Source: Thiobacillus sp. (GTDB taxonomy: Bacteria; Pseudomonadota; Gammaproteobacteria; Burkholderiales; Thiobacillaceae). From it: a stretch of 64,000 nucleotides of DNA. Below, in pieces: positions 1-64,000 of this stretch. The stretch covers positions 62,001-126,000 of the forward strand of contig JAUYCF010000041.1 of assembly GCA_030692355.1 (NCBI GenBank), in the 5' to 3' direction. The translations under genes and the position numbers were made by a program. The first letter of the stretch is position 1. Each line of letters begins with the position of its first letter. The notes beneath the pieces are model-generated. The model worked only from the letters and a program-made list of their open reading frames with translations, made no database searches and was not told the DNA's origin.

Positions 1-429
1 CTTGTCGCCGGTGGAGACGATGCTGTGGATCCCTTTTTGCGTCGCATGCTGCACCAGGGTGCCGATGACGTCGTCGGCCTCGACCCCGTCGATGATGACG
101 AGCGGCCAGCCCTCGGCGCGGATCAGCGCGTGCAGCGGCTCGATCTGGCAACGCAGATCGTCCGGCATCGCGGGACGGTGGGCTTTGTAGTCGGGATAGA
201 GGTCGTCGCGGAAGGTCTTGCCCTTCGCGTCGAACACGCAGGCGATATAATCGGCCGCATGGTCGCGGCGCAGTTTGTGCAGCATGGACAGCACGCCCTT
301 GATCGCATTGGTCGGCTCGCCCGCCTGGTTGCGAAAATCGGGCAGCGCATGAAACGCGCGATACAGGTAGGACGAACCGTCCACCAGCAGCAGGATTTTT
401 CCGGCTTGACTTACACTAGATTCGTTCAC
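1..429 (-). CDS. polA: DNA polymerase I, N-terminal part (cut by window edge)
   Basis: The reverse strand from a GTG at 429 reads [18 protein letters not shown], then an [13 protein letters not shown] stretch and STGDK at the edge. These are hallmarks of the 5'-3' exonuclease (FEN) domain that opens bacterial DNA polymerase I, which removes primers and fills gaps in replication and repair. Only about 140 residues are in the window; the polymerase part lies to the left. The GTG start is inferred because no ATG lies near the conserved KILLLVDG start. The gene is divergent from the LOG gene with only about 13 bp between start codons, so the promoters must overlap coding sequence. Confidence 0.9.
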
Positions 430-442
430 GAGGCGCTCGAAA

Positions 443-1171
443 ATGCACTTTGATAAATTGCCTGCCGCCGCCGACCCGCGGCGCACCGCCGAGATCGATT
501 ATTCGGCGCGCGAGTCGTGGCGGATGCTGGGGATTATGGCAGAGTTCGTCGAGGCGACCGAACGGCTGGCGTCGATCCGCCCGGCCGTCTCGATCTTCGG
601 CAGCGCCCGCACGCCGCCCGACCATGCGAATTACATGCTCACCGAAGAGATTGCACGCAAGCTGTCCGACGCGGGGTTCTCGGTCATTTCCGGCGGCGGC
701 CCCGGCATCATGGAAGCCGCCAACAAGGGCGCGTATTTCGGCAAGTCGCCCAGCGTCGGCCTCAACATCCAGCTGCCGCACGAGCAGAGCGCCAATACGT
801 ACCAGGACATCAGCCAGACCTTCCGCCACTTTTTTGCGCGCAAGGTCATGTTCGTCAAGTTCGCCGCCGCCTATGTCGTCATGCCCGGTGGCTTCGGTAC
901 GCTGGACGAGCTGTTCGAGGCGCTTACCCTGGTGCAGACCGGGAAAATCGCGCCCATCCCCATCATCCTGGTCGGCTCGGCCTACTGGGCGGGACTGGCC
1001 GACTGGGTGAGGACCCGGATGGTGGATGACGGCATGATTTCGCCCGGGGACATCAATCTCATGCGTATCATCGACAAGCCCGAAGAGGTGGTCGATGCCA
1101 TCTTCGGCCATTATGAGAAACGCGGCTTCATGCCGTCGCCCGCCGAGCGCGAAATCCAGTTCAGCCTGTAG
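443..1171 (+). CDS. LOG family protein (TIGR00730-type Rossmann fold)
   Basis: A 242-residue protein with the two signature motifs of the LOG/lysine-decarboxylase-like family: [14 protein letters not shown] at residues 83-96 and [12 protein letters not shown] at 148-159. Characterised family members are nucleotide 5'-monophosphate phosphoribohydrolases that release free bases (cytokinins in plants and some bacteria); older annotations as lysine decarboxylase are wrong. The first 45 residues are an extra helical segment typical of the longer proteobacterial subgroup. It is divergent from polA, a common neighbourhood in betaproteobacteria. The substrate in this organism is not evident from sequence. 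Cytoplasmic, as no signal peptide is seen. Confidence 0.88.
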
Positions 1172-1223
1172 CGTGCCCGAACGCCTGTGATCCAAGTGTC
1201 ACTATTCTTTCCTGGAGCCTGTC

Positions 1224-1547
1224 ATGCGCACCCCTGTTTTGCTGTTGACCCTGTTGTTGAGCGGCCTCGCCGTTGCCGCCTCGCCGTCCGACCGTCCGCC
1301 CGACCTGAAGCCGGTTCCCGATGGCGCACCGGGCATCGATGATGCCCCGCCGGTGACGATCCAGCCGAGCAGCGCGGGACGCGTGGTCGAATACCGCGCC
1401 AACGGCAAGCTCTACATGCTGAAAGTCACCCCCAGGTACGGCAAGCCGTATTACCTGATCGACCAGAAAGGCGACGGCCAGTTCGCGCGGCAGGACAGCC
1501 TCGATTCCGGCATGCGGCCTCCGATGTGGGTGATCAAGGAGTTCTGA
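1224..1547 (+). CDS. DUF2782 family periplasmic protein
   Basis: A 107-residue protein with a short signal peptide (MRTPVLLLTLLLSGLAVAA). The mature part has a proline-rich linker and then a compact beta-rich domain with VEYRANGKLYMLKVTP and YYLIDQKGDG, which I recognise as DUF2782. This family sits beside polA in many betaproteobacteria; no function is established. A CCTGGAG ribosome site lies a few bases before the ATG. The gene follows the LOG gene by 52 bp and precedes the membrane protein by 33 bp, so the three may be co-transcribed. Confidence 0.8.
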   Translation: MRTPVLLLTLLLSGLAVAASPSDRPPDLKPVPDGAPGIDDAPPVTIQPSSAGRVVEYRANGKLYMLKVTPRYGKPYYLIDQKGDGQFARQDSLDSGMRPPMWVIKEF

Positions 1548-1580
1548 ACCTTTGCTTGTGCGTCGGGTAAAATCCGCCGC

Positions 1581-2357
1581 ATGACTTCCGCATCCAATCA
1601 AGACATTCCGCGCAAGGTCGCGGCCAGCCAGGGTTTCCAGTGGGTGGCCGCGGGCTTTCGTCTGTATCGCAAGACCCCCCTGCTACTGTCCGCCGCCTTC
1701 GCCATGCTGTTCGGCGTGGTGATGGCGCTCGGCCTGATTCCCATGGTGGGGGGGGCGCTGTCGGAACTGGCTTCGCCGCTGATGGTGGCCGGTTTCCTGG
1801 CGGCGTATCGCATGCTCGACGGCGGCAATGAACTCGAACTGCCGAATTTTCTGGCCGGCGTGCAGGGCCCCGCGATCCCGTTGATGGCGGTCGGCGCGGT
1901 GCAGCTGCTCGGCACCCTGCTGATCGGCAAGATCATGCTTGGCATGGGATTCGATCCGCAGGCCGTCATCACGGCGGCGCAGTCGCAAAAAGACCCGGCC
2001 GAAATGCAGGCGATCCTGAATCAGGCCATGCCGGCGGTGCTCACCGGGCTGGTGCTGTTCACCCCGCTGATCATGGCCACCTGGTTTGCCCCCGCGCTGA
2101 TCCTGTTCGGCGGCGCCCGTCCGGCCACCGCGCTGGGCGTGAGCCTCAAGGCCGTCGCCAAAAACTGGGCGGCGATGGCGGTGAACGGCATCACGCTCGG
2201 CCTGCTGCTGTTCCTCGCCGCGCTGGTGCCGATGCTGCTCGGCCTGCTGGTGGCGATGCCGGTGCTGTTCGGCTCGCTGTATGCCTCGTATCAGGCGATA
2301 TTCGCGGTATGGGCGGACGACAGCGCGCCGCCTCCCGACAACGTGGTGTCCTTCTAA
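1581..2357 (+). CDS. BPSS1780-type multi-pass membrane protein
   Basis: A 258-residue integral membrane protein. The N-terminal FQWVAAGFRLYRKTP patch is typical of the BPSS1780 family, and about six hydrophobic segments follow (roughly residues 32-55, 60-75, 100-125, 145-175, 195-225 and 225-245). A soluble loop near residues 130-145 carries DPAEMQAIL. The family is widespread in betaproteobacteria near polA and the DUF2782 gene, and its function is unknown. The gene ends just before a palindromic repeat (2358-2543). Confidence 0.75.
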   Translation: MTSASNQDIPRKVAASQGFQWVAAGFRLYRKTPLLLSAAFAMLFGVVMALGLIPMVGGALSELASPLMVAGFLAAYRMLDGGNELELPNFLAGVQGPAIPLMAVGAVQLLGTLLIGKIMLGMGFDPQAVITAAQSQKDPAEMQAILNQAMPAVLTGLVLFTPLIMATWFAPALILFGGARPATALGVSLKAVAKNWAAMAVNGITLGLLLFLAALVPMLLGLLVAMPVLFGSLYASYQAIFAVWADDSAPPPDNVVSF

Positions 2358-2543
2358 GGAAGCACTGATTAATTCGATATGGCTGTCATTGCGAGCGCAG
2401 TGAAGCAATCCAGCGTATTGATTAAGCGGGCATTTCTGGATTGCCCTAAAGGACTCCGATCCACTATGGGCTGAAGCCCATGTGGAATCGTATGCCACGT
2501 CGCTGCGCTCCTCGCAATGACAAGTTAATCAGCGGTTCCCTAA
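2358..2543. repeat. Palindromic interspersed repeat, copy 1 (with a nested insert)
   Basis: The gap between the membrane protein gene and uvrD is almost entirely one dyad element. GTCATTGCGAGCGCAGTGA starts at 2385 and its inverted partner CGTCGCTGCGCTCCTCGCAA starts at 2498. The outer ends, GGAAGCACTGATTAATTC and the inverse of GATTAACTTGTC-type sequence, also pair loosely. The same unit occurs inverted at 16562-16692. Relative to that copy, this one has about 45 extra bases (near 2445-2492) that include the hairpin ATGGGCTGAAGCCCAT. No protein is supported here. Confidence 0.85.
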
Positions 2544-2554
2544 ATAAAGCGGAT

Positions 2555-4729
2555 TCAGGCCGCCGACAGCTTGGCGTACGCCAGTGCCAGCCATTTGCTC
2601 CCGACCTCGCGGAATTTCACCTGTACTCGCGCGTCGGCACCGCGTCCTTCGAAGTCGATGATGATGCCGGCGCCGAACTTGGCATGGACGACGCTCTGCC
2701 CGACCTTGTAGCCGGTGTCGTTGCCCGTCTGAGGGCTGCGCGGGGCTGCCGGCGCGCTGTAGCCGCCTGACGGATAGACCGGCTCGTTGCGGCGGTTGAG
2801 GCTGAGCAACACCTGCTCCGGCAGTTCGTCGAGAAAGCGCGACGGCAGGCTGTAGCGGGTCTGCCCGTGCAACATGCGCGACTGCGCGTGCGACAGGTAT
2901 AGCCGCCGCCGCGCGCGGGTGATCGCCACGTACATCAGCCGTCGCTCCTCTTCCAGGCCGCTTTCCTCGTTCGTGCTCTGCTCGTGCGGAAACAGCCCTT
3001 CCTCCAGCCCGGTGATGAACACCGCGTGAAACTCCAGCCCCTTGGCGGCATGCACCGTCATCAGCTGCAGCGCGTCGTGGCCGGCGCCGGCCTGGTGCTC
3101 GCCGGCTTCCAATGCGGCGTGGGCGAGAAAGGTGTCGAGCGCCCGGAAAGACCCCGCTCCGGCAGGCGCTGAAGCATCGGCGGCGTCGTAGGTTGCCGCC
3201 TCGGATTCCTCGGCAAACAGCGCGGCGGCGTTGATCAGTTCATTGAGGTTCTCCAGCCGGTCGGCACCTTCCTTGTCGGCGCGGTAATAATCCGCCAGCC
3301 CGCTGGCCTCGATCACATGGTCGATCGCCTCCGCAAGCGGCAGGTCGGCGGTGACCTGCTTGACGTCCTCGATCAGTTTGGCGAAGCCGGCCACCTTGCC
3401 ACCGCCGGTGCAGGCCGCCTGCCACAGGCTCATGCCCCCACGCGCAGCATGGTCGGCCAGCTGTTCCAGGGTGCGCGCGCCGATGCCGCGCGCGGGGAAA
3501 TTCACCACCCGCAGAAACGCACCGTCGTCTTCCGGATTGGTCAGCAGGCGCAGGTAGGCCAGCGCGTGCTTGACTTCCTGGCGCTCGAAAAAGCGCAGCC
3601 CGCCATACACCCGATACGGCACGCTGGCTGAAAACAACGCGTGCTCCAGCACCCGCGATTGCGCGTTGGAGCGGTACAACAGCGCCATATCGGACAGGTT
3701 CATCCCCTCGCGGTTGAGCGCGCGCACCTCGTCGACCACGAAGCTCGCCTCCTCCTGGTCGGAATAGGCGTGGAACACGCGGATCGGCTCGCCGTCGCCT
3801 TCCGCTGTCCACAGGTTCTTGCCGAGGCGGTGCGCATTTTGTGAAATCAACGTGTTGGCGGCGGTGAGGATGTTGCCGTGGCTGCGGTAGTTCTGCTCCA
3901 GCTTGATGACGTTGCCGTGCGCGAACTCGCGCTCGAACTCGGCCATGTTGGCGGTGTTGGCACCGCGGAAGGCGTAGATCGACTGGTCGTCGTCGCCCAC
4001 CGCGAACAGCGCCGTGCGCGGGCCGGCAAACAATTTGAGCCAGCGGTACTGCAGCGTGTTGGTGTCCTGGAACTCGTCGATCAGGATATGGCGGAAGCGG
4101 TCCTGGTAATGCTGCCGCAGCGGCTCGTTGCGATACAAGAGCTCGTAGGCGCGCAGCAGCAGCTCGGGGAAATCGGCTACCCCCTCGCGCTGGCATTGCG
4201 CGTCATAGGCCTCGTACAGCTCGGTCATGCGCATCGAGTAGTCGTCGAACGCCTCGACGTCGCGCGCGCGCAGCCCGGCCTCCTTGTTGCCGTTGATGAA
4301 GCGCTGCACCTTCTTCGGCTCGTACTTCTCGGTGTCGACGTTCATCGCCTTCATCAGCCGCTTGACCGCCGACAGCTGGTCCTGCGAATCGAGGATCTGG
4401 AACGACTGCGGCAGCCCCGCCTCGCGGTAATGCGTGCGCAGCAGGCGGTTGGCCAGCCCATGGAAAGTGCCGACCCACATGCCGCGCGTGTTGATCGGCA
4501 GCATCGCCGCAACGCGCGTCATCATTTCCTTCGCCGCCTTGTTGGTGAAGGTCACCGCCAGCACCCCCTGCGGCGACACCTGGCCGGTCTGGATCAGCCA
4601 CACCATGCGGGTGGTCAGCACCCGCGTCTTGCCCGAACCGGCGCCCGCCAGAATCAGCGCGGATTCGTGCGGCAAGGTCACCGCGGCGCGCTGTTCGGGG
4701 TTGAGGTTTTCCAGCAGGGAGGCAGACAT
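2555..4729 (-). CDS. uvrD: ATP-dependent DNA helicase UvrD/PcrA (helicase II)
   Basis: A 724-residue superfamily 1A helicase, close to the usual length of UvrD (about 720). Visible motifs are the Q-motif region LNPEQRAAV, Walker A AGAGSGKT near residue 29, LIDEFQDTN (motif II), VGDDDQSIYAFRGA (motif III), LEQNYRS (motif IV), MTVHAAKGLEF (motif V) and YVAITRARRRL (motif VI). A C-terminal Tudor-like tail ends with VGQSVVHAKFGAG. UvrD unwinds nicked DNA in nucleotide-excision and mismatch repair with UvrABC and MutL. It is a single-gene unit on the reverse strand, ending just after the repeat at 2358-2543. Confidence 0.96.
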   Translation of the reverse strand: MSASLLENLNPEQRAAVTLPHESALILAGAGSGKTRVLTTRMVWLIQTGQVSPQGVLAVTFTNKAAKEMMTRVAAMLPINTRGMWVGTFHGLANRLLRTHYREAGLPQSFQILDSQDQLSAVKRLMKAMNVDTEKYEPKKVQRFINGNKEAGLRARDVEAFDDYSMRMTELYEAYDAQCQREGVADFPELLLRAYELLYRNEPLRQHYQDRFRHILIDEFQDTNTLQYRWLKLFAGPRTALFAVGDDDQSIYAFRGANTANMAEFEREFAHGNVIKLEQNYRSHGNILTAANTLISQNAHRLGKNLWTAEGDGEPIRVFHAYSDQEEASFVVDEVRALNREGMNLSDMALLYRSNAQSRVLEHALFSASVPYRVYGGLRFFERQEVKHALAYLRLLTNPEDDGAFLRVVNFPARGIGARTLEQLADHAARGGMSLWQAACTGGGKVAGFAKLIEDVKQVTADLPLAEAIDHVIEASGLADYYRADKEGADRLENLNELINAAALFAEESEAATYDAADASAPAGAGSFRALDTFLAHAALEAGEHQAGAGHDALQLMTVHAAKGLEFHAVFITGLEEGLFPHEQSTNEESGLEEERRLMYVAITRARRRLYLSHAQSRMLHGQTRYSLPSRFLDELPEQVLLSLNRRNEPVYPSGGYSAPAAPRSPQTGNDTGYKVGQSVVHAKFGAGIIIDFEGRGADARVQVKFREVGSKWLALAYAKLSAA

Positions 4730-4778
4730 ACAGGGGTAAAATCGGGGTCAATCAATCGCACATTATAAAGGCCCCACC

Positions 4779-5030
4779 ATGGTGAAAATCCTGTTTTTCG
4801 GCGACCTGGTCGAAACCCTCGGCATGGCCTCCGACCAGATCGCCCTGCCGCCCGACGTGACCGACGTCGAGCGCCTGCTGTTCGTGCTGTCCAGGCGCGG
4901 CGAGATGTGGAAAAAAATGCTGCTCGGCAACCCCAAGCTCAACGTCACCGTCAACAAGCAGTTCGCCGAAAAGTCCGCGCCGGTCAAGGACGGCGACGAG
5001 ATCGCGCTGGTGGGGTTTTCGGTGGTTTGA
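4779..5030 (+). CDS. MoaD/ThiS-like ubiquitin-fold protein lacking the C-terminal Gly-Gly
   Basis: An 83-residue protein with a beta-grasp pattern: MVKILFFGDLVETLG, then LPPDVTDVERLLFVLSRRG, then VTVNKQFAEKSAPVKDGDEI. This matches the MoaD small subunit of molybdopterin synthase or ThiS-type sulfur carriers. True carriers end in Gly-Gly, which is adenylated and thiocarboxylated; this one ends ALVGFSVV, so it probably cannot act as a classical sulfur carrier. No moaE, moeB or thi gene is nearby. An 80-base piece of the gene is repeated at 5406-5493. The start is preceded by a CCCCACC stretch with no strong ribosome site. Confidence 0.65.
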   Translation: MVKILFFGDLVETLGMASDQIALPPDVTDVERLLFVLSRRGEMWKKMLLGNPKLNVTVNKQFAEKSAPVKDGDEIALVGFSVV

Positions 5031-5095
5031 CCGTGCCGGCGAATCCATACGCGTGATCTCGGCGCGAGACATGCACCGAAAGGAGCGAAAAGTTT

Positions 5096-5362
5096 ATGAA
5101 GAAGCCGCTTAAAGCTGTCCCCCCGTTTGCCAACGAGGCGGAAGAACGCGCCTTCTGGGAAACTCACGATTCGTCGGATTATCTTGACTGGACGCAGGCC
5201 CAGCGGGCAGTCCTGCCAAATCTCAAGCCCACCACCAAAACGATTTCACTACGATTGCCGCAACACTTGCTCGACTCGATCAAGGCAGCGGCCAGCGCGC
5301 GCGACGTACCTTACCAGCCGCTCATCAAGGTGTGGTTGCAGGAAAAGCTGCATAGCCACTGA
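5096..5362 (+). CDS. CopG/BrnA-type antitoxin, no toxin partner seen
   Basis: An 88-residue protein. FANEAEERAFWETHDSSDYLDW, trimmed to its core AEERAFWETHDS, and the C-terminal TISLRLPQHLLDSIKAAA followed by PYQPLIKVWLQEKL are features of the CopG-type antitoxins (PF12441, BrnA-like), whose C-terminal ribbon-helix-helix binds the operator. A good ribosome site (AAGGAGCG) precedes the ATG. BrnT or RelE-type partners normally sit directly beside such genes. Neither the 65 bp upstream nor the sequence downstream encodes one. The gene lies between the MoaD-like gene and the fragment copy of that gene. Confidence 0.72.
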   Translation: MKKPLKAVPPFANEAEERAFWETHDSSDYLDWTQAQRAVLPNLKPTTKTISLRLPQHLLDSIKAAASARDVPYQPLIKVWLQEKLHSH

Positions 5363-5379
5363 CAGGTTGTCAGAAGCAC

Positions 5380-5535
5380 TTTCTTTTTCGGCGATCGCTT
5401 AACCTGGCGTCCGACGGAATCGCCCTGCCGCCCGACGTGACCGACGTCGAGCGCCTGCTGTTCGTGCTGTCCAGGCGCGGCGAGACCTGGAAAAGTCACT
5501 TCGTTCCTCGCTATAAGCACTCGTTTATTGTTTAG
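5380..5535 (+). pseudogene. Partial, broken copy of the MoaD-like gene
   Basis: The bases from 5406 to 5493 match 4826-4913 of the MoaD-like gene almost exactly, with an unbroken identical core from ATCGCCCTGCCGCCC to AGGCGCGGCGAGA. Upstream, CTTTTTCGGCGA (about 5382-5393) resembles the CTGTTTTTCGGCGA start region of that gene, but about 27 bases between are deleted or changed and the start codon is gone. After the match the frame runs into unrelated codons and stops near 5535. It is the remnant of a local duplication, with an orphan antitoxin gene now between the two copies. Confidence 0.75.
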
Positions 5536-5626
5536 CGGGGCCTTGGGTGAGTGAGTTTCAAAACAAGGGAAAACAGATAGTATTGTCCCTAGCTTACTTG
5601 ATAACAAATAATTAGGGAGTTCTCGC

Positions 5627-6043
5627 ATGATGCGTGGTGCGGTATTTCTGAACGTGCTGTTGCTGTGCTGTGTGACGGTTACGCCTGTATTCGCCCGTCA
5701 GGGGTCTTTTCAAGGAACACAGCAGGATTCCCACCTGTCCGGATCCTCGCTCTGCCTGTCATGCCATGACGGCTCGACCGCAAGAAATAGGCATGCGCCA
5801 GACATTACACGTTGGGATTCACACCCATTGGGTGTGATCTACCCGATCAGGGACGGATACCGGCCACTATGGGAAGCCGAGCAAAGAGGCGTGCAATTTA
5901 TTGAGCAGATGGTTGAGTGCCAGAGCTGTCACTATCCGCACAACATGGGTCCCATGAGCGGCATGGGCGGCAACACAAACCAGCCTTTTTTGCATATTGC
6001 AAATACAGGTAGCAACCTGTGTTTCGCCTGTCATGACAAATAG
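5627..6043 (+). CDS. Periplasmic triheme c-type cytochrome (CXXCH protein)
   Basis: A 138-residue secreted protein. A signal peptide covers roughly residues 1-23 (VFLNVLLLCCVTVTPVFA). Three haem-binding motifs follow: CLSCH (43-47), CQSCH (98-102) and CFACH (132-136). Spare histidines could serve as distal ligands. The motif pair near the end resembles doubled-CXXCH domains. Such small multihaem proteins carry electrons in the periplasm or accompany larger oxidoreductases. No catalytic partner lies beside it, so its redox partner is unknown. The upstream 260 bp is AT-richer than the rest of the window, compatible with a separate promoter and recent acquisition. Confidence 0.8.
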   Translation: MMRGAVFLNVLLLCCVTVTPVFARQGSFQGTQQDSHLSGSSLCLSCHDGSTARNRHAPDITRWDSHPLGVIYPIRDGYRPLWEAEQRGVQFIEQMVECQSCHYPHNMGPMSGMGGNTNQPFLHIANTGSNLCFACHDK

Positions 6044-6146
6044 CCTTGGCCAGTATCCCTTGGCCGGTATCTACGACTATCTATGGGGTCGGACACGATA
6101 GCGATTGTTTCCCTGGCGCAGGAAAAATTGACAGGCATACGCAAAA

Positions 6147-6180
6147 CAAAAACGGAGCCCGCAGGCTCCGTTTTTCATTC
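6147..6180. terminator. Intrinsic terminator, probably bidirectional, at the end of prk
   Basis: AACGGAGCC and GGCTCCGTT form a 9-bp GC-rich stem around a CGCA loop. On the plus strand it is followed by TTTTT, and on the minus strand, after the A-run is complemented, by a T-run. It lies 17 bp past the prk stop codon and about 100 bp past the cytochrome gene, so it can end transcription from both sides. Confidence 0.85.
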
Positions 6181-6196
6181 AAGCAAACCTTCTTGC

Positions 6197-7084
6197 TTAC
6201 TTGCCCTTGCCGGCGATCATGTCCTGGATGATCGGCGCCAGGATCAGTTCCATGGCGAAGCCCATCTTGGCGCCCGGCACCACGATGGTGTTGCGGCGCG
6301 ACATGAAGGAGTTCGGGATCATGTTCAGCAGGTAGGGGAAGTCGACGCCCTTGGGCTCGCGGAAGCGAATCACGATGAAGCTCTCGTCCGGCGTGGGGAT
6401 GTCGCGCGTGATGAAGGGGTTGGAGGTGTCGACGGTGGAGACGCGCTGGAAGTTGATGTCGGTGCGCGAGAACTGCGGGGTGATGTAGTTCACGTAGTCC
6501 GGCATGCGGCGCAGGATGGTGTCGACGATGACGTCGGCCGAATAGCCGCGCTCGGCGCCGTCACGGTGGATTTTCTGGATCCATTCGAGGTTGACGATGG
6601 GCACCACGCCGATGCCGAGATCGACGTGCTTCGAGACGTCGATGTCGTCGGTCTTCACCAGGCCGTGCAGGCCTTCGTAGAACAGCACGTCGGAGCCGCC
6701 CGGCACGTCTTCCCACGGGGTGAATTCACCGGGATTGAGGCTGGTGCTGAGGCGCTTGTTGTGCTCGGCAGCTTCTTCGTCGCTGTGGATGTAGTAGCGC
6801 TTCTTGCCGCTGCCGGTTTTGCCATAGGTTTCGAACAGTTCGGCCAGCTTGTCGAAGCGGTTGGACTGCGGGCCGAAGTGGCTGAACGACACGTTGCCTT
6901 CGGCTTCGGCTTTCTTCACGGCTTCCTTGAATTCGACGCGCGACAGGCTGTGGAAGCTGTCGCCTTCGATCACGGCGGCGTTGATTTTTTCGCGGAAGAA
7001 GATGTGCTCGAACGCGCGCTTGACGGTGGTGGTGCCGGCGCCGGACGAACCCGTGACCGCAATGACGGGATGCTTCTTGGACAT
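6197..7084 (-). CDS. prk: Phosphoribulokinase (proteobacterial type)
   Basis: A 295-residue kinase that makes ribulose 1,5-bisphosphate from ribulose 5-phosphate and ATP for RuBisCO in the Calvin cycle. The N-terminal P-loop TGSSGAGTTT (residues 11-20) has the serine/threonine-rich form typical of the roughly 290-residue proteobacterial enzyme rather than the longer plant/cyanobacterial class. IEGDSFHSL follows, and FYEGLHGLV lies in the middle. RuBisCO genes are not in the window, so prk is unlinked to them here. The ribosome site AGGGAG lies 8 bases before the ATG, and a terminator follows the stop. Confidence 0.95.
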   Translation of the reverse strand: MSKKHPVIAVTGSSGAGTTTVKRAFEHIFFREKINAAVIEGDSFHSLSRVEFKEAVKKAEAEGNVSFSHFGPQSNRFDKLAELFETYGKTGSGKKRYYIHSDEEAAEHNKRLSTSLNPGEFTPWEDVPGGSDVLFYEGLHGLVKTDDIDVSKHVDLGIGVVPIVNLEWIQKIHRDGAERGYSADVIVDTILRRMPDYVNYITPQFSRTDINFQRVSTVDTSNPFITRDIPTPDESFIVIRFREPKGVDFPYLLNMIPNSFMSRRNTIVVPGAKMGFAMELILAPIIQDMIAGKGK

Positions 7085-7158
7085 GATGTTGGGACTCCCT
7101 GAAGGGTGGGTGAAAATTTAGCGAAACGCGGCATTTTACCTGCGCCAGCCGGGGCTTG

Positions 7159-7359
7159 TCACTCCGCGCGAAGCCCCGGCTGGCTGTCGCGCACCGCGGC
7201 AGAAGCGTTGTGGCCGTCCTGGCGGCAGGCTTCGACCGCGGCCATGGCGATGTCGCGCGCCAGTTCCAGTCCGATCGCCCTGACCGGCAGCACGTCGGGC
7301 TGGGCGGCCATGGCAGGCAGGGAGGCGGCAAGCAGGGCAAGCGGAAGCAGCATTTTCAT
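7159..7359 (-). pseudogene. Truncated GlcG/HbpS-like secreted protein
   Basis: From the ATG at 7359, which has an AGGAG site 7 bases upstream, 66 codons encode a signal peptide (MKMLLPLALLAASLPAMA) and then LELARDIAMAAVEACRQDG and ASAAVRD. That is the first helix and strand of the GlcG/HbpS haem-binding fold, whose usual length is about 130-165 residues. The remainder is missing, since the frame stops after SQPGLRAE. A longer start at 7440 exists but would put an unrelated segment before the signal peptide. It is either a decayed remnant or a very short secreted peptide. Confidence 0.5.
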
Positions 7360-7516
7360 GAGGGGCTCCTGTGGGGGATGAAAGCAAACCGGCCGGGCAT
7401 TGTTGGGAGTGCGTCCGGGGATGAAAAATGCCCCGTGCAACGGGCGCCGGATGGCGCGGCCCGTCGCGCGCGTTCAGGCGATGCGGCCGGGCGGGCGGGT
7501 ATAATCGCCGCCTTGA

Positions 7517-10607
<3,091 letters not shown>

Positions 10608-10611
<4 letters not shown>

Positions 10612-11633
10612 ACATCGCGGCCGACCGTCTGCCCGACCAGCTTGCGCGCGGCCTCGCCCCGCTCTACGTGGTGGTGGGCGACGAGCCGCTGGCGGCGCAG
10701 GAAGCAGCCGATGCCATCCGCGCGGCGGCGCGCGCGGCCGGGCACAGCGAGCGCGACGTCTACACCGTGCAGGGACGCTACAACTGGCAGAGCATTTTTG
10801 CCGGCGGTGACAACCTCTCGCTGTTCGCCGAACGTCGCCTGACCGAAATCCGCGTCCCTTCCGGCAAGCCCGGCCTCGATGGCGCCAAGGCGCTGGAGGC
10901 CTATGCCGCCAGGCTGCCGGCCGATACGCTCACCCTGATCAGCCTGCCGGGTCTGGACTGGAAAGCCATGAAAAGCCGCTGGTTCACCACCCTGGCGGCC
11001 GCCGGCGTGGTGGTCGAGGCGCGGCCGGTCGAGCGCGCCCAGCTGCCCGCCTGGATCGACCGCCGCCTCGCCAGGCAGGGCCTGCGCGCCGACCGCGCCG
11101 CGCTGGAATTTCTGGCCGATCAGCTCGAGGGCAATCTGCTGGCGGCACAGCAGGAAATCGACAAGCTCGCGCTGCTGCTGCCGCCGGGAGCGGTGACGCT
11201 GGCCGATGTCGAACATGCCGTGGTCGACGTCAGCCGGCTGGAAGCCGACGCCCTCGCGGATGCGCTGTATGCGGGCGACTGCGCGCGCTTTGCGCAGATC
11301 GTGACCGATCTCAGGGATGCGGGCGAGTCGGTGCCGACGATCCTGTGGCAAGTGACGTCGGCGGTGGGCCTGCTGCTCAGGCTAAAATCGGCGGTGACAC
11401 AGGGTGAAAGCCTGTCCGGCCTGATGCGGACGCTGTGGGGGCGCGACAAGCAGCGCGCGCCGCAGATCGAGCAGGCGGTGAAACGCTTGGGGCTGGCGCA
11501 GGTCGAAACCGCGCTGGCCGATCTGGCGCTGATCGACCGTCAGGCCAAGGGGTTGGAGCGGGTGGGCGATCCCTGGGACACGCTGTTGCGCGTGGGCATG
11601 AACCTGGCTCAACCGGTAAATGGAAAAAGATGA
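10608..11633 (+). CDS. holA: DNA polymerase III subunit delta
   Basis: A 341-residue clamp-loader subunit that opens the beta clamp. [21 protein letters not shown] at the N-terminus (core VVVGDEPL) and [14 protein letters not shown] mid-protein are characteristic of HolA. A C-terminal helical collar domain spans about residues 215-335. The start is TTG at 10608, overlapping the lptE stop (TTGA). A TTG start at this junction is supported by the conserved N-terminus lying directly after it. The 3' end overlaps proA by 4 bases. Confidence 0.93.
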
Positions 11634-12910
11634 TGGACGTTAAAACTTACATGCAGACAGTTGGGAAACAGGCGCGCGAGGCCTCGCGCGCGATTGCCCG
11701 CGCCGACACCAACCAGAAGAACCGCGCCCTGCTGGCGATGGCCGCGGCGATCCGGCGCGATGCCGCCAAGCTGCTGGAGGCCAATGCGCGCGACATGGCT
11801 CAGGCGCGCGCCGGCGGGCTCGACGCTGCGCTGCTCGACCGCCTGCAGATTAACGAAAAAGCGGTGGCCGGCATGGCCGAAGGCTTGGAGCAGATCGCCG
11901 CGCTGCCCGACCCGGTCGGCGAAATCGACGGCCTCAAATACCGCCCGTCCGGCATCCAGGTCGGCAAGATGCGGGTGCCGCTCGGCGTCATCGGCATCAT
12001 CTACGAGGCGCGCCCCAACGTGACGGCGGATGCCGCCGGGCTGTGCCTGAAATCCGGCAACGCGGCGATCCTGCGCGGCGGCTCCGAGGCGCTGCACTCC
12101 AACCAGGCGATCGCCGCCTGCGTGCGCGAAGGGCTGGAAGCCGCCGGGCTGCCCGCCACCGTGGTGCAGGTGGTCGAGACCACCGACCGCGCCGCGGTGG
12201 GCGAGCTCATCACCATGAAGGACTACGTCGACGTCATCGTGCCGCGCGGCGGCAAGGGCCTGATCGAGCGCATCACCGGCGAGGCGCGGGTGCCGGTGAT
12301 CAAGCACCTGCACGGCAACTGCCACGTCTACGTCGACGACCGCGCCGACCTCGCCAAGGCGGTGAAGATCGTCGAGAACGCCAAGACCCAGCGCTACGGC
12401 ACCTGCAATACCACCGAGTCGCTGCTGGTGGCCCGCGGCGTCGCTGCCGCCGCACTGCCGGAAATCGGCAGGATGCTGGCCGGCAAGGGCGTCGAAATGC
12501 GTTGCTGCCCGGAGGCGCTGGCGATCCTCAAGGGCGCCGGCGTCGCCGCGGACAAGCTGAAGGCCGCGGTGGAATCCGACTGGACCGAGGAGTATCTCGG
12601 GCCCATCATCGCGGTCAAGGTGGTCGACGATATCGACGCCGCGATGACCCACATCAATACCCACGGCTCGCAGCACACCGACGCCATCGTCACCGAGGAC
12701 TACGGCCGCGCGCGCCGCTTCCTGCGCGAGGTCGATTCGGCCAGCGTCGTGGTCAACGCTTCGACCCGCTTCGCCGACGGTTTCGAATACGGCCTCGGCG
12801 CCGAGATCGGCATTTCCACCGACAAGATCCACGCACGTGGCCCGGTCGGCCTGGAGGGGCTGACCAGCCAGAAATGGGTGGTGCTGGGGGATGGCCACGT
12901 GCGCGGATAA
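11630..12910 (+). CDS. proA: Gamma-glutamyl phosphate reductase (glutamate-5-semialdehyde dehydrogenase)
   Basis: A 426-residue NADPH-dependent enzyme of proline synthesis that reduces gamma-glutamyl phosphate to glutamate semialdehyde. The start is taken at the first of two adjacent ATGs (11630, 11633), overlapping the holA stop. The longer open frame further upstream is only the holA shadow. Conserved stretches include [30 protein letters not shown], and the catalytic cysteine in [15 protein letters not shown]. The C-terminus ends [19 protein letters not shown]. proB is not in the window. Confidence 0.96.
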
Positions 12911-12913
12911 TCG

Positions 12914-13561
12914 ATGCAGCCTATCGGCGTCTTCGGCGGCACCTTCGATCCCATCCATTTCGGGCACCTGCGGCTGGCCGAGGAAATGGCTGAAGGGCTT
13001 GGCCTGGAGCGGGTGCTGTTCATTCCCGCCGGGCTGCCGCCGCACCGCGGCGCGCCGCGCACCGCGGCCGGTCATCGGCTGGAGATGGTGCGCCGCGCGA
13101 TTGCCGGCAATCCGCGCTTTGTGCTGGATGCGCGCGAAGTGGAAAGCTCGCGCCCGAGCTACACGGTCGACACGCTGACGGCCTTGCGCGCCGAACTGGG
13201 TTTTGAGCGGCCGCTGTGGCTGCTGCTGGGGGCGGATGCATTTCTCGGTCTGCCCGGCTGGCACGAATGGCGGCAGCTGTTCGGGTTGGCGCATATTGCG
13301 GTGGCCGCGCGCCCCGGCGCGCAGCTGTTGCAGTCCGATGCCATGCCGGAGAGTTTGAAAAAAGAAGTATCGCAACGGCAGCCAACCGACGGCCCGGTCT
13401 CCGGCCCGGCTGGCTCGGTGCTGTTGCGGCAGACGCCGCCGCTGGATATTTCGGCAACCGCCATCCGCGACATCCTGGCACGGCACGGCAGCGCACGTTA
13501 TCTGCTGCCCGACGCCGTGCTCGACTATATTTACGAACACCAACTTTACATACCCCTATGA
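12914..13561 (+). CDS. nadD: Nicotinate-nucleotide adenylyltransferase
   Basis: A 215-residue enzyme of NAD synthesis that joins nicotinate mononucleotide and ATP to give deamido-NAD. GVFGGTFDPIHFGHL (residues 5-19) carries the HxGH nucleotidyl-transfer motif, and ISATAIRDIL near residue 178 is the ISxTxIR motif. A stretch at about 145-165 (ESLKKEVSQRQPTDG) is a less conserved loop. The gene lies 3 bp after proA, and its TGA overlaps the ATG of rsfS, matching the conserved nadD-rsfS-rlmH order. Confidence 0.95.
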   Translation: MQPIGVFGGTFDPIHFGHLRLAEEMAEGLGLERVLFIPAGLPPHRGAPRTAAGHRLEMVRRAIAGNPRFVLDAREVESSRPSYTVDTLTALRAELGFERPLWLLLGADAFLGLPGWHEWRQLFGLAHIAVAARPGAQLLQSDAMPESLKKEVSQRQPTDGPVSGPAGSVLLRQTPPLDISATAIRDILARHGSARYLLPDAVLDYIYEHQLYIPL

Positions 13562-13917
13562 AAATCGAAGACAAAATCAAACTGATCGTCGCCGCCCTTG
13601 AAGACGTCAAGGCGCAAGACATCACCGTGCTCGACACCGGCAAGCTCACCGCGCTGTTCGAGCGCATGGTGATCGCCAGCGGCACGTCCAATCGTCAAAC
13701 CCGCGCACTCGCCGACAATGTGCGCGTCAAGATGAAGGAAGCCGACGAATACGTCGGCAACATGGAAGGCGAAGACACCGGCGAGTGGGTGCTGCTCGAC
13801 CTCGGCGACGTGATCGTTCATGTGATGCTGCCTGCCACGCGCGCGCATTACAATCTGGAAGAGTTGTGGGGCGCGGCCGAAGCGGCACGCGCCCGGCATA
13901 TACAAACAGACCATTAA
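13558..13917 (+). CDS. rsfS: Ribosomal silencing factor RsfS
   Basis: A 119-residue protein of the Iojap/DUF143 family. It binds uL14 on the 50S subunit and blocks subunit joining during starvation. Conserved blocks are [31 protein letters not shown], and [16 protein letters not shown], followed by the family's YNLEELW. The ATG at 13558 overlaps the nadD stop (ATGA), and a longer upstream frame is a nadD shadow. It is co-transcribed with nadD and rlmH. Confidence 0.95.
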
Positions 13918-14388
13918 TTGAAACTTCACCTGATCGCGGTCGGCCACAAGATGCCCGGCTGGATCGACGCGGGCTGCGACGACTATGTTCGCCGCATGCC
14001 GCCCGATCTGCCGCTTATGCTGACCGAAATCAAGCCGGGGCATCGGGTGGCGGGGGAGGACGGCGGGCGGGCGCGGCAGCTGGAGGCCGAGCGCATCCTG
14101 GCCGCGCTGCCTGCCGGTTGTGTGCCGGTGGTGCTCGACGAGCGCGGCACGCAGGCGACCACGCGCGAGCTGGCCGCCTGGCTGCAGGGCTGGATGGCCG
14201 AGGGGGTCTCGCCGGCGTTCGTGATTGGCGGGGCGGATGGCCTCGCAGACAGCGTGAAAGCGCGCGCCGGCAAATTGCTGGGGCTGTCGAAACTGACCTT
14301 GCCGCATGCGCTGGCGCGGGTGCTGCTGGTCGAGCAGTTATATCGCGCCGTATGCATTATCAAGGGGCATCCCTATCATCGGGATTGA
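13918..14388 (+). CDS. rlmH: 23S rRNA (pseudouridine-1915-N3)-methyltransferase
   Basis: A 156-residue SPOUT methyltransferase that modifies helix 69 of 23S rRNA on assembled 70S ribosomes. The N-terminus [15 protein letters not shown], the middle [16 protein letters not shown], and the C-terminal knot region [13 protein letters not shown] with [19 protein letters not shown] match RlmH closely. The start is TTG immediately after the rsfS TAA (no gap), with expression probably by coupling. A short AGGGGAGATAA site after the gene serves maf. Confidence 0.95.
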
Positions 14389-14405
14389 GGGGAGATAACG
14401 GGAAC

Positions 14406-15017
14406 ATGCTGGTGGATAAACGGATTTATCTGGCTTCGCAGTCGTCGCGGCGGCGAGACCTCCTCAAGCAGATCGGGGTTGCCTTCGATGTGCTGCCGCT
14501 GCGCGCCGTGCCTGGCCGCATGGACATTATCGAAATCCCGCACGCCGGCGAGGCCGCGCCCGAATTCGTACAGCGCATGGCAACCGAAAAGGCCGCCTAC
14601 GGCTGGCACGCGGTGGATGCGCGCCACCTGCTGCCATTTCCGGTGCTGGGTGCGGATACGGTGATCGAAGTAGACGGCGCCATTCTCGGCAAGCCGGCCA
14701 TCCGCACCGAGGCCGAGGCCATGCTGAGGCGCCTGTCCGGTCACGAGCACCAGGTGCACACCGCGGTGGCGGTGCAGCATGGCGAGCGGATGGAACTGCG
14801 CCTGTCGTCCAGCCGGGTCAGGTTCGCCGCGATCGATGCCGCGACCATCTCGCGCTACCTGGAAACCGGAGAATATCTCGGCAAGGCCGGCGCCTACGCC
14901 ATCCAGGGGCGCGCCGGCGCATTCGTCGAACATATCGACGGCAGTTACAGCGGCATCATGGGTTTGCCGTTATACGACACTGCCATTTTATTGAGAGCCT
15001 TCGGCCTTGCTGTCTGA
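14406..15017 (+). CDS. maf: Maf-type nucleoside triphosphate pyrophosphatase
   Basis: A 203-residue protein with [18 protein letters not shown] at the N-terminus, [18 protein letters not shown] at about 79-96, and [25 protein letters not shown] near the C-terminus (core [11 protein letters not shown]). Maf proteins hydrolyse non-canonical or canonical NTPs to monophosphates; the YhdE subgroup prefers dTTP/UTP. The ATG at 14406 is preceded by GGAGA, whereas the longer frame upstream is a shadow of rlmH. It lies between rlmH and rng, as in other betaproteobacteria. Confidence 0.92.
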
Positions 15018-15038
15018 AGTATTGTGGGCCATTCCGTC

Positions 15039-16490
15039 ATGAGCGAAGAAATCCTCGTCAACGTCACCCCGCAGGAGACCCGCGTCGTCGTGCTGCACCT
15101 GGGCTCGGTGCAGGAACTGCACATCGAGCGCGCGCAGTGCCGCGGGCTGGTGAGCAATCTCTACATGGGGCGCGTGGTGCGCGTGCTGCCGGGTATGCAG
15201 TCGGCCTTCATCGACATCGGCCTGGAACGTGCCGCCTTCCTGCATGTGGCCGACATCTGGGAAGAGCGCCACGGCGCCGAATCCGAGCGCCCGATCGAGC
15301 AGGTTCTGCATGAGGGCCAGAGCCTGATGGTGCAGGTGATCAAGGACCCGCTCGGCACCAAGGGTGCGCGGCTGTCCACCCAGATCAGCTTCGCCGGGCG
15401 CTATCTGGTGTATCTGCCGCAGGAAAGCCACATTGGTATTTCGCAGAAGATCGAAGGCGAGGAAGAGCGCGAGCAGCTGCGCCAGAAACTGCATCGGCTG
15501 ATGCCGGAAGACGCCACCGGCGGCTTCATCGTGCGCACCATGGCCGAAACCGCGGAAGACGCCGAAATGCAGGCCGACATCGACTACCTGCGGCGGCTGT
15601 GGAGCAGCATCCAGTCGCGCGGCAACTGCGAGGTGCCGTGCCTGCTGTATCAGGATCTCGACCTGTCGCTGCGTGTGCTGCGCGATTTCGTCAATCGCGA
15701 CACCAGCCGCATCCTTATCGATTCGCGCGAAACCTATCAGCGCATGGTCGAATTCGCGCAGAACTATACGGCCGCCGTGCTCGACAAGCTTCAGCATTAC
15801 GGCGCCGACCGGCCGCTGTTCGACCTGCACGCCATCGAGGACGAAATCGCCAAGGCGCTGGGGCGGCGCGTCGACCTCAAATCAGGCGGCTACCTCATCA
15901 TCGACCAGACCGAGGCACTGACCACCGTCGACGTCAATACCGGCGGCTTCGTCGGCGCGCGCAACTTCGACGACACCATCTTCAAGACCAACCTCGAAGC
16001 CGCGCAAGCCATCGCGCGCCAGCTGCGCCTGCGCAACCTCGGCGGCATCATCATCATCGACTTCATCGACATGGACAACGCCGGGCACCAGGAAGCGGTG
16101 CTCACCGAGCTGAAAAAAACGCTGGCGCGCGACCCCACCCGCACCACCGTCAGTGGTTTCTCCGCGTTGGGACTGGTGGAAATGACGCGCAAGCGTACCC
16201 GCGAGTCGCTGGCGCACATCCTGTGCGAACCCTGCCCCACCTGCGCCGGTCGCGGCGAAATCCGGACCGCGCAGACCGTGTGCTACGACGTGCTGCGCGA
16301 GATCCTGCGCGAGGCGCGCCAGTTCGATGCGCGCGAATACCGCATCGTCGCCTCGCAGAGCGTGATCGACCTGTTCCTCGACGAGGAATCCGGCAGTCTT
16401 GCCCAGCTCATCGATTTCATCGGCAAGCCGGTGTCGATGCAGGTCGAGACCACCTATCCGCAGGAGCAGTACGACATTATCTTGTTGTGA
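15039..16490 (+). CDS. rng: Ribonuclease G
   Basis: A 483-residue endoribonuclease of the RNase E/G family that trims the 5' end of 16S rRNA and some mRNAs. An S1-like domain at about residues 35-120 begins NLYMGRVVRVLPGMQSAFIDIG. Catalytic-core signatures are IDQTEALTTVDVNTGGFVG and IIIIDFIDMDN (magnesium-binding aspartates), and the zinc link is CEPCPTCAGRG. It lacks the long RNase E tail, which supports RNase G. I chose ATG at 15039; a GTG at 15024 is possible. Confidence 0.94.
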   Translation: MSEEILVNVTPQETRVVVLHLGSVQELHIERAQCRGLVSNLYMGRVVRVLPGMQSAFIDIGLERAAFLHVADIWEERHGAESERPIEQVLHEGQSLMVQVIKDPLGTKGARLSTQISFAGRYLVYLPQESHIGISQKIEGEEEREQLRQKLHRLMPEDATGGFIVRTMAETAEDAEMQADIDYLRRLWSSIQSRGNCEVPCLLYQDLDLSLRVLRDFVNRDTSRILIDSRETYQRMVEFAQNYTAAVLDKLQHYGADRPLFDLHAIEDEIAKALGRRVDLKSGGYLIIDQTEALTTVDVNTGGFVGARNFDDTIFKTNLEAAQAIARQLRLRNLGGIIIIDFIDMDNAGHQEAVLTELKKTLARDPTRTTVSGFSALGLVEMTRKRTRESLAHILCEPCPTCAGRGEIRTAQTVCYDVLREILREARQFDAREYRIVASQSVIDLFLDEESGSLAQLIDFIGKPVSMQVETTYPQEQYDIILL

Positions 16491-16500
16491 TTCGGGAAAA

Positions 16501-16737
16501 ACCTGTCCGCGAAGGACGCGAAGGGGCGCGAAGGGGCGCGAAGGGGCGCGAAGGGAAACCCCAGGGAATCGCTAATTTGTCATTGCGAGGAGCGCAGCGA
16601 CGTGGCAATCCAGAAATGCCCGCTTAATCAAATACGCTGGATTGCTTCGCTGCGCTCGCAATGACAGCCATAAATTAATCAACGCTTCCCCTGTTTCCCT
16701 TCGCGCTTCTTCGCGTCCTTCGCGGATAAAAGATTTT
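16501..16737. repeat. Nested dyad: outer GCGAAGG repeat enclosing palindromic repeat copy 2
   Basis: TCCGCGAAGGACGCGAAG (16506-16523) has its exact inverse at 16709-16726. Between them, a 10-base unit AAGGGGCGCG is repeated three times in tandem (16521-16550). Inside lies the same palindromic element as at 2358-2543, in inverse orientation: GTCATTGCGAGGAGCGCAGC starts at 16579 and its partner CTGGATTGCTTCGCTGCGCT at 16637. The whole 240-bp gap between rng and the glycosylase gene is thus repeat. It may also act as a transcription end for rng. Confidence 0.85.
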
Positions 16738-16739
16738 CA

Positions 16740-17366
16740 GTGAACCCCCTCCCGCCCACCTACTGGCAAACCGCCTGCGCCGAACTCGCCGCTGCCGATC
16801 CGGTGATGGCCGCGCTCATCGCGCGCTATCCCGATTGCGTGCTCGGCAACCGCGGCGATCCGTTCCAGACCCTGGCGCGCGCCATCGTCGGCCAGCAGAT
16901 TTCGGTCAAGGCCGCCGACAGCGTGTGGGCGCGCTTTGCCGGCTTTGCGCAGACCGTCAGCCCCGAACGCATCGCGACGCTGGAGCTGGACGCGCTGGCC
17001 GCCTGCGGCCTGTCGCGCCGCAAGGCGGAATACCTGCGTGACCTCGCCGGGCATTTCGCCGACGGCCGTATCGAGCCGGCGCGCTGGAAAGAAATGGAAG
17101 ATGAGGCCGTGATTGCCGAACTCGTCGACGTGCGCGGCATCGGCCGCTGGACCGCCGAGATGTTCCTCATCTTCAGCCTGCGTCGCCCCGACGTCTGGCC
17201 GGTCGACGACATCGGCCTGCAAAAAGCCGTCGCCCTGCATTATCTGGGCGGCGAGCGCCCCACACCCAAAAGCCTGCGCCGGCACGGCGAACGCCACGCG
17301 CCCTGGCGCACCGTCGCCACCTGGTATCTGTGGCGCAGCCTCGATCCGGCGGCGGTGCAGTACTGA
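16740..17366 (+). CDS. alkA: DNA-3-methyladenine glycosylase II (AlkA-type, HhH-GPD family)
   Basis: A 208-residue base-excision repair glycosylase removing alkylated purines. FQTLARAIVGQQISVKAAD (about 42-60) and the helix-hairpin-helix VDVRGIGRWTAEMFLIFSL (about 129-147) are classic. The catalytic aspartate is in VWPVDDIGL (D156/D157). It is shorter than E. coli AlkA (282) because it lacks the N-terminal beta domain, as is common in this subgroup. The start is GTG at 16740, directly after the repeat block, so the 5' untranslated region is largely repeat sequence. Confidence 0.88.
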   Translation: MNPLPPTYWQTACAELAAADPVMAALIARYPDCVLGNRGDPFQTLARAIVGQQISVKAADSVWARFAGFAQTVSPERIATLELDALAACGLSRRKAEYLRDLAGHFADGRIEPARWKEMEDEAVIAELVDVRGIGRWTAEMFLIFSLRRPDVWPVDDIGLQKAVALHYLGGERPTPKSLRRHGERHAPWRTVATWYLWRSLDPAAVQY

Positions 17367-17436
17367 TCGATGCGTTCAGCCGTGGGGCGCTCGATTCGGC
17401 AGCGGTCGCGCGGGCTGGATGCCGGGCCGGCCTTGC

Positions 17437-18114
17437 TCAGCCCGCGACGCCAAGTTCTGCGCACAGTTTGCCCACCTGGACTTTCAGCGCGTCGACCTCT
17501 GCCTCCAGCCGCGCCACGTTGGCCTTGAGCGCGGCGATCTCGCCCACGGTGACGTCGGCGGTGGACGCGGCCACCGAGGACGCCGCGACCGGGGTTTCCT
17601 CGACGGCGGGGGCGCCGGAAAGCAGGTGGGCCCAGCGGTTCTCGCGCGCGCCGGGCTGGCGCGGCAGTTCGACCACCATGGCGCCTTCCGGACGTTCGGC
17701 CAGTTCCTGCAGGAAGCCCTCCACCGCCGAGATGTCGGCGAAGCGGTGGAGGCGCTCGCTGTTGGTGCGCAACTCGCCCGCGGTCTGCGGGCCGCGCAGC
17801 ATCAGCGCGGTGAGCAGGGCGATGGACTGCGAGGGCAGGCGCAGGCCGCGCTCCATGTTGTGGGCGTAGCGGGTGACGCGGCCGCCGCTGGTTTCGATGA
17901 TCAGGGCCGGGCCCTTGAGGCTGTCGATGGCGGACAGCACCTCCGCCTCGCTGACTTCGATGACGGGATGGCGGCTGGTCTTCTGGTTGCAGCCGGCCAT
18001 CAGGGCGTTGAGCGACAGCGGATAGGTGTCGGGCACGGTGTGCTGTTTCTCGCACAGCACGCCGAGGACGCGGGTTTCGAGCAGCGACAGGATGGGCAGG
18101 CGGGGGGCGGTCAT
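17437..18114 (-). CDS. YceH family protein (DUF480/UPF0502)
   Basis: A 225-residue protein with two winged-helix-like domains. LLETRVLGVLCEKQHTVPDTYP, shown here by its core LGVLCEKQHTVPDTYPLS, then NALMAGCNQKTSRHPV and LTALMLRGPQTAGELRTNSERL are diagnostic of YceH. The C-terminal 55 residues add a linker and a coiled coil (VGEIAALKANVARLEAEVD) seen in many YceH members. No biochemical role is established. It converges with the glycosylase gene, leaving 70 bp without a clear terminator. Confidence 0.85.
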   Translation of the reverse strand: MTAPRLPILSLLETRVLGVLCEKQHTVPDTYPLSLNALMAGCNQKTSRHPVIEVSEAEVLSAIDSLKGPALIIETSGGRVTRYAHNMERGLRLPSQSIALLTALMLRGPQTAGELRTNSERLHRFADISAVEGFLQELAERPEGAMVVELPRQPGARENRWAHLLSGAPAVEETPVAASSVAASTADVTVGEIAALKANVARLEAEVDALKVQVGKLCAELGVAG

Positions 18115-18424
18115 GGCGGTGTTGGGTGAGGGGAGGCGGCCATATTATGGGGGCAACGCGCTGCGGCTTGGTGCTTCTTCTGGTAATACCCAACCTGTTC
18201 GCAGCGCTCCAGGATGTGCCCCTGCATCGCCTGCTCCAGGCCGGCCTTGGTCGTCGGGCGCAGAACCGGGAGGACGGTGTCGACCGCATCCGGTTTCGCC
18301 ATTGCAGCGGGAAAACCCTCATACTCAATGTAGACCCGCGGCCGCGCGGAACAAGCCCGCCACCCGGCTGCATGCGCCGGCCTTTTTAATTGCACGGCTT
18401 TTAGGTAGGCTTCGCGCTGCTTCC
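18115..18424. other. Intergenic stretch with an unassigned small reverse frame
   Basis: About 310 bp separate yceH from the ATPase gene. A reverse-strand frame (18111-18395, up to 94 codons) contains AVDTVLPVLRPTTKAGLEQAM and ILERCEQVGYYQKKH (first part shown as VLPVLRPTTKAGLEQ), which look protein-like, but I recognise no family. The frame is preceded by no clear ribosome site and ends in low-complexity residues. It may be a gene remnant. No hairpin-plus-T-run is seen. Confidence 0.35.
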
Positions 18425-19339
18425 ATGAAAACGCCTTCCATGCACTTCACCCCCGATTCCTTCCGCGCCTGGCCGACCAAGCGCATTACCCTGCTCGGCA
18501 TGTCCGGCGTCGGCAAGACACACATCTCGCGCATGCTGCGCGGCCACGACTGGTTCCACTTTTCCGGCGACTACCGCATCGGCACGCGCTACCTTGACGA
18601 GCCGATCCTGGACCTCATCAAGCATCAGGCGATGCAGGTGCCGTTTTTGCGCGACTTGCTGCGGCGCGACTGGATCGACATCAAGAACAACATCAAGATC
18701 CACGACCTCGGGCCGGTGCTCACCTTCGTCGGCAAGCTCGGCGGGCCACAGTGGGACGGGCTGCCGCTGGACGAGTTCTCGCGCCGGCAGGCCGCCTATC
18801 GCGACGCCGAGATCGCCGCCATGCGCGATGTTCCGGGCTTCATCCGCAAGGGCCAGGAAGTCTACGGCTACCCGCATTTCGTCAACGACGTCGGCGGCAG
18901 CCTGTGCGAGCTGGACGAACCCGGTGTGGTCGAATTGCTGGCCGAACACACGCTGATCCTATACATCCAGACCACCACCCGCGAGGAAGAGGACACGCTG
19001 ATCCGCCGTGCGCAGTCCGACCCCAAGCCGCTGTATTTCCGCCCGGCCTTCCTCGCCGAGCAGCTGCCGGTTTATCTGAAGGAAAAAGGCCTCGAATACG
19101 TCGCTCAGGTCGAGCCGGACGATTTCGCGCGCTGGGTGTTTCCGCGCCTGTTCCATTCGCGCATCCCGCGCTACGAGGCGATCGCCCAGCCGCATGGCTA
19201 CACGGTGACCTCGCAGGAAGTGGCGCAGGTGCGCGACGAGCGCGATTTTCTGGCGCTGCTGGAAATAGCCATTGCGCGCAAGGGGTCAGGGGCCAGGGGT
19301 CAGGGGTCAGGGGAAGCACATGCCGCTGGTCGCGCATAA
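18425..19339 (+). CDS. Uncharacterised P-loop ATPase/kinase upstream of metA
   Basis: A 304-residue protein with Walker A LLGMSGVGKTH (about residues 23-33), then FHFSGDYRIGTRYLDEP. Later blocks are LGPVLTFVGKLGGPQWDG and a strand LLAEHTLILYIQTT followed by a charged stretch. The fold looks like a small-molecule or shikimate-type kinase, but I cannot name a substrate. The last 19 residues (KGSGARGQGSG...) are encoded by tandem GGGGTCA repeats at 19281-19314 and overlap the metA start by 20 bases, so the natural C-terminus is probably near residue 285. Pairing with metA suggests shared transcription. Confidence 0.65.
   Translation: MKTPSMHFTPDSFRAWPTKRITLLGMSGVGKTHISRMLRGHDWFHFSGDYRIGTRYLDEPILDLIKHQAMQVPFLRDLLRRDWIDIKNNIKIHDLGPVLTFVGKLGGPQWDGLPLDEFSRRQAAYRDAEIAAMRDVPGFIRKGQEVYGYPHFVNDVGGSLCELDEPGVVELLAEHTLILYIQTTTREEEDTLIRRAQSDPKPLYFRPAFLAEQLPVYLKEKGLEYVAQVEPDDFARWVFPRLFHSRIPRYEAIAQPHGYTVTSQEVAQVRDERDFLALLEIAIARKGSGARGQGSGEAHAAGRA
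19281..19314. repeat. Tandem GGGGTCA-type repeat
   Basis: AGGGGTCAGGGGCCAGGGGT followed by CAGGGGTCAGGGG: a short unit of about 7-10 bases repeated four times between the ATPase and metA reading frames. The same type of unit (GGGATCA variant) recurs before lipB (45223-45258) and, inverted, before the TlpA-like gene stop (46032-46060). It lengthens the ATPase frame and displaces the metA ribosome site. Confidence 0.7.
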
Positions 19340-20372
19340 CGCCCTGCCCACTTTCGACCGCCTGCGCCGCGACGGCATCACGGTGTTGTCGACCGAGCGC
19401 GCGGCCAGGCAGGAAATCCGCGAACTGCACGTCGGCCTCCTGAACATGATGCCGGACGCGGCGCTGGAGGCGACCGAGCGGCAGTTCTACCGGCTGGTCG
19501 GCGAATCCAACCCGATCGCGCAGTTCTACATGCATCCGTTCACCCTGCCGACGCTGCCGCGCGGCGAGGCGGCGCAGGCGCACATCGCGCAGTATTACGA
19601 ACCCTTCGAGGCGATCCGCGAGGCCGGGCTCGACGCGCTCATCATCACCGGCGCCAACGTCAGCCACCCCAACCTGGCCGACGAGGCGTTCTGGCAGCCG
19701 CTGATCGAGGTGATCGACTGGGCCTGGGATCACGTCACCTCGACCCTGTGCTCGTGCCTCGCCACCCATGCGGTGATGCAGTTCCGCCACGGCCAGACGC
19801 GGGTCAAGCAGCCCCGCAAGATCTGGGGCGTGTTCGAGCACCGCGTCACCGACGGCCGCCATCCGCTGGTGGCCGACGTCAACACCCGCTTCGACGTGCC
19901 GCATTCGCGCTGGAACGACGTCTCGCACGCGCAGTTCGAGGCGGCGGGACTCAAGGTGCTGGTCGAAAGCGCGGAGGCCGGCGTGCATCTGGCGGTCAGC
20001 CGCGACGGCCTGCGCACCGTGTTCTTCCAGGGCCATCCCGAATACGACACGGTGTCGCTGCTGAAGGAATACAAGCGCGACCTGCTGCTGGCCGCGGCCG
20101 GCAAGCTGGCTTCGTTTCCGCCGTTCCCGGCGCGCTACTTCGACCGCCAAGCCCAGGCGCTGCTGGCCGAATTCGGCAGCCGCACGCAGGCGGGCGAGAC
20201 GCTGGCTTTCCCCGAATCCCTCCTGCTGCCGCTACTCGACAACACCTGGCACGACACCGCCGAGGCGGTGATCGGCAACTGGGTCGGCTGCGTCTATCAG
20301 GTCACCCACCGCGAGCGCGGCCTGCCTTTCATGCCCGGCATCGATCCAAACAACCCATTGGGTCTGGCGTGA
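19320..20372 (+). CDS. metA: Homoserine O-succinyltransferase
   Basis: A 350-residue class I glutamine-amidotransferase-like acyltransferase that activates homoserine for methionine synthesis. ELHVGLLNMMPDAALEATERQ (core LLNMMPDAALEATERQ), LIITGANVSHP, and STLCSCLATHAV with the nucleophile cysteine (probably C146) match MetA, as does the later FFQGHPEYDT with the catalytic histidine. Whether it uses succinyl- or acetyl-CoA cannot be decided by eye. The ATG at 19320 gives the family's conserved N-terminus; a start at 19272 would only add repeat-coded residues. The TGA overlaps the GTG of the next gene. Confidence 0.9.
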   Translation: MPLVAHNALPTFDRLRRDGITVLSTERAARQEIRELHVGLLNMMPDAALEATERQFYRLVGESNPIAQFYMHPFTLPTLPRGEAAQAHIAQYYEPFEAIREAGLDALIITGANVSHPNLADEAFWQPLIEVIDWAWDHVTSTLCSCLATHAVMQFRHGQTRVKQPRKIWGVFEHRVTDGRHPLVADVNTRFDVPHSRWNDVSHAQFEAAGLKVLVESAEAGVHLAVSRDGLRTVFFQGHPEYDTVSLLKEYKRDLLLAAAGKLASFPPFPARYFDRQAQALLAEFGSRTQAGETLAFPESLLLPLLDNTWHDTAEAVIGNWVGCVYQVTHRERGLPFMPGIDPNNPLGLA

Positions 20373-21463
20373 CGGAAGCGAGCGCCCGCTTCGACGAGGC
20401 ACAGGGCGCGCTGATCGTCAGCGGTGTCTGGCATGCCGATGCCGCGTCCGCGCTGCCGAAACTGGCCGGCAAGTCGGTGCGCATCCTCGACGGCGCCGGC
20501 GTCACCCGGCTCGATACCAACGGCGCGTGGCTGCTGCTCGCCGCCGCGCGCCCGCAGGCCGGCGACCCGATGCCCGAGCTGCGCGGCTTCCAGCCGCAGC
20601 ATCTGGCGATGTTCAAGCTGGTGGCGCCGCATAACGCGGCCACCGCCGCAGAACCCGAACCGCGCAGCGAAGGCGTGCTCGCCCTTACCGGACGCGGCAG
20701 CATCGCCGTGTGGGGCCATGTGGTCGGCCTGCTCGACTTCGTCGGCCGCCTGTCCATCGAGTTGATGGCCTTGCTGCCGCGCCCGGGGCGCTGGCGCTGG
20801 CGCGAATTCGGCGCCCAGGTGCGCGCGGTGTTCGTCGGCGCGATTCCCATCGTGATCGGCATGCTGTTCCTGCTCGGCGTGGTGTTTGCCTACCTGCTCG
20901 GTTCGCAGGCGCAGCAATACGGCGCCAACATCTTCGTCGTCGACGGCCTGCTGCTGGCGATCCTGCGCGAGATCTCGCCGGTCATCGTCGCCGTCCTGGT
21001 GGCCGGCCGCAGCGGCGCCGCCATCACCGCGCAGCTCGGCACCATGAAGGTGACCGAGGAAATCGACGCCATCGCCACGCTCGGCCTGTCGCCGCTGGCG
21101 GTGCTGGCGATCCCGCGCATCCTGGCCCTGCTGCTGGCCCTGCCGCTGCTGGTCTTCATCGGCGACATCGCCGGAATGGCCGGCGGCATGCTGGTGACGC
21201 AGCAGCAGCTGGATATTTCCTATTACATGTTCATGGACCGCGTGGCGGACGTGCTCGACCTGAAAACCCTGCTGGTGGGGCTGGGCAAGGCGCCGGTGTT
21301 CGCCATCTTCATCGCGCTCATCGCCTGCCGCATGGGGCTCACGGTCAGCCGCGACGCGCGCAGCGTCGGCGCCCACACCACGTCTACCGTGGTACAGAGC
21401 CTGGTCGCCATCATCATCCTCAACGCCATTTTTGCCATCATGTTCGTGAAGATGGGAATCTGA
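20369..21463 (+). CDS. MlaE-type lipid ABC transporter permease with N-terminal STAS-like domain
   Basis: A 364-residue protein. Residues 1-95 resemble a STAS domain (DEAQGALIVSGVWHADAA, then VRILDGAGVTRLDTNGAWLLL), like MlaB fused in front. From about residue 115 comes the MlaE permease, with IELMALLPRPGRWRWREF, LREISPVIVAVLVAGRSGAA, TMKVTEEIDAI and five to six membrane segments. MlaE proteins work with MlaF and MCE proteins in phospholipid traffic between inner and outer membrane. GTG start overlapping the metA stop; stop overlapping the next ATG. Confidence 0.9.
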   Translation: MTEASARFDEAQGALIVSGVWHADAASALPKLAGKSVRILDGAGVTRLDTNGAWLLLAAARPQAGDPMPELRGFQPQHLAMFKLVAPHNAATAAEPEPRSEGVLALTGRGSIAVWGHVVGLLDFVGRLSIELMALLPRPGRWRWREFGAQVRAVFVGAIPIVIGMLFLLGVVFAYLLGSQAQQYGANIFVVDGLLLAILREISPVIVAVLVAGRSGAAITAQLGTMKVTEEIDAIATLGLSPLAVLAIPRILALLLALPLLVFIGDIAGMAGGMLVTQQQLDISYYMFMDRVADVLDLKTLLVGLGKAPVFAIFIALIACRMGLTVSRDARSVGAHTTSTVVQSLVAIIILNAIFAIMFVKMGI

Positions 21464-22230
21464 TGGCAGACGCCGTCATCGACGTTCGCGGCCTCGTCAC
21501 CACGCTGGGCGGGAACAGCATTCATCGCGATCTGGATCTTTCCGTCGCGCGCGGCGAAGTGGTCGCGCTGATCGGCGGCAGCGGCTCCGGCAAGTCGGTG
21601 CTGCTGCGCGAAATCATCGGCCTGCTGAAGCCGCAGGCCGGTCGCATCGAGCTGTTCGGACAGTCGGTCCTGGACTGCACGCCCGAGCAGATGAACCAGC
21701 TGCGCCAGCGCTTTGGCGTGCTGTTCCAGGATGGCGCGCTGTTTTCCTCGATGAATGTGGAAGACAACGTCGCCACCCCGCTGTTCGAGCACACCGACCT
21801 GCCGCACGCCACCTGCCGCCAGCTGGCGCGGCTGAAGCTTGCGCTGGCCGGGCTACCGCCGGACGCCGCAAAAAAGCGCCCGAGCGAGCTCTCCGGCGGC
21901 ATGCGCAAGCGGGTGGCGCTGGCGCGCGCGCTGGCGCTCGACCCCGAACTGCTGTTTCTGGACGAGCCGACCTCGGGTCTCGACCCGACATCGGCGCGCG
22001 CCTTCGATGCGCTGATCCGGCTGCTGGCCGACAGCCTCGGCCTCACCGTATTCCTCGTTACCCACGACCTGGATACACTGTTTTCGATTATCGACCGCGT
22101 CATCGTGCTGTCGGACGGCCGTGTGCTGGGCAGCGGCACGGTGGCCGAACTGAAAACCATCGACGACCCGTGGCTGCGCGATTACTTCGCCGCACGGGTG
22201 TCGAAAGGAGAACCCAATCATGGAAACTGA
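21463..22230 (+). CDS. MlaF-type ABC transporter ATP-binding protein
   Basis: A 255-residue ATPase with Walker A LIGGSGSGKSVLLREI, Q-loop FGVLFQDGALFSSM, signature LSGGMRKRVALARALALDP and Walker B LLFLDEPTSGLDP, then the H-loop VTHDLDTL. The FQDGALFSSMNVEDNV stretch is typical of Mla/Ttg2A ATPases. The ATG overlaps the permease stop by one base, and the 3' end overlaps the MCE gene by 11 bases. It forms one operon with permease, MCE protein and lipoprotein. Confidence 0.93.
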   Translation: MADAVIDVRGLVTTLGGNSIHRDLDLSVARGEVVALIGGSGSGKSVLLREIIGLLKPQAGRIELFGQSVLDCTPEQMNQLRQRFGVLFQDGALFSSMNVEDNVATPLFEHTDLPHATCRQLARLKLALAGLPPDAAKKRPSELSGGMRKRVALARALALDPELLFLDEPTSGLDPTSARAFDALIRLLADSLGLTVFLVTHDLDTLFSIIDRVIVLSDGRVLGSGTVAELKTIDDPWLRDYFAARVSKGEPNHGN

Positions 22231-23167
22231 AGGCCGCTATACCCTGGTGGGAATTCTGGTGCTGGCGGTGATTGCGCTGCTGACCGTGTCCGTTGTGTGG
22301 CTGTCGGGCCTGGCCGACCGCGTCGCCTATCAGAACTACACGATTTACTTCAAGCAGCAGTCGCTCGACGGCTTGGCGGTCGGCAGCCCGGTGAAGATCC
22401 GCGGGATCAAGGTCGGCGTGGTCGACAGCTATCGTTTCGCCACGGGCAACGACGAAGCCGTCAGCGTCACCGCCCGCATCGACGAGGGCGTACCGGTGCA
22501 TGTCGGCGCCGAGGCCTACATCAAGCGCAACCTGGTGACCGGCATCGCGTCGGTTGAAATCAACAACGGCCCGAGCGACGCGCCTTTGCTTGATATGGTT
22601 CCCCAGGGCGAGCGCTACCCGGTGATCGCCGAGGGCAGCTCCGACATCGACAAGGTTGCCACCGCGGTGTCCCGGATGGCGGAAAACGGCGCCCAGGTGC
22701 TGGAACGCATGAACACGCTGCTGTCGGACGAAAACCAGCGCGCCATCAGCCAGACGCTCGCCAACCTCGACGAATTGTCCAGCCATCTGGCCGCCAACAA
22801 GCAGAGTCTCGACGCCGTGGCGCAGGGCATCCGCGATGCCTCCGACGAATTCCGCTTTGCCGGCGCCAGCATCAGCCAGGCCGCCACCCGTGCCGAGGGC
22901 AGCATCATCAGCATCGGCGAGAACGCCGACATCGCGCTGAAGGAAGCGACCGTCGCGATGGAAAAACTGCAGCGCGAAGCCAGCCTGATTTCCGGGCAAA
23001 TCCAGCAGCTCACCGAAACCAGCACGCTGGAACTGACCAACGTCAGCCGCGACGTGCGTACCAGCGCCGACACCCTCACGACCGCCGGGAAGCGCCTGTC
23101 CAACCCGCGCGAAATCCTGTTCGGTCCCGGCCAGCAGCAGCTCGGCCCCGGAGAAAAACTGCCATGA
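22220..23167 (+). CDS. MCE-domain lipid-binding protein (MlaD family)
   Basis: A 315-residue inner-membrane-anchored periplasmic protein. One transmembrane helix (about 8-31, TLVGILVLAVIALLTVSVVW) is followed by an MCE domain (about 38-115: IYFKQQSLDGLAVGSPVKIRG, seen as SLDGLAVGSPVKIRGIKVG). A long alpha-helical C-terminus with heptad-like repeats (ISQTLANLDELSSHLAAN) spans about 140-300. The longer helical tail is closer to PqiB/Ttg2C-type proteins than to short E. coli MlaD (183). It probably forms a hexameric ring that passes lipid to or from the permease. Confidence 0.92.
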   Translation: METEGRYTLVGILVLAVIALLTVSVVWLSGLADRVAYQNYTIYFKQQSLDGLAVGSPVKIRGIKVGVVDSYRFATGNDEAVSVTARIDEGVPVHVGAEAYIKRNLVTGIASVEINNGPSDAPLLDMVPQGERYPVIAEGSSDIDKVATAVSRMAENGAQVLERMNTLLSDENQRAISQTLANLDELSSHLAANKQSLDAVAQGIRDASDEFRFAGASISQAATRAEGSIISIGENADIALKEATVAMEKLQREASLISGQIQQLTETSTLELTNVSRDVRTSADTLTTAGKRLSNPREILFGPGQQQLGPGEKLP

Positions 23168-23766
23168 AATCCGTCCTTGCCCTTGCCGCGCTGAGCCTGG
23201 TGCTGACCGGCTGCGTCAATTTTGGTGAAAAGACCAAAATTCCCGCCGTGGTGTATTACGTGCTGAACGATCCCGTGTCCGCCATCGAACCCGCCCCGCT
23301 GCGCGCCGACGCCAAAACCTTGCTGGTGCTCGACACCACCACCGGCAGCTTTTACGACACCGACCAGCTCGTCTTCAGCCGCAGCGCCGGCACCCGCGGC
23401 CAATACCAGTTCGCGCGCTGGACCGAGCGGCCCGGCAAGCGCTTCGCCGACCTCATGCGTACCCGCCTCGACCGCCAGGGCACCTGGAATGTCAGTGCCG
23501 CCGGCGGCTATGTGCGCGGCGACATGCTGCTGGATACCGAACTGGTCGAGTTCTATCACGACGCTGCCAGCGAGCCGGGCCAGATGCGCCTGGTGCTGCG
23601 CGCCGAGCTGGTCGACCTGAAGCAGCGTGCCCTGCTGGGGCGTCGCGTGTTCGAACAGCAGGTGCCGTTGACGACCTATGATGCGGCCGGCACCGCGCAG
23701 GCGGCCAATCTGGCGGCCAGTCGCGCACTCGACGACCTGACCGCCTGGCTCGCCGCGCAGCAATAA
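23164..23766 (+). CDS. ABC-type transport auxiliary lipoprotein (PqiC-like)
   Basis: A 200-residue lipoprotein with signal peptide and lipobox LVLTGC (cysteine 17). The mature part contains YYVLNDP, then LLVLDTTTGSFYDTDQLVF and PGKRFADLMRTRL, the PqiC/DUF330-like (ABC-type transport auxiliary lipoprotein) pattern. In the PqiABC system the equivalent lipoprotein sits at the outer membrane end of the MCE assembly. Its place directly after the MCE gene (overlap ATGA) suggests the same job. It is the last gene of the operon, followed by a repeat block. Confidence 0.85.
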   Translation: MKSVLALAALSLVLTGCVNFGEKTKIPAVVYYVLNDPVSAIEPAPLRADAKTLLVLDTTTGSFYDTDQLVFSRSAGTRGQYQFARWTERPGKRFADLMRTRLDRQGTWNVSAAGGYVRGDMLLDTELVEFYHDAASEPGQMRLVLRAELVDLKQRALLGRRVFEQQVPLTTYDAAGTAQAANLAASRALDDLTAWLAAQQ

Positions 23767-23777
23767 GTGCCTACAAT

Positions 23778-23921
23778 CTAGCGTAGTGCTGCATTCTTGA
23801 CGGCACTTATGTGCAATCCCTTGTAGGTCGGGCTTCAGCCCGACATGTCGGGTTAAAACCCGACCTGCGAGGCCGTTATTACATGGCTATAAGTTCCAAA
23901 CAGAATGCAACACTACACTAG
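23778..23921. repeat. Nested dyad with two GTCGGG hairpins
   Basis: Outer arms CTAGCGTAGTGCTGCATTCT (23778-23797) and the inverse of AGAATGCAACACTACACTAG (23902-23921) match at 18 of 20 positions. Inside are two perfect hairpins: GTCGGGCTTCAGCCCGAC (23827-23844) and GTCGGGTTAAAACCCGAC (23847-23864). It lies between the lipid-transport operon and the DUF4426 gene, and could terminate the former. Confidence 0.8.
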
Positions 23922-23953
23922 ACAGCATCGCCTACAATAAAAGGAGAGAAACC

Positions 23954-24382
23954 ATGAAGCGCCTGCTTGCCGCCCTGTGCCTGTGTTCCGTCACCGCTGT
24001 TGCACACGCCGAAATCTCGCAAAAATTCGGCCAGTACGAAGTCCACTACAACGCCCTCACCACCGACGAACTGCTGCCGGAAGTCGCACGTGCCTACAAG
24101 ATCGAGCGCAGCAAGACGCGTGGAATGGTCACGATGTCGGTGCTGAAGCAGAACCAGGTCGGCGTGCCGTTGCCGGTACCGGCCAGGATCACCATCTACG
24201 CCACCAATCTCAACCGGCAACTGGCCAATATCACCCTGCGCGAAGTCAGGGAAGGCAGCGCGATTTACTACCTGGGCGAATTCCGCGTCACCCCGCCAGA
24301 CACCCTGAAATTCACCGCCACGGTCGAAGTGGAAGGCGAGCCGAAGCGCGAGATGGAGTTCAGCCAGAAGTTCTACAAGTAA
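23954..24382 (+). CDS. DUF4426 periplasmic protein
   Basis: A 142-residue secreted protein with signal peptide MKRLLAALCLCSVTAVAHA. The mature part, FGQYEVHYNALTTDELLPEVAR then KTRGMVTMSVLKQN (core YEVHYNALTTDELLPEVAR), is the DUF4426 beta-sandwich pattern. No function is established. An AAAGGAGAGAAACC ribosome site precedes the ATG. It converges with the TauE/SafE gene, and the two stops overlap by about 10 bases, so no terminator separates them. Confidence 0.8.
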   Translation: MKRLLAALCLCSVTAVAHAEISQKFGQYEVHYNALTTDELLPEVARAYKIERSKTRGMVTMSVLKQNQVGVPLPVPARITIYATNLNRQLANITLREVREGSAIYYLGEFRVTPPDTLKFTATVEVEGEPKREMEFSQKFYK

Positions 24383-25038
24383 ACCAGCCTCAGCAGGCCC
24401 CACGCGCCGAAGCCGGCCACCGTCAGCCCCGCCGCGCGGCGCACCCACAACTGCTGCATGAAGGGCTGGATCTGCCGGGCGAACAGGCCCATTCCCAACA
24501 GGTTCGGCAGCGTACCGAGGCCGAATGCCAGCATCAGCGCCGCGCCCGAGGCGGGGCTGCCCGCCGCCAGCGCCGACACCAGCACCGAATACACCAGCCC
24601 GCACGGCAGCCATCCCCAGGCCATCCCCGCCAGCACGGCCTGCGGCAGCGACTTCACCGGCAGCAGCTTCTGGAACAGCGGCTTCACCCGGCGCCACACG
24701 GCGCCGCCGGCGCGCTCGAAAACCAGCACCCATTGATTGAACCCCGCCAGATACAGGCCGAGCAGGATCATCACCCCCTGCGCCAGCACGTACAGCAGCG
24801 TCTGCACCGGCGCGAAGTCCGCCAGCTTGAGCGAGGCGCCGAGTGCGCCGGCCAGCGCGCCGAACATCGCATACGACGACACCCGCCCAAGGTTATAGGC
24901 CAGATGCAGGCGGAACGGCGGCGTGCTGCCATCGGCGCGGAAGGAAAACGCCGCGACAATGCCGCCGCACATGCCGATGCAATGCACCCCGCCGAGGAGG
25001 CCGGCGAGGAGGGCGGCGAGGAGGGAAAACTCGATCAT
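24373..25038 (-). CDS. TauE/SafE-type membrane protein with GGVHCIGMCGG motif
   Basis: A 221-residue inner-membrane protein with six to seven hydrophobic segments. The N-terminal LLGGVHCIGMCGGIVAAFS and the later GMAWGWLPCGLVYSVL carry paired cysteines, as in the CcdA-like branch of sulfite exporter TauE/SafE proteins. Relatives accompany cytochrome oxidase maturation or copper handling, so a role in thiol or metal transport is possible. No such partner lies beside it. The upstream toxin gene overlaps its start by 4 bases. Confidence 0.8.
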   Translation of the reverse strand: MIEFSLLAALLAGLLGGVHCIGMCGGIVAAFSFRADGSTPPFRLHLAYNLGRVSSYAMFGALAGALGASLKLADFAPVQTLLYVLAQGVMILLGLYLAGFNQWVLVFERAGGAVWRRVKPLFQKLLPVKSLPQAVLAGMAWGWLPCGLVYSVLVSALAAGSPASGAALMLAFGLGTLPNLLGMGLFARQIQPFMQQLWVRRAAGLTVAGFGAWGLLRLVYL

Positions 25039-25355
25039 TGTTTGGGTCTGGTTCGACGCGCACCAAGTGTGCTGCGTATCGAGCGGGGATTGCGACGGCA
25101 GTCGAGCACGGCGAGAACAATCGCGCTGCGGCCATCGAAATCGTAATAAATCGCAAAAGGAAAACGCCTGGACAGGCTGCGATGCAGGCCCGCGAGGGGC
25201 TTGGGGTGAACACCCGCGTATAGCGCGAGCGCATCGATATCGGAGAACAGGCTGTCGAGAAAATACTGGCCGAGTCCGGCGGCCTGGGTCTCATAGAAGT
25301 CGAAACCGACCAGCAGATCCCGTTCGGCGGAAGCGCCGATCCGCACGTCATGCAT
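25035..25355 (-). CDS. RelE/ParE-family toxin
   Basis: A 106-residue protein with the small RelE/ParE fold: VRIGASAERDLLVGFDFYET, then LFSDIDALALYAGVHPKPLAGLH (core YAGVHPKPLAG) and FPFAIYYDFDGRSAIVLAVLDCRRNPRSI, where AVLDCRRNP corresponds to the usual VLHGRRDP end. ParE-like members poison gyrase and RelE-like members cleave mRNA; sequence alone does not decide. It lies 9 bp downstream of its antitoxin gene. Confidence 0.85.
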   Translation of the reverse strand: MHDVRIGASAERDLLVGFDFYETQAAGLGQYFLDSLFSDIDALALYAGVHPKPLAGLHRSLSRRFPFAIYYDFDGRSAIVLAVLDCRRNPRSIRSTLGARRTRPKQ

Positions 25356-25364
25356 GGGCGGGAC

Positions 25365-25580
25365 TCAGCGCTCGGTCAGCTTGCGCAGTGCGTTTTTGGC
25401 GGATTGCCAGTCACGGTGCTGACCGTCTTCCAGTTCGCGCAGGCGTTCTTCCAGCACGGCAGCATGCCAGGGCGGGCTCAATTCTGCCGCATCGTCCCGG
25501 CACAGTGAATCCCACAATGATTCCATCGCGGCCAGACGTTCGGCCAGGGGCAGTTGGGTGAGGGCGTCGAGATTTGGCAT
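25365..25580 (-). CDS. Addiction-module antitoxin (PF09720-type)
   Basis: A 71-residue protein: LPLAERLAAMESLWDSLCRDD, then PPWHAAVLEERLRELEDG and DWQSAKNALRKL. LxxxERxxLxxxLWxS and the W-H-xxxL-xxR pattern are those of the putative addiction module component family (Unstab_antitox), usually paired with RelE/ParE toxins. It is upstream of the toxin and reads in the same direction, forming a complete two-gene module. Confidence 0.85.
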   Translation of the reverse strand: MPNLDALTQLPLAERLAAMESLWDSLCRDDAAELSPPWHAAVLEERLRELEDGQHRDWQSAKNALRKLTER

Positions 25581-25597
25581 GGCAAAAGATTAGCACA

Positions 25598-26968
25598 TCA
25601 GCCCGGTTGTCGTTGTCGCCCCACCAGCCAGACCAGCAGCAAAACCGGCACCCCGATCAGCGCGGTGCCGGTGAAGAAACTCGCCCAGCCATAGGCATCA
25701 ACGAACTCGCCGGAAAAGCCGGCGATGAACTTGGGCAACAGCAGCATCACCGAGGTGAACAGCGCGTACTGCGTGGCCGAATACGCCTGGTTGACCAGGC
25801 TGGACAGGTAGGCGACGAAGGCGCTGGAGGCGATGCCGGCCGACAGGTTGTCAGCCGAAATTGTGAACACCAGCGCGCCGACATCGTGCCCACGCCCGGC
25901 CAGCCACACGAACAGCAGGTTGGTCGCCGCCGACAGCACCGCGCCGAGGAACAGCGTGCGCATCACGCCCATGAGCATCACCAGCAGGCCACCCAGCCCG
26001 GCGCCGAGGATGGTCATGATCACGCCGTAGACCTTGGACACCGTCGCCACCTCGTCCTTGGTGAACCCCATTTCCTGGTAGAAGGGGTTGCTCATCACCC
26101 CCATCACCACGTCGGAGATGCGGTACATCGAGATCAGTGCCAGCATCAGTACGGCCTGCCATTTGTAGCGCTGAATGAAGTCGATGAAGGGCGCCAGCAC
26201 CGCGCTGTGGAACCACGCCGTGGCCGTCAGCAGCCAGCCGGATAACCCGGCGGCGGCAAAGCGTTCGCGTGTATGCGCTTCGCGCTCGACAGTCGAAATG
26301 GAGATTTTCTTTTCCGGCTCGCGGATGGTCAGCGTGGTGAGAATGCCGACCGCCATCAGCGCCGCCATCACCGTGTACGCCACCTGCCATGGGCGGAAAT
26401 CGTAGGTCGCCTCAGACGGGTCGAAGGCCGCCGCGATCCACAGCACCCCCGCACCCGCCGTGATCATCGCAATGCGATAGCCCGCCTGATAGGTCGCCGC
26501 CATCGCCCCCTGCTTCTCGATTTCCACCGCCTCGATGCGGTAGGCGTCGAGCGCGATGTCCTGCGTCGCCGAGGCGAACGCCACCGCCAGCGCCAGGTAC
26601 ACCATGTGCGTCAGGTTCTGCGCCGGGTCGGTATTCGCCATTCCCAACAGTGCGGCGGCGATGCAGACCTGCGACAGCAGCAGCCACGCCCGCCGCTTGC
26701 CCAGCCGCGCCGTCAGGAAAGGCAGCGGCAGCCGGTCCACCAGCGGCGACCACAAAAACTTGAAGCCGTACGCCAGCCCCACCCAGGAGAGATGCCCGAT
26801 CGTCGCGCGCGCAATGCCCGCCTCCGACAGCCAGAACGACAGCGTGCCCAGCACCAGCAGCAGCGGCAGCCCGGCGGAGAAGCCGAGAAACAGCATGCCG
26901 ACGACGCGCGGGTGAGTGTAGACCTTGAGGGCGGCAAGCCAGGGGTGGCCTGTTAGGGCGGAGGGCAT
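25598..26968 (-). CDS. ampG: AmpG-type muropeptide permease (MFS)
   Basis: A 456-residue major-facilitator protein with about 12 membrane segments. FLGFSAGLPLLLVLGTLSFWL, trimmed core GFSAGLPLLLVLGTLSFWL, then SWVGLAYGFKFLWSPLVDRL, and ASATQDIALDAYRIE are the AmpG signatures. AmpG imports GlcNAc-anhydroMurNAc peptides from the periplasm for cell-wall recycling and beta-lactamase signalling. The loop after segment six contains EKKISISTVEREAHTRERF. It is monocistronic, with the toxin-antitoxin pair just downstream. Confidence 0.92.
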   Translation of the reverse strand: MPSALTGHPWLAALKVYTHPRVVGMLFLGFSAGLPLLLVLGTLSFWLSEAGIARATIGHLSWVGLAYGFKFLWSPLVDRLPLPFLTARLGKRRAWLLLSQVCIAAALLGMANTDPAQNLTHMVYLALAVAFASATQDIALDAYRIEAVEIEKQGAMAATYQAGYRIAMITAGAGVLWIAAAFDPSEATYDFRPWQVAYTVMAALMAVGILTTLTIREPEKKISISTVEREAHTRERFAAAGLSGWLLTATAWFHSAVLAPFIDFIQRYKWQAVLMLALISMYRISDVVMGVMSNPFYQEMGFTKDEVATVSKVYGVIMTILGAGLGGLLVMLMGVMRTLFLGAVLSAATNLLFVWLAGRGHDVGALVFTISADNLSAGIASSAFVAYLSSLVNQAYSATQYALFTSVMLLLPKFIAGFSGEFVDAYGWASFFTGTALIGVPVLLLVWLVGRQRQPG

Positions 26969-27076
26969 AAGATTGGTTGACTTTCGGTAAGCTAGTTGTT
27001 TATATTGGGCACAAGTGGATTGGGACTACCCGGTCGGCGTTGGGCTTCTGGGACTACCCGGAGGCCCTTCGACTTT

Positions 27077-27817
27077 CTAGGGGAACACTTTTAATCCAAT
27101 CCCCGTTTTAATGCCATTGCCGTCCCGGCAAAACTTCTTTTCCAGCACAGCATGTGTACGGTTGATCTGTTCAGGCCGCAACACCGATAAGCCTATGGGG
27201 CGCGCAGTCAAATCCGCAAGCTGCATGCCTTCTGAATTGGTTCTCTTGTCCGCTACCACCAACTCAAACGGTAATGGCTTGTTGAAGATATTCCTTCCAT
27301 CCCGGATACGGCGGAATTCAAGTTCCAGCTCGGCATCTTCCTTTGCGCCTCGTGCCTCGCAGACCAGATGCGTTAGCCGGCCGTCTTGTCCCATATTTTT
27401 CAGGTAACGGTAGATGCGTTCCAAGCCGAACTCCATCGCCAGATGGTAGGGGTGTTCTGGTGTGGCGTATCGGGCTTTCAATTTGTGCTTGTCGATTACT
27501 ACCGCCACCAGCCTGAAATCGGCAGCCTCGATGATGTCAGTCAAGGTGTTCAGGAAGTGTTCCCGTGCCCCCTTGCCCAGCTTGGAAAACAGTCCCTTCT
27601 TTTTCCGGATATCGATCTCGTGCAGGATGGCCATGTCGTGGCCAAAGGTTTCGAATTTCAATCGGCGCACCGCTGGCGTCATCGCCTGGGCGTATTCGTC
27701 CTTGCGGAAAATGCAGAAGGACAGGACAAATATGGGGTACTCGGGGTCAATGGATACGAGGCTGTGGTCGCCGCTTTCGTCCACGTAGACGATGTAGTCG
27801 CTGAAAGCCGTCGTCAT
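27077..27817 (-). CDS. DUF3800 protein, operon partner of the MmeI-like enzyme
   Basis: A 246-residue protein. YVDESGDHS (D13, E14, D17) opens the domain, HEIDIRKKKG follows, and VVADKRTNSEGMQLADL (D190, D202) closes it. These acidic positions fit the RNase H-like fold proposed for DUF3800, so a nuclease is plausible but unproven. Its ATG overlaps the stop of the MmeI-like gene by 4 bases (ATGA), which implies co-translation. DUF3800 genes are frequent in phage and defence islands. Confidence 0.8.
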   Translation of the reverse strand: MTTAFSDYIVYVDESGDHSLVSIDPEYPIFVLSFCIFRKDEYAQAMTPAVRRLKFETFGHDMAILHEIDIRKKKGLFSKLGKGAREHFLNTLTDIIEAADFRLVAVVIDKHKLKARYATPEHPYHLAMEFGLERIYRYLKNMGQDGRLTHLVCEARGAKEDAELELEFRRIRDGRNIFNKPLPFELVVADKRTNSEGMQLADLTARPIGLSVLRPEQINRTHAVLEKKFCRDGNGIKTGIGLKVFP

Positions 27818-30669
27818 GGGGCAATCGCGCCTTCTTCCTGAAGCGTTTTTGCCTTGTTGGTGCGTTTTTTTGCGGCCGTTTGAGGCAGCAGCGACGTCAA
27901 TGTCTGGTAACGCGCGAACAGAAACGCCACCCGCTCGGCGTCGGACTTGAAGCCGGATTTTCCGTAGGCCTTGTCCACCGCGGCGTCGAGTTTCTGGTGC
28001 GCTTTCAACAGCGCGGGCGGCATGGAGAGCGGGTCGTAGAGGTCACCCAGCGTCGAGCCGGGGAATTGCGCGCGGGCGTCGAGCACGGCTTGTGCGGCGG
28101 CTTCGATGGCCTGCCGGCCTTTGTCGGCCGGGGCGTCGGGCCAGGGGAAGTTGTTGTAGACGATGCCGGCGGAGTAGCGGTAATCACTTTTCAGGCGGCC
28201 GCACACCGAACGCACCCAAGCCATGTGCATGGTCGAGGTCAGCACGCCGAAGTGGTAGAGGGTGGCGTGGGGGACGATCTTCACCAGATTGCTGCTCAAG
28301 GTATCCGGGTGCATGAATCCGATGGGAATCCAATCCCGGCGTTCCGAGGAGACTTCTGGAATCAACAGGTAGGTCGACGCCGGCATGTTCTCGACATGGA
28401 AACGCGTCGGCGTATCGGCGAGCTTCTGCGTCGGCGGCGACTTGCTCGCCAGCCGGAACTGCCTGACGGCCTCCACGCGTTTCATCGCCTCGGGCATCTG
28501 GCGCAGTTCGTTGGGCGGGCAGTCGCCCAGCCACAGGCACCAGCGCTGGTAGCCGTTGATGAACTCGTCCGCGCCCAGCCAGCGGCGGAACCACTTTTCG
28601 ACCTGTGGCTCGCGGCGCAGGAATTCGGCTTTCTCGTCGTCGCTGAACAGGTAGTGGCCGCCGTCGATGGGCTTGTTGCCAATGCCGATTCCCGGCACCG
28701 GGCAGATCGGCGTGCGGCGGTTCTCCAGCACCACATCCGGCGCATCCACCAGATACGGATTGATGTTGGCCGCTGGCAGGGCGTGCGGCTCGCCCCGGAT
28801 ATCTGCGTATTCGTAAATGGTTTTCCCGGCCACATCGCCGAGGCCGAAGCCGACGATGACGCAGTGCACCGCGGCCTTGCCGCGCGCCTCGTTGCTCCAC
28901 GAAAAAGTGCGGTGGGCGAAGTGGATTTTTACCCCCTGATTCAGCAGCCAGCCCCACAGCGCGCCGACTTGTTCGCCCTGGGTGATGGAGTTGGTCGAGA
29001 CGAAGGCGGCGCGGATACCGTCGTTGCGCGGCGCATCAATCCATTTGCCGGCGTCCGGATCGCCACGCCCCTGCGGGTCTCGCGATGACGCCGACATATA
29101 GCGCGCCGCCTTCACATACCACGCCGCGACAAAATCCAGCAGGCCGGCATTGCCGACGCCTTCGAACACCGCGCGAGCGTCGGCGCGCTGGGCGTCGTCC
29201 ATGAACTTGGCGCCGACGAACGGCGGGTTTCCCATCACGTAGCTCGCCCGTTCCGCCGGCAGCACGTCGTTCCAGTCGAGCGTGAGCGCGTTGCCGTGGA
29301 CGATTTTCGGGCTGGTCTTCAAGGGAATGCGGGCGAAATACATGCCGAATTCCTCGCTCACCTTGAGGTTCATCTGGTGGTCGGCCAGCCACAGTGCGAC
29401 CTGGGCGATTTGCGCGGGGAACTCCTCGATTTCGATGCCGTGGAACTGGTCGACGTCCAGCGCGATCATCTGGTGCACGTCGAGCGCGAGCTGGCCGGTG
29501 GTATGGGCGGCGCGCAGCAGTTCCAGCTCCAGTTGCCGCAACTCGCGGTAGGCGATGACCAGAAAATTGCCGCAGCCGCAGGCGGGGTCGAAGAAGGTGA
29601 GGTTGCGTAGCTTTTTGTGAAACTCGAACAGCTTGTTCTTGTTGCCCTTGATCTTGTGGAACTCGGCCCACAACGCATCGAGGAACAGCGGCTTGATGAG
29701 CTTCTGGATGTTTTCCTCGCTGGTGTAGTGCGCGCCCAGGTTGCGCCGCGCCTTGTCGTCCATGATCGACTGGAACAACGCACCGAAGATGGCGGGCGAG
29801 ATTGCGGCCCAATCCAGCGCGCAGCAATCGAGCAGTGCATCGCGCATGGCCGCATCGAAAGCGGCGATGGGTAGCGGCTCCTCGAACAGCTTGCCGTTCA
29901 CATAGGGAAAGGCGGCGGTCTGTTCGTCGAGATTTTTCGAGCGCTTGTCTTCCGGCGTGTTCAGCGTCTGAAAGTACTGCGTCAATTGCGCGCCGAGATC
30001 GGAACCATCCTGCGCGGTGCGCTCGTCGAGCCAGATCCGGAAACTGCCGGCGGGCTGGAAGATGCCGGTGTCCTCGGCGAACAGACAGAACAGCAGGCGC
30101 ACCAGCAGGACTTCCAGCGGGTGGCCTTCGTAGCCGCTGGCGCGGAGCCGGTCGTGCAGCTTGCCCATGCGCTCGGCGGCCTTGATGTTGACTGGGTTTT
30201 GCGGCGCGATGACCTGGGTGCGATAGCCCGCGACGAAGGCAAAATGCTTGATGCGCTTGTGCAGGTCGGCGAGCTTGAATTCGGCCTCGCTACCGTCTTC
30301 CAGATCGTAGAGCCGAAAGCGCTCGAAGTCGGACACCAGGATGTAGCGCGGCAGATCGCGCTCGGCGATGCCGTCGAAGTAGTCCGCGGCCTGCGCGAAG
30401 GCGCGGTTGAGGTCGGCACCGCGACTTTTGTGCTCGATCAGAAGCATGCCTTTCCAGAAGGCGTCGATGCGGCCGTGCTTGAGCTTTTCGCCCGCGCGCG
30501 TCATGGCGACCTGCTTCTCGAAAATGGCGACGCGCTTGCGCTCGATGCCGAACACGGCGAAAAAATCGTTCCAGAAGCTTTGCGCTTCGGCGCGTTCGGA
30601 TTCTTCGTCAATCCACCTTTTCGAGAATTCGTGGGCGCGGCTGCGGATTTCGTTCCAGCTAAGTGGCAT
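27814..30669 (-). CDS. MmeI-like type IIL restriction-methylation enzyme
   Basis: A 951-residue single-chain protein. The N-terminal nuclease motif is D69-x9-E79-x-K81 (RIDAFWKGMLLIEHKSRG), the same D-x9-ExK spacing as MmeI. A helical spacer follows, then an adenine methyltransferase with FFDPACGCGNF (D361) and NPPFVG (N481). A target-recognition part spans about 610-860, with a C-terminal helical segment. Such proteins cut about 20 bases from an asymmetric site and methylate one strand. Residues about 527-550 (SSRDPQGRGDP...APRND) are an in-frame palindromic repeat. Alternative: a type IIG/BREX-like methylase, but the nuclease motif favours MmeI. Confidence 0.87.
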   Translation of the reverse strand: MPLSWNEIRSRAHEFSKRWIDEESERAEAQSFWNDFFAVFGIERKRVAIFEKQVAMTRAGEKLKHGRIDAFWKGMLLIEHKSRGADLNRAFAQAADYFDGIAERDLPRYILVSDFERFRLYDLEDGSEAEFKLADLHKRIKHFAFVAGYRTQVIAPQNPVNIKAAERMGKLHDRLRASGYEGHPLEVLLVRLLFCLFAEDTGIFQPAGSFRIWLDERTAQDGSDLGAQLTQYFQTLNTPEDKRSKNLDEQTAAFPYVNGKLFEEPLPIAAFDAAMRDALLDCCALDWAAISPAIFGALFQSIMDDKARRNLGAHYTSEENIQKLIKPLFLDALWAEFHKIKGNKNKLFEFHKKLRNLTFFDPACGCGNFLVIAYRELRQLELELLRAAHTTGQLALDVHQMIALDVDQFHGIEIEEFPAQIAQVALWLADHQMNLKVSEEFGMYFARIPLKTSPKIVHGNALTLDWNDVLPAERASYVMGNPPFVGAKFMDDAQRADARAVFEGVGNAGLLDFVAAWYVKAARYMSASSRDPQGRGDPDAGKWIDAPRNDGIRAAFVSTNSITQGEQVGALWGWLLNQGVKIHFAHRTFSWSNEARGKAAVHCVIVGFGLGDVAGKTIYEYADIRGEPHALPAANINPYLVDAPDVVLENRRTPICPVPGIGIGNKPIDGGHYLFSDDEKAEFLRREPQVEKWFRRWLGADEFINGYQRWCLWLGDCPPNELRQMPEAMKRVEAVRQFRLASKSPPTQKLADTPTRFHVENMPASTYLLIPEVSSERRDWIPIGFMHPDTLSSNLVKIVPHATLYHFGVLTSTMHMAWVRSVCGRLKSDYRYSAGIVYNNFPWPDAPADKGRQAIEAAAQAVLDARAQFPGSTLGDLYDPLSMPPALLKAHQKLDAAVDKAYGKSGFKSDAERVAFLFARYQTLTSLLPQTAAKKRTNKAKTLQEEGAIAP
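29019..29090. repeat. In-frame 72-bp palindromic repeat inside the MmeI-like gene
   Basis: Read on the minus strand it starts CGTCATCGCGAGACCCGCAG and reaches GGCGATCC, then ends with the inverse of CGTCGTTGCGCGGCGCATCA. This is the same architecture and partly the same sequence as the intergenic element at 16579-16665 (CGTCATTGCGAG...GGCAATCC). Its length is 24 codons exactly, so the frame is intact. It falls between NPPFVG and the AAFVSTNSITQGEQ block of the methyltransferase. Confidence 0.72.
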
Positions 30670-30844
30670 GGTTGTTATCGATTTCCGGCTTGCGCGGGTC
30701 GCCGTTCTGGGCGATGAGGTCGCAGGCGGAGCGGGAGAGTTGATAGTCCAGCACGATCTGGACGGCGCCCTTGCCGCCGGCGATCATTTTGCCGGCGCCG
30801 GCAAAGTGATGCTCCGGATTATTTCCTGAGATGGTTTGGGTCAT
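30659..30844 (-). pseudogene. dinD-like gene remnant
   Basis: Sixty-one codons read HHFAGAGKMIAGGKGAVQ, then LDYQLSRSACDLIAQNGDPRK. The second block is close to the conserved LSRYACYLIAQNGDPRKPEIA of DNA-damage-inducible protein D (about 270 residues). Everything before and after is missing, so this is an internal fragment. It overlaps the start of the MmeI-like gene by 11 bases and the stop of the truncated HEPN frame by 4, so the scar lies in a gene-dense defence cluster. Confidence 0.6.
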
Positions 30845-30969
30845 TCAGCGGGGTCGGTGATCTGTCCCGCATCCGCCGCTGCCTTGAGCGCATTCAGGTT
30901 GCGGAGCAGTGCAATCTTTTCGGAAAATTCGATCATGTCGCTGACGTAAAAGCACCATTCACGCGACAC
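30841..30969 (-). pseudogene. Truncated HepT-like (HEPN) toxin gene
   Basis: A GTG start at 30969, overlapping the MNT gene stop, gives VSREWCFYVSDMIEFSEKI, which matches the start of HEPN-domain (DUF86, HepT-type) toxins (commonly SREWRLYLQDMIEACEKI-like). After residue 19 the similarity ends, and the frame runs ALLRNLNALKAAADAGQ to a stop at 42 codons, against about 110-130 for an intact toxin. The HEPN catalytic R-x4-6-H motif is absent. This is a remnant next to an intact antitoxin. Confidence 0.6.
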
Positions 30970-31252
30970 GGGCGGCTTCCTTCTCGATGTGGGGGCGGAG
31001 TTCCGGGCGCAATGCCTTGTCGGTGACCAGATCGACCGGGCAGCCGAGCAGGTCTTCCAGGTAAAACTGCAAGCCGAAATAGCGGTCGGAGGTGGCCGGG
31101 CCGTCGAATTCAACCAGGATGTCGACGTCGCTTTTTTCGCGTGCCTCATCGCGCACGGTGGAACCAAAGAGCGACAGATGCCGCACGCCAAAGCGCTGGC
31201 GCATCGTCTCCTTGTGGTCCTGCAGCAGATGCAGTGCGGTCTGTTTTTTCAT
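30959..31252 (-). CDS. MNT-family nucleotidyltransferase antitoxin (MntA-like)
   Basis: A 97-residue minimal nucleotidyltransferase with LSLFGSTVRDEAREKSDVDILVEF, showing GS-x10-DxD (core SLFGSTVRDEAREKSDVDI), the active site of MntA-type antitoxins that AMPylate HEPN toxins. The start chosen is the ATG at 31252, 20 bp after the xth stop; an ATG at 31297 would overlap xth. The N-terminus RQRFGVRHLSLFG is typical. The downstream toxin frame is broken, so this gene is probably an orphan antitoxin. Confidence 0.82.
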   Translation of the reverse strand: MKKQTALHLLQDHKETMRQRFGVRHLSLFGSTVRDEAREKSDVDILVEFDGPATSDRYFGLQFYLEDLLGCPVDLVTDKALRPELRPHIEKEAARVA

Positions 31253-31271
31253 CGTGGCCTCGATGGGGAGC

Positions 31272-32066
31272 TTAAGCCTTGTAATCGTAATCGACAATCA
31301 GCGGCGCATGGTCGGAAAAGCGCTGGTTCTTGTAGACGCTGGCGGAAGTCGCCCTGGCCGCGATGCCGGGCGTGGCAATCTGGTAGTCGATGCGCCAGCC
31401 GACATTCCTGGCATACGCCTGGCCGCGGTTGCTCCACCAGGTGTAGGCCTCGCCGGTGTGCTCGGGGTAGAGGCTGCGGTAGACGTCGACCCAGCCGAGT
31501 TCGTCGAACAGGCGCGTCATCCAGGCGCGCTCTTCGGGCAGGAAGCCGGAGTTCTTCTGGTTGGATTTCCAGTTCTTGAGGTCGATTTCACGGTGGGCGA
31601 TGTTCCAGTCGCCGCAGATGACGATTTCGCGGCCGGATTTGATCAAGGCTTCGAGGCGCGGGAAGAAGGCTTCCAGGAAGCGGTACTTGGCAATCTGGCG
31701 TTCTTCGCTGCTGGAGCCGGAGGGCTGGTAGAGCGAGATGACGGCCAGATTGCCACCGCTTTGATTATCAAGGTCGGCCTCGATGTAGCGGCCTTCGGCA
31801 TCGAACTCGGGTACGCCGAGGCCTTCGATGATCTGCTGCGGCGCCTGGCGGGTGTAGACGCCGACGCCGCTGTAGCCTTTTTTCTCGGCATGGTGGAAGG
31901 CGCCGGTGAGACCGCCGCACTGGATGAACCCGGGTTTGAGATCGGCGGCCTGCGCCTTGAGCTCCTGCACGCAGACGACGTCGGCGTTCTGGGTGGGCAG
32001 CCAGTCGAAGAAACCCTTGGTGGCGGCGGAACGGATGCCGTTGAGGTTGGCCGATATAATTCGCAT
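31272..32066 (-). CDS. xth: Exodeoxyribonuclease III (AP endonuclease)
   Basis: A 264-residue ExoIII/APE1-family enzyme for abasic-site repair. [29 protein letters not shown] (metal-binding glutamate), [16 protein letters not shown], and the C-terminal RIDYQIATP and [11 protein letters not shown] are all intact. It is divergent from pyrE, with only 26 bp between start codons, so each promoter must extend into the other gene. The stop is followed after 20 bp by the MNT antitoxin. Confidence 0.95.
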
Positions 32067-32092
32067 CAAGATTGATTCAAGAAATTAGAAAA

Positions 32093-32731
32093 ATGTCCGA
32101 TTACAAAGCCGAGTTTGTGGAATTCGCCATTGCCTCGAATGTGTTGTGTTTTGGCGAGTTCAAGACCAAGGCGGGGCGCATGAGCCCCTATTTTTTCAAC
32201 GCGGGACTGTTCAACGACGGCGACAAGCTGCGCCGGCTGGGCGAATTTTACGCGAAAGCCATTGTCGACTCGGGCATCGCGTTCGACGTGCTGTTCGGCC
32301 CGGCCTACAAGGGCATTCCGCTGGCGGCGAGCATTGCGATCGCGCTGGCGGGGATGGGCAGGAACGTGCCGTTTGCGTACAACCGCAAGGAAGCCAAGGA
32401 TCACGGCGAAGGCGGCACGGTGGTCGGCGCGAAACTGCAGGGCCGCGTGCTGATCGTGGACGATGTGATTTCCGCGGGCACCTCGGTGCGCGAGTCGGTG
32501 GACCTGATCCGCCACGCCGGTGCCGAACCGGCTGGGGTGGTGATCGCGCTGGACCGCATGGAGCGCGGCAGCGGCGACAAGTCGGCGGTGCAGGAAGTGC
32601 GCGAGCAATATGACATTCCGGTGGTGGCCGTGGTCACGCTGGACAATCTGGTGGAGTTTCTGGAACGCGATGCAGACAGACAACAAGAATTGCAGGCCGT
32701 GGCAGACTACCGTGCGAGGTATGGCGTATAG
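32093..32731 (+). CDS. pyrE: Orotate phosphoribosyltransferase
   Basis: A 212-residue enzyme that makes orotidine 5'-phosphate from orotate and [34 protein letters not shown], and the PRPP-binding [13 protein letters not shown] are diagnostic. The ATG at 32093 gives [12 protein letters not shown]; an in-frame ATG at 32072 would extend into the xth intergenic region. The stop overlaps the next gene's start by 11 bases. Confidence 0.96.
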
Positions 32732-33317
32732 CGCGCTGGCAACTGCTTTGCTGCTGAGCGCGGGCGCGGCGCACGCCCAGACATACCGCTGGGTGGACGG
32801 CAACGGCCGCGTGCATTACAGCGATACGCCGCCGACGACCTTTCAGAAAAGCGGCGGCGCCGAGTTGAGCAAACAGGGCAACGTCATCCGGCGCACGCAA
32901 TCGGAGGCCGAGCGTCAGGCCGAGGCCGAGCGTCGGGCCGAGCAGAAGCGCATCGAGGTGGAACAGGGCAAGCAGGCACAGCTCGATCGCGCACTGACCC
33001 AGACCTATACCACCGAAGCGGAAATCGACCTGGCGCGCGACCGTGCGCTGGAGCATCACAAACTGGCGATCAGGGGGGCTGAAATCCGCGGCAAGGCGGT
33101 GGAAGCGAACCTGGCGGAATTGAAGGCGCGTATCGCCAATATCGAAAAGGCGGGCCGCCCGGTTTCGCCCAACCTGAAGGAACAACTGGATCAGGCTACA
33201 CGGGAAAGCCTGGACTTGAAGCGCACCATCCTCAACAACGAAGAGGCGATGGTGCAGGTGGGCGAGAAATATGCGGCCGACAAGGTGCGGTTCCGGGAAC
33301 TGACGGGCAGGCCGTAA
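32721..33317 (+). CDS. DUF4124 periplasmic coiled-coil protein
   Basis: A 198-residue secreted protein. A signal peptide ([19 protein letters not shown]) is followed by [19 protein letters not shown], the DUF4124 beta domain. A long charged coiled coil (about 60-190) includes [20 protein letters not shown] and [14 protein letters not shown]. The function is unknown; the domain is common in betaproteobacterial envelope proteins. The start is ATG at 32721 overlapping pyrE. A terminator lies about 60 bp after the stop. Confidence 0.85.
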
Positions 33318-33376
33318 GCGGTAAAGAGGTTCCACGCCACGCAGCGGTGGCAGCGATTCAAAGAGATGGAAGTTGA

Positions 33377-33413
33377 AGCGAACGGGACGGGTATCCGGCC
33401 CGTTCGCTTTTTT
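33377..33413 (+). terminator. Intrinsic terminator after the DUF4124 gene
   Basis: AGCGAACGGG (33377-33386) pairs with CCCGTTCGCT (33399-33408) around a 12-base loop that can pair further. A run of six T follows to 33413. It serves the pyrE/DUF4124 transcript. The gatB stop codon is at 33416 on the other strand, so the hairpin also lies at the end of gatCAB. Confidence 0.88.
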
Positions 33414-33415
33414 GC

Positions 33416-34858
33416 TTACTGTAGTTTTGTTTTCAGCAACTCGTTGACCTGCGCCGGATTGGCTTTGCCGCGGCTGGCCTTCATCACCTGTCCCACCAGG
33501 GCGTTGAAGGCCTTCTCTTTGCCGGAGCGGAATTCCTCGACCGATTTCGGGTTGGCGGCGAGCACGTCGTCGACGATCTTTTCCAGTTCGCCGGAATCGG
33601 ACATCTGCTTCAAACCGCGCGCCTCGATGATGGCGTCGACCTCGCCGGCGCCTTCCCACAGCCCTTCGAACACCTGTTTGGCGAGCTTGCCGGAGAGCGT
33701 GCCGTCCTGGATGCGGGCGATCAGCGTGCCGAGTTGAGTGGCCGAGACCGGACTTTGCGCGATGTCGAGTTCGGCCTTGTTCAGCGCAGCCGAGAGTTCG
33801 CCCATCACCCAGTTGGCGGCCAGCTTGCCCTGGCCGCAGGCGCGGGCGGCTGCCTCGAAGAAATCGGCGAGCGCGCGCGAACCCGTCAGCACCGCCGCGT
33901 CGTAGGCCGATACGCCATAGTCGGCCTGAAAGCGTGCCTGCATCGCGGCCGGAAGTTCGGGCAGGCCGGCGCGCACCGCTTCGATCCAGTCCTCGTCGAG
34001 CTTCACCGGCAACAGGTCGGGGTCGGGGAAGTAGCGGTAATCGTGCGCGTCTTCCTTGCTGCGCATCATGCGCGTCTCGCCGGTGTCGGGGTCGAACAGC
34101 ACCGTGGCCTGCTCGATGCGGCCGCCGTCTTCCAGCGTCCCGATCTGCCAGCGGACTTCGTAGTCGATCGCCTGCTGCAGAAACTTGAAGGAGTTGAGGT
34201 TCTTGATTTCGCGGCGGGTGCCGAATTCGGCCTGCCCGACCGGGCGCACCGAGACGTTGGCGTCGACGCGGAAACTGCCTTCCTGCATGTTGCCGTCGCA
34301 GATGCCGATCCAGGTTACCAGCGTGTGCAGCGCGCGGGCGTAGGCCACAGCCTCGGCACTGGAGCGCATTTCCGGCTCGGAGACAATTTCCAGCAGCGGG
34401 GTGCCGGCGCGGTTGAGGTCGATTCCGGTCATGCCGTGGAAATCCTCGTGCAGCGATTTGCCGGCGTCCTCTTCCATGTGGGCGCGGGTGAGGTGGATGG
34501 TTCTTTCTTCACCCTCGACCACGATCTTCAGCGTCCCACCCTCGACGATGGGCTTGGCCAGCTGGCTGATCTGGTAGCCCTTGGGCAGGTCGGGGTAGAA
34601 GTAGTTCTTGCGGTCGAACACGTTGACGCGGTTGAGCGTGGCGTCGACCGCCAGGCCGAACCGGATCGCGCATTCCACCGCTTTTTTGTTCAGCACCGGC
34701 AGCACGCCGGGCAGCGCGACGTCGACCGCGCTCGCCTGGGTGTTGGGCGCCGCGCCGAAGGCGGTGCTGCTTCCCGAGAAAATCTTGGAACGGGTGGCGA
34801 GCTGGGTATGGACTTCCAGCCCGATGACCGTTTCCCAGTTATCGTGGCCCCGCTTCAT
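33416..34858 (-). CDS. gatB: Asp-tRNA(Asn)/Glu-tRNA(Gln) amidotransferase subunit B
   Basis: A 480-residue Gat[50 protein letters not shown], and [20 protein letters not shown] (all within 20 as quoted in parts). A C-terminal YqeY-like helical domain ends [18 protein letters not shown]. It binds the mischarged tRNA and activates its carboxylate. The ATG at 34858 overlaps the gatA stop (ATGA). Presence of GatCAB implies indirect synthesis of Gln-tRNA and/or Asn-tRNA in this organism. Confidence 0.96.
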
Positions 34859-36312
34859 TTCAGATCCTCCGGTTGGCGGCTGTGCCAGTCGGTGGCGCGC
34901 TGGTACTGGTGGGCGACGTTGAGCATTTTCGCCTCGGAAAAATAGTTGCCGACCAGCTGCAGGCCGATCGGCAGGCCTTTGGCGTCGAAGCCGCAGGGCA
35001 AGCTCATGCCGGGCAGGCCGGCGAGGTTGGCGGGGATGGTGTAGAGGTCGTTGAGATACATCTCGACCGGGTCGTCGGATTTTTCGCCGAGCTTGAACGC
35101 GGTGCCCGGTGCGGTGGGGCCGAGGATGATGTCGCAGGCCTTGAAGGCCTGGTTGAAGTCGTCGGCGATCAGGCGGCGGATCTTCTGCGCCTGCAGGTAA
35201 TAGGCGTCGTAGTAGCCGTGCGAGAGCACATAGGCGCCGATCAGGATGCGGCGCTTCACCTCGGCGCCGAAGCCCTGCGCGCGGGTCTTGCAGTACATGT
35301 CGTCGAGGCTGGCGTAGTCCGGCGCACGGTAACCGTAGCGCACGCCGTCGAAGCGCGACAGGTTGCTGGACGCTTCGGCGGGCGCCAGCACGTAGTACAC
35401 CGGGATCGCGAGTTTCGAGTTGGCGAGCGAGATCTCGACGGTCGTGGCGCCGAGTTTCTTCAGCTCGGTGACCGCGGCTTCTACGGCGGCAGCGACTTCG
35501 CTGTTGAGGCCCTCGGCGAAGAACTCGCGTGGCAGGCCGACGCGCAGGCCGGCAAGCGGCTGGTCGAGGTCGCGCGTGTAGTCCTCTTTTTCGCGCTCCA
35601 GGCTGGTCGAGTCGTTGGGGTCGAAGCCGGTCATCACGTTCAGGAGCAGCGCGCAGTCCTCGGCCGACGGCGCCATCGGCCCGGCCTGGTCGAGGCTGGA
35701 GGCGAACGCGATCATGCCGTAGCGCGACACCAGGCCGTAGGTGGGCTTCAAGCCGGTGATGCCGCACAGCGCGGCGGGCTGGCGGATCGAGCCGCCGGTG
35801 TCGGTGCCGGTGGCGGCGGGCGCCATGCGCGCGGCGACGCAGGCCGCTGCGCCACCCGAGGAGCCGCCGGGCACGCAGGCAGTATTCCAGGGGTTTTTCA
35901 CCGCGCCGAAATAACTGGTCTCGTTGGAAGAGCCCATGGCGAACTCGTCCATGTTGGTCTTGCCCAGACTGGGCATGCCGGCGGCCTTGAAGCGCTGGAT
36001 CACGTGCGCGTCGTAGGGGGCGACGAAGTTGTGCAGCATCTTCGAGCCGCAGGTGGTGAGCCAGCCGTCGGTGCAGAAGATATCCTTGTGCGCAATCGGC
36101 ACGCCGGTGAGCGGGCCGGCCTGGCCCGCGGCGATGCGTGCGTCGGCGGCGGCGGCTTCGAGCAGGGTCTTCTCGGCGTCCACCGTGATGAAGGCGTTGA
36201 TGGCCGGATTCAGCGCGGCGATGCGGTCGAGGTACTGCCGGGCAAGTTCGCGGCTGGAAACCTGTTTTGCGGCGAGCTGCGCGGCGAGCGCGGAAAGGCT
36301 GGCGTCTGGCAT
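34855..36312 (-). CDS. gatA: Asp-tRNA(Asn)/Glu-tRNA(Gln) amidotransferase subunit A
   Basis: A 485-residue amidase-signature enzyme that releases ammonia from glutamine for the amidation. The catalytic Lys is in [12 protein letters not shown], and the Ser-cisSer pair is in [15 protein letters not shown] and [17 protein letters not shown]. It is the middle gene of gatC-gatA-gatB: gatC ends only 3 bp upstream, and gatB starts within the last codons. Full length; no anomalies. Confidence 0.96.
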
Positions 36313-36315
36313 GGT

Positions 36316-36603
36316 TTATTCGATGACTTTAGGGACGAGGTAGAGGCCGTTCTCGACCGCGGGGGCGACGGCCTGGAAGGCGGCATGGCGGTCGGTTTCG
36401 GTCACCACGTCGTCGCGCAGGCGCTGATACACCTCCTGCGCGTGCGCCATCGGGGCGATGCTGGCCGTATCCACCGCCTGCATGGTGGCGATCAGGTCGA
36501 AAATGGTGTTGAGCTGGGCTTGCGTGGCCTGCGCCTGCGCATCGTCGATTTCGATGCGGGCAAGGCGGGCGATGCGCTTGACGTCGTCCGGAGTGAGGGA
36601 CAT
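36316..36603 (-). CDS. gatC: Asp-tRNA(Asn)/Glu-tRNA(Gln) amidotransferase subunit C
   Basis: A 95-residue Gat[21 protein letters not shown], then [20 protein letters not shown] and [14 protein letters not shown], with the C-terminal [11 protein letters not shown]. GatC clamps GatA to GatB. First gene of the operon. A 100-bp divergent gap to mreB holds the promoters, with a TATCAT-type -10 candidate around 36645-36650 facing mreB. Confidence 0.95.
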
Positions 36604-36651
36604 GGAAGCACCTGATGACTTACGGGAACGGAGCGCGTTAGGGTATCATAG

Positions 36652-37746
<1,095 letters not shown>

Positions 37747-37783
37747 ATGCAGCTCCGCGCGGCACGGCTGACGGGAACGACTG

Positions 37784-38629
37784 ATGGCGATGCCTGGCCA
37801 GCTCATGTTCGCCCGCCGGCTGGGGCCGACGGTACGCCTGTTGATCTGGCTCCTGGTCGGTGCATCCTGTGTGGCGATCGATGCCCGTTATCGCGCGCTC
37901 GATGGCTTGCGCAGCGGATTTTCGCTGGTGCTGCAGCCCGCTCGCGCGATCATGCGCACCCCCTTCGACATCGCTGCCGAACTCGGCGGTTTCTTCGTCC
38001 GCCACCGCCTTCTGCAAAAAGAGCGCGATGCCCTTCTGACCGAACGTGCGCGGCTTCTGGTCGATGTGAACACCGCGCAAGAACTGGTTCGCGAAAATGC
38101 CGAATTGCGTACCCTGCTGCGGCTGCAATCGCGCCCCGGCCAAAGAGTGGTCCACGCTGCCCTGCTGTATCGGGGGCACGACTGGTTTGCCCAGCGCATC
38201 ACCCTCGACCAGGGCGGCGGCGCGGGGCTGCGCCGGGGCCTGCCGGTGGTCGATGCCAGCGGTCTGGTGGGGCAGGTGAGCCGGGTGTATCCGGGATCGA
38301 GCGAAGTCATGCTGGTGAGCAGTCCTGGGCAGTTGACCCCGGTGCTGATCGAGCGCACCGGCCAGCGCGGACTGGCCGCCGGCAACGGGCACAGCCGGAT
38401 GGATCTGCGTTACATGCCGGCGCAGACCGATATCCGGCCGGGCGACCGTTTGCTGACGTCGGGCATTGACCGGCTGTATCCGGCCGGTATTCCGGTGGCG
38501 CGCGTCAGCCGGGTTTCCCGTTCGCAATCCAGCCCTTATTTGCGGGTGGAATGCCTGCCGCTGGCGGGCCTTGACCGCACCCGTGCCGTGCTGGTGCTGA
38601 TCGCCGATCCGCAGGTGACCCAGCCATGA
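37784..38629 (+). CDS. mreC: Rod shape-determining protein MreC
   Basis: A 281-residue bitopic periplasmic protein. One transmembrane helix lies at about 18-36 (VRLLIWLLVGASCVAI). A coiled coil spans about 72-105 (LLQKERDALLTERARLL), and beta barrels follow (RITLDQGGGAGLRRGLPVVD, GLVGQVSRVYPGSSEVML). MreC links MreB and MreD to PBP2. An ATG at 37805 would drop the first seven residues. The 3' end overlaps mreD by 4 bases. Confidence 0.93.
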   Translation: MAMPGQLMFARRLGPTVRLLIWLLVGASCVAIDARYRALDGLRSGFSLVLQPARAIMRTPFDIAAELGGFFVRHRLLQKERDALLTERARLLVDVNTAQELVRENAELRTLLRLQSRPGQRVVHAALLYRGHDWFAQRITLDQGGGAGLRRGLPVVDASGLVGQVSRVYPGSSEVMLVSSPGQLTPVLIERTGQRGLAAGNGHSRMDLRYMPAQTDIRPGDRLLTSGIDRLYPAGIPVARVSRVSRSQSSPYLRVECLPLAGLDRTRAVLVLIADPQVTQP

Positions 38630-39126
38630 ACGTGGCTACCCATACGGCAGGCAGCTGGCGCCGCATCCTCGGCACCCTGACCCTGGCGGTGCTGCTGGAG
38701 CAGCTGCCGTGGTCGGGCCCGGCATTGGCCCTGCGGCCGGACTTCGTGCTGGTCGGCGTGCTGTTCTGGACCCTGCATCAGCCTGCGCGCATCAGCTTCG
38801 GCGCGGCGTTTTTTCTTGGCCTGCTGGCCGATTTCCAGGATGGCGCGGTGTTCGGGCAGCATGCCATCGCCTATGTGGCCGGCGTCTATCTGGTGTTGTT
38901 TCTGCGTCTGCGGCTGCTGCAGTTCGATCCGCTCCGCCAGGCCGCGCAGCTGCTTCCCATTCTGCTGACGGTGCAGCTGCTGGTGCTGCTGATCGGCTGG
39001 CTGGCGGTCAATCCGCCGACCGGCCTGGCCATGCTGCTGCCGGTGTTGAGCAGCACCGTGCTGTGGTATCTGATTGCCCTGTTTGTGCGTCTGTGGCACG
39101 GCAAGGGGATGCAGGATCGGGCCTGA
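38626..39126 (+). CDS. mreD: Rod shape-determining protein MreD
   Basis: A 166-residue polytopic membrane protein with five to six hydrophobic segments. ALRPDFVLVGVLFWTLHQPAR and FGAAFFLGLLADFQDGAVFGQHA (core GLLADFQDGAVFGQHA) are conserved MreD stretches. It completes the MreBCD complex. Its ATG overlaps the mreC stop; mrdA begins 6 bp after its stop. Confidence 0.92.
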   Translation: MNVATHTAGSWRRILGTLTLAVLLEQLPWSGPALALRPDFVLVGVLFWTLHQPARISFGAAFFLGLLADFQDGAVFGQHAIAYVAGVYLVLFLRLRLLQFDPLRQAAQLLPILLTVQLLVLLIGWLAVNPPTGLAMLLPVLSSTVLWYLIALFVRLWHGKGMQDRA

Positions 39127-39132
39127 TTCGGG

Positions 39133-41025
39133 ATGGGTTTCGCCACGCAACTGAAAAACCTGGATCGTGAGCTGGCCCGCTTTCATGGGCGGCTGAAAGC
39201 GGGCGCGGCTCTTGTCGCGCTGCTGGCGGCCGCGCTGCTGGCGCGCGGGTTTTATCTGCAGGTCGTGCAGCACGAGCACTATATCCAGCGTGCCGAAAGC
39301 AACCGTATTTCGCGGGTGCCCACCGCGCCCAACCGCGGGCTGATCCTCGACCGCAACGATCGCATCCTGGCGGAAAACTATTCGGCCTACACGCTGGAGC
39401 TGACGCGGGCGCGGACCGACAACCTGGAGGCCACGCTGGCCGGGGTGGGCGCGCTGATCGAGATCACGCCGGGGCAGCTGCGGCGTTTTCGTCGTTTGCT
39501 GAGCGAGTCGCACGAGTTTGAAACCGTGCCGCTGAAAAGCAAGCTGACCGACGAGGAGGTGGCGATCATCGCCGCCAACCGCTATCGCCTGCCGGGGGTG
39601 GAAGTGAAGGCGCGGCTGTTCCGCAACTACCAGGCCGGGCCGGGCATGGCGCACGTGCTTGGGTTTGTCGGCCGCATCAACGATCGCGACCTGCAGCAGC
39701 TGCGCGACAATGGCCGCGAGCAGAACTACAAGGGCAGCGCCCATATCGGCAAGACCGGGCTGGAGCAGAGCTACGAAACCCTGCTGCACGGCCGCACCGG
39801 CTTCGACCAGATGGAGACCGACGCCAGCGGCCGGGCGGTGCGCATGCTGTCGCGGATCCCGCCGGTGCCGGGCAAGGATCTGCGCCTGCATCTCGATGTG
39901 GCGCTGCAGGCGGTGGCCGAACATGCGTTCGGCGATTACCTCGGCGGGCTGGTGGCGCTCGACCCCAACACCGGCGGGGTGCTGGCGCTGGTCTCCCGGC
40001 CCGGATTCGACCCCAACCTGTTCGTCGACGGCATCGATCCGGAAACCTGGAAGTCGCTCAACGAATCGCCGGAGCGGCCGATGGTGAACCGCGCCCTGCG
40101 CGGCATCTACCCTCCCGGTTCGACGATCAAGCCGTTGATGGCGCTGGCCGGCCTCGAACTGGGGCTGCGCAAGCCGTCGGACAGCATCAACGATCCCGGC
40201 GTTTTCAGTCTGCCCAACAGCAGCCATCAGTTCCGTGACTGGAAACGCGGCGGGCATGGGGTCGTCGATCTGCGCCGATCCATCTCCCAGTCGTGCGATG
40301 TCTACTATTACCGGCTGGCAGTGGACATGGGGATCGATCGGATGCACGACTACCTGGCGCAGTTCGGCCTGGGCCAAAAAACCGGCATCGACCTGGACGG
40401 CGAGTCGGCCGGACTGCTGCCCTCGCGCGACTGGAAGCAGCGCCGCTTCAAGCAGCCCTGGTATCCCGGCGAGACGGTGATTGCCGGCATCGGTCAGGGC
40501 TATCACCTGACCACCCCGCTGCAGCTGGCGGTGGCGACGGCCATGCTCGCCAATGGCGGCGTGCGGATCGAGCCGCGCCTGGTGCAGGCGGTGCGCGACC
40601 CGCTTGCCCATACCTGGCAGCCGCAGCCGGGTGGCGCGCGCGCCCAGCTGGCGATCACTCCGAAACACCTGGAGGTCGTACGCGAAGGCATGATGGACGT
40701 GATGCGCCCGGGCGGCACCGCGGCCAGATCGGCAGCCGGCGCCCCCTACACCGTCGCCGGCAAGACCGGCACCGCGCAGGTGGTCGGCATCAAGCAGGGC
40801 GCGCGCTACGACGCCAGCCGGCTGGCGCGGGAGCACCTCGATCATGCGCTGTTCATTGCCTATGCGCCGACCGAGAACCCCACCATCGCGGTGGCGGTGA
40901 TGGTGGAAAACGGCGGCTCGGGCAGCGGCGTCGCGGCGCCGATCGCGCGCGCGGTGTTCGATTACTACCTGACCGGGAAGCGACCCGGCGAAATGAAACT
41001 GGAGGCGGAAAATGCCGCGGACTAG
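39133..41025 (+). CDS. mrdA: Penicillin-binding protein 2 (elongasome transpeptidase)
   Basis: A 630-residue class B PBP. One transmembrane helix lies at about 22-42, with a dimerisation/pedestal domain at about 45-250. The transpeptidase domain has S330 in YPPGSTIKP, SxD in SISQSCDVYYY, and K544 in AGKTGTAQV. All three catalytic motifs are intact, unlike the PBP5-type gene downstream. It cross-links lateral-wall peptidoglycan together with RodA. The stop lies within the start region of rodA (14-base overlap). Confidence 0.96.
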   Translation: MGFATQLKNLDRELARFHGRLKAGAALVALLAAALLARGFYLQVVQHEHYIQRAESNRISRVPTAPNRGLILDRNDRILAENYSAYTLELTRARTDNLEATLAGVGALIEITPGQLRRFRRLLSESHEFETVPLKSKLTDEEVAIIAANRYRLPGVEVKARLFRNYQAGPGMAHVLGFVGRINDRDLQQLRDNGREQNYKGSAHIGKTGLEQSYETLLHGRTGFDQMETDASGRAVRMLSRIPPVPGKDLRLHLDVALQAVAEHAFGDYLGGLVALDPNTGGVLALVSRPGFDPNLFVDGIDPETWKSLNESPERPMVNRALRGIYPPGSTIKPLMALAGLELGLRKPSDSINDPGVFSLPNSSHQFRDWKRGGHGVVDLRRSISQSCDVYYYRLAVDMGIDRMHDYLAQFGLGQKTGIDLDGESAGLLPSRDWKQRRFKQPWYPGETVIAGIGQGYHLTTPLQLAVATAMLANGGVRIEPRLVQAVRDPLAHTWQPQPGGARAQLAITPKHLEVVREGMMDVMRPGGTAARSAAGAPYTVAGKTGTAQVVGIKQGARYDASRLAREHLDHALFIAYAPTENPTIAVAVMVENGGSGSGVAAPIARAVFDYYLTGKRPGEMKLEAENAAD

Positions 41026-42112
41026 CCACTGGATCGTGCGCAGGCTGAGTCATCTGGACGGCATTCTGCTGACCCTTGTGCTCGTGTTGCTGGGCATCAG
41101 CCTGGCGGTGGTTGCGAGCGCCTCGGGGCAGAGCCCGGCGCGCATCAGCGGCCACCTGGTCAACATCGGGCTGGCGCTGGGGGTGATGGTGGTGATGGCC
41201 AATGTGCCGCCGCATCTGCTGTCCAGGGTGGGGCCGCCCTTGTTTGTCGCGGGCGTGGTGCTGCTGATCGGGGTGGCGCTGTTCGGCGAAGTCCGCAACG
41301 GCTCGCGGCGCTGGCTGAATCTGGGCTTCATGGCGTTCCAGCCGTCGGAACTGCTGAAGCTGGCGCTGCCCCTGACGCTGGCCTGGTATTTCCAGCGCAA
41401 CGAGGCGGTGCTGCGCGCGAAGCACTTCCTGGTCGCCGGCGTACTGCTGCTGGTGCCGTTTCTGCTGATCCTGCGCCAGCCCGATCTGGGCACGGCGCTG
41501 ATGCTCGGTGCATCGGGCTTCTACCTGCTGTTCTTTGCCGGCCTGCCGTGGAAGGTGATCTTCGGCGGCGGGGTGCTCGGCGCCGCCGGCCTGCCGGTGG
41601 TGTGGGGCCTGATGCACGACTACCAGCAGCGCCGCGTGCTGACCCTGCTCGATCCCACGTCCGACCCGCTGGGCGCCGGCTACCACATCATCCAGTCGAC
41701 CATCGCGATCGGTTCGGGCGGACTGTTCGGCAAGGGCTGGATGCAGGGCACGCAAAGCCAGCTCGATTTCATCCCGGAGCGGACAACCGATTTTGTGTTC
41801 GCCGTGTTCGGCGAGGAATTCGGCTATGTCGGGGCGATTTTCCTGGTGGGGCTGTATCTGGCCATTGTCGCGCGCGGCCTGGTCATCGCGGCGCGGGCGC
41901 CGACGCTGTTCGGCCGGCTGATGGCGGCCACGCTGAGCCTCAATCTGTTCACCTACGCATTCGTCAACATGGGCATGGTGTCGGGCATTCTGCCGGTGGT
42001 CGGCGTGCCGTTGCCGTTGATGAGCTACGGCGGCACCGCGCTCATCACGCTGCTGCTGGGGATGGGCATCCTGATGAGCGTGGCGACGCATCGCCAGCTC
42101 AACAAATCGTGA
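41012..42112 (+). CDS. rodA: Rod-shape peptidoglycan glycosyltransferase RodA
   Basis: A 366-residue SEDS-family polymerase with about ten membrane segments. NGSRRWLNLGFMAFQPSELLKL, in part GFMAFQPSELLKLALPL, and LRQPDLGTALML are SEDS signatures. DFIPERTTDFVFAVFGEEFGYVG (core IPERTTDFVFAVFGEEFGY) and GVPLPLMSYGGTALI are the conserved loop and last helices. RodA polymerises lipid II with PBP2. rlpA follows after 17 bp. Confidence 0.95.
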   Translation: MPRTSHWIVRRLSHLDGILLTLVLVLLGISLAVVASASGQSPARISGHLVNIGLALGVMVVMANVPPHLLSRVGPPLFVAGVVLLIGVALFGEVRNGSRRWLNLGFMAFQPSELLKLALPLTLAWYFQRNEAVLRAKHFLVAGVLLLVPFLLILRQPDLGTALMLGASGFYLLFFAGLPWKVIFGGGVLGAAGLPVVWGLMHDYQQRRVLTLLDPTSDPLGAGYHIIQSTIAIGSGGLFGKGWMQGTQSQLDFIPERTTDFVFAVFGEEFGYVGAIFLVGLYLAIVARGLVIAARAPTLFGRLMAATLSLNLFTYAFVNMGMVSGILPVVGVPLPLMSYGGTALITLLLGMGILMSVATHRQLNKS

Positions 42113-42129
42113 CGCGTTAAAATGCAGTC

Positions 42130-42963
42130 ATGAACAAGATATCGATACCGATCCTGGGCATGCTTGCCGCCGTGCTGGCGCTCGCCGGCTGCGGCAGCAG
42201 CCCCTCCACGCCCACCCAGTCCGCGCCCGCCACGACGGCCAAAAGTGGCGGCTATTATCTCGACGACGGTCCCGAGGCCCAGCCGCCGGCCAATCTGGAT
42301 GCCGTTCCCGACGCGGTGCCGCGCGACGAACCGCTGCATCGCTTCGCCAATCGCACCTATGCCGTGCTGGGCAACACCTACACGCCGCAGGCCACGCGTC
42401 GCGAGCACCGCGAGGAAGGCCTGGCCTCGTGGTACGGCAAACGCTTCCACGGCAAGAAAACCGCGTCGGGCGAGGCCTACGACATGTATGCCATGACCGC
42501 CGCGCATCCCACCCTGCCGATCCCGAGTTACGCGCGGGTCACCGCGCTCGACAGCGGCAAGTCCGTGGTGGTGCGCATCAACGACCGCGGTCCGTTTCAC
42601 GGCAAGCGCGTCATCGACCTGTCGTATACCGCTGCCCATAAGCTCGGCTACCTGAAGCGCGGCAGCACCCGTGTGCGGGTGGAAAGCCTCGACCCCACCG
42701 CCTATGACACGCAGGGCGAGGCGTTGCAAGAAGGGATCTACCTGCAGGTGGGCGCGTTTTCACGCGCCGACAATGCACGGAAACTGCTCGACCGCCTGAC
42801 AGGCGAGCTTGACCTCGACACCCGCCGCAGCCGTGTGGTGCTCAACGGCACCCTGCACCGCGTGCAGCTCGGGCCTTATCCCGGTGACGACGCGGCGCAG
42901 GCGGATCGCGCGCGGGTGCGGGAACGTCTCGACCTGAATGCGGTCTTCGTCAGACGCGATTGA
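42130..42963 (+). CDS. rlpA: RlpA-family septal ring lipoprotein with SPOR domain
   Basis: A 277-residue lipoprotein. Lipobox LALAGC (cysteine 21), then a low-complexity linker, then a double-psi beta-barrel: EGLASWYGKRFHGKKTASGE, VVVRINDRGPFHGKRVIDLSY. This barrel includes the aspartate and histidine needed for lytic transglycosylase action on denuded glycan. A C-terminal SPOR domain (about 203-277: GIYLQVGAFSRADNARKLLDRL in part) binds septal glycans. It sits between rodA and the carboxypeptidase-like gene, as in many beta- and gammaproteobacteria. Confidence 0.93.
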   Translation: MNKISIPILGMLAAVLALAGCGSSPSTPTQSAPATTAKSGGYYLDDGPEAQPPANLDAVPDAVPRDEPLHRFANRTYAVLGNTYTPQATRREHREEGLASWYGKRFHGKKTASGEAYDMYAMTAAHPTLPIPSYARVTALDSGKSVVVRINDRGPFHGKRVIDLSYTAAHKLGYLKRGSTRVRVESLDPTAYDTQGEALQEGIYLQVGAFSRADNARKLLDRLTGELDLDTRRSRVVLNGTLHRVQLGPYPGDDAAQADRARVRERLDLNAVFVRRD

Positions 42964-42980
42964 TTTTTTAAGGGCCTGGC

Positions 42981-44096
42981 ATGAAGATTTTCTGGCTGGG
43001 GCTGGCGCTCCTGCTTTCCACATCGGCCTGGGCGGCGCCTGCCGGCATCATGGCGCGCGCCTGGGTGGTGATCGACCAGACCAGCGGACGCGAGCTGGCT
43101 TCGTATCAGGCCGATCTGCCGCTGGCGCCGGCCTCGCTGACACAGCTGATGACGGCCTACGTGCTGCTGGGCGATATCCGCAAGAACAGGCTGAGCCTGG
43201 GCGAGGCGCTGACCGTGCCGGAATCCGCCACCGAGGCCGACGGCGCACGCGTATTTCTCAAGGCGGGCGAGCAGGTGAGCGTCGACACCCTGCTGCAGGC
43301 GATGCTGGTGCAATCGGCCAGCGATGCCACGCTTGCGCTGGTGACCGCGACCGACGGCAGCGAGGCGGCGTTTGTCGAGCGCATGAACCACGAAGCCAAG
43401 CGGCTCGGCATGACCAAAACCCGTTTCATGAACGCCACCGGATTGACCGAGCCGGGGCACGAATCGAGCGCCCGCGACCTCGCCTTGCTGTCGCGCGCGC
43501 TGTTGCGTGATTTTCCCGAGCGGCAGGATTTATTTACGCAAAAGGAACTGGCCTTCAAGGGCATCACGTATTACAACGGCAATCGCCTGTTATGGCGCGA
43601 CAGCACGGTGACCGGCCTCAAGGTCGGGCGCACCGTCCAGGCCGGCTACTGCATGGCGGCGTCGGCCCGGCGCGGCGACCAGCGCCGCATCGCCGTGGTG
43701 CTGGGCGGGCGGTCCGACGCCCAGCGCACCCAGGATGCCTTGCGCTTGCTCAATTACGGCTTCGAGAATTTCGAAAGCGTGCGGCTCTACCGCGCGCAGC
43801 AGCCGGTCAAGGTGGTGCCCCTCTACCGCGGCGCGCGCTCGACGGTGAGCATGGGGTTTGCGCAGGATTTTCATTTGCTGGTTCCCACGGGCAGCGCCGT
43901 TCGCGTCAAGGCCGAAGTCATCACCCAGCAGCCGATCATGGCGCCGGTGCGCAGAGGCCAGCGCATGGGAACGCTGCGGCTGGTGCTCGACGGCAAGCCG
44001 GTCGGCGACTATCCCCTGGTCGCGCTGCACGATGTCGCCGTGGCGGGCATCTTCGGACGCGGCTGGGATTCGATCCGGCTCTTCTTCGGCAAATGA
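42981..44096 (+). CDS. PBP5/6-like D,D-carboxypeptidase family protein with all catalytic motifs lost
   Basis: A 371-residue secreted protein with signal peptide MKIFWLGLALLLSTSAWA and full PBP5 architecture, including the C-terminal beta domain and amphipathic anchor ([13 protein letters not shown]). The three active-site motifs are altered. SxxK is SLTQ (S52, Q55 in APASLTQLMTAYV), SxN is SAS (112-114 in VQSASDATLAL), and KTG is KVG (214-216 in GLKVGRTVQAGYC). The general-base lysine is absent, so D,D-carboxypeptidase activity is not expected. No frameshift or stop, and its neighbours are the conserved rlpA and dat. It probably has a structural or regulatory role. Confidence 0.9.
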   Translation: MKIFWLGLALLLSTSAWAAPAGIMARAWVVIDQTSGRELASYQADLPLAPASLTQLMTAYVLLGDIRKNRLSLGEALTVPESATEADGARVFLKAGEQVSVDTLLQAMLVQSASDATLALVTATDGSEAAFVERMNHEAKRLGMTKTRFMNATGLTEPGHESSARDLALLSRALLRDFPERQDLFTQKELAFKGITYYNGNRLLWRDSTVTGLKVGRTVQAGYCMAASARRGDQRRIAVVLGGRSDAQRTQDALRLLNYGFENFESVRLYRAQQPVKVVPLYRGARSTVSMGFAQDFHLLVPTGSAVRVKAEVITQQPIMAPVRRGQRMGTLRLVLDGKPVGDYPLVALHDVAVAGIFGRGWDSIRLFFGK

Positions 44097-44956
44097 GCGC
44101 TTATCTCAACGGCCGGTTCCTGCCGCTTGCCGACGCGAAGGTTTCGGCGCTCGACCGTGGCTTCGTCTTCGGCGACGGCGTCTACGAATTGATTCCGGTG
44201 TACTCGAAAAAGCCGTTCCGGCTCGACGAGCACCTGCGCCGCCTGCAGGGCAGCCTCGACGGCATCCGCCTGGCCAACCCGCATGAAGCCAAGGTTTGGC
44301 GCGAAATGATCCTGCGGCTGGTCGAACTGCAGGACTTCGCCGACCAGTCGCTCTACATCCAGGTCACGCGCGGCACGCCTGTTGAGGGACAGCCGCCGCG
44401 CGATCATGCCTTTCCGCGGGGCGTGCCGCCGACCGTCTTCATGTTTTCACAGCCGCTGGTGACGTCCACGCCCGCGCAAAAGGCCGCCGGGGTGTGCGCC
44501 GTCAGCGCCGTCGACAACCGCTGGCAGCGCTGCAACATCAAGGCGATCTCGCTGCTGGCCAACATCCTGCTGCGGCAGCAGGCGGTCGACGCCGACTGTG
44601 CCGAAACCGTGATGCTGCGCGACGGCTTCCTGACCGAAGGCGCGGCAAGCAATATCTTCGTGGTGAAGGACGGCGTGCTGCGGGCGCCGCAGCCGTCCAG
44701 CCTGATGTTGACCGGCGTCACCTACGACGTGGTGCGGGAGCTCGCCGCCGCGCACGGCATTCCGCATGAGGTACGGGCGATTTCCGAGGCCGAGGTGCGC
44801 AGTGCCGACGAGCTGTGGATGACATCGTCCACCAAGGAAATCATGGCCATCGTGAAACTCGACGGCGTGCCGGTCGGCGCCGGCGTGCCGGGACCGCTGG
44901 CGCAGCGGATGGACGGCTTGTATCAGGCTTTCAAGCAGCAGGTCATGCGCGCATGA
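44093..44956 (+). CDS. dat: D-amino acid aminotransferase (class IV PLP enzyme)
   Basis: A 287-residue class IV aminotransferase. The PLP lysine is K150 in [39 protein letters not shown] and [15 protein letters not shown] are conserved, and [22 protein letters not shown] closes the cofactor site. Such enzymes make D-alanine or D-glutamate for the cell wall, consistent with the flanking peptidoglycan genes. The ATG overlaps the upstream TGA (ATGA), and its stop overlaps ybeD. Confidence 0.92.
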
Positions 44957-45219
44957 GCGAAGAAGAGACGCTGCTGAAATTCCCTACCGATTTCCCGGTC
45001 AAGATCATGGGCGAGCGGCGCGACGACTTCGCGCAGACCATGGTCGAACTGGTGCTGCGCCACGCCCCCGATTTCAAAGCCGAAACCATCGAGATGCGGG
45101 CGTCCAGCGGCGGCAACTATCTGTCGGTGACCTGTGTGGTGCGCGCCACCTCGAAGGCGCAGCTCGATGCGCTGTATCGCGAGATCACCGCGCATCCGTG
45201 GGTGAAGATGGCGTTGTGA
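44953..45219 (+). CDS. ybeD: YbeD family protein (DUF493/HP0495)
   Basis: An 88-residue protein: [20 protein letters not shown], then [33 protein letters not shown] (core [20 protein letters not shown]) and [17 protein letters not shown]. It matches YbeD/HP0495, a small ferredoxin-like alpha-beta fold. The gene is almost always beside dat/dac and lipB; its biochemical role is unclear, and an allosteric or regulatory role is proposed for the family. A repeat run separates it from lipB. Confidence 0.93.
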
Positions 45220-45222
45220 GTG

Positions 45223-45258
45223 CCAGGGATCAGGGATCGGGAATCAGGGATCAGGGAG
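45223..45258. repeat. Tandem GGGATCA-type repeat before lipB
   Basis: CCAGGGATCAGGGATCGGGA then ATCAGGGATCAGGG: a 7-8 base unit repeated four times, in the same orientation as the GGGGTCA run before metA at 19281-19314. If translation starts upstream (GTG at 45198 or 45216), it would encode the low-complexity stretch [13 protein letters not shown] treat it as spacer. Confidence 0.75.
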
Positions 45259-45260
45259 GC

Positions 45261-45866
45261 GTGGCGGTCGTGCGCAGCCTGGGGCACGTGGCGTACGAGC
45301 CGGCCTGGCGGGCGATGCAGGATTTCACCGCGCGGCGCACGGCCGACACCCCGGATGAATTCTGGCTGCTGGAGCATCCGCCGGTCTATACCCAGGGGCA
45401 GGCCGGCAAGCCCGAGCATCTGATCGCTGCAACCGACATTCCCGTGGTGCCGATCGACCGCGGTGGGCAGATCACTTATCACGGGCCGGGGCAGGTCGTG
45501 GCCTATGTGCTGGTCGACCTGCGGCGGCGCGGCTACGGCATCCGCGAACTGGTGACGCGCATGGAGCAGGCGGTGATAGACCTGCTGGCGGCGCACGGCG
45601 TTGTCGCGGCGCGGCTGGCCGGCGCGCCAGGCATCTATGTCGACAGCGCCAAGATTGCCGCGCTCGGTCTGCGCGTCAAGCACGGCTGCACCTATCACGG
45701 GCTGGCATTCAACGTCGACATGGACCTGGCGCCGTTCGCCGCCATCAACCCGTGCGGCCACGCTGGGATGCAGGTGACGCAATGCCGCAATCTCGGCGTG
45801 AAGCTGTCCCCGCCGCAGGCCGGGCAGGCGCTCGCCCAAGCCTTGCGGGACACGATTTATTCCTGA
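45261..45866 (+). CDS. lipB: Octanoyltransferase (lipoate biosynthesis)
   Basis: A roughly 200-residue enzyme that moves octanoate from ACP to lipoyl domains. [20 protein letters not shown] opens the fold. [19 protein letters not shown], then [22 protein letters not shown] (core [17 protein letters not shown]) and [27 protein letters not shown] (core [20 protein letters not shown]) carry the active-site lysine and cysteine. I place the start at GTG 45261 (GTG 45270 also fits the GGGAGG site). Upstream GTGs would add only repeat-coded residues. lipA is 1.3 kb away. Confidence 0.92.
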
Positions 45867-45934
45867 CGGATTTTCCGGAGCAGGGGTTCTTGGGCTTCAG
45901 ATTGGCGTGTTCATCGGAGTGCGAGATGCCTGGG

Positions 45935-45990
45935 GTAGGGTGCACTCCGTGCACCGGTTGACGCCAGAAGGTGCACGGAGTGCACCCTAC
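45935..45990. repeat. Perfect 21-bp inverted repeat (GTAGGGTGCACTCC hairpin)
   Basis: GTAGGGTGCACTCCGTGCAC (from 45935, one more C) and its exact inverse ending at 45990 flank a 14-base loop. The region 45867-46050 holds this hairpin and a GACCCCTGACCCC run, with no gene. The type is common as a dispersed intergenic repeat in proteobacteria. It may end lipB transcription from one side and the tlpA gene from the other. Confidence 0.8.
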
Positions 45991-46050
45991 GCGCTACAAA
46001 TCGCCCAATGGAAAATCTAGGTTCATCTGGTCTTCCCCGACCCCTGACCC

Positions 46051-46599
46051 CTACTTCCCCAGCAGTTCGCGAATCGCCTTGATAATTTCCGGGTGATCGA
46101 ATTCGCGCCCGCCGATGGCGCTGGCGACGATGCGCCCCTGTTTGTCGACCAGGAAGGTGGTCGGCAGCCCCGCCACTTTCCACGCCTGCATGGTGCGGCT
46201 GCGGGTGTCGAGCAGGATGGGGAAGGTCAGCGCGGTGTCGAGCTGGCCGGTGAAGGTCTCGATGGTGTCGGAATCCTCGCCGACATCGACCGCCAGCACG
46301 GTGAAAGCTTCACCCTTGAGTGACTGCGACAGGCGCTCCATCGAAGGCATTTCGCGGCGGCACGGTGGACACCAGGTTGCCCAGAAATTGATCAGCACCA
46401 CACGGCCCTTGAGTTGGGCGAGATTGTGCGTCTGGCCGTCGAGATCCTTCAGCTTCAAGGCCGGCGCTGGCTTGGGCGCCTGTTTCGTCAGGCTGTGGGA
46501 CATGGGCGGCAGGTCGGCCGCAATGGCGCTCGCCACCGGCACGCCCGGCAAACAAAGCACGGCAAACGCCATGCCCGCCAATCGATTACGCATTTTCAT
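46051..46599 (-). CDS. TlpA-family thiol-disulfide oxidoreductase
   Basis: A 182-residue periplasmic thioredoxin-fold protein. A signal peptide covers about residues 1-28. VVLINFWATWCPPCRREMPS carries the redox CPPC (77-80), and GLPTTFLVDKQGRI has the cis-proline. Family members reduce cytochrome c precursors or handle cytoplasmic-membrane disulfides. ATG 46599 has an AGGTGAGG site at good spacing, so I prefer it over GTG 46605. It overlaps the 3' end of the next upstream gene by 14 bases, so both are likely translated together. Confidence 0.88.
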   Translation of the reverse strand: MKMRNRLAGMAFAVLCLPGVPVASAIAADLPPMSHSLTKQAPKPAPALKLKDLDGQTHNLAQLKGRVVLINFWATWCPPCRREMPSMERLSQSLKGEAFTVLAVDVGEDSDTIETFTGQLDTALTFPILLDTRSRTMQAWKVAGLPTTFLVDKQGRIVASAIGGREFDHPEIIKAIRELLGK

Positions 46600-47146
46600 C
46601 GGCACACCTCACCTGTTCGAGTTTTCCTGAATGTTGTTTGCCATCGGCGCGCCAGACGAAGCGCAGCGTGAACGCGCCGCCGCGCGGCACGCTGTAGCTC
46701 GTCATGCCCTGGTTCCAGTCGCCCGGCGCAAAGGTTTGCGTGGCGGGGAACTGCGCCCAGGTGAAGGCGATGCGCGCGGCTTCGGCAACGCCAAGCTGCT
46801 TCCAGAGGCGCTCCCACTGGGTTTTGCTGCGGATGGTGCGCGGCGGCTGCCCGGCTTGTTCATAGCGCCAGTCGGCCAGCTGGTGCCGGATCGGCGCGCC
46901 GCCGACATTGCGCACCACCGTCATGAAGACGCACTCGGCGGCGTAGCGTTCCGCTGCTTCGGGCGAAAATCCGCGCGCCTGATAAAAGCCGCGTGCCTGG
47001 TTCGGGCTGATCTGGGTCAGGCGCACCTGAATGCCGGCGGTTTCAGTTTGCCAGGTGGCGAGCCCGGTGTCCGCGTCGACGCTTTGTTCGGCGGCGAGGG
47101 CGGCAAGCGGCCATGCTGCGAGAAGGGCCAGGGTCAGCAGTCGCAT
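46586..47146 (-). CDS. Unrecognised periplasmic protein upstream of the tlpA-like gene
   Basis: A 186-residue secreted protein with signal peptide MRLLTLALLAAWPLAALA. The mature part has GIQVRLTQISPNQARGFYQARG, shown as IQVRLTQISPNQARGFYQAR, then AECVFMTVVRNVGGAPIRH and PRGGAFTLRFVWRADGKQH, and one pair of cysteines (about 71 and 181). Mostly beta strand. I recognise no family. Partnership with a thiol oxidoreductase (overlapping genes) suggests an envelope redox or metal-related role; this is inference. Confidence 0.6.
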   Translation of the reverse strand: MRLLTLALLAAWPLAALAAEQSVDADTGLATWQTETAGIQVRLTQISPNQARGFYQARGFSPEAAERYAAECVFMTVVRNVGGAPIRHQLADWRYEQAGQPPRTIRSKTQWERLWKQLGVAEAARIAFTWAQFPATQTFAPGDWNQGMTSYSVPRGGAFTLRFVWRADGKQHSGKLEQVRCADENA

Positions 47147-47196
47147 AGGCTAAAATCCGCAGAGTTGAAATTCAAAAAAGTTGTTCCGGGCACATT

Positions 47197-48123
47197 ATGG
47201 CAGACCCCATCCAGCACAAAGGCGCGGCGAAGACCGCACGCATCCCGATCAAGATCGTGCCGCAACCCAGAATGAGGTTGCCGTCGTGGATTCGCGCCAA
47301 ATCGTCCAATGTGCCCAACGTCGGACGCCTGAAGGATATCCTGCGCGAGGCCAGGCTGCACACCGTGTGCGAGGAAGCCTCGTGCCCCAATCTGGGCGAA
47401 TGCTTCGGCCACGGCATCGCCACCTTCATGATCCTCGGCGACCTTTGCACGCGGCGCTGCCCATTCTGCGACGTCGGCCACGGCACCCCGCTGCCGCCGG
47501 ATTCGGACGAGCCGCGCCATCTGGCCGAGACGATTGCCCTGATGGCGCTGAAATACGTGGTGATCACCAGCGTCGACCGCGACGACCTGCGCGATGGCGG
47601 CGCCGGGCATTTCGCACAGTGCATCGCGGCGGTGCGCGCAGCCTCGCCCGCCACCCGTATCGAAATCCTCACCCCGGATTTTCGCGGCCGGCTCGACAAG
47701 GCGCTCGAAATCCTCGCCGCCGCCCCGCCCGACGTGATGAACCACAACCTCGAAACCGTGCCGCGCCTGTACAAGGCCACGCGCCCGGGGGCTGATTACA
47801 TGCACTCGCTGAAGCTGCTGCAGGATTTCAAGGCGCGTCACCCCGACCTTCCCACCAAGTCCGGCCTGATGCTGGGCCTCGGCGAGGAAGACGACGAAAT
47901 CCTGCAGGTCATGCGCGACCTGCGCGCACACGACGTCGACATGCTCACCCTCGGCCAGTACCTGCAGCCCTCGCAGCATCACCTGCCGGTGCTGCGCTTC
48001 GTCCCCCCCGAACGCTTCGCCCAGTTCGAGCAGGAAGCGCTGGCGATGGGCTTCAGGCACGCCGCCTGCGGCCCCATGGTGCGTTCGAGCTACCACGCCG
48101 ACCAGCAGGCCGCCGGCATCTGA
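47197..48123 (+). CDS. lipA: Lipoyl synthase (radical SAM)
   Basis: A 308-residue enzyme inserting sulfur into octanoyl-protein. The auxiliary cluster cysteines are in [13 protein letters not shown], and the radical-SAM CxxxCxxC is CTRRCPFC, followed by [26 protein letters not shown] and [12 protein letters not shown] are conserved, and the final [12 protein letters not shown] gives the terminal RSSY motif with its cluster-binding serine. It is not adjacent to lipB, but both sit in the same neighbourhood, separated by the tlpA-like genes. Confidence 0.97.
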
Positions 48124-48300
48124 TTGCACCGCGTCATCTGGAGCGGTTTCAGCCGCGATCGAGGTTTGCTATCGGGGTTCAAACCCCTCCCGCAAATGAC
48201 GCAAGCGAAGGAGAATTTGTGGGAGCGGCTTCAGCCGCGATTTCGCGCCCCCGCAAATACCACCGCATGGCGACGAGCACCCAGAGGGCATCAAGACGCC
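48124..48300. repeat. Intergenic GTGGGAGCGGCTTCAGCC repeats
   Basis: About 180 bp between lipA and the permease gene holds two partial repeats: GGAGCGGTTTCAGCCGCGAT near 48140 and GTGGGAGCGGCTTCAGCCGC from 48219. A GGGGTTCAAACCCC hairpin lies between them. The same family fills 49541-50020 and 60345-60450. No gene. Confidence 0.75.
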
Positions 48301-48304
48301 GCTT

Positions 48305-49090
48305 CTACATTAGAAGGCGGCGACGCGTCAGCGCCAGCGCGACGCCGTAGCCGATGCTGCCGTAAACCAGCAGCGCGGCGACATGCAGGGGAATATCGCC
48401 GGGCACGTTGCCGATCACCAGCGGCCGCGCCAGGTCGATGGCGTGGGTGAGCGGCAGCCAGGCCGACACGGCCTGCACCGGCAGCGGCAACTGCGACACC
48501 GGGAAGAACACGCCGCACAACAGCACCATCGGCGTGATCACCAGGGTGAAGTAGTAGAGGAAGAAATCGTAGCTCGGCGACACCGCGTTCATCACCAGCC
48601 CGAGGCCGCCAAAGCAGAAGCCGACCAGCGCCACCACCGGGATGATCCACAGCGTCATCCAGAAATTGCCGTACAGCCCCAGCCCCCAGATCACCGCCAG
48701 GATCGCCAGCCCGGACAGCAGGCTCTTCGCTACTGCCCAGGTCAGTTCGCCCAGCATCACGTCGTCGAGCGTCAGCGGCGCGTTCATGATGGCGTCCCAG
48801 GTGCGCTGCACGTGCATGCGCGAAAAGCTCGAATACAGCACCTCGAAAGTCGCCGCGTTCATCGTGCTGTAGGCCACGGTGCCGGCGGCGAGGAAGGTGA
48901 TGTAAGGCATACCGGCCACGTCCGGCATCAGGCTGCCCAGGCCGTAGCCCAGGCCCAGCATGTACAGCATCGGGTCGGCCAGATTGCCGAGAATGGACGG
49001 GATGGCGAGTTTCTTCCACACCAGGTAGTTGCGGTGCCATACCGGAATGAAGCGCCAGGACAGACGGGGGAGTCGCAGGTTGGAATGCAT
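48305..49090 (-). CDS. ABC-2 type exporter permease (NodJ-like)
   Basis: A 261-residue permease with six hydrophobic segments. FIPVWHRNYLVWKKLAIPS leads into the transmembrane part, and PMLYMLGLGYGLGSLMPDV and GFCFGGLGLVMNAVSPSYDFF are typical of the NodJ/DrrB-like ABC-2 family. VITPMVLLCGVFFPVSQLPLPVQ (core PMVLLCGVFFPVSQLP) is the signature near the C-terminus. The matching ATPase gene is at 50057-50962; between them lie an orphan hicB and a repeat field. The cargo is unknown (lipid-linked sugar or drug export are options). Confidence 0.87.
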   Translation of the reverse strand: MHSNLRLPRLSWRFIPVWHRNYLVWKKLAIPSILGNLADPMLYMLGLGYGLGSLMPDVAGMPYITFLAAGTVAYSTMNAATFEVLYSSFSRMHVQRTWDAIMNAPLTLDDVMLGELTWAVAKSLLSGLAILAVIWGLGLYGNFWMTLWIIPVVALVGFCFGGLGLVMNAVSPSYDFFLYYFTLVITPMVLLCGVFFPVSQLPLPVQAVSAWLPLTHAIDLARPLVIGNVPGDIPLHVAALLVYGSIGYGVALALTRRRLLM

Positions 49091-49140
49091 ATCAGGAATT
49101 CGTCAAGGCGTGAGGCGTGACCGTTTCGGGCAACGCCACG

Positions 49141-49464
49141 TTAAGAGGCCAGTTTTGCGCTGGCGAGACGGTTCAGGCTGACGCCCTGCTCGGCCGCCTG
49201 CAGGGCCAGGTTGCGATGGACTTCAGGCGGAATGCGGACGCGAAATTCGCCGCTGTAGCGCCTTTCGGCAAATGGTGCCGGCACGGATTCGCCGGCGGCG
49301 GTCATGTCCTCGAGCGCGTCGGCCACCCGTTGCCGAATGCCTTTCAAGGCGCCTTCCGGCGTATCCGACAGCCACGACAGCGAAGGGAATTCGACGCACA
49401 GGCCGACGTGTTCGCCGTCTTCGGGCGACCAGGTCAGGCGGTAGGTGTAGTGATCAACGCTCAT
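49141..49464 (-). CDS. HicB-family antitoxin without HicA
   Basis: A 107-residue protein. YTYRLTWSPEDGEHVGLCVEFPSLSWL (core EDGEHVGLCVEFPSLSW) and TPEGALKGIRQRVADALEDM form the HicB partial RNase H fold. The C-terminal RVRIPPEVHRNLALQAAEQGVSLNRLA (core RIPPEVHRNLALQA) is a ribbon-helix-helix DNA-binding part. No hicA-sized frame with a double-stranded-RNA-binding pattern is seen within 500 bp on either side. The gene interrupts an ABC exporter operon. Confidence 0.82.
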   Translation of the reverse strand: MSVDHYTYRLTWSPEDGEHVGLCVEFPSLSWLSDTPEGALKGIRQRVADALEDMTAAGESVPAPFAERRYSGEFRVRIPPEVHRNLALQAAEQGVSLNRLASAKLAS

Positions 49465-50056
49465 GACGTGTGCCTCTGGCTTTTGGTTATGTCGCTGTTG
49501 AATGTCGATGTCATATCCGCCTCGAAGCTCTACTGTGGGAGATTCTATGTCTCCTGCAAGCGGTTCCAGCCGCGATCGGTAGGCTATCGGGGCTGAAGCC
49601 CCTCCTACAAAAACCCTGCGACCTCACTAAAGCCAGACTGCCGCTGTACCTGTGGGAGGGGCTTTAGCCCCGATGCGGGCGGTAGCCCGCAAAGTTGGCG
49701 CGGCGAAGTCCTGGCACGCATTGTCCTTGCGCCTTGCGGCGCATTGCGGCTGAAACCGCTCCCAGTGCCACTTGAATCTTGCCGGGGCCCTGGTGGGTGG
49801 GCTTGTTCCTTGTGGGGGCTCCCACAAGCCACTTGAATCTTGCCGGGGACCTGTGGGAGGGGCGCCCTCGCCCCGAATGTCACGCTGTCTCAACCGTCAC
49901 CCCGTCGGCCCGGGCGGGCGTGGTTGTTGCCGATTCATCGGCTTTACAACCACGGCCCCCCCCCCTTGCGGGGGCTCCCACAAGCCATTTGAATCTTGCC
50001 GGGGGCTGTTGGAGCGGTCAATGGTATCAATACTGGAACCACACTGGTGGTTTCGC
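49465..50056. repeat. Repeat field of GTGGGAGGGGC and ACTTGAATCTTGCCGGGG units
   Basis: About 590 bp without a gene. CCACTTGAATCTTGCCGGGG occurs at 49768-49787 and 49829-49848, and as CCATTTGAATCTTGCCGGGG at 49985-50004. GGGGGCTCCCACAAGCCA precedes the last two. GTGGGAGGGGCTTTAGCCCC (49651 on) and GTGGGAGGGGCGCCCTCGCC (49853 on) are hairpin units, with CAAGCGGTTCCAGCCGCGAT near 49558. The field fills the gap between hicB and the exporter ATPase. Confidence 0.8.
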
Positions 50057-50962
50057 TCAATCCCGCAAATCCCGCCCGGTCAGTTTAAGAAACACATCTT
50101 CCAGATTCGACGGCCGGTGCAGGTAGCGCAGCGCGGGTGCCTGTTTCAGGGCGCCAATCACGCGCTCGGCGTTGTCGGTATAGCAGAACAGGGTTTCGCC
50201 GACGGTCTCGAAACGCTGGCAGACCTGGCTGGCGTGATCGCGCATCCAGCCATCCAGGCCCTCGCCGTAGACTTCGACCACGGCCGGTTCGATGTGCGAT
50301 TCGATCAGTTCGCGCGGCGCGCCTTCGGCCACCTTGCGGCCGTGGTCGAGGATGGCCAGGCGGTCGGTGAGGCGCTCGGCTTCTTCCATGAAATGCGTGG
50401 TCAGCACGATGGTCTTGCCGTCCGCGATCAGCCGCCGCAGGCCCTGCCAGATGAGGTGGCGCGCCTGCGGATCGAGTCCGGTGGTGGGCTCGTCGAGAAA
50501 CAGAATATCCGGGTCGTGCACCAGCGCGCGCGCCAGCGTCAGGCGCCGCTTCATGCCGCCCGACAGTTGCGCGATCTGCGCGTCGGCCTTGCTGGCCAGT
50601 CCGGCAAATTCCAGCAGTTCGGGCACGCGCGCGGCGACGGCGGCTTTACTCATTTCGAAATAGCGGCCGTAGGCGAGCAGGTTTTCGCGCACCGAAAAAT
50701 CCGGGTCGAGGTTGTCCATCTGCGGCACCACGCCGACTTTCATCCGCGCCTCGCGCGCATGCTGCGGCACCGCAATGCCCGCCAGTTCGATGCTGCCGGC
50801 ATCGGGTTCGATCAGGCCCAGCAGCAGGCGCAGCGTGGTGGTCTTGCCGGCGCCGTTGGGGCCCAAAAGGCCGAAGCATTCGCCGCGCCGGACGTTCAGG
50901 TCAAGGCCGCGCACCACCTCGGTGTCGCCGTAGCGCTTGGTGAGGCCACGCACCTTCAGCAC
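50057..50962 (-). CDS. ABC-2 type exporter ATP-binding protein (NodI-like)
   Basis: A 301-residue ATPase with Walker [37 protein letters not shown] (Q-loop region), signature [19 protein letters not shown] and Walker [21 protein letters not shown] (in part). A C-terminal regulatory segment ends [31 protein letters not shown] is typical of NodI. The GTG start at 50962 overlaps the hydrolase stop; a longer frame upstream is a shadow. It works with the permease at 48305-49090. Confidence 0.9.
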
Positions 50963-51585
50963 GGACAGGCCTCCATGAAGGCTTGTTTCAGTTCCTTCAG
51001 CTTGCCGTGGAAGAAATGCCCGGCCCCCGGAATGGTTTTCATGGCAAGCTTTTGCTGTTCGGCCCACAGCCGCATGGCGGCGGGCGGGATGAGCTCGTCG
51101 GCGTCGCCGAAGATCACCACGGTGTCTGCCGGCACCGGGTCGAATTCGTACATGGTGACCGCCGGGGCGACCAGGATCAGCCGCTTGGCGTGCAGTTCCT
51201 GGCGCAGGCGGTGCTGCACGAAGGCGCCGAAGGAAAATCCGGCCAGTGCCCACGGCAGGCCGGGATAGCTGGCCTCGACGAAGCGGGCGACCGCCAGCAG
51301 GTCGTCGGTTTCACCCACGCCGGCATCAAATGCGCCGTCGCTCATGCCGACCCCGCGAAAGTTCGGCCGCACGCTCACCCAGCCGGCCTCGTTGGCCGCC
51401 TTGGCCAGCGTCGTCACCACCTTGTTGTCCAGGCTGCCGCCGTGCAGCGGATGCGGATGGGCCACCAGCAGCAGGCCACGGCGATCGGTCTCGGGGTCGT
51501 CGATCACGGTTTCCAGCTTGCCCACTGAAACCGGAATGCGCAGCTTGTAGCGTTTGATTCCGGCCGCTTCGCCCGGCCGCTTCAC
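50956..51585 (-). CDS. Alpha/beta hydrolase (dienelactone-hydrolase-like)
   Basis: A 209-residue hydrolase. [21 protein letters not shown] and [21 protein letters not shown] are conserved in the YhfR/CocE-like small esterases. The nucleophile serine is in [12 protein letters not shown] (GFSFG), the acid is in [12 protein letters not shown], and the histidine is in [15 protein letters not shown] start overlapping the ferredoxin stop. It is in one run with ferredoxin and the exporter ATPase, but the substrate is unknown. Confidence 0.87.
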
Positions 51586-51899
51586 TTCAGTTGCAGACGC
51601 TCGACGATACGCCCCTCTTTGAGGTGAACCTCGAAGATTTCGTCGATGTCGGCCTCGTCCACATAGGTGTACCAGACGCCTTCCGGATACACCACCAGCA
51701 GCGGGCCTTCTTCGCAGCGGTCGAGGCAGCCGGCGCTGTTGACGCGGCATTTGCCCTCGCCGTTGAGGTCGGCCTGCTTGACCTTCCTCTTCAGGTAGTC
51801 GCGCATGTGCTGGCCGCCCGAGGCGCCGCAGCATTTGGCGCCGTCCTCGCGCAGGTTGGTGCAGAAAAAGACGTGGTGCTTGTAATACAGGTCAGTCAT
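51582..51899 (-). CDS. Thioredoxin-like [2Fe-2S] ferredoxin
   Basis: A 105-residue protein. YYKHHVFFCTNLREDGAKCCG and VNSAGCLDRCEEGPLLVVYP supply the four cluster cysteines (about 13, 23 or 24, 58, 62) of thioredoxin-like [2Fe-2S] ferredoxins (NuoE-like fold). PEGVWYTYVDEADIDEI ends the domain. Its ATG overlaps the stop of the pyrophosphohydrolase (TGA/ATG), and the hydrolase GTG overlaps its own stop. It probably supplies electrons to an unknown partner. Confidence 0.9.
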   Translation of the reverse strand: MTDLYYKHHVFFCTNLREDGAKCCGASGGQHMRDYLKRKVKQADLNGEGKCRVNSAGCLDRCEEGPLLVVYPEGVWYTYVDEADIDEIFEVHLKEGRIVERLQLK

Positions 51900-52264
51900 T
51901 TCTCGAATTCCGAATATTTGAGGGCATTGCCGTGCGATTTTTCGACCGGGTATTTTCGCGCATTGAGCGCCAGCTTGTCGGCGGCGGCATCGAGCAGGTC
52001 GATGTCCAGCACATCGGCCAGCCGGGTCAGGTAGATCAGCACGTCGGCGATTTCCTGGCGCACCGCCTCGTGCTGCCCGGCGTTCAGGTGCTGGCTTTGC
52101 TCCGGGGTCAGCCACTGGAAGGGTTCCAGCAGTTCCGCCGCTTCAACGGCGAGCGCCATGACCAGGTTCTTGGGCGTATGGTAGCTTTCCCATGCGCGCG
52201 CGCGGGCGAATTCGCGGATGCGCAGACGCAGGGTGTCGAGGCTGTCGATTTCGTGAGGGTTCAT
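51896..52264 (-). CDS. MazG-like nucleotide pyrophosphohydrolase (RS21-C6/iMazG type)
   Basis: A 122-residue all-helical enzyme. LRIREFARARAWESYHTPKNL and VEAAELLEPFQWLTPEQS carry the first metal-binding glutamates (EAAEL), and EIADVLIYLTRLADVLDID (ExxD) supplies the second pair. Such enzymes hydrolyse non-canonical or excess dNTPs (often dCTP analogues). It is the first gene of the reverse-strand run. The 230 bp to the exopolysaccharide cluster contains a sigma-54 promoter facing the other way. Confidence 0.88.
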   Translation of the reverse strand: MNPHEIDSLDTLRLRIREFARARAWESYHTPKNLVMALAVEAAELLEPFQWLTPEQSQHLNAGQHEAVRQEIADVLIYLTRLADVLDIDLLDAAADKLALNARKYPVEKSHGNALKYSEFEK

Positions 52265-52377
52265 GGGGCGGCATGATACCGCGACGGGCGGCGGGCTTAC
52301 GACACCCGTGTCGGGTTGCCGACATCCTGGCCGGCGCACGGCCCTTGCTTAACAAGCCGGCGGGAGCGTCTATAGTC

Positions 52378-52393
52378 TGGCCTGAGGCTTGCT
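52378..52393 (+). promoter_or_regulatory. Sigma-54 (RpoN) promoter upstream of the exopolysaccharide operon
   Basis: TGGCCTGAGGCTTGCT: TGGC at 52378-52381 and TTGC at 52389-52392, with exactly 7 bases between and purine and T at the expected consensus positions (TGGCACGrNNNTTGCW). Expected start about 12 bases after TTGC (near 52404), leaving a leader of about 86 bases to the first gene at 52490. In other XrtA loci, expression depends on RpoN and the PrsK/PrsR two-component system. Confidence 0.7.
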
Positions 52394-52489
52394 TATGGTC
52401 TCTCTGTATAGTCTCTGGCGATGTAACCGGATATAACTCGCTCAGGCATAATGCCGGCGGATTAACTGCATATTTAAGGGAGTGTGGAC

Positions 52490-53113
52490 ATGTTTTCGAT
52501 CAACAAGCATATCGCACGCGCCGGCGTGGTGCTGGCCGTTGCTGCCATGGCGGGCTGCGCCGGCACGCCGACCTATCCGCCCGCGCCCGAACGCACCGGA
52601 CAGTTCGACTGGAATTACCTGGTCGGCCCGGGCGACTCGGTCAATGTATTTGTCTGGCGCAATCCCGAGGTGTCCGGCAGCTTCCCGGTGCGCCCCGACG
52701 GCAAGATGACCATGAACCTGATCGAGGACCTGCAGGCCTCCGGCAAGACCCCCACCCAGCTGGCGCGCGACATCGAAAAGGCGCTGGCCAGATACATTCA
52801 GGAACCCATCGTCACCGTCATCGTCGGCGGCGGCATCGGTCCGTTCGACCAGCAGCTCCGCGTGGTCGGCGAGGCGGCCAAGCCGCAGGCGCTCAACTAC
52901 CGTGAAAAAATGAGCCTGATCGACCTGATGATCGCGGTCGGCGGCCTCACCGATTTTGCCGCGGGCAACAAGGCATACATCCTGCGCACCGAAAACGGCA
53001 AGCAGGAACGCCTCGGCGTGCGTCTGGAAGACCTGCTGCGAGGCGGCGACATTTCAGCCAACGTCGACATGCGCCCGGGCGACGTTCTGGTGGTGCCTGA
53101 AAGCCTGTTCTAA
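52490..53113 (+). CDS. XrtA-system exopolysaccharide export protein (Wza-like lipoprotein)
   Basis: A 207-residue outer-membrane export protein of the polysaccharide-export family (TIGR03027-type). Lipobox MAGC (cysteine near residue 22), then YLVGPGDSVNVFVWRNPEVSG, VRPDGKMTMNLIEDLQASGKTP (core PDGKMTMNLIEDLQASG), and SLIDLMIAVGGLTDFAAGNKA. A closing segment reads DMRPGDVLVVPESLF. ATG 52490 has an AGGGAG site; a GTG at 52484 is in frame. It forms the exit channel of the chain-export machinery. Confidence 0.93.
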   Translation: MFSINKHIARAGVVLAVAAMAGCAGTPTYPPAPERTGQFDWNYLVGPGDSVNVFVWRNPEVSGSFPVRPDGKMTMNLIEDLQASGKTPTQLARDIEKALARYIQEPIVTVIVGGGIGPFDQQLRVVGEAAKPQALNYREKMSLIDLMIAVGGLTDFAAGNKAYILRTENGKQERLGVRLEDLLRGGDISANVDMRPGDVLVVPESLF

Positions 53114-53159
53114 AGTATGCCTGTGCCGCCTCCCGCGGCACTTTTGACGGAACGTCTCT

Positions 53160-54692
53160 ATGGATCAAGTGCTGCAGCAAATTCTGGGTTATGCCAAGGC
53201 CGCCTGGCGCCGCCGCTGGTGGGGCGTGGTGGTGGCCTGGCTGGTGTGCATCGTCGGCTGGACCTGGGTGATGACGATCCCCGACCGTTATGCGGCGTCG
53301 GCGCGCGTCTATGTGGATACCCAGACCTTGTTGAAGCCGCTGCTGGCGGGGCTGGCGGCTGAGCCCAATGTGCAGCAGCAGATCCAGATGATGACGCGTC
53401 AGCTGGTCAGCCGGCCGACCCTGGAGAAGGTCGCGCGGATGACCGATCTCGACGTCAAGGCCAAAACGCCCGAGCAGACCGAGGCGATGCTGAACGGTCT
53501 GGCGAGCAGGATTGCCATCGCCGACGCCGGCCGCGAAAACCTCTACACCATCAGCTATCAGGATCCCAATGGCGAGCTGGCGAAGAAAGTGGTGCAGTCG
53601 CTGCTGACCATTTTCGTGGAAACCAGCCTCGGCAAGACGCGTCAGGATATTTCCAGCTCGCAGCGCTTCATCGAGGAACAGCTGCAGCAATACCAGCAGA
53701 AGCTCACCGACGCCGAAACCGCACTCACGGAATTCAAGCGGACGCACATCGGCATGATGCCGGGGCAGGGCGGCGGCTACTACGCCAAGCTGGCCGAAAC
53801 CACGGCGCTGCTGCGCCAGGCGCAGCTGGACCAGCAGGAAGCCGTCAACCGCCGCAACCAGCTCAAGCGTCAGCTTACCGATGAAGAACCTGAGCTCACC
53901 GCGGCGGCGATGGCATCGAGCAACAGCGAGATCGACGGCCGCATTCAGGCGCTGGAAAAGCAGATGGACCTGCTGCGCCTGCAATACACCGACCTGCACC
54001 CCGATATCCAGTCGACCAAGCGCCTGATCGCGAAACTGGAAGAACAGAAGAAAATCGATCTGGCCGGACGCAAGGCCGATCCGGCTGGCGCCCGAATCCA
54101 GAATCCGGTCTATCAGCAGCTGACCATCGCCATCGCCGAGGCGGATGCCACGGTGTCTTCGCTGGGCGCACGGGTGGCCGAATATCAGCGCCGCTACAGC
54201 GATCTGCGCAATGCGTCCAACATGATTCCGCAGGTGGAGCAGGATTACACCCAGCTGATGCGTGACTACGACGTCTACCGGCAAAACTACGATGCGCTGC
54301 TGAAGCGCCGCGAATCGGTCACCATGTCGGGCGAGGTCGAAAGCAAGACCGACACGGTCGACTTCCGTGTGATCGACCCGCCCTTCGTGCCGAGTCAGCC
54401 GGCGGGGCCGGATCGCCCGCTGCTGCTGTCAATGGTGACGCTGGGCGGACTCGGCGCCGGTATCGCGGTGGCCTTCCTGCTGAGCCAGCTTCGCCGCACC
54501 GTGGCCGACCGCCGCGCCCTGCGCGAGCTGACCGGGTTGCCGCTGCTCGGCGCGGTGTCGCGGGTGGAAACCGACGAGTCCCGCCGCCGCAAGCGCAAGG
54601 GCCTGCTGGCCTATCTGGCGGCATTGGGCAGCCTGATTGCCGCCTATGGCGCCGTGATGATCCTGCAGCTGCTTGTGTCGCGCGCAGGTTAG
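53160..54692 (+). CDS. XrtA-system polysaccharide chain-length determinant (Wzz-like)
   Basis: A 510-residue inner-membrane protein. It has an N-terminal Wzz segment with a transmembrane helix (about 22-40, WWGVVVAWLVCIVGWTWVM), then YAASARVYVDTQTLLKPLL. A periplasmic coiled coil spans about 165-390 (QQYQQKLTDAETALTEFKRT in part), and a second transmembrane helix lies at about 420-445. A third hydrophobic segment near the C-terminus replaces the fused kinase, which is a separate gene downstream. The type is TIGR03007. It lies 46 bp after the export gene. Confidence 0.92.
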   Translation: MDQVLQQILGYAKAAWRRRWWGVVVAWLVCIVGWTWVMTIPDRYAASARVYVDTQTLLKPLLAGLAAEPNVQQQIQMMTRQLVSRPTLEKVARMTDLDVKAKTPEQTEAMLNGLASRIAIADAGRENLYTISYQDPNGELAKKVVQSLLTIFVETSLGKTRQDISSSQRFIEEQLQQYQQKLTDAETALTEFKRTHIGMMPGQGGGYYAKLAETTALLRQAQLDQQEAVNRRNQLKRQLTDEEPELTAAAMASSNSEIDGRIQALEKQMDLLRLQYTDLHPDIQSTKRLIAKLEEQKKIDLAGRKADPAGARIQNPVYQQLTIAIAEADATVSSLGARVAEYQRRYSDLRNASNMIPQVEQDYTQLMRDYDVYRQNYDALLKRRESVTMSGEVESKTDTVDFRVIDPPFVPSQPAGPDRPLLLSMVTLGGLGAGIAVAFLLSQLRRTVADRRALRELTGLPLLGAVSRVETDESRRRKRKGLLAYLAALGSLIAAYGAVMILQLLVSRAG

Positions 54693-54702
54693 GAGAAACA
54701 TC

Positions 54703-55635
54703 ATGAGCATTATTGAAAAAGCAGCCGGCAAGATTGGCGCGGGCGCATCCCGCCCGGCGTCCGATGGCGGCAACAGAGATTCCGGCCGCGACGCCAGTCT
54801 GATCGAGAATGCGCTCCACAAGCAGCGCAGTTCCAGCTTCGTCGCCACCCCGGTCGAACCAATCTTCAACGATCCGGACACGCTTGCGATGGAAGGTGGC
54901 AGTCAGGTACAGTCGATCAACCTGGCGCGCCTGCATCGCATGGGCGTGGTGTCGCCGGACGCCGAAAAAAGCCAGATCGCCGAAGAATTTCGCATCATCA
55001 AGCGTCCGCTCATCGCCAACGCCTTCGGCCAGGGCGCCGCGCGGGTCAAGAACGGCAACCTCATCATGGTCACCAGTTCGCTGCCGGGCGAGGGCAAGAG
55101 CTTCTGCGCCATCAATCTGGCTATTTCGATGGCGATGGAAATGGATCGCACCGTGCTGCTGATCGACGCCGACGTCGCCAAACCGCGCATCCCCGAGTAT
55201 CTCGGCATCCACGCCGACAAGGGCCTGCTCGACGTGCTGCAGGACAAGGACCTGAAACTGTCCGACGTGCTGATCCGCACCGACATCGCCAAACTGAGCG
55301 TGCTGCCCGCCGGCCGCACCTACAAACGCGCCACCGAGCTGCTGGCCAGCGCCGCCATGACCCGCCTGATCGAGGATATCGGCAACCGCTACCCGGACCG
55401 CATCATTCTGTTCGATTCGCCGCCGCTGCTGGCGACCAGCGAGTCGAGCGTGTTGGCCACTCACATGGGACAGATCGTCATGGTGGTGGAGGCCGAGAAA
55501 ACCTCGCAGGAAGCCGTTCGCGAAGCCTTGAGCCACATCCAGTCATGCGAAGTGGTGGGCATGTTGCTGAACAAGACCACGCCGACCCCGGGCGCGGATT
55601 ATTACTATGGTTACTATGGCAGTTACGGTAAATAA
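54703..55635 (+). CDS. XrtA-associated tyrosine autokinase (BY-kinase)
   Basis: A 310-residue BY-kinase. A linker (about 30-100) is followed by LIMVTSSLPGEGKSFCAINL with Walker A, LLIDADVAKPRIPEYLG (Walker A'), and RIILFDSPPLLATSESSVLA (Walker B). The C-terminal tail GADYYYGYYGSYGK is the tyrosine cluster that is autophosphorylated, which tunes polymer synthesis. Start ATG 54703 after GGAGAAACATC. It matches TIGR03018. The tail coding overlaps the next gene by 20-29 bases. Confidence 0.93.
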   Translation: MSIIEKAAGKIGAGASRPASDGGNRDSGRDASLIENALHKQRSSSFVATPVEPIFNDPDTLAMEGGSQVQSINLARLHRMGVVSPDAEKSQIAEEFRIIKRPLIANAFGQGAARVKNGNLIMVTSSLPGEGKSFCAINLAISMAMEMDRTVLLIDADVAKPRIPEYLGIHADKGLLDVLQDKDLKLSDVLIRTDIAKLSVLPAGRTYKRATELLASAAMTRLIEDIGNRYPDRIILFDSPPLLATSESSVLATHMGQIVMVVEAEKTSQEAVREALSHIQSCEVVGMLLNKTTPTPGADYYYGYYGSYGK

Positions 55636-57136
55636 GCCGCGCCCGCGCAGCCCGGATTTCCCGGCAGGCGCGGGATTTATTCTCATGGCAATGGCTTTTG
55701 CAATGCCCGCGCACGCCCTCGACTGGCGCCTGCAGTCCAGCGTCGGCGCGTCGGCCAGCTTTACCGACAATGCCAATCAAAGCGCAACGGACCCGGAAGA
55801 TGCGCTGATCCTCAGCGTGACTCCGGGGTTCACGCTGCGCTCCCAGGGGTCGCGGCGGGTGCAGGCCGCCCTGCAATATGGCCTGACAGGGGTGGCACGC
55901 TTCAGCGAGGACGATAGCGCCGACCTCTATCACAACCTCAACGCCATGGGCAAAGCCGAGTTGATCGATGACTTCCTGTTCATCGACGGCAGCGCCCGCA
56001 TCTCGCAGGAATTGATTTCGCTGCTGGATTCGCCGGCCGACGCCGAGATCAACGACAGCAATCGCGCCACCGTCGGCACCTACACCATAAGCCCCTACAT
56101 CCAGCAGCGCCTCGGCACCTTCGCCCATGCGCAGGCGCGCTACACCCATTCCGGCGCCATTTTCGAAAACGATGTCGCGTCCGATGCGGTCAGCAATGCG
56201 TTCAGCGCCTCGCTCAACAGCGGCACCCGTTTCACCGACCTGAGCTGGGGGCTGAACTACTCGATTCGGGAGGCCAACAACCGCGATGAGAATGTCGGCG
56301 ATTCGACCTTCGAGCGCATGACCGCCTCGGCGGGCTATGCCCTGAACCGCACCTTTCGCGTATTCGGCACCGTCGGGCGGGAATGGAACGATTTCCTGAG
56401 CGCCAGCGAAACCGACGGCACGTCCTGGAGCGTGGGCGCCGGCTGGGCGCCCACGCGCCGCACCAGCCTCGAAGCCTCGTTCGGCGAGCGCTTCTTCGGC
56501 AATACCTACAGCGCGACGGCGCGTCACCGCACCCGTTCCTCGAACTGGAATCTGGGTTATGTCGAAGATGTCAGCGACATCGGCCAGTTTGTGGGAACGA
56601 CCGGCACGAGGTATGACTACCAGTGTCTTGTGGATGGAGAGATTCAAATCTTCGAGGATTGGCCATTCAGCTTTCCGCCTGCCCCGACGAACTGCGTGAG
56701 CTTCAATGCAAAGCCCGGCCTGCTGGTCGATTTGCGCAACGGCGTCTTCGTCTCCAAAACCCTGCGCGCAGGGGTGAGCTGGGGGAAAGGCAAGCTCAAC
56801 TATTCGCTGACTGCATTCGACACCCGCCGCGACTACCAGCTGCTCGACAGCGAGGATCGCAGCCGCGGCGTCACCGGCGCGGTGAATTACCGCTACGCCC
56901 CCAAGACCAACGTCATCGGCAGCGTCGGCCTGACCCGCAACGAGGCGCCTGCCGCCCTCTCCGGCGCCGCCGATCGGGAGGACGACCTGCTTACCCTTTC
57001 GCTTGGCATCAACCATCAATTCGCCACCGATTTGAGCGGCGCGTTGACTTTCCGCCACACCCAGCGGGATTCGAACGCGGCGGATGCCGGCTACGAAGAA
57101 AACAGCCTCATGGCCTCGGTCAACATGCGTTTCTGA
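55616..57136 (+). CDS. TIGR03016-type PEP-CTERM/XrtA outer-membrane beta-barrel
   Basis: A roughly 506-residue secreted protein. A signal peptide (FILMAMAFAMPAHA) is followed by DWRLQSSVGASASFTDNANQ, and the chain then alternates short aromatic beta strands and loops (SARYTHSG, LNYSIREANNR, SWSVGAGWAPTRR) to the final strand NSLMASVNMRF, typical of an outer-membrane beta-barrel. The ATG at 55607 or 55616 lies inside the tyrosine-tail codons of the kinase gene. It probably helps secretion or anchoring of the exopolysaccharide. A sigma-54 promoter for the next gene begins 15 bp after its stop. Confidence 0.87.
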   Translation: MAVTVNKPRPRSPDFPAGAGFILMAMAFAMPAHALDWRLQSSVGASASFTDNANQSATDPEDALILSVTPGFTLRSQGSRRVQAALQYGLTGVARFSEDDSADLYHNLNAMGKAELIDDFLFIDGSARISQELISLLDSPADAEINDSNRATVGTYTISPYIQQRLGTFAHAQARYTHSGAIFENDVASDAVSNAFSASLNSGTRFTDLSWGLNYSIREANNRDENVGDSTFERMTASAGYALNRTFRVFGTVGREWNDFLSASETDGTSWSVGAGWAPTRRTSLEASFGERFFGNTYSATARHRTRSSNWNLGYVEDVSDIGQFVGTTGTRYDYQCLVDGEIQIFEDWPFSFPPAPTNCVSFNAKPGLLVDLRNGVFVSKTLRAGVSWGKGKLNYSLTAFDTRRDYQLLDSEDRSRGVTGAVNYRYAPKTNVIGSVGLTRNEAPAALSGAADREDDLLTLSLGINHQFATDLSGALTFRHTQRDSNAADAGYEENSLMASVNMRF

Positions 57137-57150
57137 CCAGTCTTCCGGCA

Positions 57151-57166
57151 TGGCACAGCCGTTGCT
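57151..57166 (+). promoter_or_regulatory. Second sigma-54 (RpoN) promoter, before the XrtA ATPase gene
   Basis: TGGCACAGCCGTTGCT: TGGC at 57151-57154 and TTGC at 57162-57165, with a 7-base spacer. It agrees with TGGCACGrNNNTTGCW at all but one position of the conserved core. The predicted start near 57177 gives a leader of about 40 bases to the ATG at 57218. It lies in the 81-bp gap between the barrel gene and the ATPase gene, splitting the cluster into two RpoN units. Confidence 0.72.
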
Positions 57167-57217
57167 TCGCATCCTGCGTGCACACGGGTTGTGCCTCATT
57201 CAGAAAACGGACCGTTC

Positions 57218-58258
57218 ATGTACGAAGATTATTACCGCTTCAGCGCCAAACCCTTTCAGCTCAACCCCGACCCGCGTTTTTTTTATGGTTCCAAGGGGCA
57301 CAGGCGGGCGATGGCGTATCTCGATTACGGCCTGTCGCTCGGTGAGGGCTTCATCGTCATCACCGGCGAAGTCGGCGCCGGCAAGACCACGCTGATGCGC
57401 AATCTGTTTCGCCAGCTCGAAGCCAACAACCTGATCGCCGCGCAGCTGGTGTCGACCCAGCTGGATGCCGAGGATACGCTGCGCAGCGTCGCCGCTTCGT
57501 TCGGGCTGGAGCACGAGGGCCTGACCAAGTCGGCGCTGCTGAAGAACCTGGAAGAGTTTCTGATCGCGGCCACCCGCCAGGGAAAACGCGCCCTGCTGGT
57601 GGTCGATGAGGCGCAAAACCTCACCCCGCGCGCGGTCGAGGAACTGCGGATGCTGTCCAACTACCAGAACAACGAGCGCTCGCTGATCCAGACCTTTCTG
57701 CTGGGCCAGCCGGAGTTCCGCGGCATCCTGCAAAGCCCCGACATGCAGCAACTGCGCCAGCGCGTGGTGGCCTCGTATCACCTGGGGCCGATCGATGAGG
57801 ACGAGACGCGCGGCTATATCGAACACCGTCTGCGCATCGTCGGCTGGCAGGGCAACCCCAGCTTCGATGCGGAAGCCTTTGCCGCGTTGTACCGTTTTAC
57901 CGGCGGCATCCCGCGCCGCATCAACACCACCTGCGACCGCCTGCTGCTGTTCGGCTTTCTTGAAGAGAAGACCCATTTCGGCGAGGCCGAGGTCAACGAA
58001 GTCATCGCCGACCTGAAGAACGAGGTCGCGCACCAGGATTTTCACGGCGCCGCCGGCATCAACGGCGGTGCGCCCAGCGGCGGCGTGCCGCACAACGAAG
58101 ATGCCGCGCTTTTGACCCTGCGGGTCGAGCAGATGGAGCGCTCGGTCAACCGCATCCTGCCCATCGTGCGCAAGATTCTCTACACCGTGAGCGAGCGCAA
58201 CGCGGCAGCGGATGACGCTGCGCCGGCAGACAAACAAGACAGCACCTCCCAGCCATGA
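57218..58258 (+). CDS. XrtA-associated ATPase (ExeA-like AAA)
   Basis: A 346-residue AAA ATPase. YYRFSAKPFQLNPDPRFFYG and the Walker A ITGEVGAGKTTLMRNLF are followed by LLVVDEAQNLTPRAVEELRML (Walker B, in part), then FLLGQPEFRGIL and FTGGIPRRINTTCDRLL (the ExeA/TIGR03015 pattern). A C-terminal coiled segment lies at about 280-346. Its role in polymer export is not established. The stop overlaps wecB by 4 bases (ATGA). Transcription probably starts at the sigma-54 site 57151. Confidence 0.92.
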   Translation: MYEDYYRFSAKPFQLNPDPRFFYGSKGHRRAMAYLDYGLSLGEGFIVITGEVGAGKTTLMRNLFRQLEANNLIAAQLVSTQLDAEDTLRSVAASFGLEHEGLTKSALLKNLEEFLIAATRQGKRALLVVDEAQNLTPRAVEELRMLSNYQNNERSLIQTFLLGQPEFRGILQSPDMQQLRQRVVASYHLGPIDEDETRGYIEHRLRIVGWQGNPSFDAEAFAALYRFTGGIPRRINTTCDRLLLFGFLEEKTHFGEAEVNEVIADLKNEVAHQDFHGAAGINGGAPSGGVPHNEDAALLTLRVEQMERSVNRILPIVRKILYTVSERNAAADDAAPADKQDSTSQP

Positions 58259-59376
58259 CCCAGGTTTTATGCATCGCGGGCGCGCGTCCGAATTTCATGA
58301 AAATCGCCCCGGTGATGGCCGCGCTGGCCGAGACCGGGATCGCCGCCCAGCTGCTGCACACCGGCCAGCATTACGACGCGGCGATGAGCGACAGCTTCTT
58401 CGCGGATCTCGGCATTCCGCGCCCCGACCATCACCTGGAAGTCGGCTCCGGCAGCCACGCGGTACAGACCGCCGAGGTGATGAAGCGCTTCGAGCCCGTG
58501 CTCGAAAGCGTGCAGCCGCGGGCGATCCTGGTGGTGGGCGACGTCAATTCCACCCTCGCCTGCGCCCTGGTGGCGGCCAAGCGCGGGGTGCGGGTGATCC
58601 ATGTCGAAGCCGGCCTCAGGAGCTACGACCGCAACATGCCGGAAGAAATCAACCGCGTGCTCACCGACCAGATTTCCGACCTGCTGTTCATCACCGAAAA
58701 GAGCGCGCTCGCCAACCTCGTGCGCGAAGGCATTGACCCCGCGCGTGTCGAGTTCGTCGGCAACGTGATGATCGACACCCTGTATCGCAATCTCGAACAT
58801 GCGGTGCCGGCCAGCCGGACCCTCGGCACGAAGCTGCCGCAGTATGCGGTGCTGACGCTGCATCGGCCGTCCAACGTCGACGATCCCGCCACGCTTGCCG
58901 GCCTGCTCGACGCGATCGGCGAAATCAACCGCAGCCTGCCGGTGGTGATGCCGCTGCATCCGCGTACGCGCGGCAACATCGAAAAGTTTGGTTTCACCGC
59001 CCGGCTCGACGGCCTGCACATCCTGCCGCCGGTGGGGTATCTCGAAATGCTCGGCCTGATGCGCGACGCCAGACTGGTGCTCACCGATTCCGGCGGGATC
59101 CAGGAAGAGACCACCGCGCTGGGCGTTCCCTGCCTCACCCTGCGCGAGAACACCGAACGCCCGATCACCCTCGACGAAGGCACCAACACCCTGGTCGGCG
59201 CCGATCCCGCTGCGATCCGGGCGGCGTTCAACGACGTCATGACCCACGGCGGCAAGGCCGGGCGCATTCCCGAATACTGGGACGGCCGCGCGGCGATGCG
59301 CATTGCCTATACGCTGAAAGGCTGGCTGCCGCAGCGGAAGGGCGCCAGCGCCATTTCGGGCATCAAGGCGGCGTAA
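58255..59376 (+). CDS. wecB: UDP-N-acetylglucosamine 2-epimerase (non-hydrolysing)
   Basis: A 373-residue epimerase making UDP-ManNAc from UDP-GlcNAc. LCIAGARPNFMKIAPVMAAL, VHVEAGLRSYDRNMPEEINR-type block (VIHVEAGLRSYDRN), VLTLHRPSNVDD and VLTDSGGIQEETTALGVPCLTLRENTERP (core DSGGIQEETTALGVPCL) are the WecB signature blocks. It supplies a ManNAc or derived sugar to the exopolysaccharide. The ATG overlaps the ATPase stop, and the deacetylase follows with no gap (stop/ATG at 59376/59377). Confidence 0.95.
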   Translation: MTQVLCIAGARPNFMKIAPVMAALAETGIAAQLLHTGQHYDAAMSDSFFADLGIPRPDHHLEVGSGSHAVQTAEVMKRFEPVLESVQPRAILVVGDVNSTLACALVAAKRGVRVIHVEAGLRSYDRNMPEEINRVLTDQISDLLFITEKSALANLVREGIDPARVEFVGNVMIDTLYRNLEHAVPASRTLGTKLPQYAVLTLHRPSNVDDPATLAGLLDAIGEINRSLPVVMPLHPRTRGNIEKFGFTARLDGLHILPPVGYLEMLGLMRDARLVLTDSGGIQEETTALGVPCLTLRENTERPITLDEGTNTLVGADPAAIRAAFNDVMTHGGKAGRIPEYWDGRAAMRIAYTLKGWLPQRKGASAISGIKAA

Positions 59377-60219
59377 ATGGCGGGCATCAAAAACGCCATG
59401 TCGGTCGACGTCGAGGACTATTTCCAGGTCTCGGCGTTCGCCCCGCACATCCGCCGCGAAGACTGGGACAGCCTGCCGTGCAGGGTCGAGCGCAACGTCG
59501 ACGCGATCCTCGGCCTGCTCGACGAAGCCGACACCAGCGCGACCTTCTTCACCCTCGGCTGGATCGCCGAGCGCTACCCGCAGGTGGTGCGGCGCATCGT
59601 CGACAACGGTCACGAACTCGCCAGCCACGGCTACGGCCACCAGCGTGCATCCGACCTCACGCCGGCCGCATTCCGCGACGACATCACACGTGCCAAAAGC
59701 CTGCTCGAAGACCTCGGCGGCGTCGCCATCCGTGGCTACCGCGCCCCGAGTTTTTCCATCAACCGGAACAACTGGTGGGCGGTCGAGGAACTGGAAAACG
59801 CCGGCTACGTGTACAGCTCCAGCATCTATCCGGTCAAACACGATCACTACGGCATGCCCGATGCGCCGCGCTTTGCTAACCGTCCCAACGGCGCAACCGG
59901 CATCCTCGAACTGCCGCCCACCACCGTCCCGCTGATGGGCCGCAACCTGCCCGCCGGCGGCGGCGGCTGGTTCCGCCTGCTGCCGTACGAGGTGTCGCGC
60001 TGGATGCTGCGGCGCGTCAACGCGCGGGACCAGGCGCCGTGCATGTTCTATTTCCATCCCTGGGAACTCGACGCCGGGCAGCCGCGCCAGCACGGCATTT
60101 CCGCCAAAACGCGCTTTCGCCATTACGTCAATCTGCAACGCATGCCGGGCAGACTACGAAAATTACTGAACGACTTTGAATGGGACCGCGTCGACCGCGT
60201 GTTCCTCGACGACAAGTGA
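59377..60219 (+). CDS. XrtA-system polysaccharide deacetylase (TIGR03006-type)
   Basis: A 280-residue NodB-like hydrolase. MSVDVEDYFQVSAF begins the fold, with the catalytic aspartate in VDVED, and ATFFTLGWIAERYP follows. NGHELASHGYGHQRASDLTP has the H-xxx-H metal motif, and RGYRAPSFSINRNNWWAVEEL (core RGYRAPSFSI) and FYFHPWELDAGQPRQHG complete it. It probably removes N-acetyl groups from the polymer made via WecB. Co-translated with wecB. Confidence 0.93.
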   Translation: MAGIKNAMSVDVEDYFQVSAFAPHIRREDWDSLPCRVERNVDAILGLLDEADTSATFFTLGWIAERYPQVVRRIVDNGHELASHGYGHQRASDLTPAAFRDDITRAKSLLEDLGGVAIRGYRAPSFSINRNNWWAVEELENAGYVYSSSIYPVKHDHYGMPDAPRFANRPNGATGILELPPTTVPLMGRNLPAGGGGWFRLLPYEVSRWMLRRVNARDQAPCMFYFHPWELDAGQPRQHGISAKTRFRHYVNLQRMPGRLRKLLNDFEWDRVDRVFLDDK

Positions 60220-60221
60220 AC

Positions 60222-60478
60222 CTGGATTTCCCTTTAGTGCCGAACCGCGCCCATAGAAGCCCCCGCAAGGGGCGGGCCGTGGCTATAAATCCGACAAGTC
60301 GGCCACGGCCATGCACCGTCGGCCCCGCCGCGATTTTCCGCGCCGCGCTATCGCCGGCATTCGGGGCGAGGGCGCCCCTCCCACAAGGGGGAGCCACGCC
60401 TGTGGGACGGATTTGTGGGAGGCCCGCCCTCGGGCCGAATGCCGGCGCATGCATCCAAATGGAGAATCCCGGTTGAAC
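60222..60478. repeat. Intergenic repeat block with a GTGGGAGGC dyad
   Basis: About 255 bp without a gene. GGCATTCGGGGCGAGGGCGC (about 60356-60375) and its inverse GCCCGCCCTCGGGCCGAATG (about 60423-60442), each with a flanking CTCCCACAA/TTGTGGGAG, form an imperfect dyad of about 30 bases per arm. Another copy of the unit is at 49853. GGCCGTGGC and GCCACGGCC around 60280-60325 form a further pair. Confidence 0.7.
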
Positions 60479-61537
60479 ATGCAGGCCGAATTTCCTGCCG
60501 CGTTGTCGGCTGACGTCACGGTGCGATCGCTGGAAACCATCGACCTCGCGCGCTGGGACGCGTATGTGAACGCGCATCCCGACGCGACCTTTTTCCACCG
60601 CGCCGGCTGGCGCCGCGTGATCGGGGAGGCGTTCGGCCACCGCACCCATTTCCTGCTGGCCGAGCGCGGCGGCGAGGTGGTGGGAGTGCTGCCGCTGGCC
60701 GAAATCGACAGCCGGCTGTTCGGCCACGGCCTCGGCTCGCTGCCGTTCTGCGCCTACGGCGGCATCCTGGCCGACCACGATGCCGCGTATCGCGCGCTCG
60801 ACGAGACGGCCCAGGCGCTTGCCAAAAAGCTCGGAGTCGGTGCGCTCGAATACCGCAACCAGGCCAAGCAGCATGCCCACTGGCCGACCAAGGACCTGTA
60901 CGTCACCTTCAAAAAAGCCATCGAACCCGAAATCGAGGCCAACATGAACGCCATTCCGCGCAAGCAGCGGGCGATGGTGAGGAAGGGCATCAAGGCCGGG
61001 CTCACCGGCCAGATCGATGCCGACACCACGCGATTCTTCCAGGCCTATTCGGCAAGCGTGCATCGCCTCGGCACGCCGGTTTTTTCGCGCAAATTCTTTC
61101 GGCTGCTGAAGGACGAATTCGGCGACGACTGCGAAGTGCTGACCATCACGCTCGACGGCAAGGTGATCTCCAGCGTGATGTCGTTCTATTTCCGCGACGA
61201 GGTGTTGCCGTATTACGGCGGCGGGGTGGACGCCGCGCGCGCGGTGGCCGGCAACGACTTCATGTACTGGGATCTGATGCGGCGCGCCTGCGAGCGCGGG
61301 TTGCGCGTGTTCGACTTCGGCCGCAGCAAGCGCGGCACCGGCTCGTTCGACTTCAAGAAGAACTGGGGCTTCGAGCCGACGCCGCTGTATTACGAGTATT
61401 GTCTGGTGACCGACAGCGAGATCCCGGAAATCAATCCGCTCAATCCGAAATACCGCCTGTTCATCCTGGCCTGGAAAAAAATGCCGCTGGCGCTCGCCAA
61501 CGCGATCGGGCCGCATATAGTGAAAAATCTGGGATGA
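60479..61537 (+). CDS. FemAB-family XrtA/PEP-CTERM-associated GNAT protein
   Basis: A 352-residue GNAT/FemAB-type transferase (TIGR03019-type). PDATFFHRAGWRRVIGEAFGH, with core ATFFHRAGWRRVIGEAFG, opens the fold; FLLAERGGEVVGVLPLAEID and FCAYGGILADHD follow. IPRKQRAMVRKGIKAGL and FRDEVLPYYGGGVDAARA are in the second half, and the end has FDFKKNWGFEPTPLYYEY. It may add amino acids or acyl groups to the polymer. Starts at ATG 60479; TTG 60473 has a better-spaced GGAGA site. Confidence 0.9.
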   Translation: MQAEFPAALSADVTVRSLETIDLARWDAYVNAHPDATFFHRAGWRRVIGEAFGHRTHFLLAERGGEVVGVLPLAEIDSRLFGHGLGSLPFCAYGGILADHDAAYRALDETAQALAKKLGVGALEYRNQAKQHAHWPTKDLYVTFKKAIEPEIEANMNAIPRKQRAMVRKGIKAGLTGQIDADTTRFFQAYSASVHRLGTPVFSRKFFRLLKDEFGDDCEVLTITLDGKVISSVMSFYFRDEVLPYYGGGVDAARAVAGNDFMYWDLMRRACERGLRVFDFGRSKRGTGSFDFKKNWGFEPTPLYYEYCLVTDSEIPEINPLNPKYRLFILAWKKMPLALANAIGPHIVKNLG

Positions 61538-61551
61538 ATCAAATGCTTTTC

Positions 61552-61818
61552 ACCACAGAGGCACAGAGGCACAGAGAAAAACCGCTTCCGATCTGCGGGA
61601 ATAAACCGGGATTGTCCAATAGACAAAACTGCGTCATTCCGGCGAAGGCCGGAATCCAGTGGATTAAGAATCCTCCGCGCAAGCGGAACAACACCATGGT
61701 TTTGTCCGCTTCGCGGGGTGTTTTTTCGTGCTGGATTCCGGCCTTCGCCGGAATGACGGGCTAATGGATTATTTGGGATAAAGAAATGGCCTTCTCTGTG
61801 TCTCTGTGCCTCTGCGCT
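61552..61818. repeat. Three-layer nested dyad between FemAB and glycosyltransferase genes
   Basis: Outer layer: CCACAGAGGCACAGAGGCAC (61552 on) and the inverse CTGTGTCTCTGTGCCTCTG ending near 61814. Middle layer: GTCATTCCGGCGAAGGCCGG (61633-61659, 27 bases) and its exact inverse at 61731-61757. Inner layer: CCGCGCAAGCGGAACAA (about 61676) and TTGTCCGCTTCGCGG (about 61702-61716), a near match. The gap is almost entirely repeat; no gene is seen. Confidence 0.85.
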
Positions 61819-61842
61819 TGCTATTTTTCCCCGGCTTGATCC

Positions 61843-63063
61843 ATGGAAGGCTTGCTGTTTCTCGCGCACCGCATTCCGTTTCCGCCCAACAAGGGCGACA
61901 AGATCCGCTCGTTCAACTTGCTGCGGCATCTCTCCATGCGCTATGCCATTCACCTTGGCGCCTTCGTCGACGATCCCGATGACTGGCAGTACCGGGACGC
62001 GCTGCAACCGTACTGCGCATCGATCAGGCTGCTGCCGCTGCACCCGCGCCGCGCCAAACTGGCAAGCCTGGTCGGCCTGCTGACCGGAGAGGCGCTGACC
62101 CTGCCGTATTACCGCAACCGCGAACTTGCTGCATGGGCGAAGGGACTGGCCGATGCGGGCGCGGTGACGCGCGGCCTGGCGTACTCGTCGGCGATGGCGC
62201 AGTTCATGCCGGCCGGCCTCGCGCGCCGCGTGCTCGACATGGTCGACGTCGATTCCGACAAGTGGACCCAATACGCGCCGACCCAGCGCTGGCCGCTGTC
62301 GTGGGTGTACGCCCGCGAAGGCCGCAAGCTGGCGGCATGGGAGGCGCGGGTGGCGCAGGATTTCGACGCCACCCTGCTGGTATCGAACGCCGAGGCGGCG
62401 CTGCTGCGGCAGCGCACGCCGCACGCACGCGACAAAATCAGCGCCTTCGAGAACGGCGTCGACGCCGAGTATTTCTCGCCCGCGCGCGACTACCCGAATC
62501 CGTATCCGGCCGACGTTCAGGGCGTGGTGTTCACCGGCGCCATGGACTATTGGCCGAACATCGATGCCGTCAGCTGGTTTGCCGAACGGATTTTTCCCGC
62601 CGTCCGCGCGGCGGTGCCGGCCGCGCAGTTCACCATCGTCGGCAGCCGGCCCGGTGAAGCGGTTCGGGCGCTGGCGCGCCAGCCAGGCGTCGCCGTCACC
62701 GGCGGCGTACCCGACGTGCGGCCCTGGCTGGCCCATGCCGCCTGTGCCGTGGCCCCCCTGCGCATCGCGCGCGGGGTGCAGAACAAAGTGCTCGAAGCGA
62801 TGGCGATGGCGCGTCCGATCGTCGCCAGCGCCCAGGCCGCCGAAGGCATCCGCGCCGAGGCCGGGCGCGATTTCGTCCTGGCGCAGGGGGAGGCCGAATT
62901 CGCCCATGCCGTCGTCGCCCGTCTGCAGGCCGTGTCTTCCGCCGCGCCCGCGCGCGACTGCATCCTCGCCCACTACGACTGGGCGCGCAATCTGGGCGCG
63001 ATCGATCCCCTGTTTGAAGCGGCATCCGCCGCGGCCCCCGTTCTGGAGACCTGCCCCGCATGA
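61843..63063 (+). CDS. TIGR03087-type XrtA-system glycosyltransferase
   Basis: A 406-residue GT-B glycosyltransferase. LLFLAHRIPFPPNKGDKIRS is the hallmark N-terminus. RVLDMVDVDSDKWTQYA and FENGVDAEYFSPARDYPNPYP (core FENGVDAEYFSPARDYP) follow. The C-terminal GT4-like block VFTGAMDYWPNIDAVSWF, then VVASAQAAEGIRAEAGRDF with the surrounding NKVLEAMAMARPIVASAQA, closes it. It acts in assembly of the XrtA-linked exopolysaccharide. The stop overlaps xrtA by 4 bases. Confidence 0.93.
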   Translation: MEGLLFLAHRIPFPPNKGDKIRSFNLLRHLSMRYAIHLGAFVDDPDDWQYRDALQPYCASIRLLPLHPRRAKLASLVGLLTGEALTLPYYRNRELAAWAKGLADAGAVTRGLAYSSAMAQFMPAGLARRVLDMVDVDSDKWTQYAPTQRWPLSWVYAREGRKLAAWEARVAQDFDATLLVSNAEAALLRQRTPHARDKISAFENGVDAEYFSPARDYPNPYPADVQGVVFTGAMDYWPNIDAVSWFAERIFPAVRAAVPAAQFTIVGSRPGEAVRALARQPGVAVTGGVPDVRPWLAHAACAVAPLRIARGVQNKVLEAMAMARPIVASAQAAEGIRAEAGRDFVLAQGEAEFAHAVVARLQAVSSAAPARDCILAHYDWARNLGAIDPLFEAASAAAPVLETCPA

Positions 63064-64000
63064 GTGTTTTGCCCGACGCCCTCCCCGCCGCCCCACGCAG
63101 CAACTGGCTGCTGCCGGGGGCGCTGACCTTCGGCGTCCTGCTGATCCTGGCCGGCGTATTCTGGCCGACGCTCTACTCGATGGTCGAAATATGGGAGCGC
63201 TCGGAGACCTTCACCCACGGCTACCTCATTTTCCCCATCAGCGCCTGGCTCCTCTGGCGCCAGCGCCATGAGCTGGCACAGGTGCAGCCGCGGCCCGACC
63301 TGCGCGGACTGATCCTGCTGGCCGCTGCCGGCGCCGGCTGGCTGCTGGCCGACGCCGGCAGCGTCAACGTCGTCGCGCAATACGCGTTCATTGCCATGCT
63401 GATTGCCGCAGTGTGGACGCTGCTCGGCTGGCGCTTCGTGTGGGCCGCATTCTTTCCCCTGATGTTCCTGTTTTTCGCGGTGCCGGTGGGCGAGTTCCTG
63501 ATCCAGCCGCTGATGGGCGTGACGGCCGATTTCACCGTGGCGATGCTGCAGATAACCGGCATCCCGGTGTACCGCGAAGGCCTGTTCTTCAGCATTCCCA
63601 GCGGCAACTGGTCGGTGGTCGAAGGCTGCTCCGGGCTGCGCTATCTGATCGCCTCGGTCACGCTCGGCGTGCTGTACGCCTACCTCACCTACCGCTCGTG
63701 GAAACGGCGGCTGCTGTTCTCGATCGCCGCCATCATCGTACCGATCTTCGCCAACAGCGGACGCGCCTACATGATCGTGATGATCGCCCACCTGTCCGAC
63801 ATGAAACTGGCGCTCGGCGTCGATCACTACATCTACGGCTGGGTGTTCTTCGGTCTGGTCATGCTGCTGCTGTTCTGGATCGGCAGCTTTTGGCGCGAGG
63901 ACGACCAGCCCGAGCCCGGCCAGTCTCAATCCGGTGTCGCATCGCCCGTTGCAGCGCCGGCAGACCGGCCCGCGCTGCCGCGCTTGCCGGTGGCGATCGC
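63060..64000 (+). CDS. xrtA: Exosortase A (right-hand end cut off)
   Basis: The first 313 residues of a multi-pass membrane transpeptidase. C190 in VVEGCSGLRYLIASVTLG, R235 in IFANSGRAYMIVMI and H256 in LGVDHYIYGWVFFGL are the catalytic triad of exosortases. FTHGYLIFPISAWLLW is the conserved N-terminal block. XrtA cleaves PEP-CTERM tails and joins the protein to the polymer. The C-terminal part beyond 64000 (usual total about 500 with a DUF3485-type domain) is outside. Overlaps the glycosyltransferase stop (ATGA). Confidence 0.96.
   Translation, partial: MSVLPDALPAAPRSNWLLPGALTFGVLLILAGVFWPTLYSMVEIWERSETFTHGYLIFPISAWLLWRQRHELAQVQPRPDLRGLILLAAAGAGWLLADAGSVNVVAQYAFIAMLIAAVWTLLGWRFVWAAFFPLMFLFFAVPVGEFLIQPLMGVTADFTVAMLQITGIPVYREGLFFSIPSGNWSVVEGCSGLRYLIASVTLGVLYAYLTYRSWKRRLLFSIAAIIVPIFANSGRAYMIVMIAHLSDMKLALGVDHYIYGWVFFGLVMLLLFWIGSFWREDDQPEPGQSQSGVASPVAAPADRPALPRLPVAI

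Follow-up and report, generated by a model that had tools for sequence, protein, structure and literature searches.

The dacA locus in the elongasome gene cluster

The window analysed here is a stretch of 64,000 nucleotides of Thiobacillus sp. (contig JAUYCF010000041.1 of assembly GCA_030692355.1, positions 62,001 to 126,000). The gene under study is a dacA-like reading frame, referred to below as the degenerate dacA, that lies in a cluster of elongasome genes with the following features:

36706..37746, + strand: mreB, upstream in the elongasome gene cluster (Pfam MreB_Mbl)
39133..41025, + strand: mrdA, encoding PBP2 (Pfam Transpeptidase and PBP_dimer)
41012..42112, + strand: rodA (Pfam FTSW_RODA_SPOVE)
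42130..42963, + strand: rlpA, directly upstream of the degenerate dacA (Pfam DPBB_1 and SPOR)
42981..44096, + strand: degenerate dacA, encoding a putative PBP5 pseudoenzyme of 371 aa (ORF without internal stop; Pfam; genus-wide orthologues)
42981..43034, + strand: predicted signal peptide, residues 1-18, ending in STSAWA before AP (sequence reading)
43134..43145, + strand: SxxK position, reading SLTQ, with S52 and Q55 (direct reading and alignment)
43314..43322, + strand: SxN position, reading SAS, with S112 and S114 (direct reading and alignment)
43578..43580, + strand: G200, an Arg in 99% of intact relatives (alignment)
43620..43631, + strand: KTG position, reading KVGR, with K214, V215, G216 and R217 replacing His; KVG itself at 43620-43628 (alignment)
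43770..44036, + strand: PBP5_C beta domain, residues 264-352 (Pfam, 65.4 bits)
44049..44087, + strand: C-terminal amphipathic helix, residues 357-369, presumed membrane anchor (AlphaFold model; alignment)
44093..44956, + strand: dat-like class IV aminotransferase gene (Pfam Aminotran_4), its start codon overlapping the stop of the degenerate dacA (ATGA)
44953..45219, + strand: ybeD (Pfam DUF493)

The names mreC, mreD, lipB and lipA, as used for further genes of the window, are putative assignments that take account of position. An earlier, sequence-only reading had located the gene between rlpA and dat, and the Pfam assignments of both neighbours confirm this. The order rodA/rlpA, degenerate dacA, dat is found throughout Thiobacillus, dat being detected at 52/52 of the loci, and in the other genera of the family rlpA adjoins dacA at 15 of the 16 loci examined, the remaining one being adjoined by dat-ybeD.

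The frame and architecture, described earlier as kept, proved to be so. The 371-aa reading frame has no internal stop, its Peptidase_S11 match scores 208.6 bits against a cut-off of 27.6 and its PBP5_C match 65.4 bits against a cut-off of 21.2. The AlphaFold model (mean pLDDT 91.2) is PBP5-like, with the ten best Foldseek rows all being PBP5/PBP6 structures at query-normalised TM scores of 0.79-0.90. Helix 357-369 is conserved in the alignment, with low pLDDT at its end in the model. By fold and descent, the protein is a PBP5 relative. It shares its fold, two-domain architecture and C-terminal helix with PBP5 (DacA) of E. coli and P. aeruginosa, and its gene adjoins rlpA like those of gamma- and betaproteobacterial PBP5 relatives; what sets it apart from the PBP5 of these two species is that lysine is missing from SxxK, asparagine from SxN and threonine from KTG.

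Loss and retention of active-site residues

Direct reading and all 53 near-full-length Thiobacillus copies at this locus, from which these same lysine, asparagine and threonine residues are absent, bear out the motif letters SLTQ, SAS and KVG reported from the sequence alone. Position 55 is Q in 52/53 copies and H in one, position 114 is S, G, V, T or A but never N, position 215 is V in 45 and A in eight (KVG/KAG), and position 217, a His in intact relatives, is R in 51/53. The further statement that all three active-site motifs are lost has to be narrowed: one residue is gone from each, leaving none of SxxK, SxN and KTG, the motif features of an active S11 D,D-carboxypeptidase, complete, but S52, S112, K214 and G216 are retained in 53/53 copies. 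Among the 52 copies compared, silent variation is seen in the codons of S52, S112 and K214, and A113 is fixed (53/53).

The K, N and T of the three motifs are present in 94/94 intact-type sequences, a set comprising 16 from the family, 21 Thiobacillus paralogues, 28 from the order and 29 named ones, in which the order-set locus L201 comes from family genome G047 and had already been included as L072; the genomes carrying G handles overlap with the named loci, and their two motif counts are not independent. Against this set the positions lost in the degenerate dacA include K55, N114, T215, H217, R200, E122, S89 and Q197; several of these lie within the motifs or next to them. The replacements at 114, 200 and 122 are still drifting, and those leading to Q55, A113 and R217 are fixed or nearly so. 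We take K55 and N114 to have served serine activation and T215, R200 and H217 to have gripped the substrate, as presumed from PBP5 chemistry; which of the lost residues line the pocket, and the equivalent E. coli PBP5 residues other than S44, are likewise presumed.

When relatives from the same family were aligned, the substitutions were common to all 53 Thiobacillus copies and absent from the 16 other-genus copies examined (of 61 genomes), the best match in each of which keeps SxxK, SxN and KTG. Every one of the 117 family genomes searched gave a match, and a near-full-length orthologue was found in 53/56 Thiobacillus genomes. As for the other three, the orthologue of G071 is split into two frames (L057/L164) and was dropped from the counts, G088 holds a short fragment only, which may be the C-terminal part, and G086 yielded no match of this type.

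Codon-pattern searches gave a comparable picture. PA-S-[ILM]-T-Q, a pattern that would miss other lysine replacements, occurred in 1/369 class genomes, the window's own. A strict Q/H-type pattern, which misses some SLTQ copies, was found in 48/56 Thiobacillus genomes and in one of the 61 other-genus family genomes, G107, where the letters PARMTHFM do not belong to a dacA site; the K-type pattern was found in 112/117 family genomes. In two genomes from other genera, G029 and G040, the K-type pattern occurs a second time, within genes for PBP5-like S11 proteins that have an AGY serine codon (L268 and L269); at 36-40% identity, these proteins are not close relatives of the Thiobacillus paralogue described below.

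Some records of Thiobacillus genomes carry looser or doubtful bin names. Many of the genomes are metagenome-assembled (MAGs), which would speak for a sequencing or assembly artefact as the source of the motif losses. The losses, however, are common to many separate assemblies, including those of T. denitrificans RG (L097) and T. thioparus DSM 505 (L125), two named strains with records that do not carry the MAG label. An artefact was rejected on this ground, and we put its likelihood close to nil.

Selection on the degenerate gene

The median dN/dS of the degenerate dacA was 0.207 (1228 pairs, not independent of one another, from 52 copies, L053 being left out for a run of X), as compared with 0.216 for rlpA and 0.242 for dat; the values of these neighbours may be too high, as both genes were delimited by stop codons at either end. 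The intact paralogue gave a median of 0.276 in its own set of 21 genomes. Because the value lies near those of its neighbours, a decaying pseudogene was rejected: the gene is constrained, under purifying selection and not decaying. It combines two features expected of a pseudoenzyme, the loss of catalytic residues and conservation under purifying selection.

By region, pN/pS was 0.281 in domain I and 0.361 in the beta domain of the degenerate dacA (paralogue, 0.290 and 0.618), with the signal peptide giving the highest value among the regions measured (0.48). Positions once used in catalysis now vary: at the set of lost sites, chosen because they had changed, the ratio was 0.445 in the degenerate gene versus 0.049 in the paralogue. 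In 38 matched genomes, the degenerate gene and the paralogue gave 0.282 versus 0.250 in domain I and 0.349 versus 0.508 in the beta domain. The beta domain was lower in the degenerate gene in 355/462 matched pairs, but in only 9/17 non-overlapping pairs, and an extra constraint on this domain is not claimed.

A related proposal is that the gene is on its way out and kept solely because of polarity within the operon or because its translation is coupled to that of dat. The ATGA overlap of its stop with the dat start would agree with this, as would the split frame of G071, be it an assembly error or real damage. The dN/dS of 0.21 and the open frame of the 53 copies, which are 71-96% identical to the window's own where they are not that copy, stand against it and render it very improbable.

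An intact paralogue and its origin

A search of the rest of the genome for another PBP5/6 located an intact PBP5 with the motifs SLTK/SGN/KTG on contig C109 of the window's genome (G000). Three S11 proteins occur in this genome, namely the degenerate DacA, the intact PBP5 and a protein on C116 that is nearest to the PBP7-type endopeptidase model, albeit below that model's cut-off; an S13 protein is also present. Across the genus, the intact paralogue was found in 55/56 genomes, the exception being G079, which is 75% complete. The sequence-only reading had offered a retained pseudoenzyme or a transfer of the activity to a paralogue as alternatives; with a fixed, constrained degenerate dacA and the intact gene on C109, the evidence favours both together.

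The paralogue is adjoined by a dihydroorotate-dehydrogenase-family or dicarboxylate-symporter-family gene at 19 of the 20 loci checked in the genus. In 5/5 longer loci, a gene of the alanine dehydrogenase/transhydrogenase family lies near it. These neighbours, being common across loci, suggest that the paralogue arrived once in Thiobacillus. In a quick tree with SH-aLRT support only, it nests among Gammaproteobacteria (100) and groups with a protein of G568 (99), to which it is 58% identical; G568 retains its own copy at an rlpA-dacA-ybeD-lipB locus. The degenerate dacA clade, on the other hand, lies within Thiobacillaceae dacA as sister to genus g12, with SH-aLRT values of 99 and 98 in two trees and a support of only 85/77 in a bootstrapped tree.

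A duplication inside Thiobacillaceae was rejected as the source of the paralogue by the AU test (p 6.7e-5). The same test did not reject a grouping with all betaproteobacteria (p 0.124), so that a wider betaproteobacterial origin is disfavoured by the tree and the serine codon rather than by the AU test; both groups were defined with the tree already known.

The codons TCN and AGY, both encoding serine, cannot be interconverted by one silent change. The catalytic serine codon is AGY at 49/49 paralogue loci, which include repeats of one genome, and at 29/29 gammaproteobacterial loci (L208-L236), which are the best paralogue matches and hence a sample biased towards it. TCN was found in all 52 degenerate dacA copies read (of 53), in 16/16 family dacA genes and in 27 of the 28 order loci, the remaining one having AGY. 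Among the named loci, AGY was found in 19/19 from Gammaproteobacteria, fetched by patterns of the degenerate dacA, and TCN in 10/10 from Betaproteobacteria. The AGY of the paralogue, set against the TCN of the native lineage, points to the gamma side as its source, and the intact paralogue appears to have been horizontally acquired. A plasmid search matched 225 records, none of them at 60% identity or above.

Proposed history and role

The motif losses, their fixation, purifying selection on the gene, its native locus and the presence of an intact, foreign-looking paralogue are all supported by the sequences compared. From these we infer, at a probability of about 0.6, that the acquired PBP5 took over the carboxypeptidase work and that the native dacA became a conserved pseudoenzyme with a role exerted by occupancy or docking; this inference covers the loss of carboxypeptidase activity, the succession of the events and the function of the protein alike. 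A Thiobacillus ancestor would have acquired a gammaproteobacterial PBP5 gene at another locus, and its product would have assumed the D,D-carboxypeptidase work. The native dacA would have stayed put in the mre-mrdA-rodA-rlpA-dacA-dat cluster, losing serine-activating (K55, N114) and substrate-gripping (T215, R200, H217) residues, and would have been kept as a secreted, membrane-anchored protein of PBP5 fold that does not trim pentapeptides. Such a protein probably binds stem peptides or partner proteins, most likely recognising PBP partners or stem peptides via its beta domain and the partly kept pocket (S52, S112, K214), and may act by occupancy, in that it shields pentapeptides, competes for them or docks next to PBP2/RodA.

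The literature, drawn on here through excerpts of the cited reports, bears on this role from both sides. The inactive PBP5 S44G was reported to worsen the shape defects of E. coli (PMC4916385), which means that PBP5 has effects even when catalytically dead, and in minimal medium the inactive protein is lateral and avoids midcell (PMC5596342). PBP6a binds pentapeptide mimics, hydrolyses them poorly and may protect them (PMC5596342), and DacA and DacC depend on the C-terminal domain for most of their physical contacts with PBPs (PMC10269652). Against an occupancy role, the excerpts describe that inactive PBP5 or PBP6b fails to restore E. coli shape, the authors holding that activity matters (PMC4916385), that DacC S66G gave no complementation (PMC10269652) and that septal localisation was lost in PBP5 S44G (PMC2909392).

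A different proposal would make the degenerate DacA a regulatory subunit, a hetero-dimer partner tuning the acquired PBP5. Both genes co-occur in nearly all genomes of the genus, and the dimer state of PBP5-type enzymes in E. coli is described as shifting with activity (PMC5596342). Co-occurrence within one genus, however, amounts to a single evolutionary event, and we consider this proposal improbable.

The retention of S52, S112 and K214 deserves fuller consideration. We judge it to be more than a pure scaffold would need, and residual or new activity is therefore possible. The protein might still be enzymatically active, as a serine hydrolase that manages without the lysine, K214 activating S52 via S112 (Ser-Ser-Lys); with several residues of the pocket missing, its substrate would presumably be an altered one. 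The three residues are invariant in 53/53 copies while K55, N114, T215, H217 and R200 are lost, their codons varying silently as noted above. They are also the equivalents of S67, S124 and K231 of E. coli PBP7, which are essential, the S67A, S124A and K231A variants being non-toxic, whereas K70A, altered at the equivalent of the lost lysine, is still toxic (PMC11586513). The premise of the sequence-only reading that the SxxK lysine is required to activate the serine is accordingly less secure for this family than stated, although the PBP7 authors also raise the possibility that K70A acts as an inactive competitor, and too little of this variant accumulated in that report for its binding of Bocillin to be assessed (PMC11586513). 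PBP7 K70A resembles the degenerate DacA in being without the SxxK lysine while the Ser/Ser/Lys set remains; it differs in being an engineered single change in an endopeptidase, not a set of many natural pocket changes (PMC11586513). A dominant competitor would fit the residue pattern as well as a hydrolase without the lysine would, and the loss of several further pocket residues, at positions that still vary, weighs against the hydrolase, which we regard as unlikely. Also unlikely, though only slightly less so, is the suggestion that the native protein, once freed by the foreign PBP5, became a new kind of S11 protein, either a lysine-free Ser-Ser-Lys acyl-enzyme with another envelope substrate or a receptor dedicated to stem peptides, which it would not hydrolyse, encoded in the elongasome operon; we advance it tentatively, behind the conserved pseudoenzyme acting by occupancy or docking.

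Relation to known systems

Hydrolases of the LytM type belong to a family other than S11/PBP5. The inactive LytM regulators, such as DipM, resemble the degenerate DacA in that a degenerate cell-wall hydrolase is kept as a regulator (PMC10336132). Closer by descent is PBP6a (DacC) of E. coli, itself a PBP5 paralogue and a proposed pentapeptide protector whose D,D-carboxypeptidase activity was weak or absent in some assays (PMC4916385, PMC5596342); unlike the Thiobacillus protein, in which catalytic residues are lost, PBP6a has a working active-site serine and showed activity in another study (PMC10269652). Among the open-access matches listed for PBP pseudoenzymes and for Thiobacillus dacA, a scope outside which most subscription papers fall, no PBP5 of the kind described here was found.

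Non-catalytic roles of PBP5 have so far been argued from engineered serine mutants of E. coli in the reports excerpted here (PMC4916385, PMC5596342, PMC2909392). Thiobacillus offers a serine-keeping, lysine-free PBP5 fixed genus-wide at the native locus, beside an apparently acquired intact replacement. This natural case separates catalysis from the other functions of the native PBP5, and opens to direct test both a scaffold or protector role and the requirement for a lysine in SxxK.

Other features of the window

Downstream of ybeD, the heptamer CAGGGAT is repeated about 4.9 times at 45224-45257, at the 5' end of the reading frame presumed to be lipB; a double CAGGGAT unit was present in one of 48 other loci searched (L124). 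Further short tandem repeats are the 10-mer CGCGAAGGGG (4.9 copies, 16508-16555) and the heptamer AGGGGTC (4.7 copies, 19281-19313). The minus strand encodes, at 27814-30669, an MmeI-type restriction-modification protein of 951 aa with five MmeI domains.
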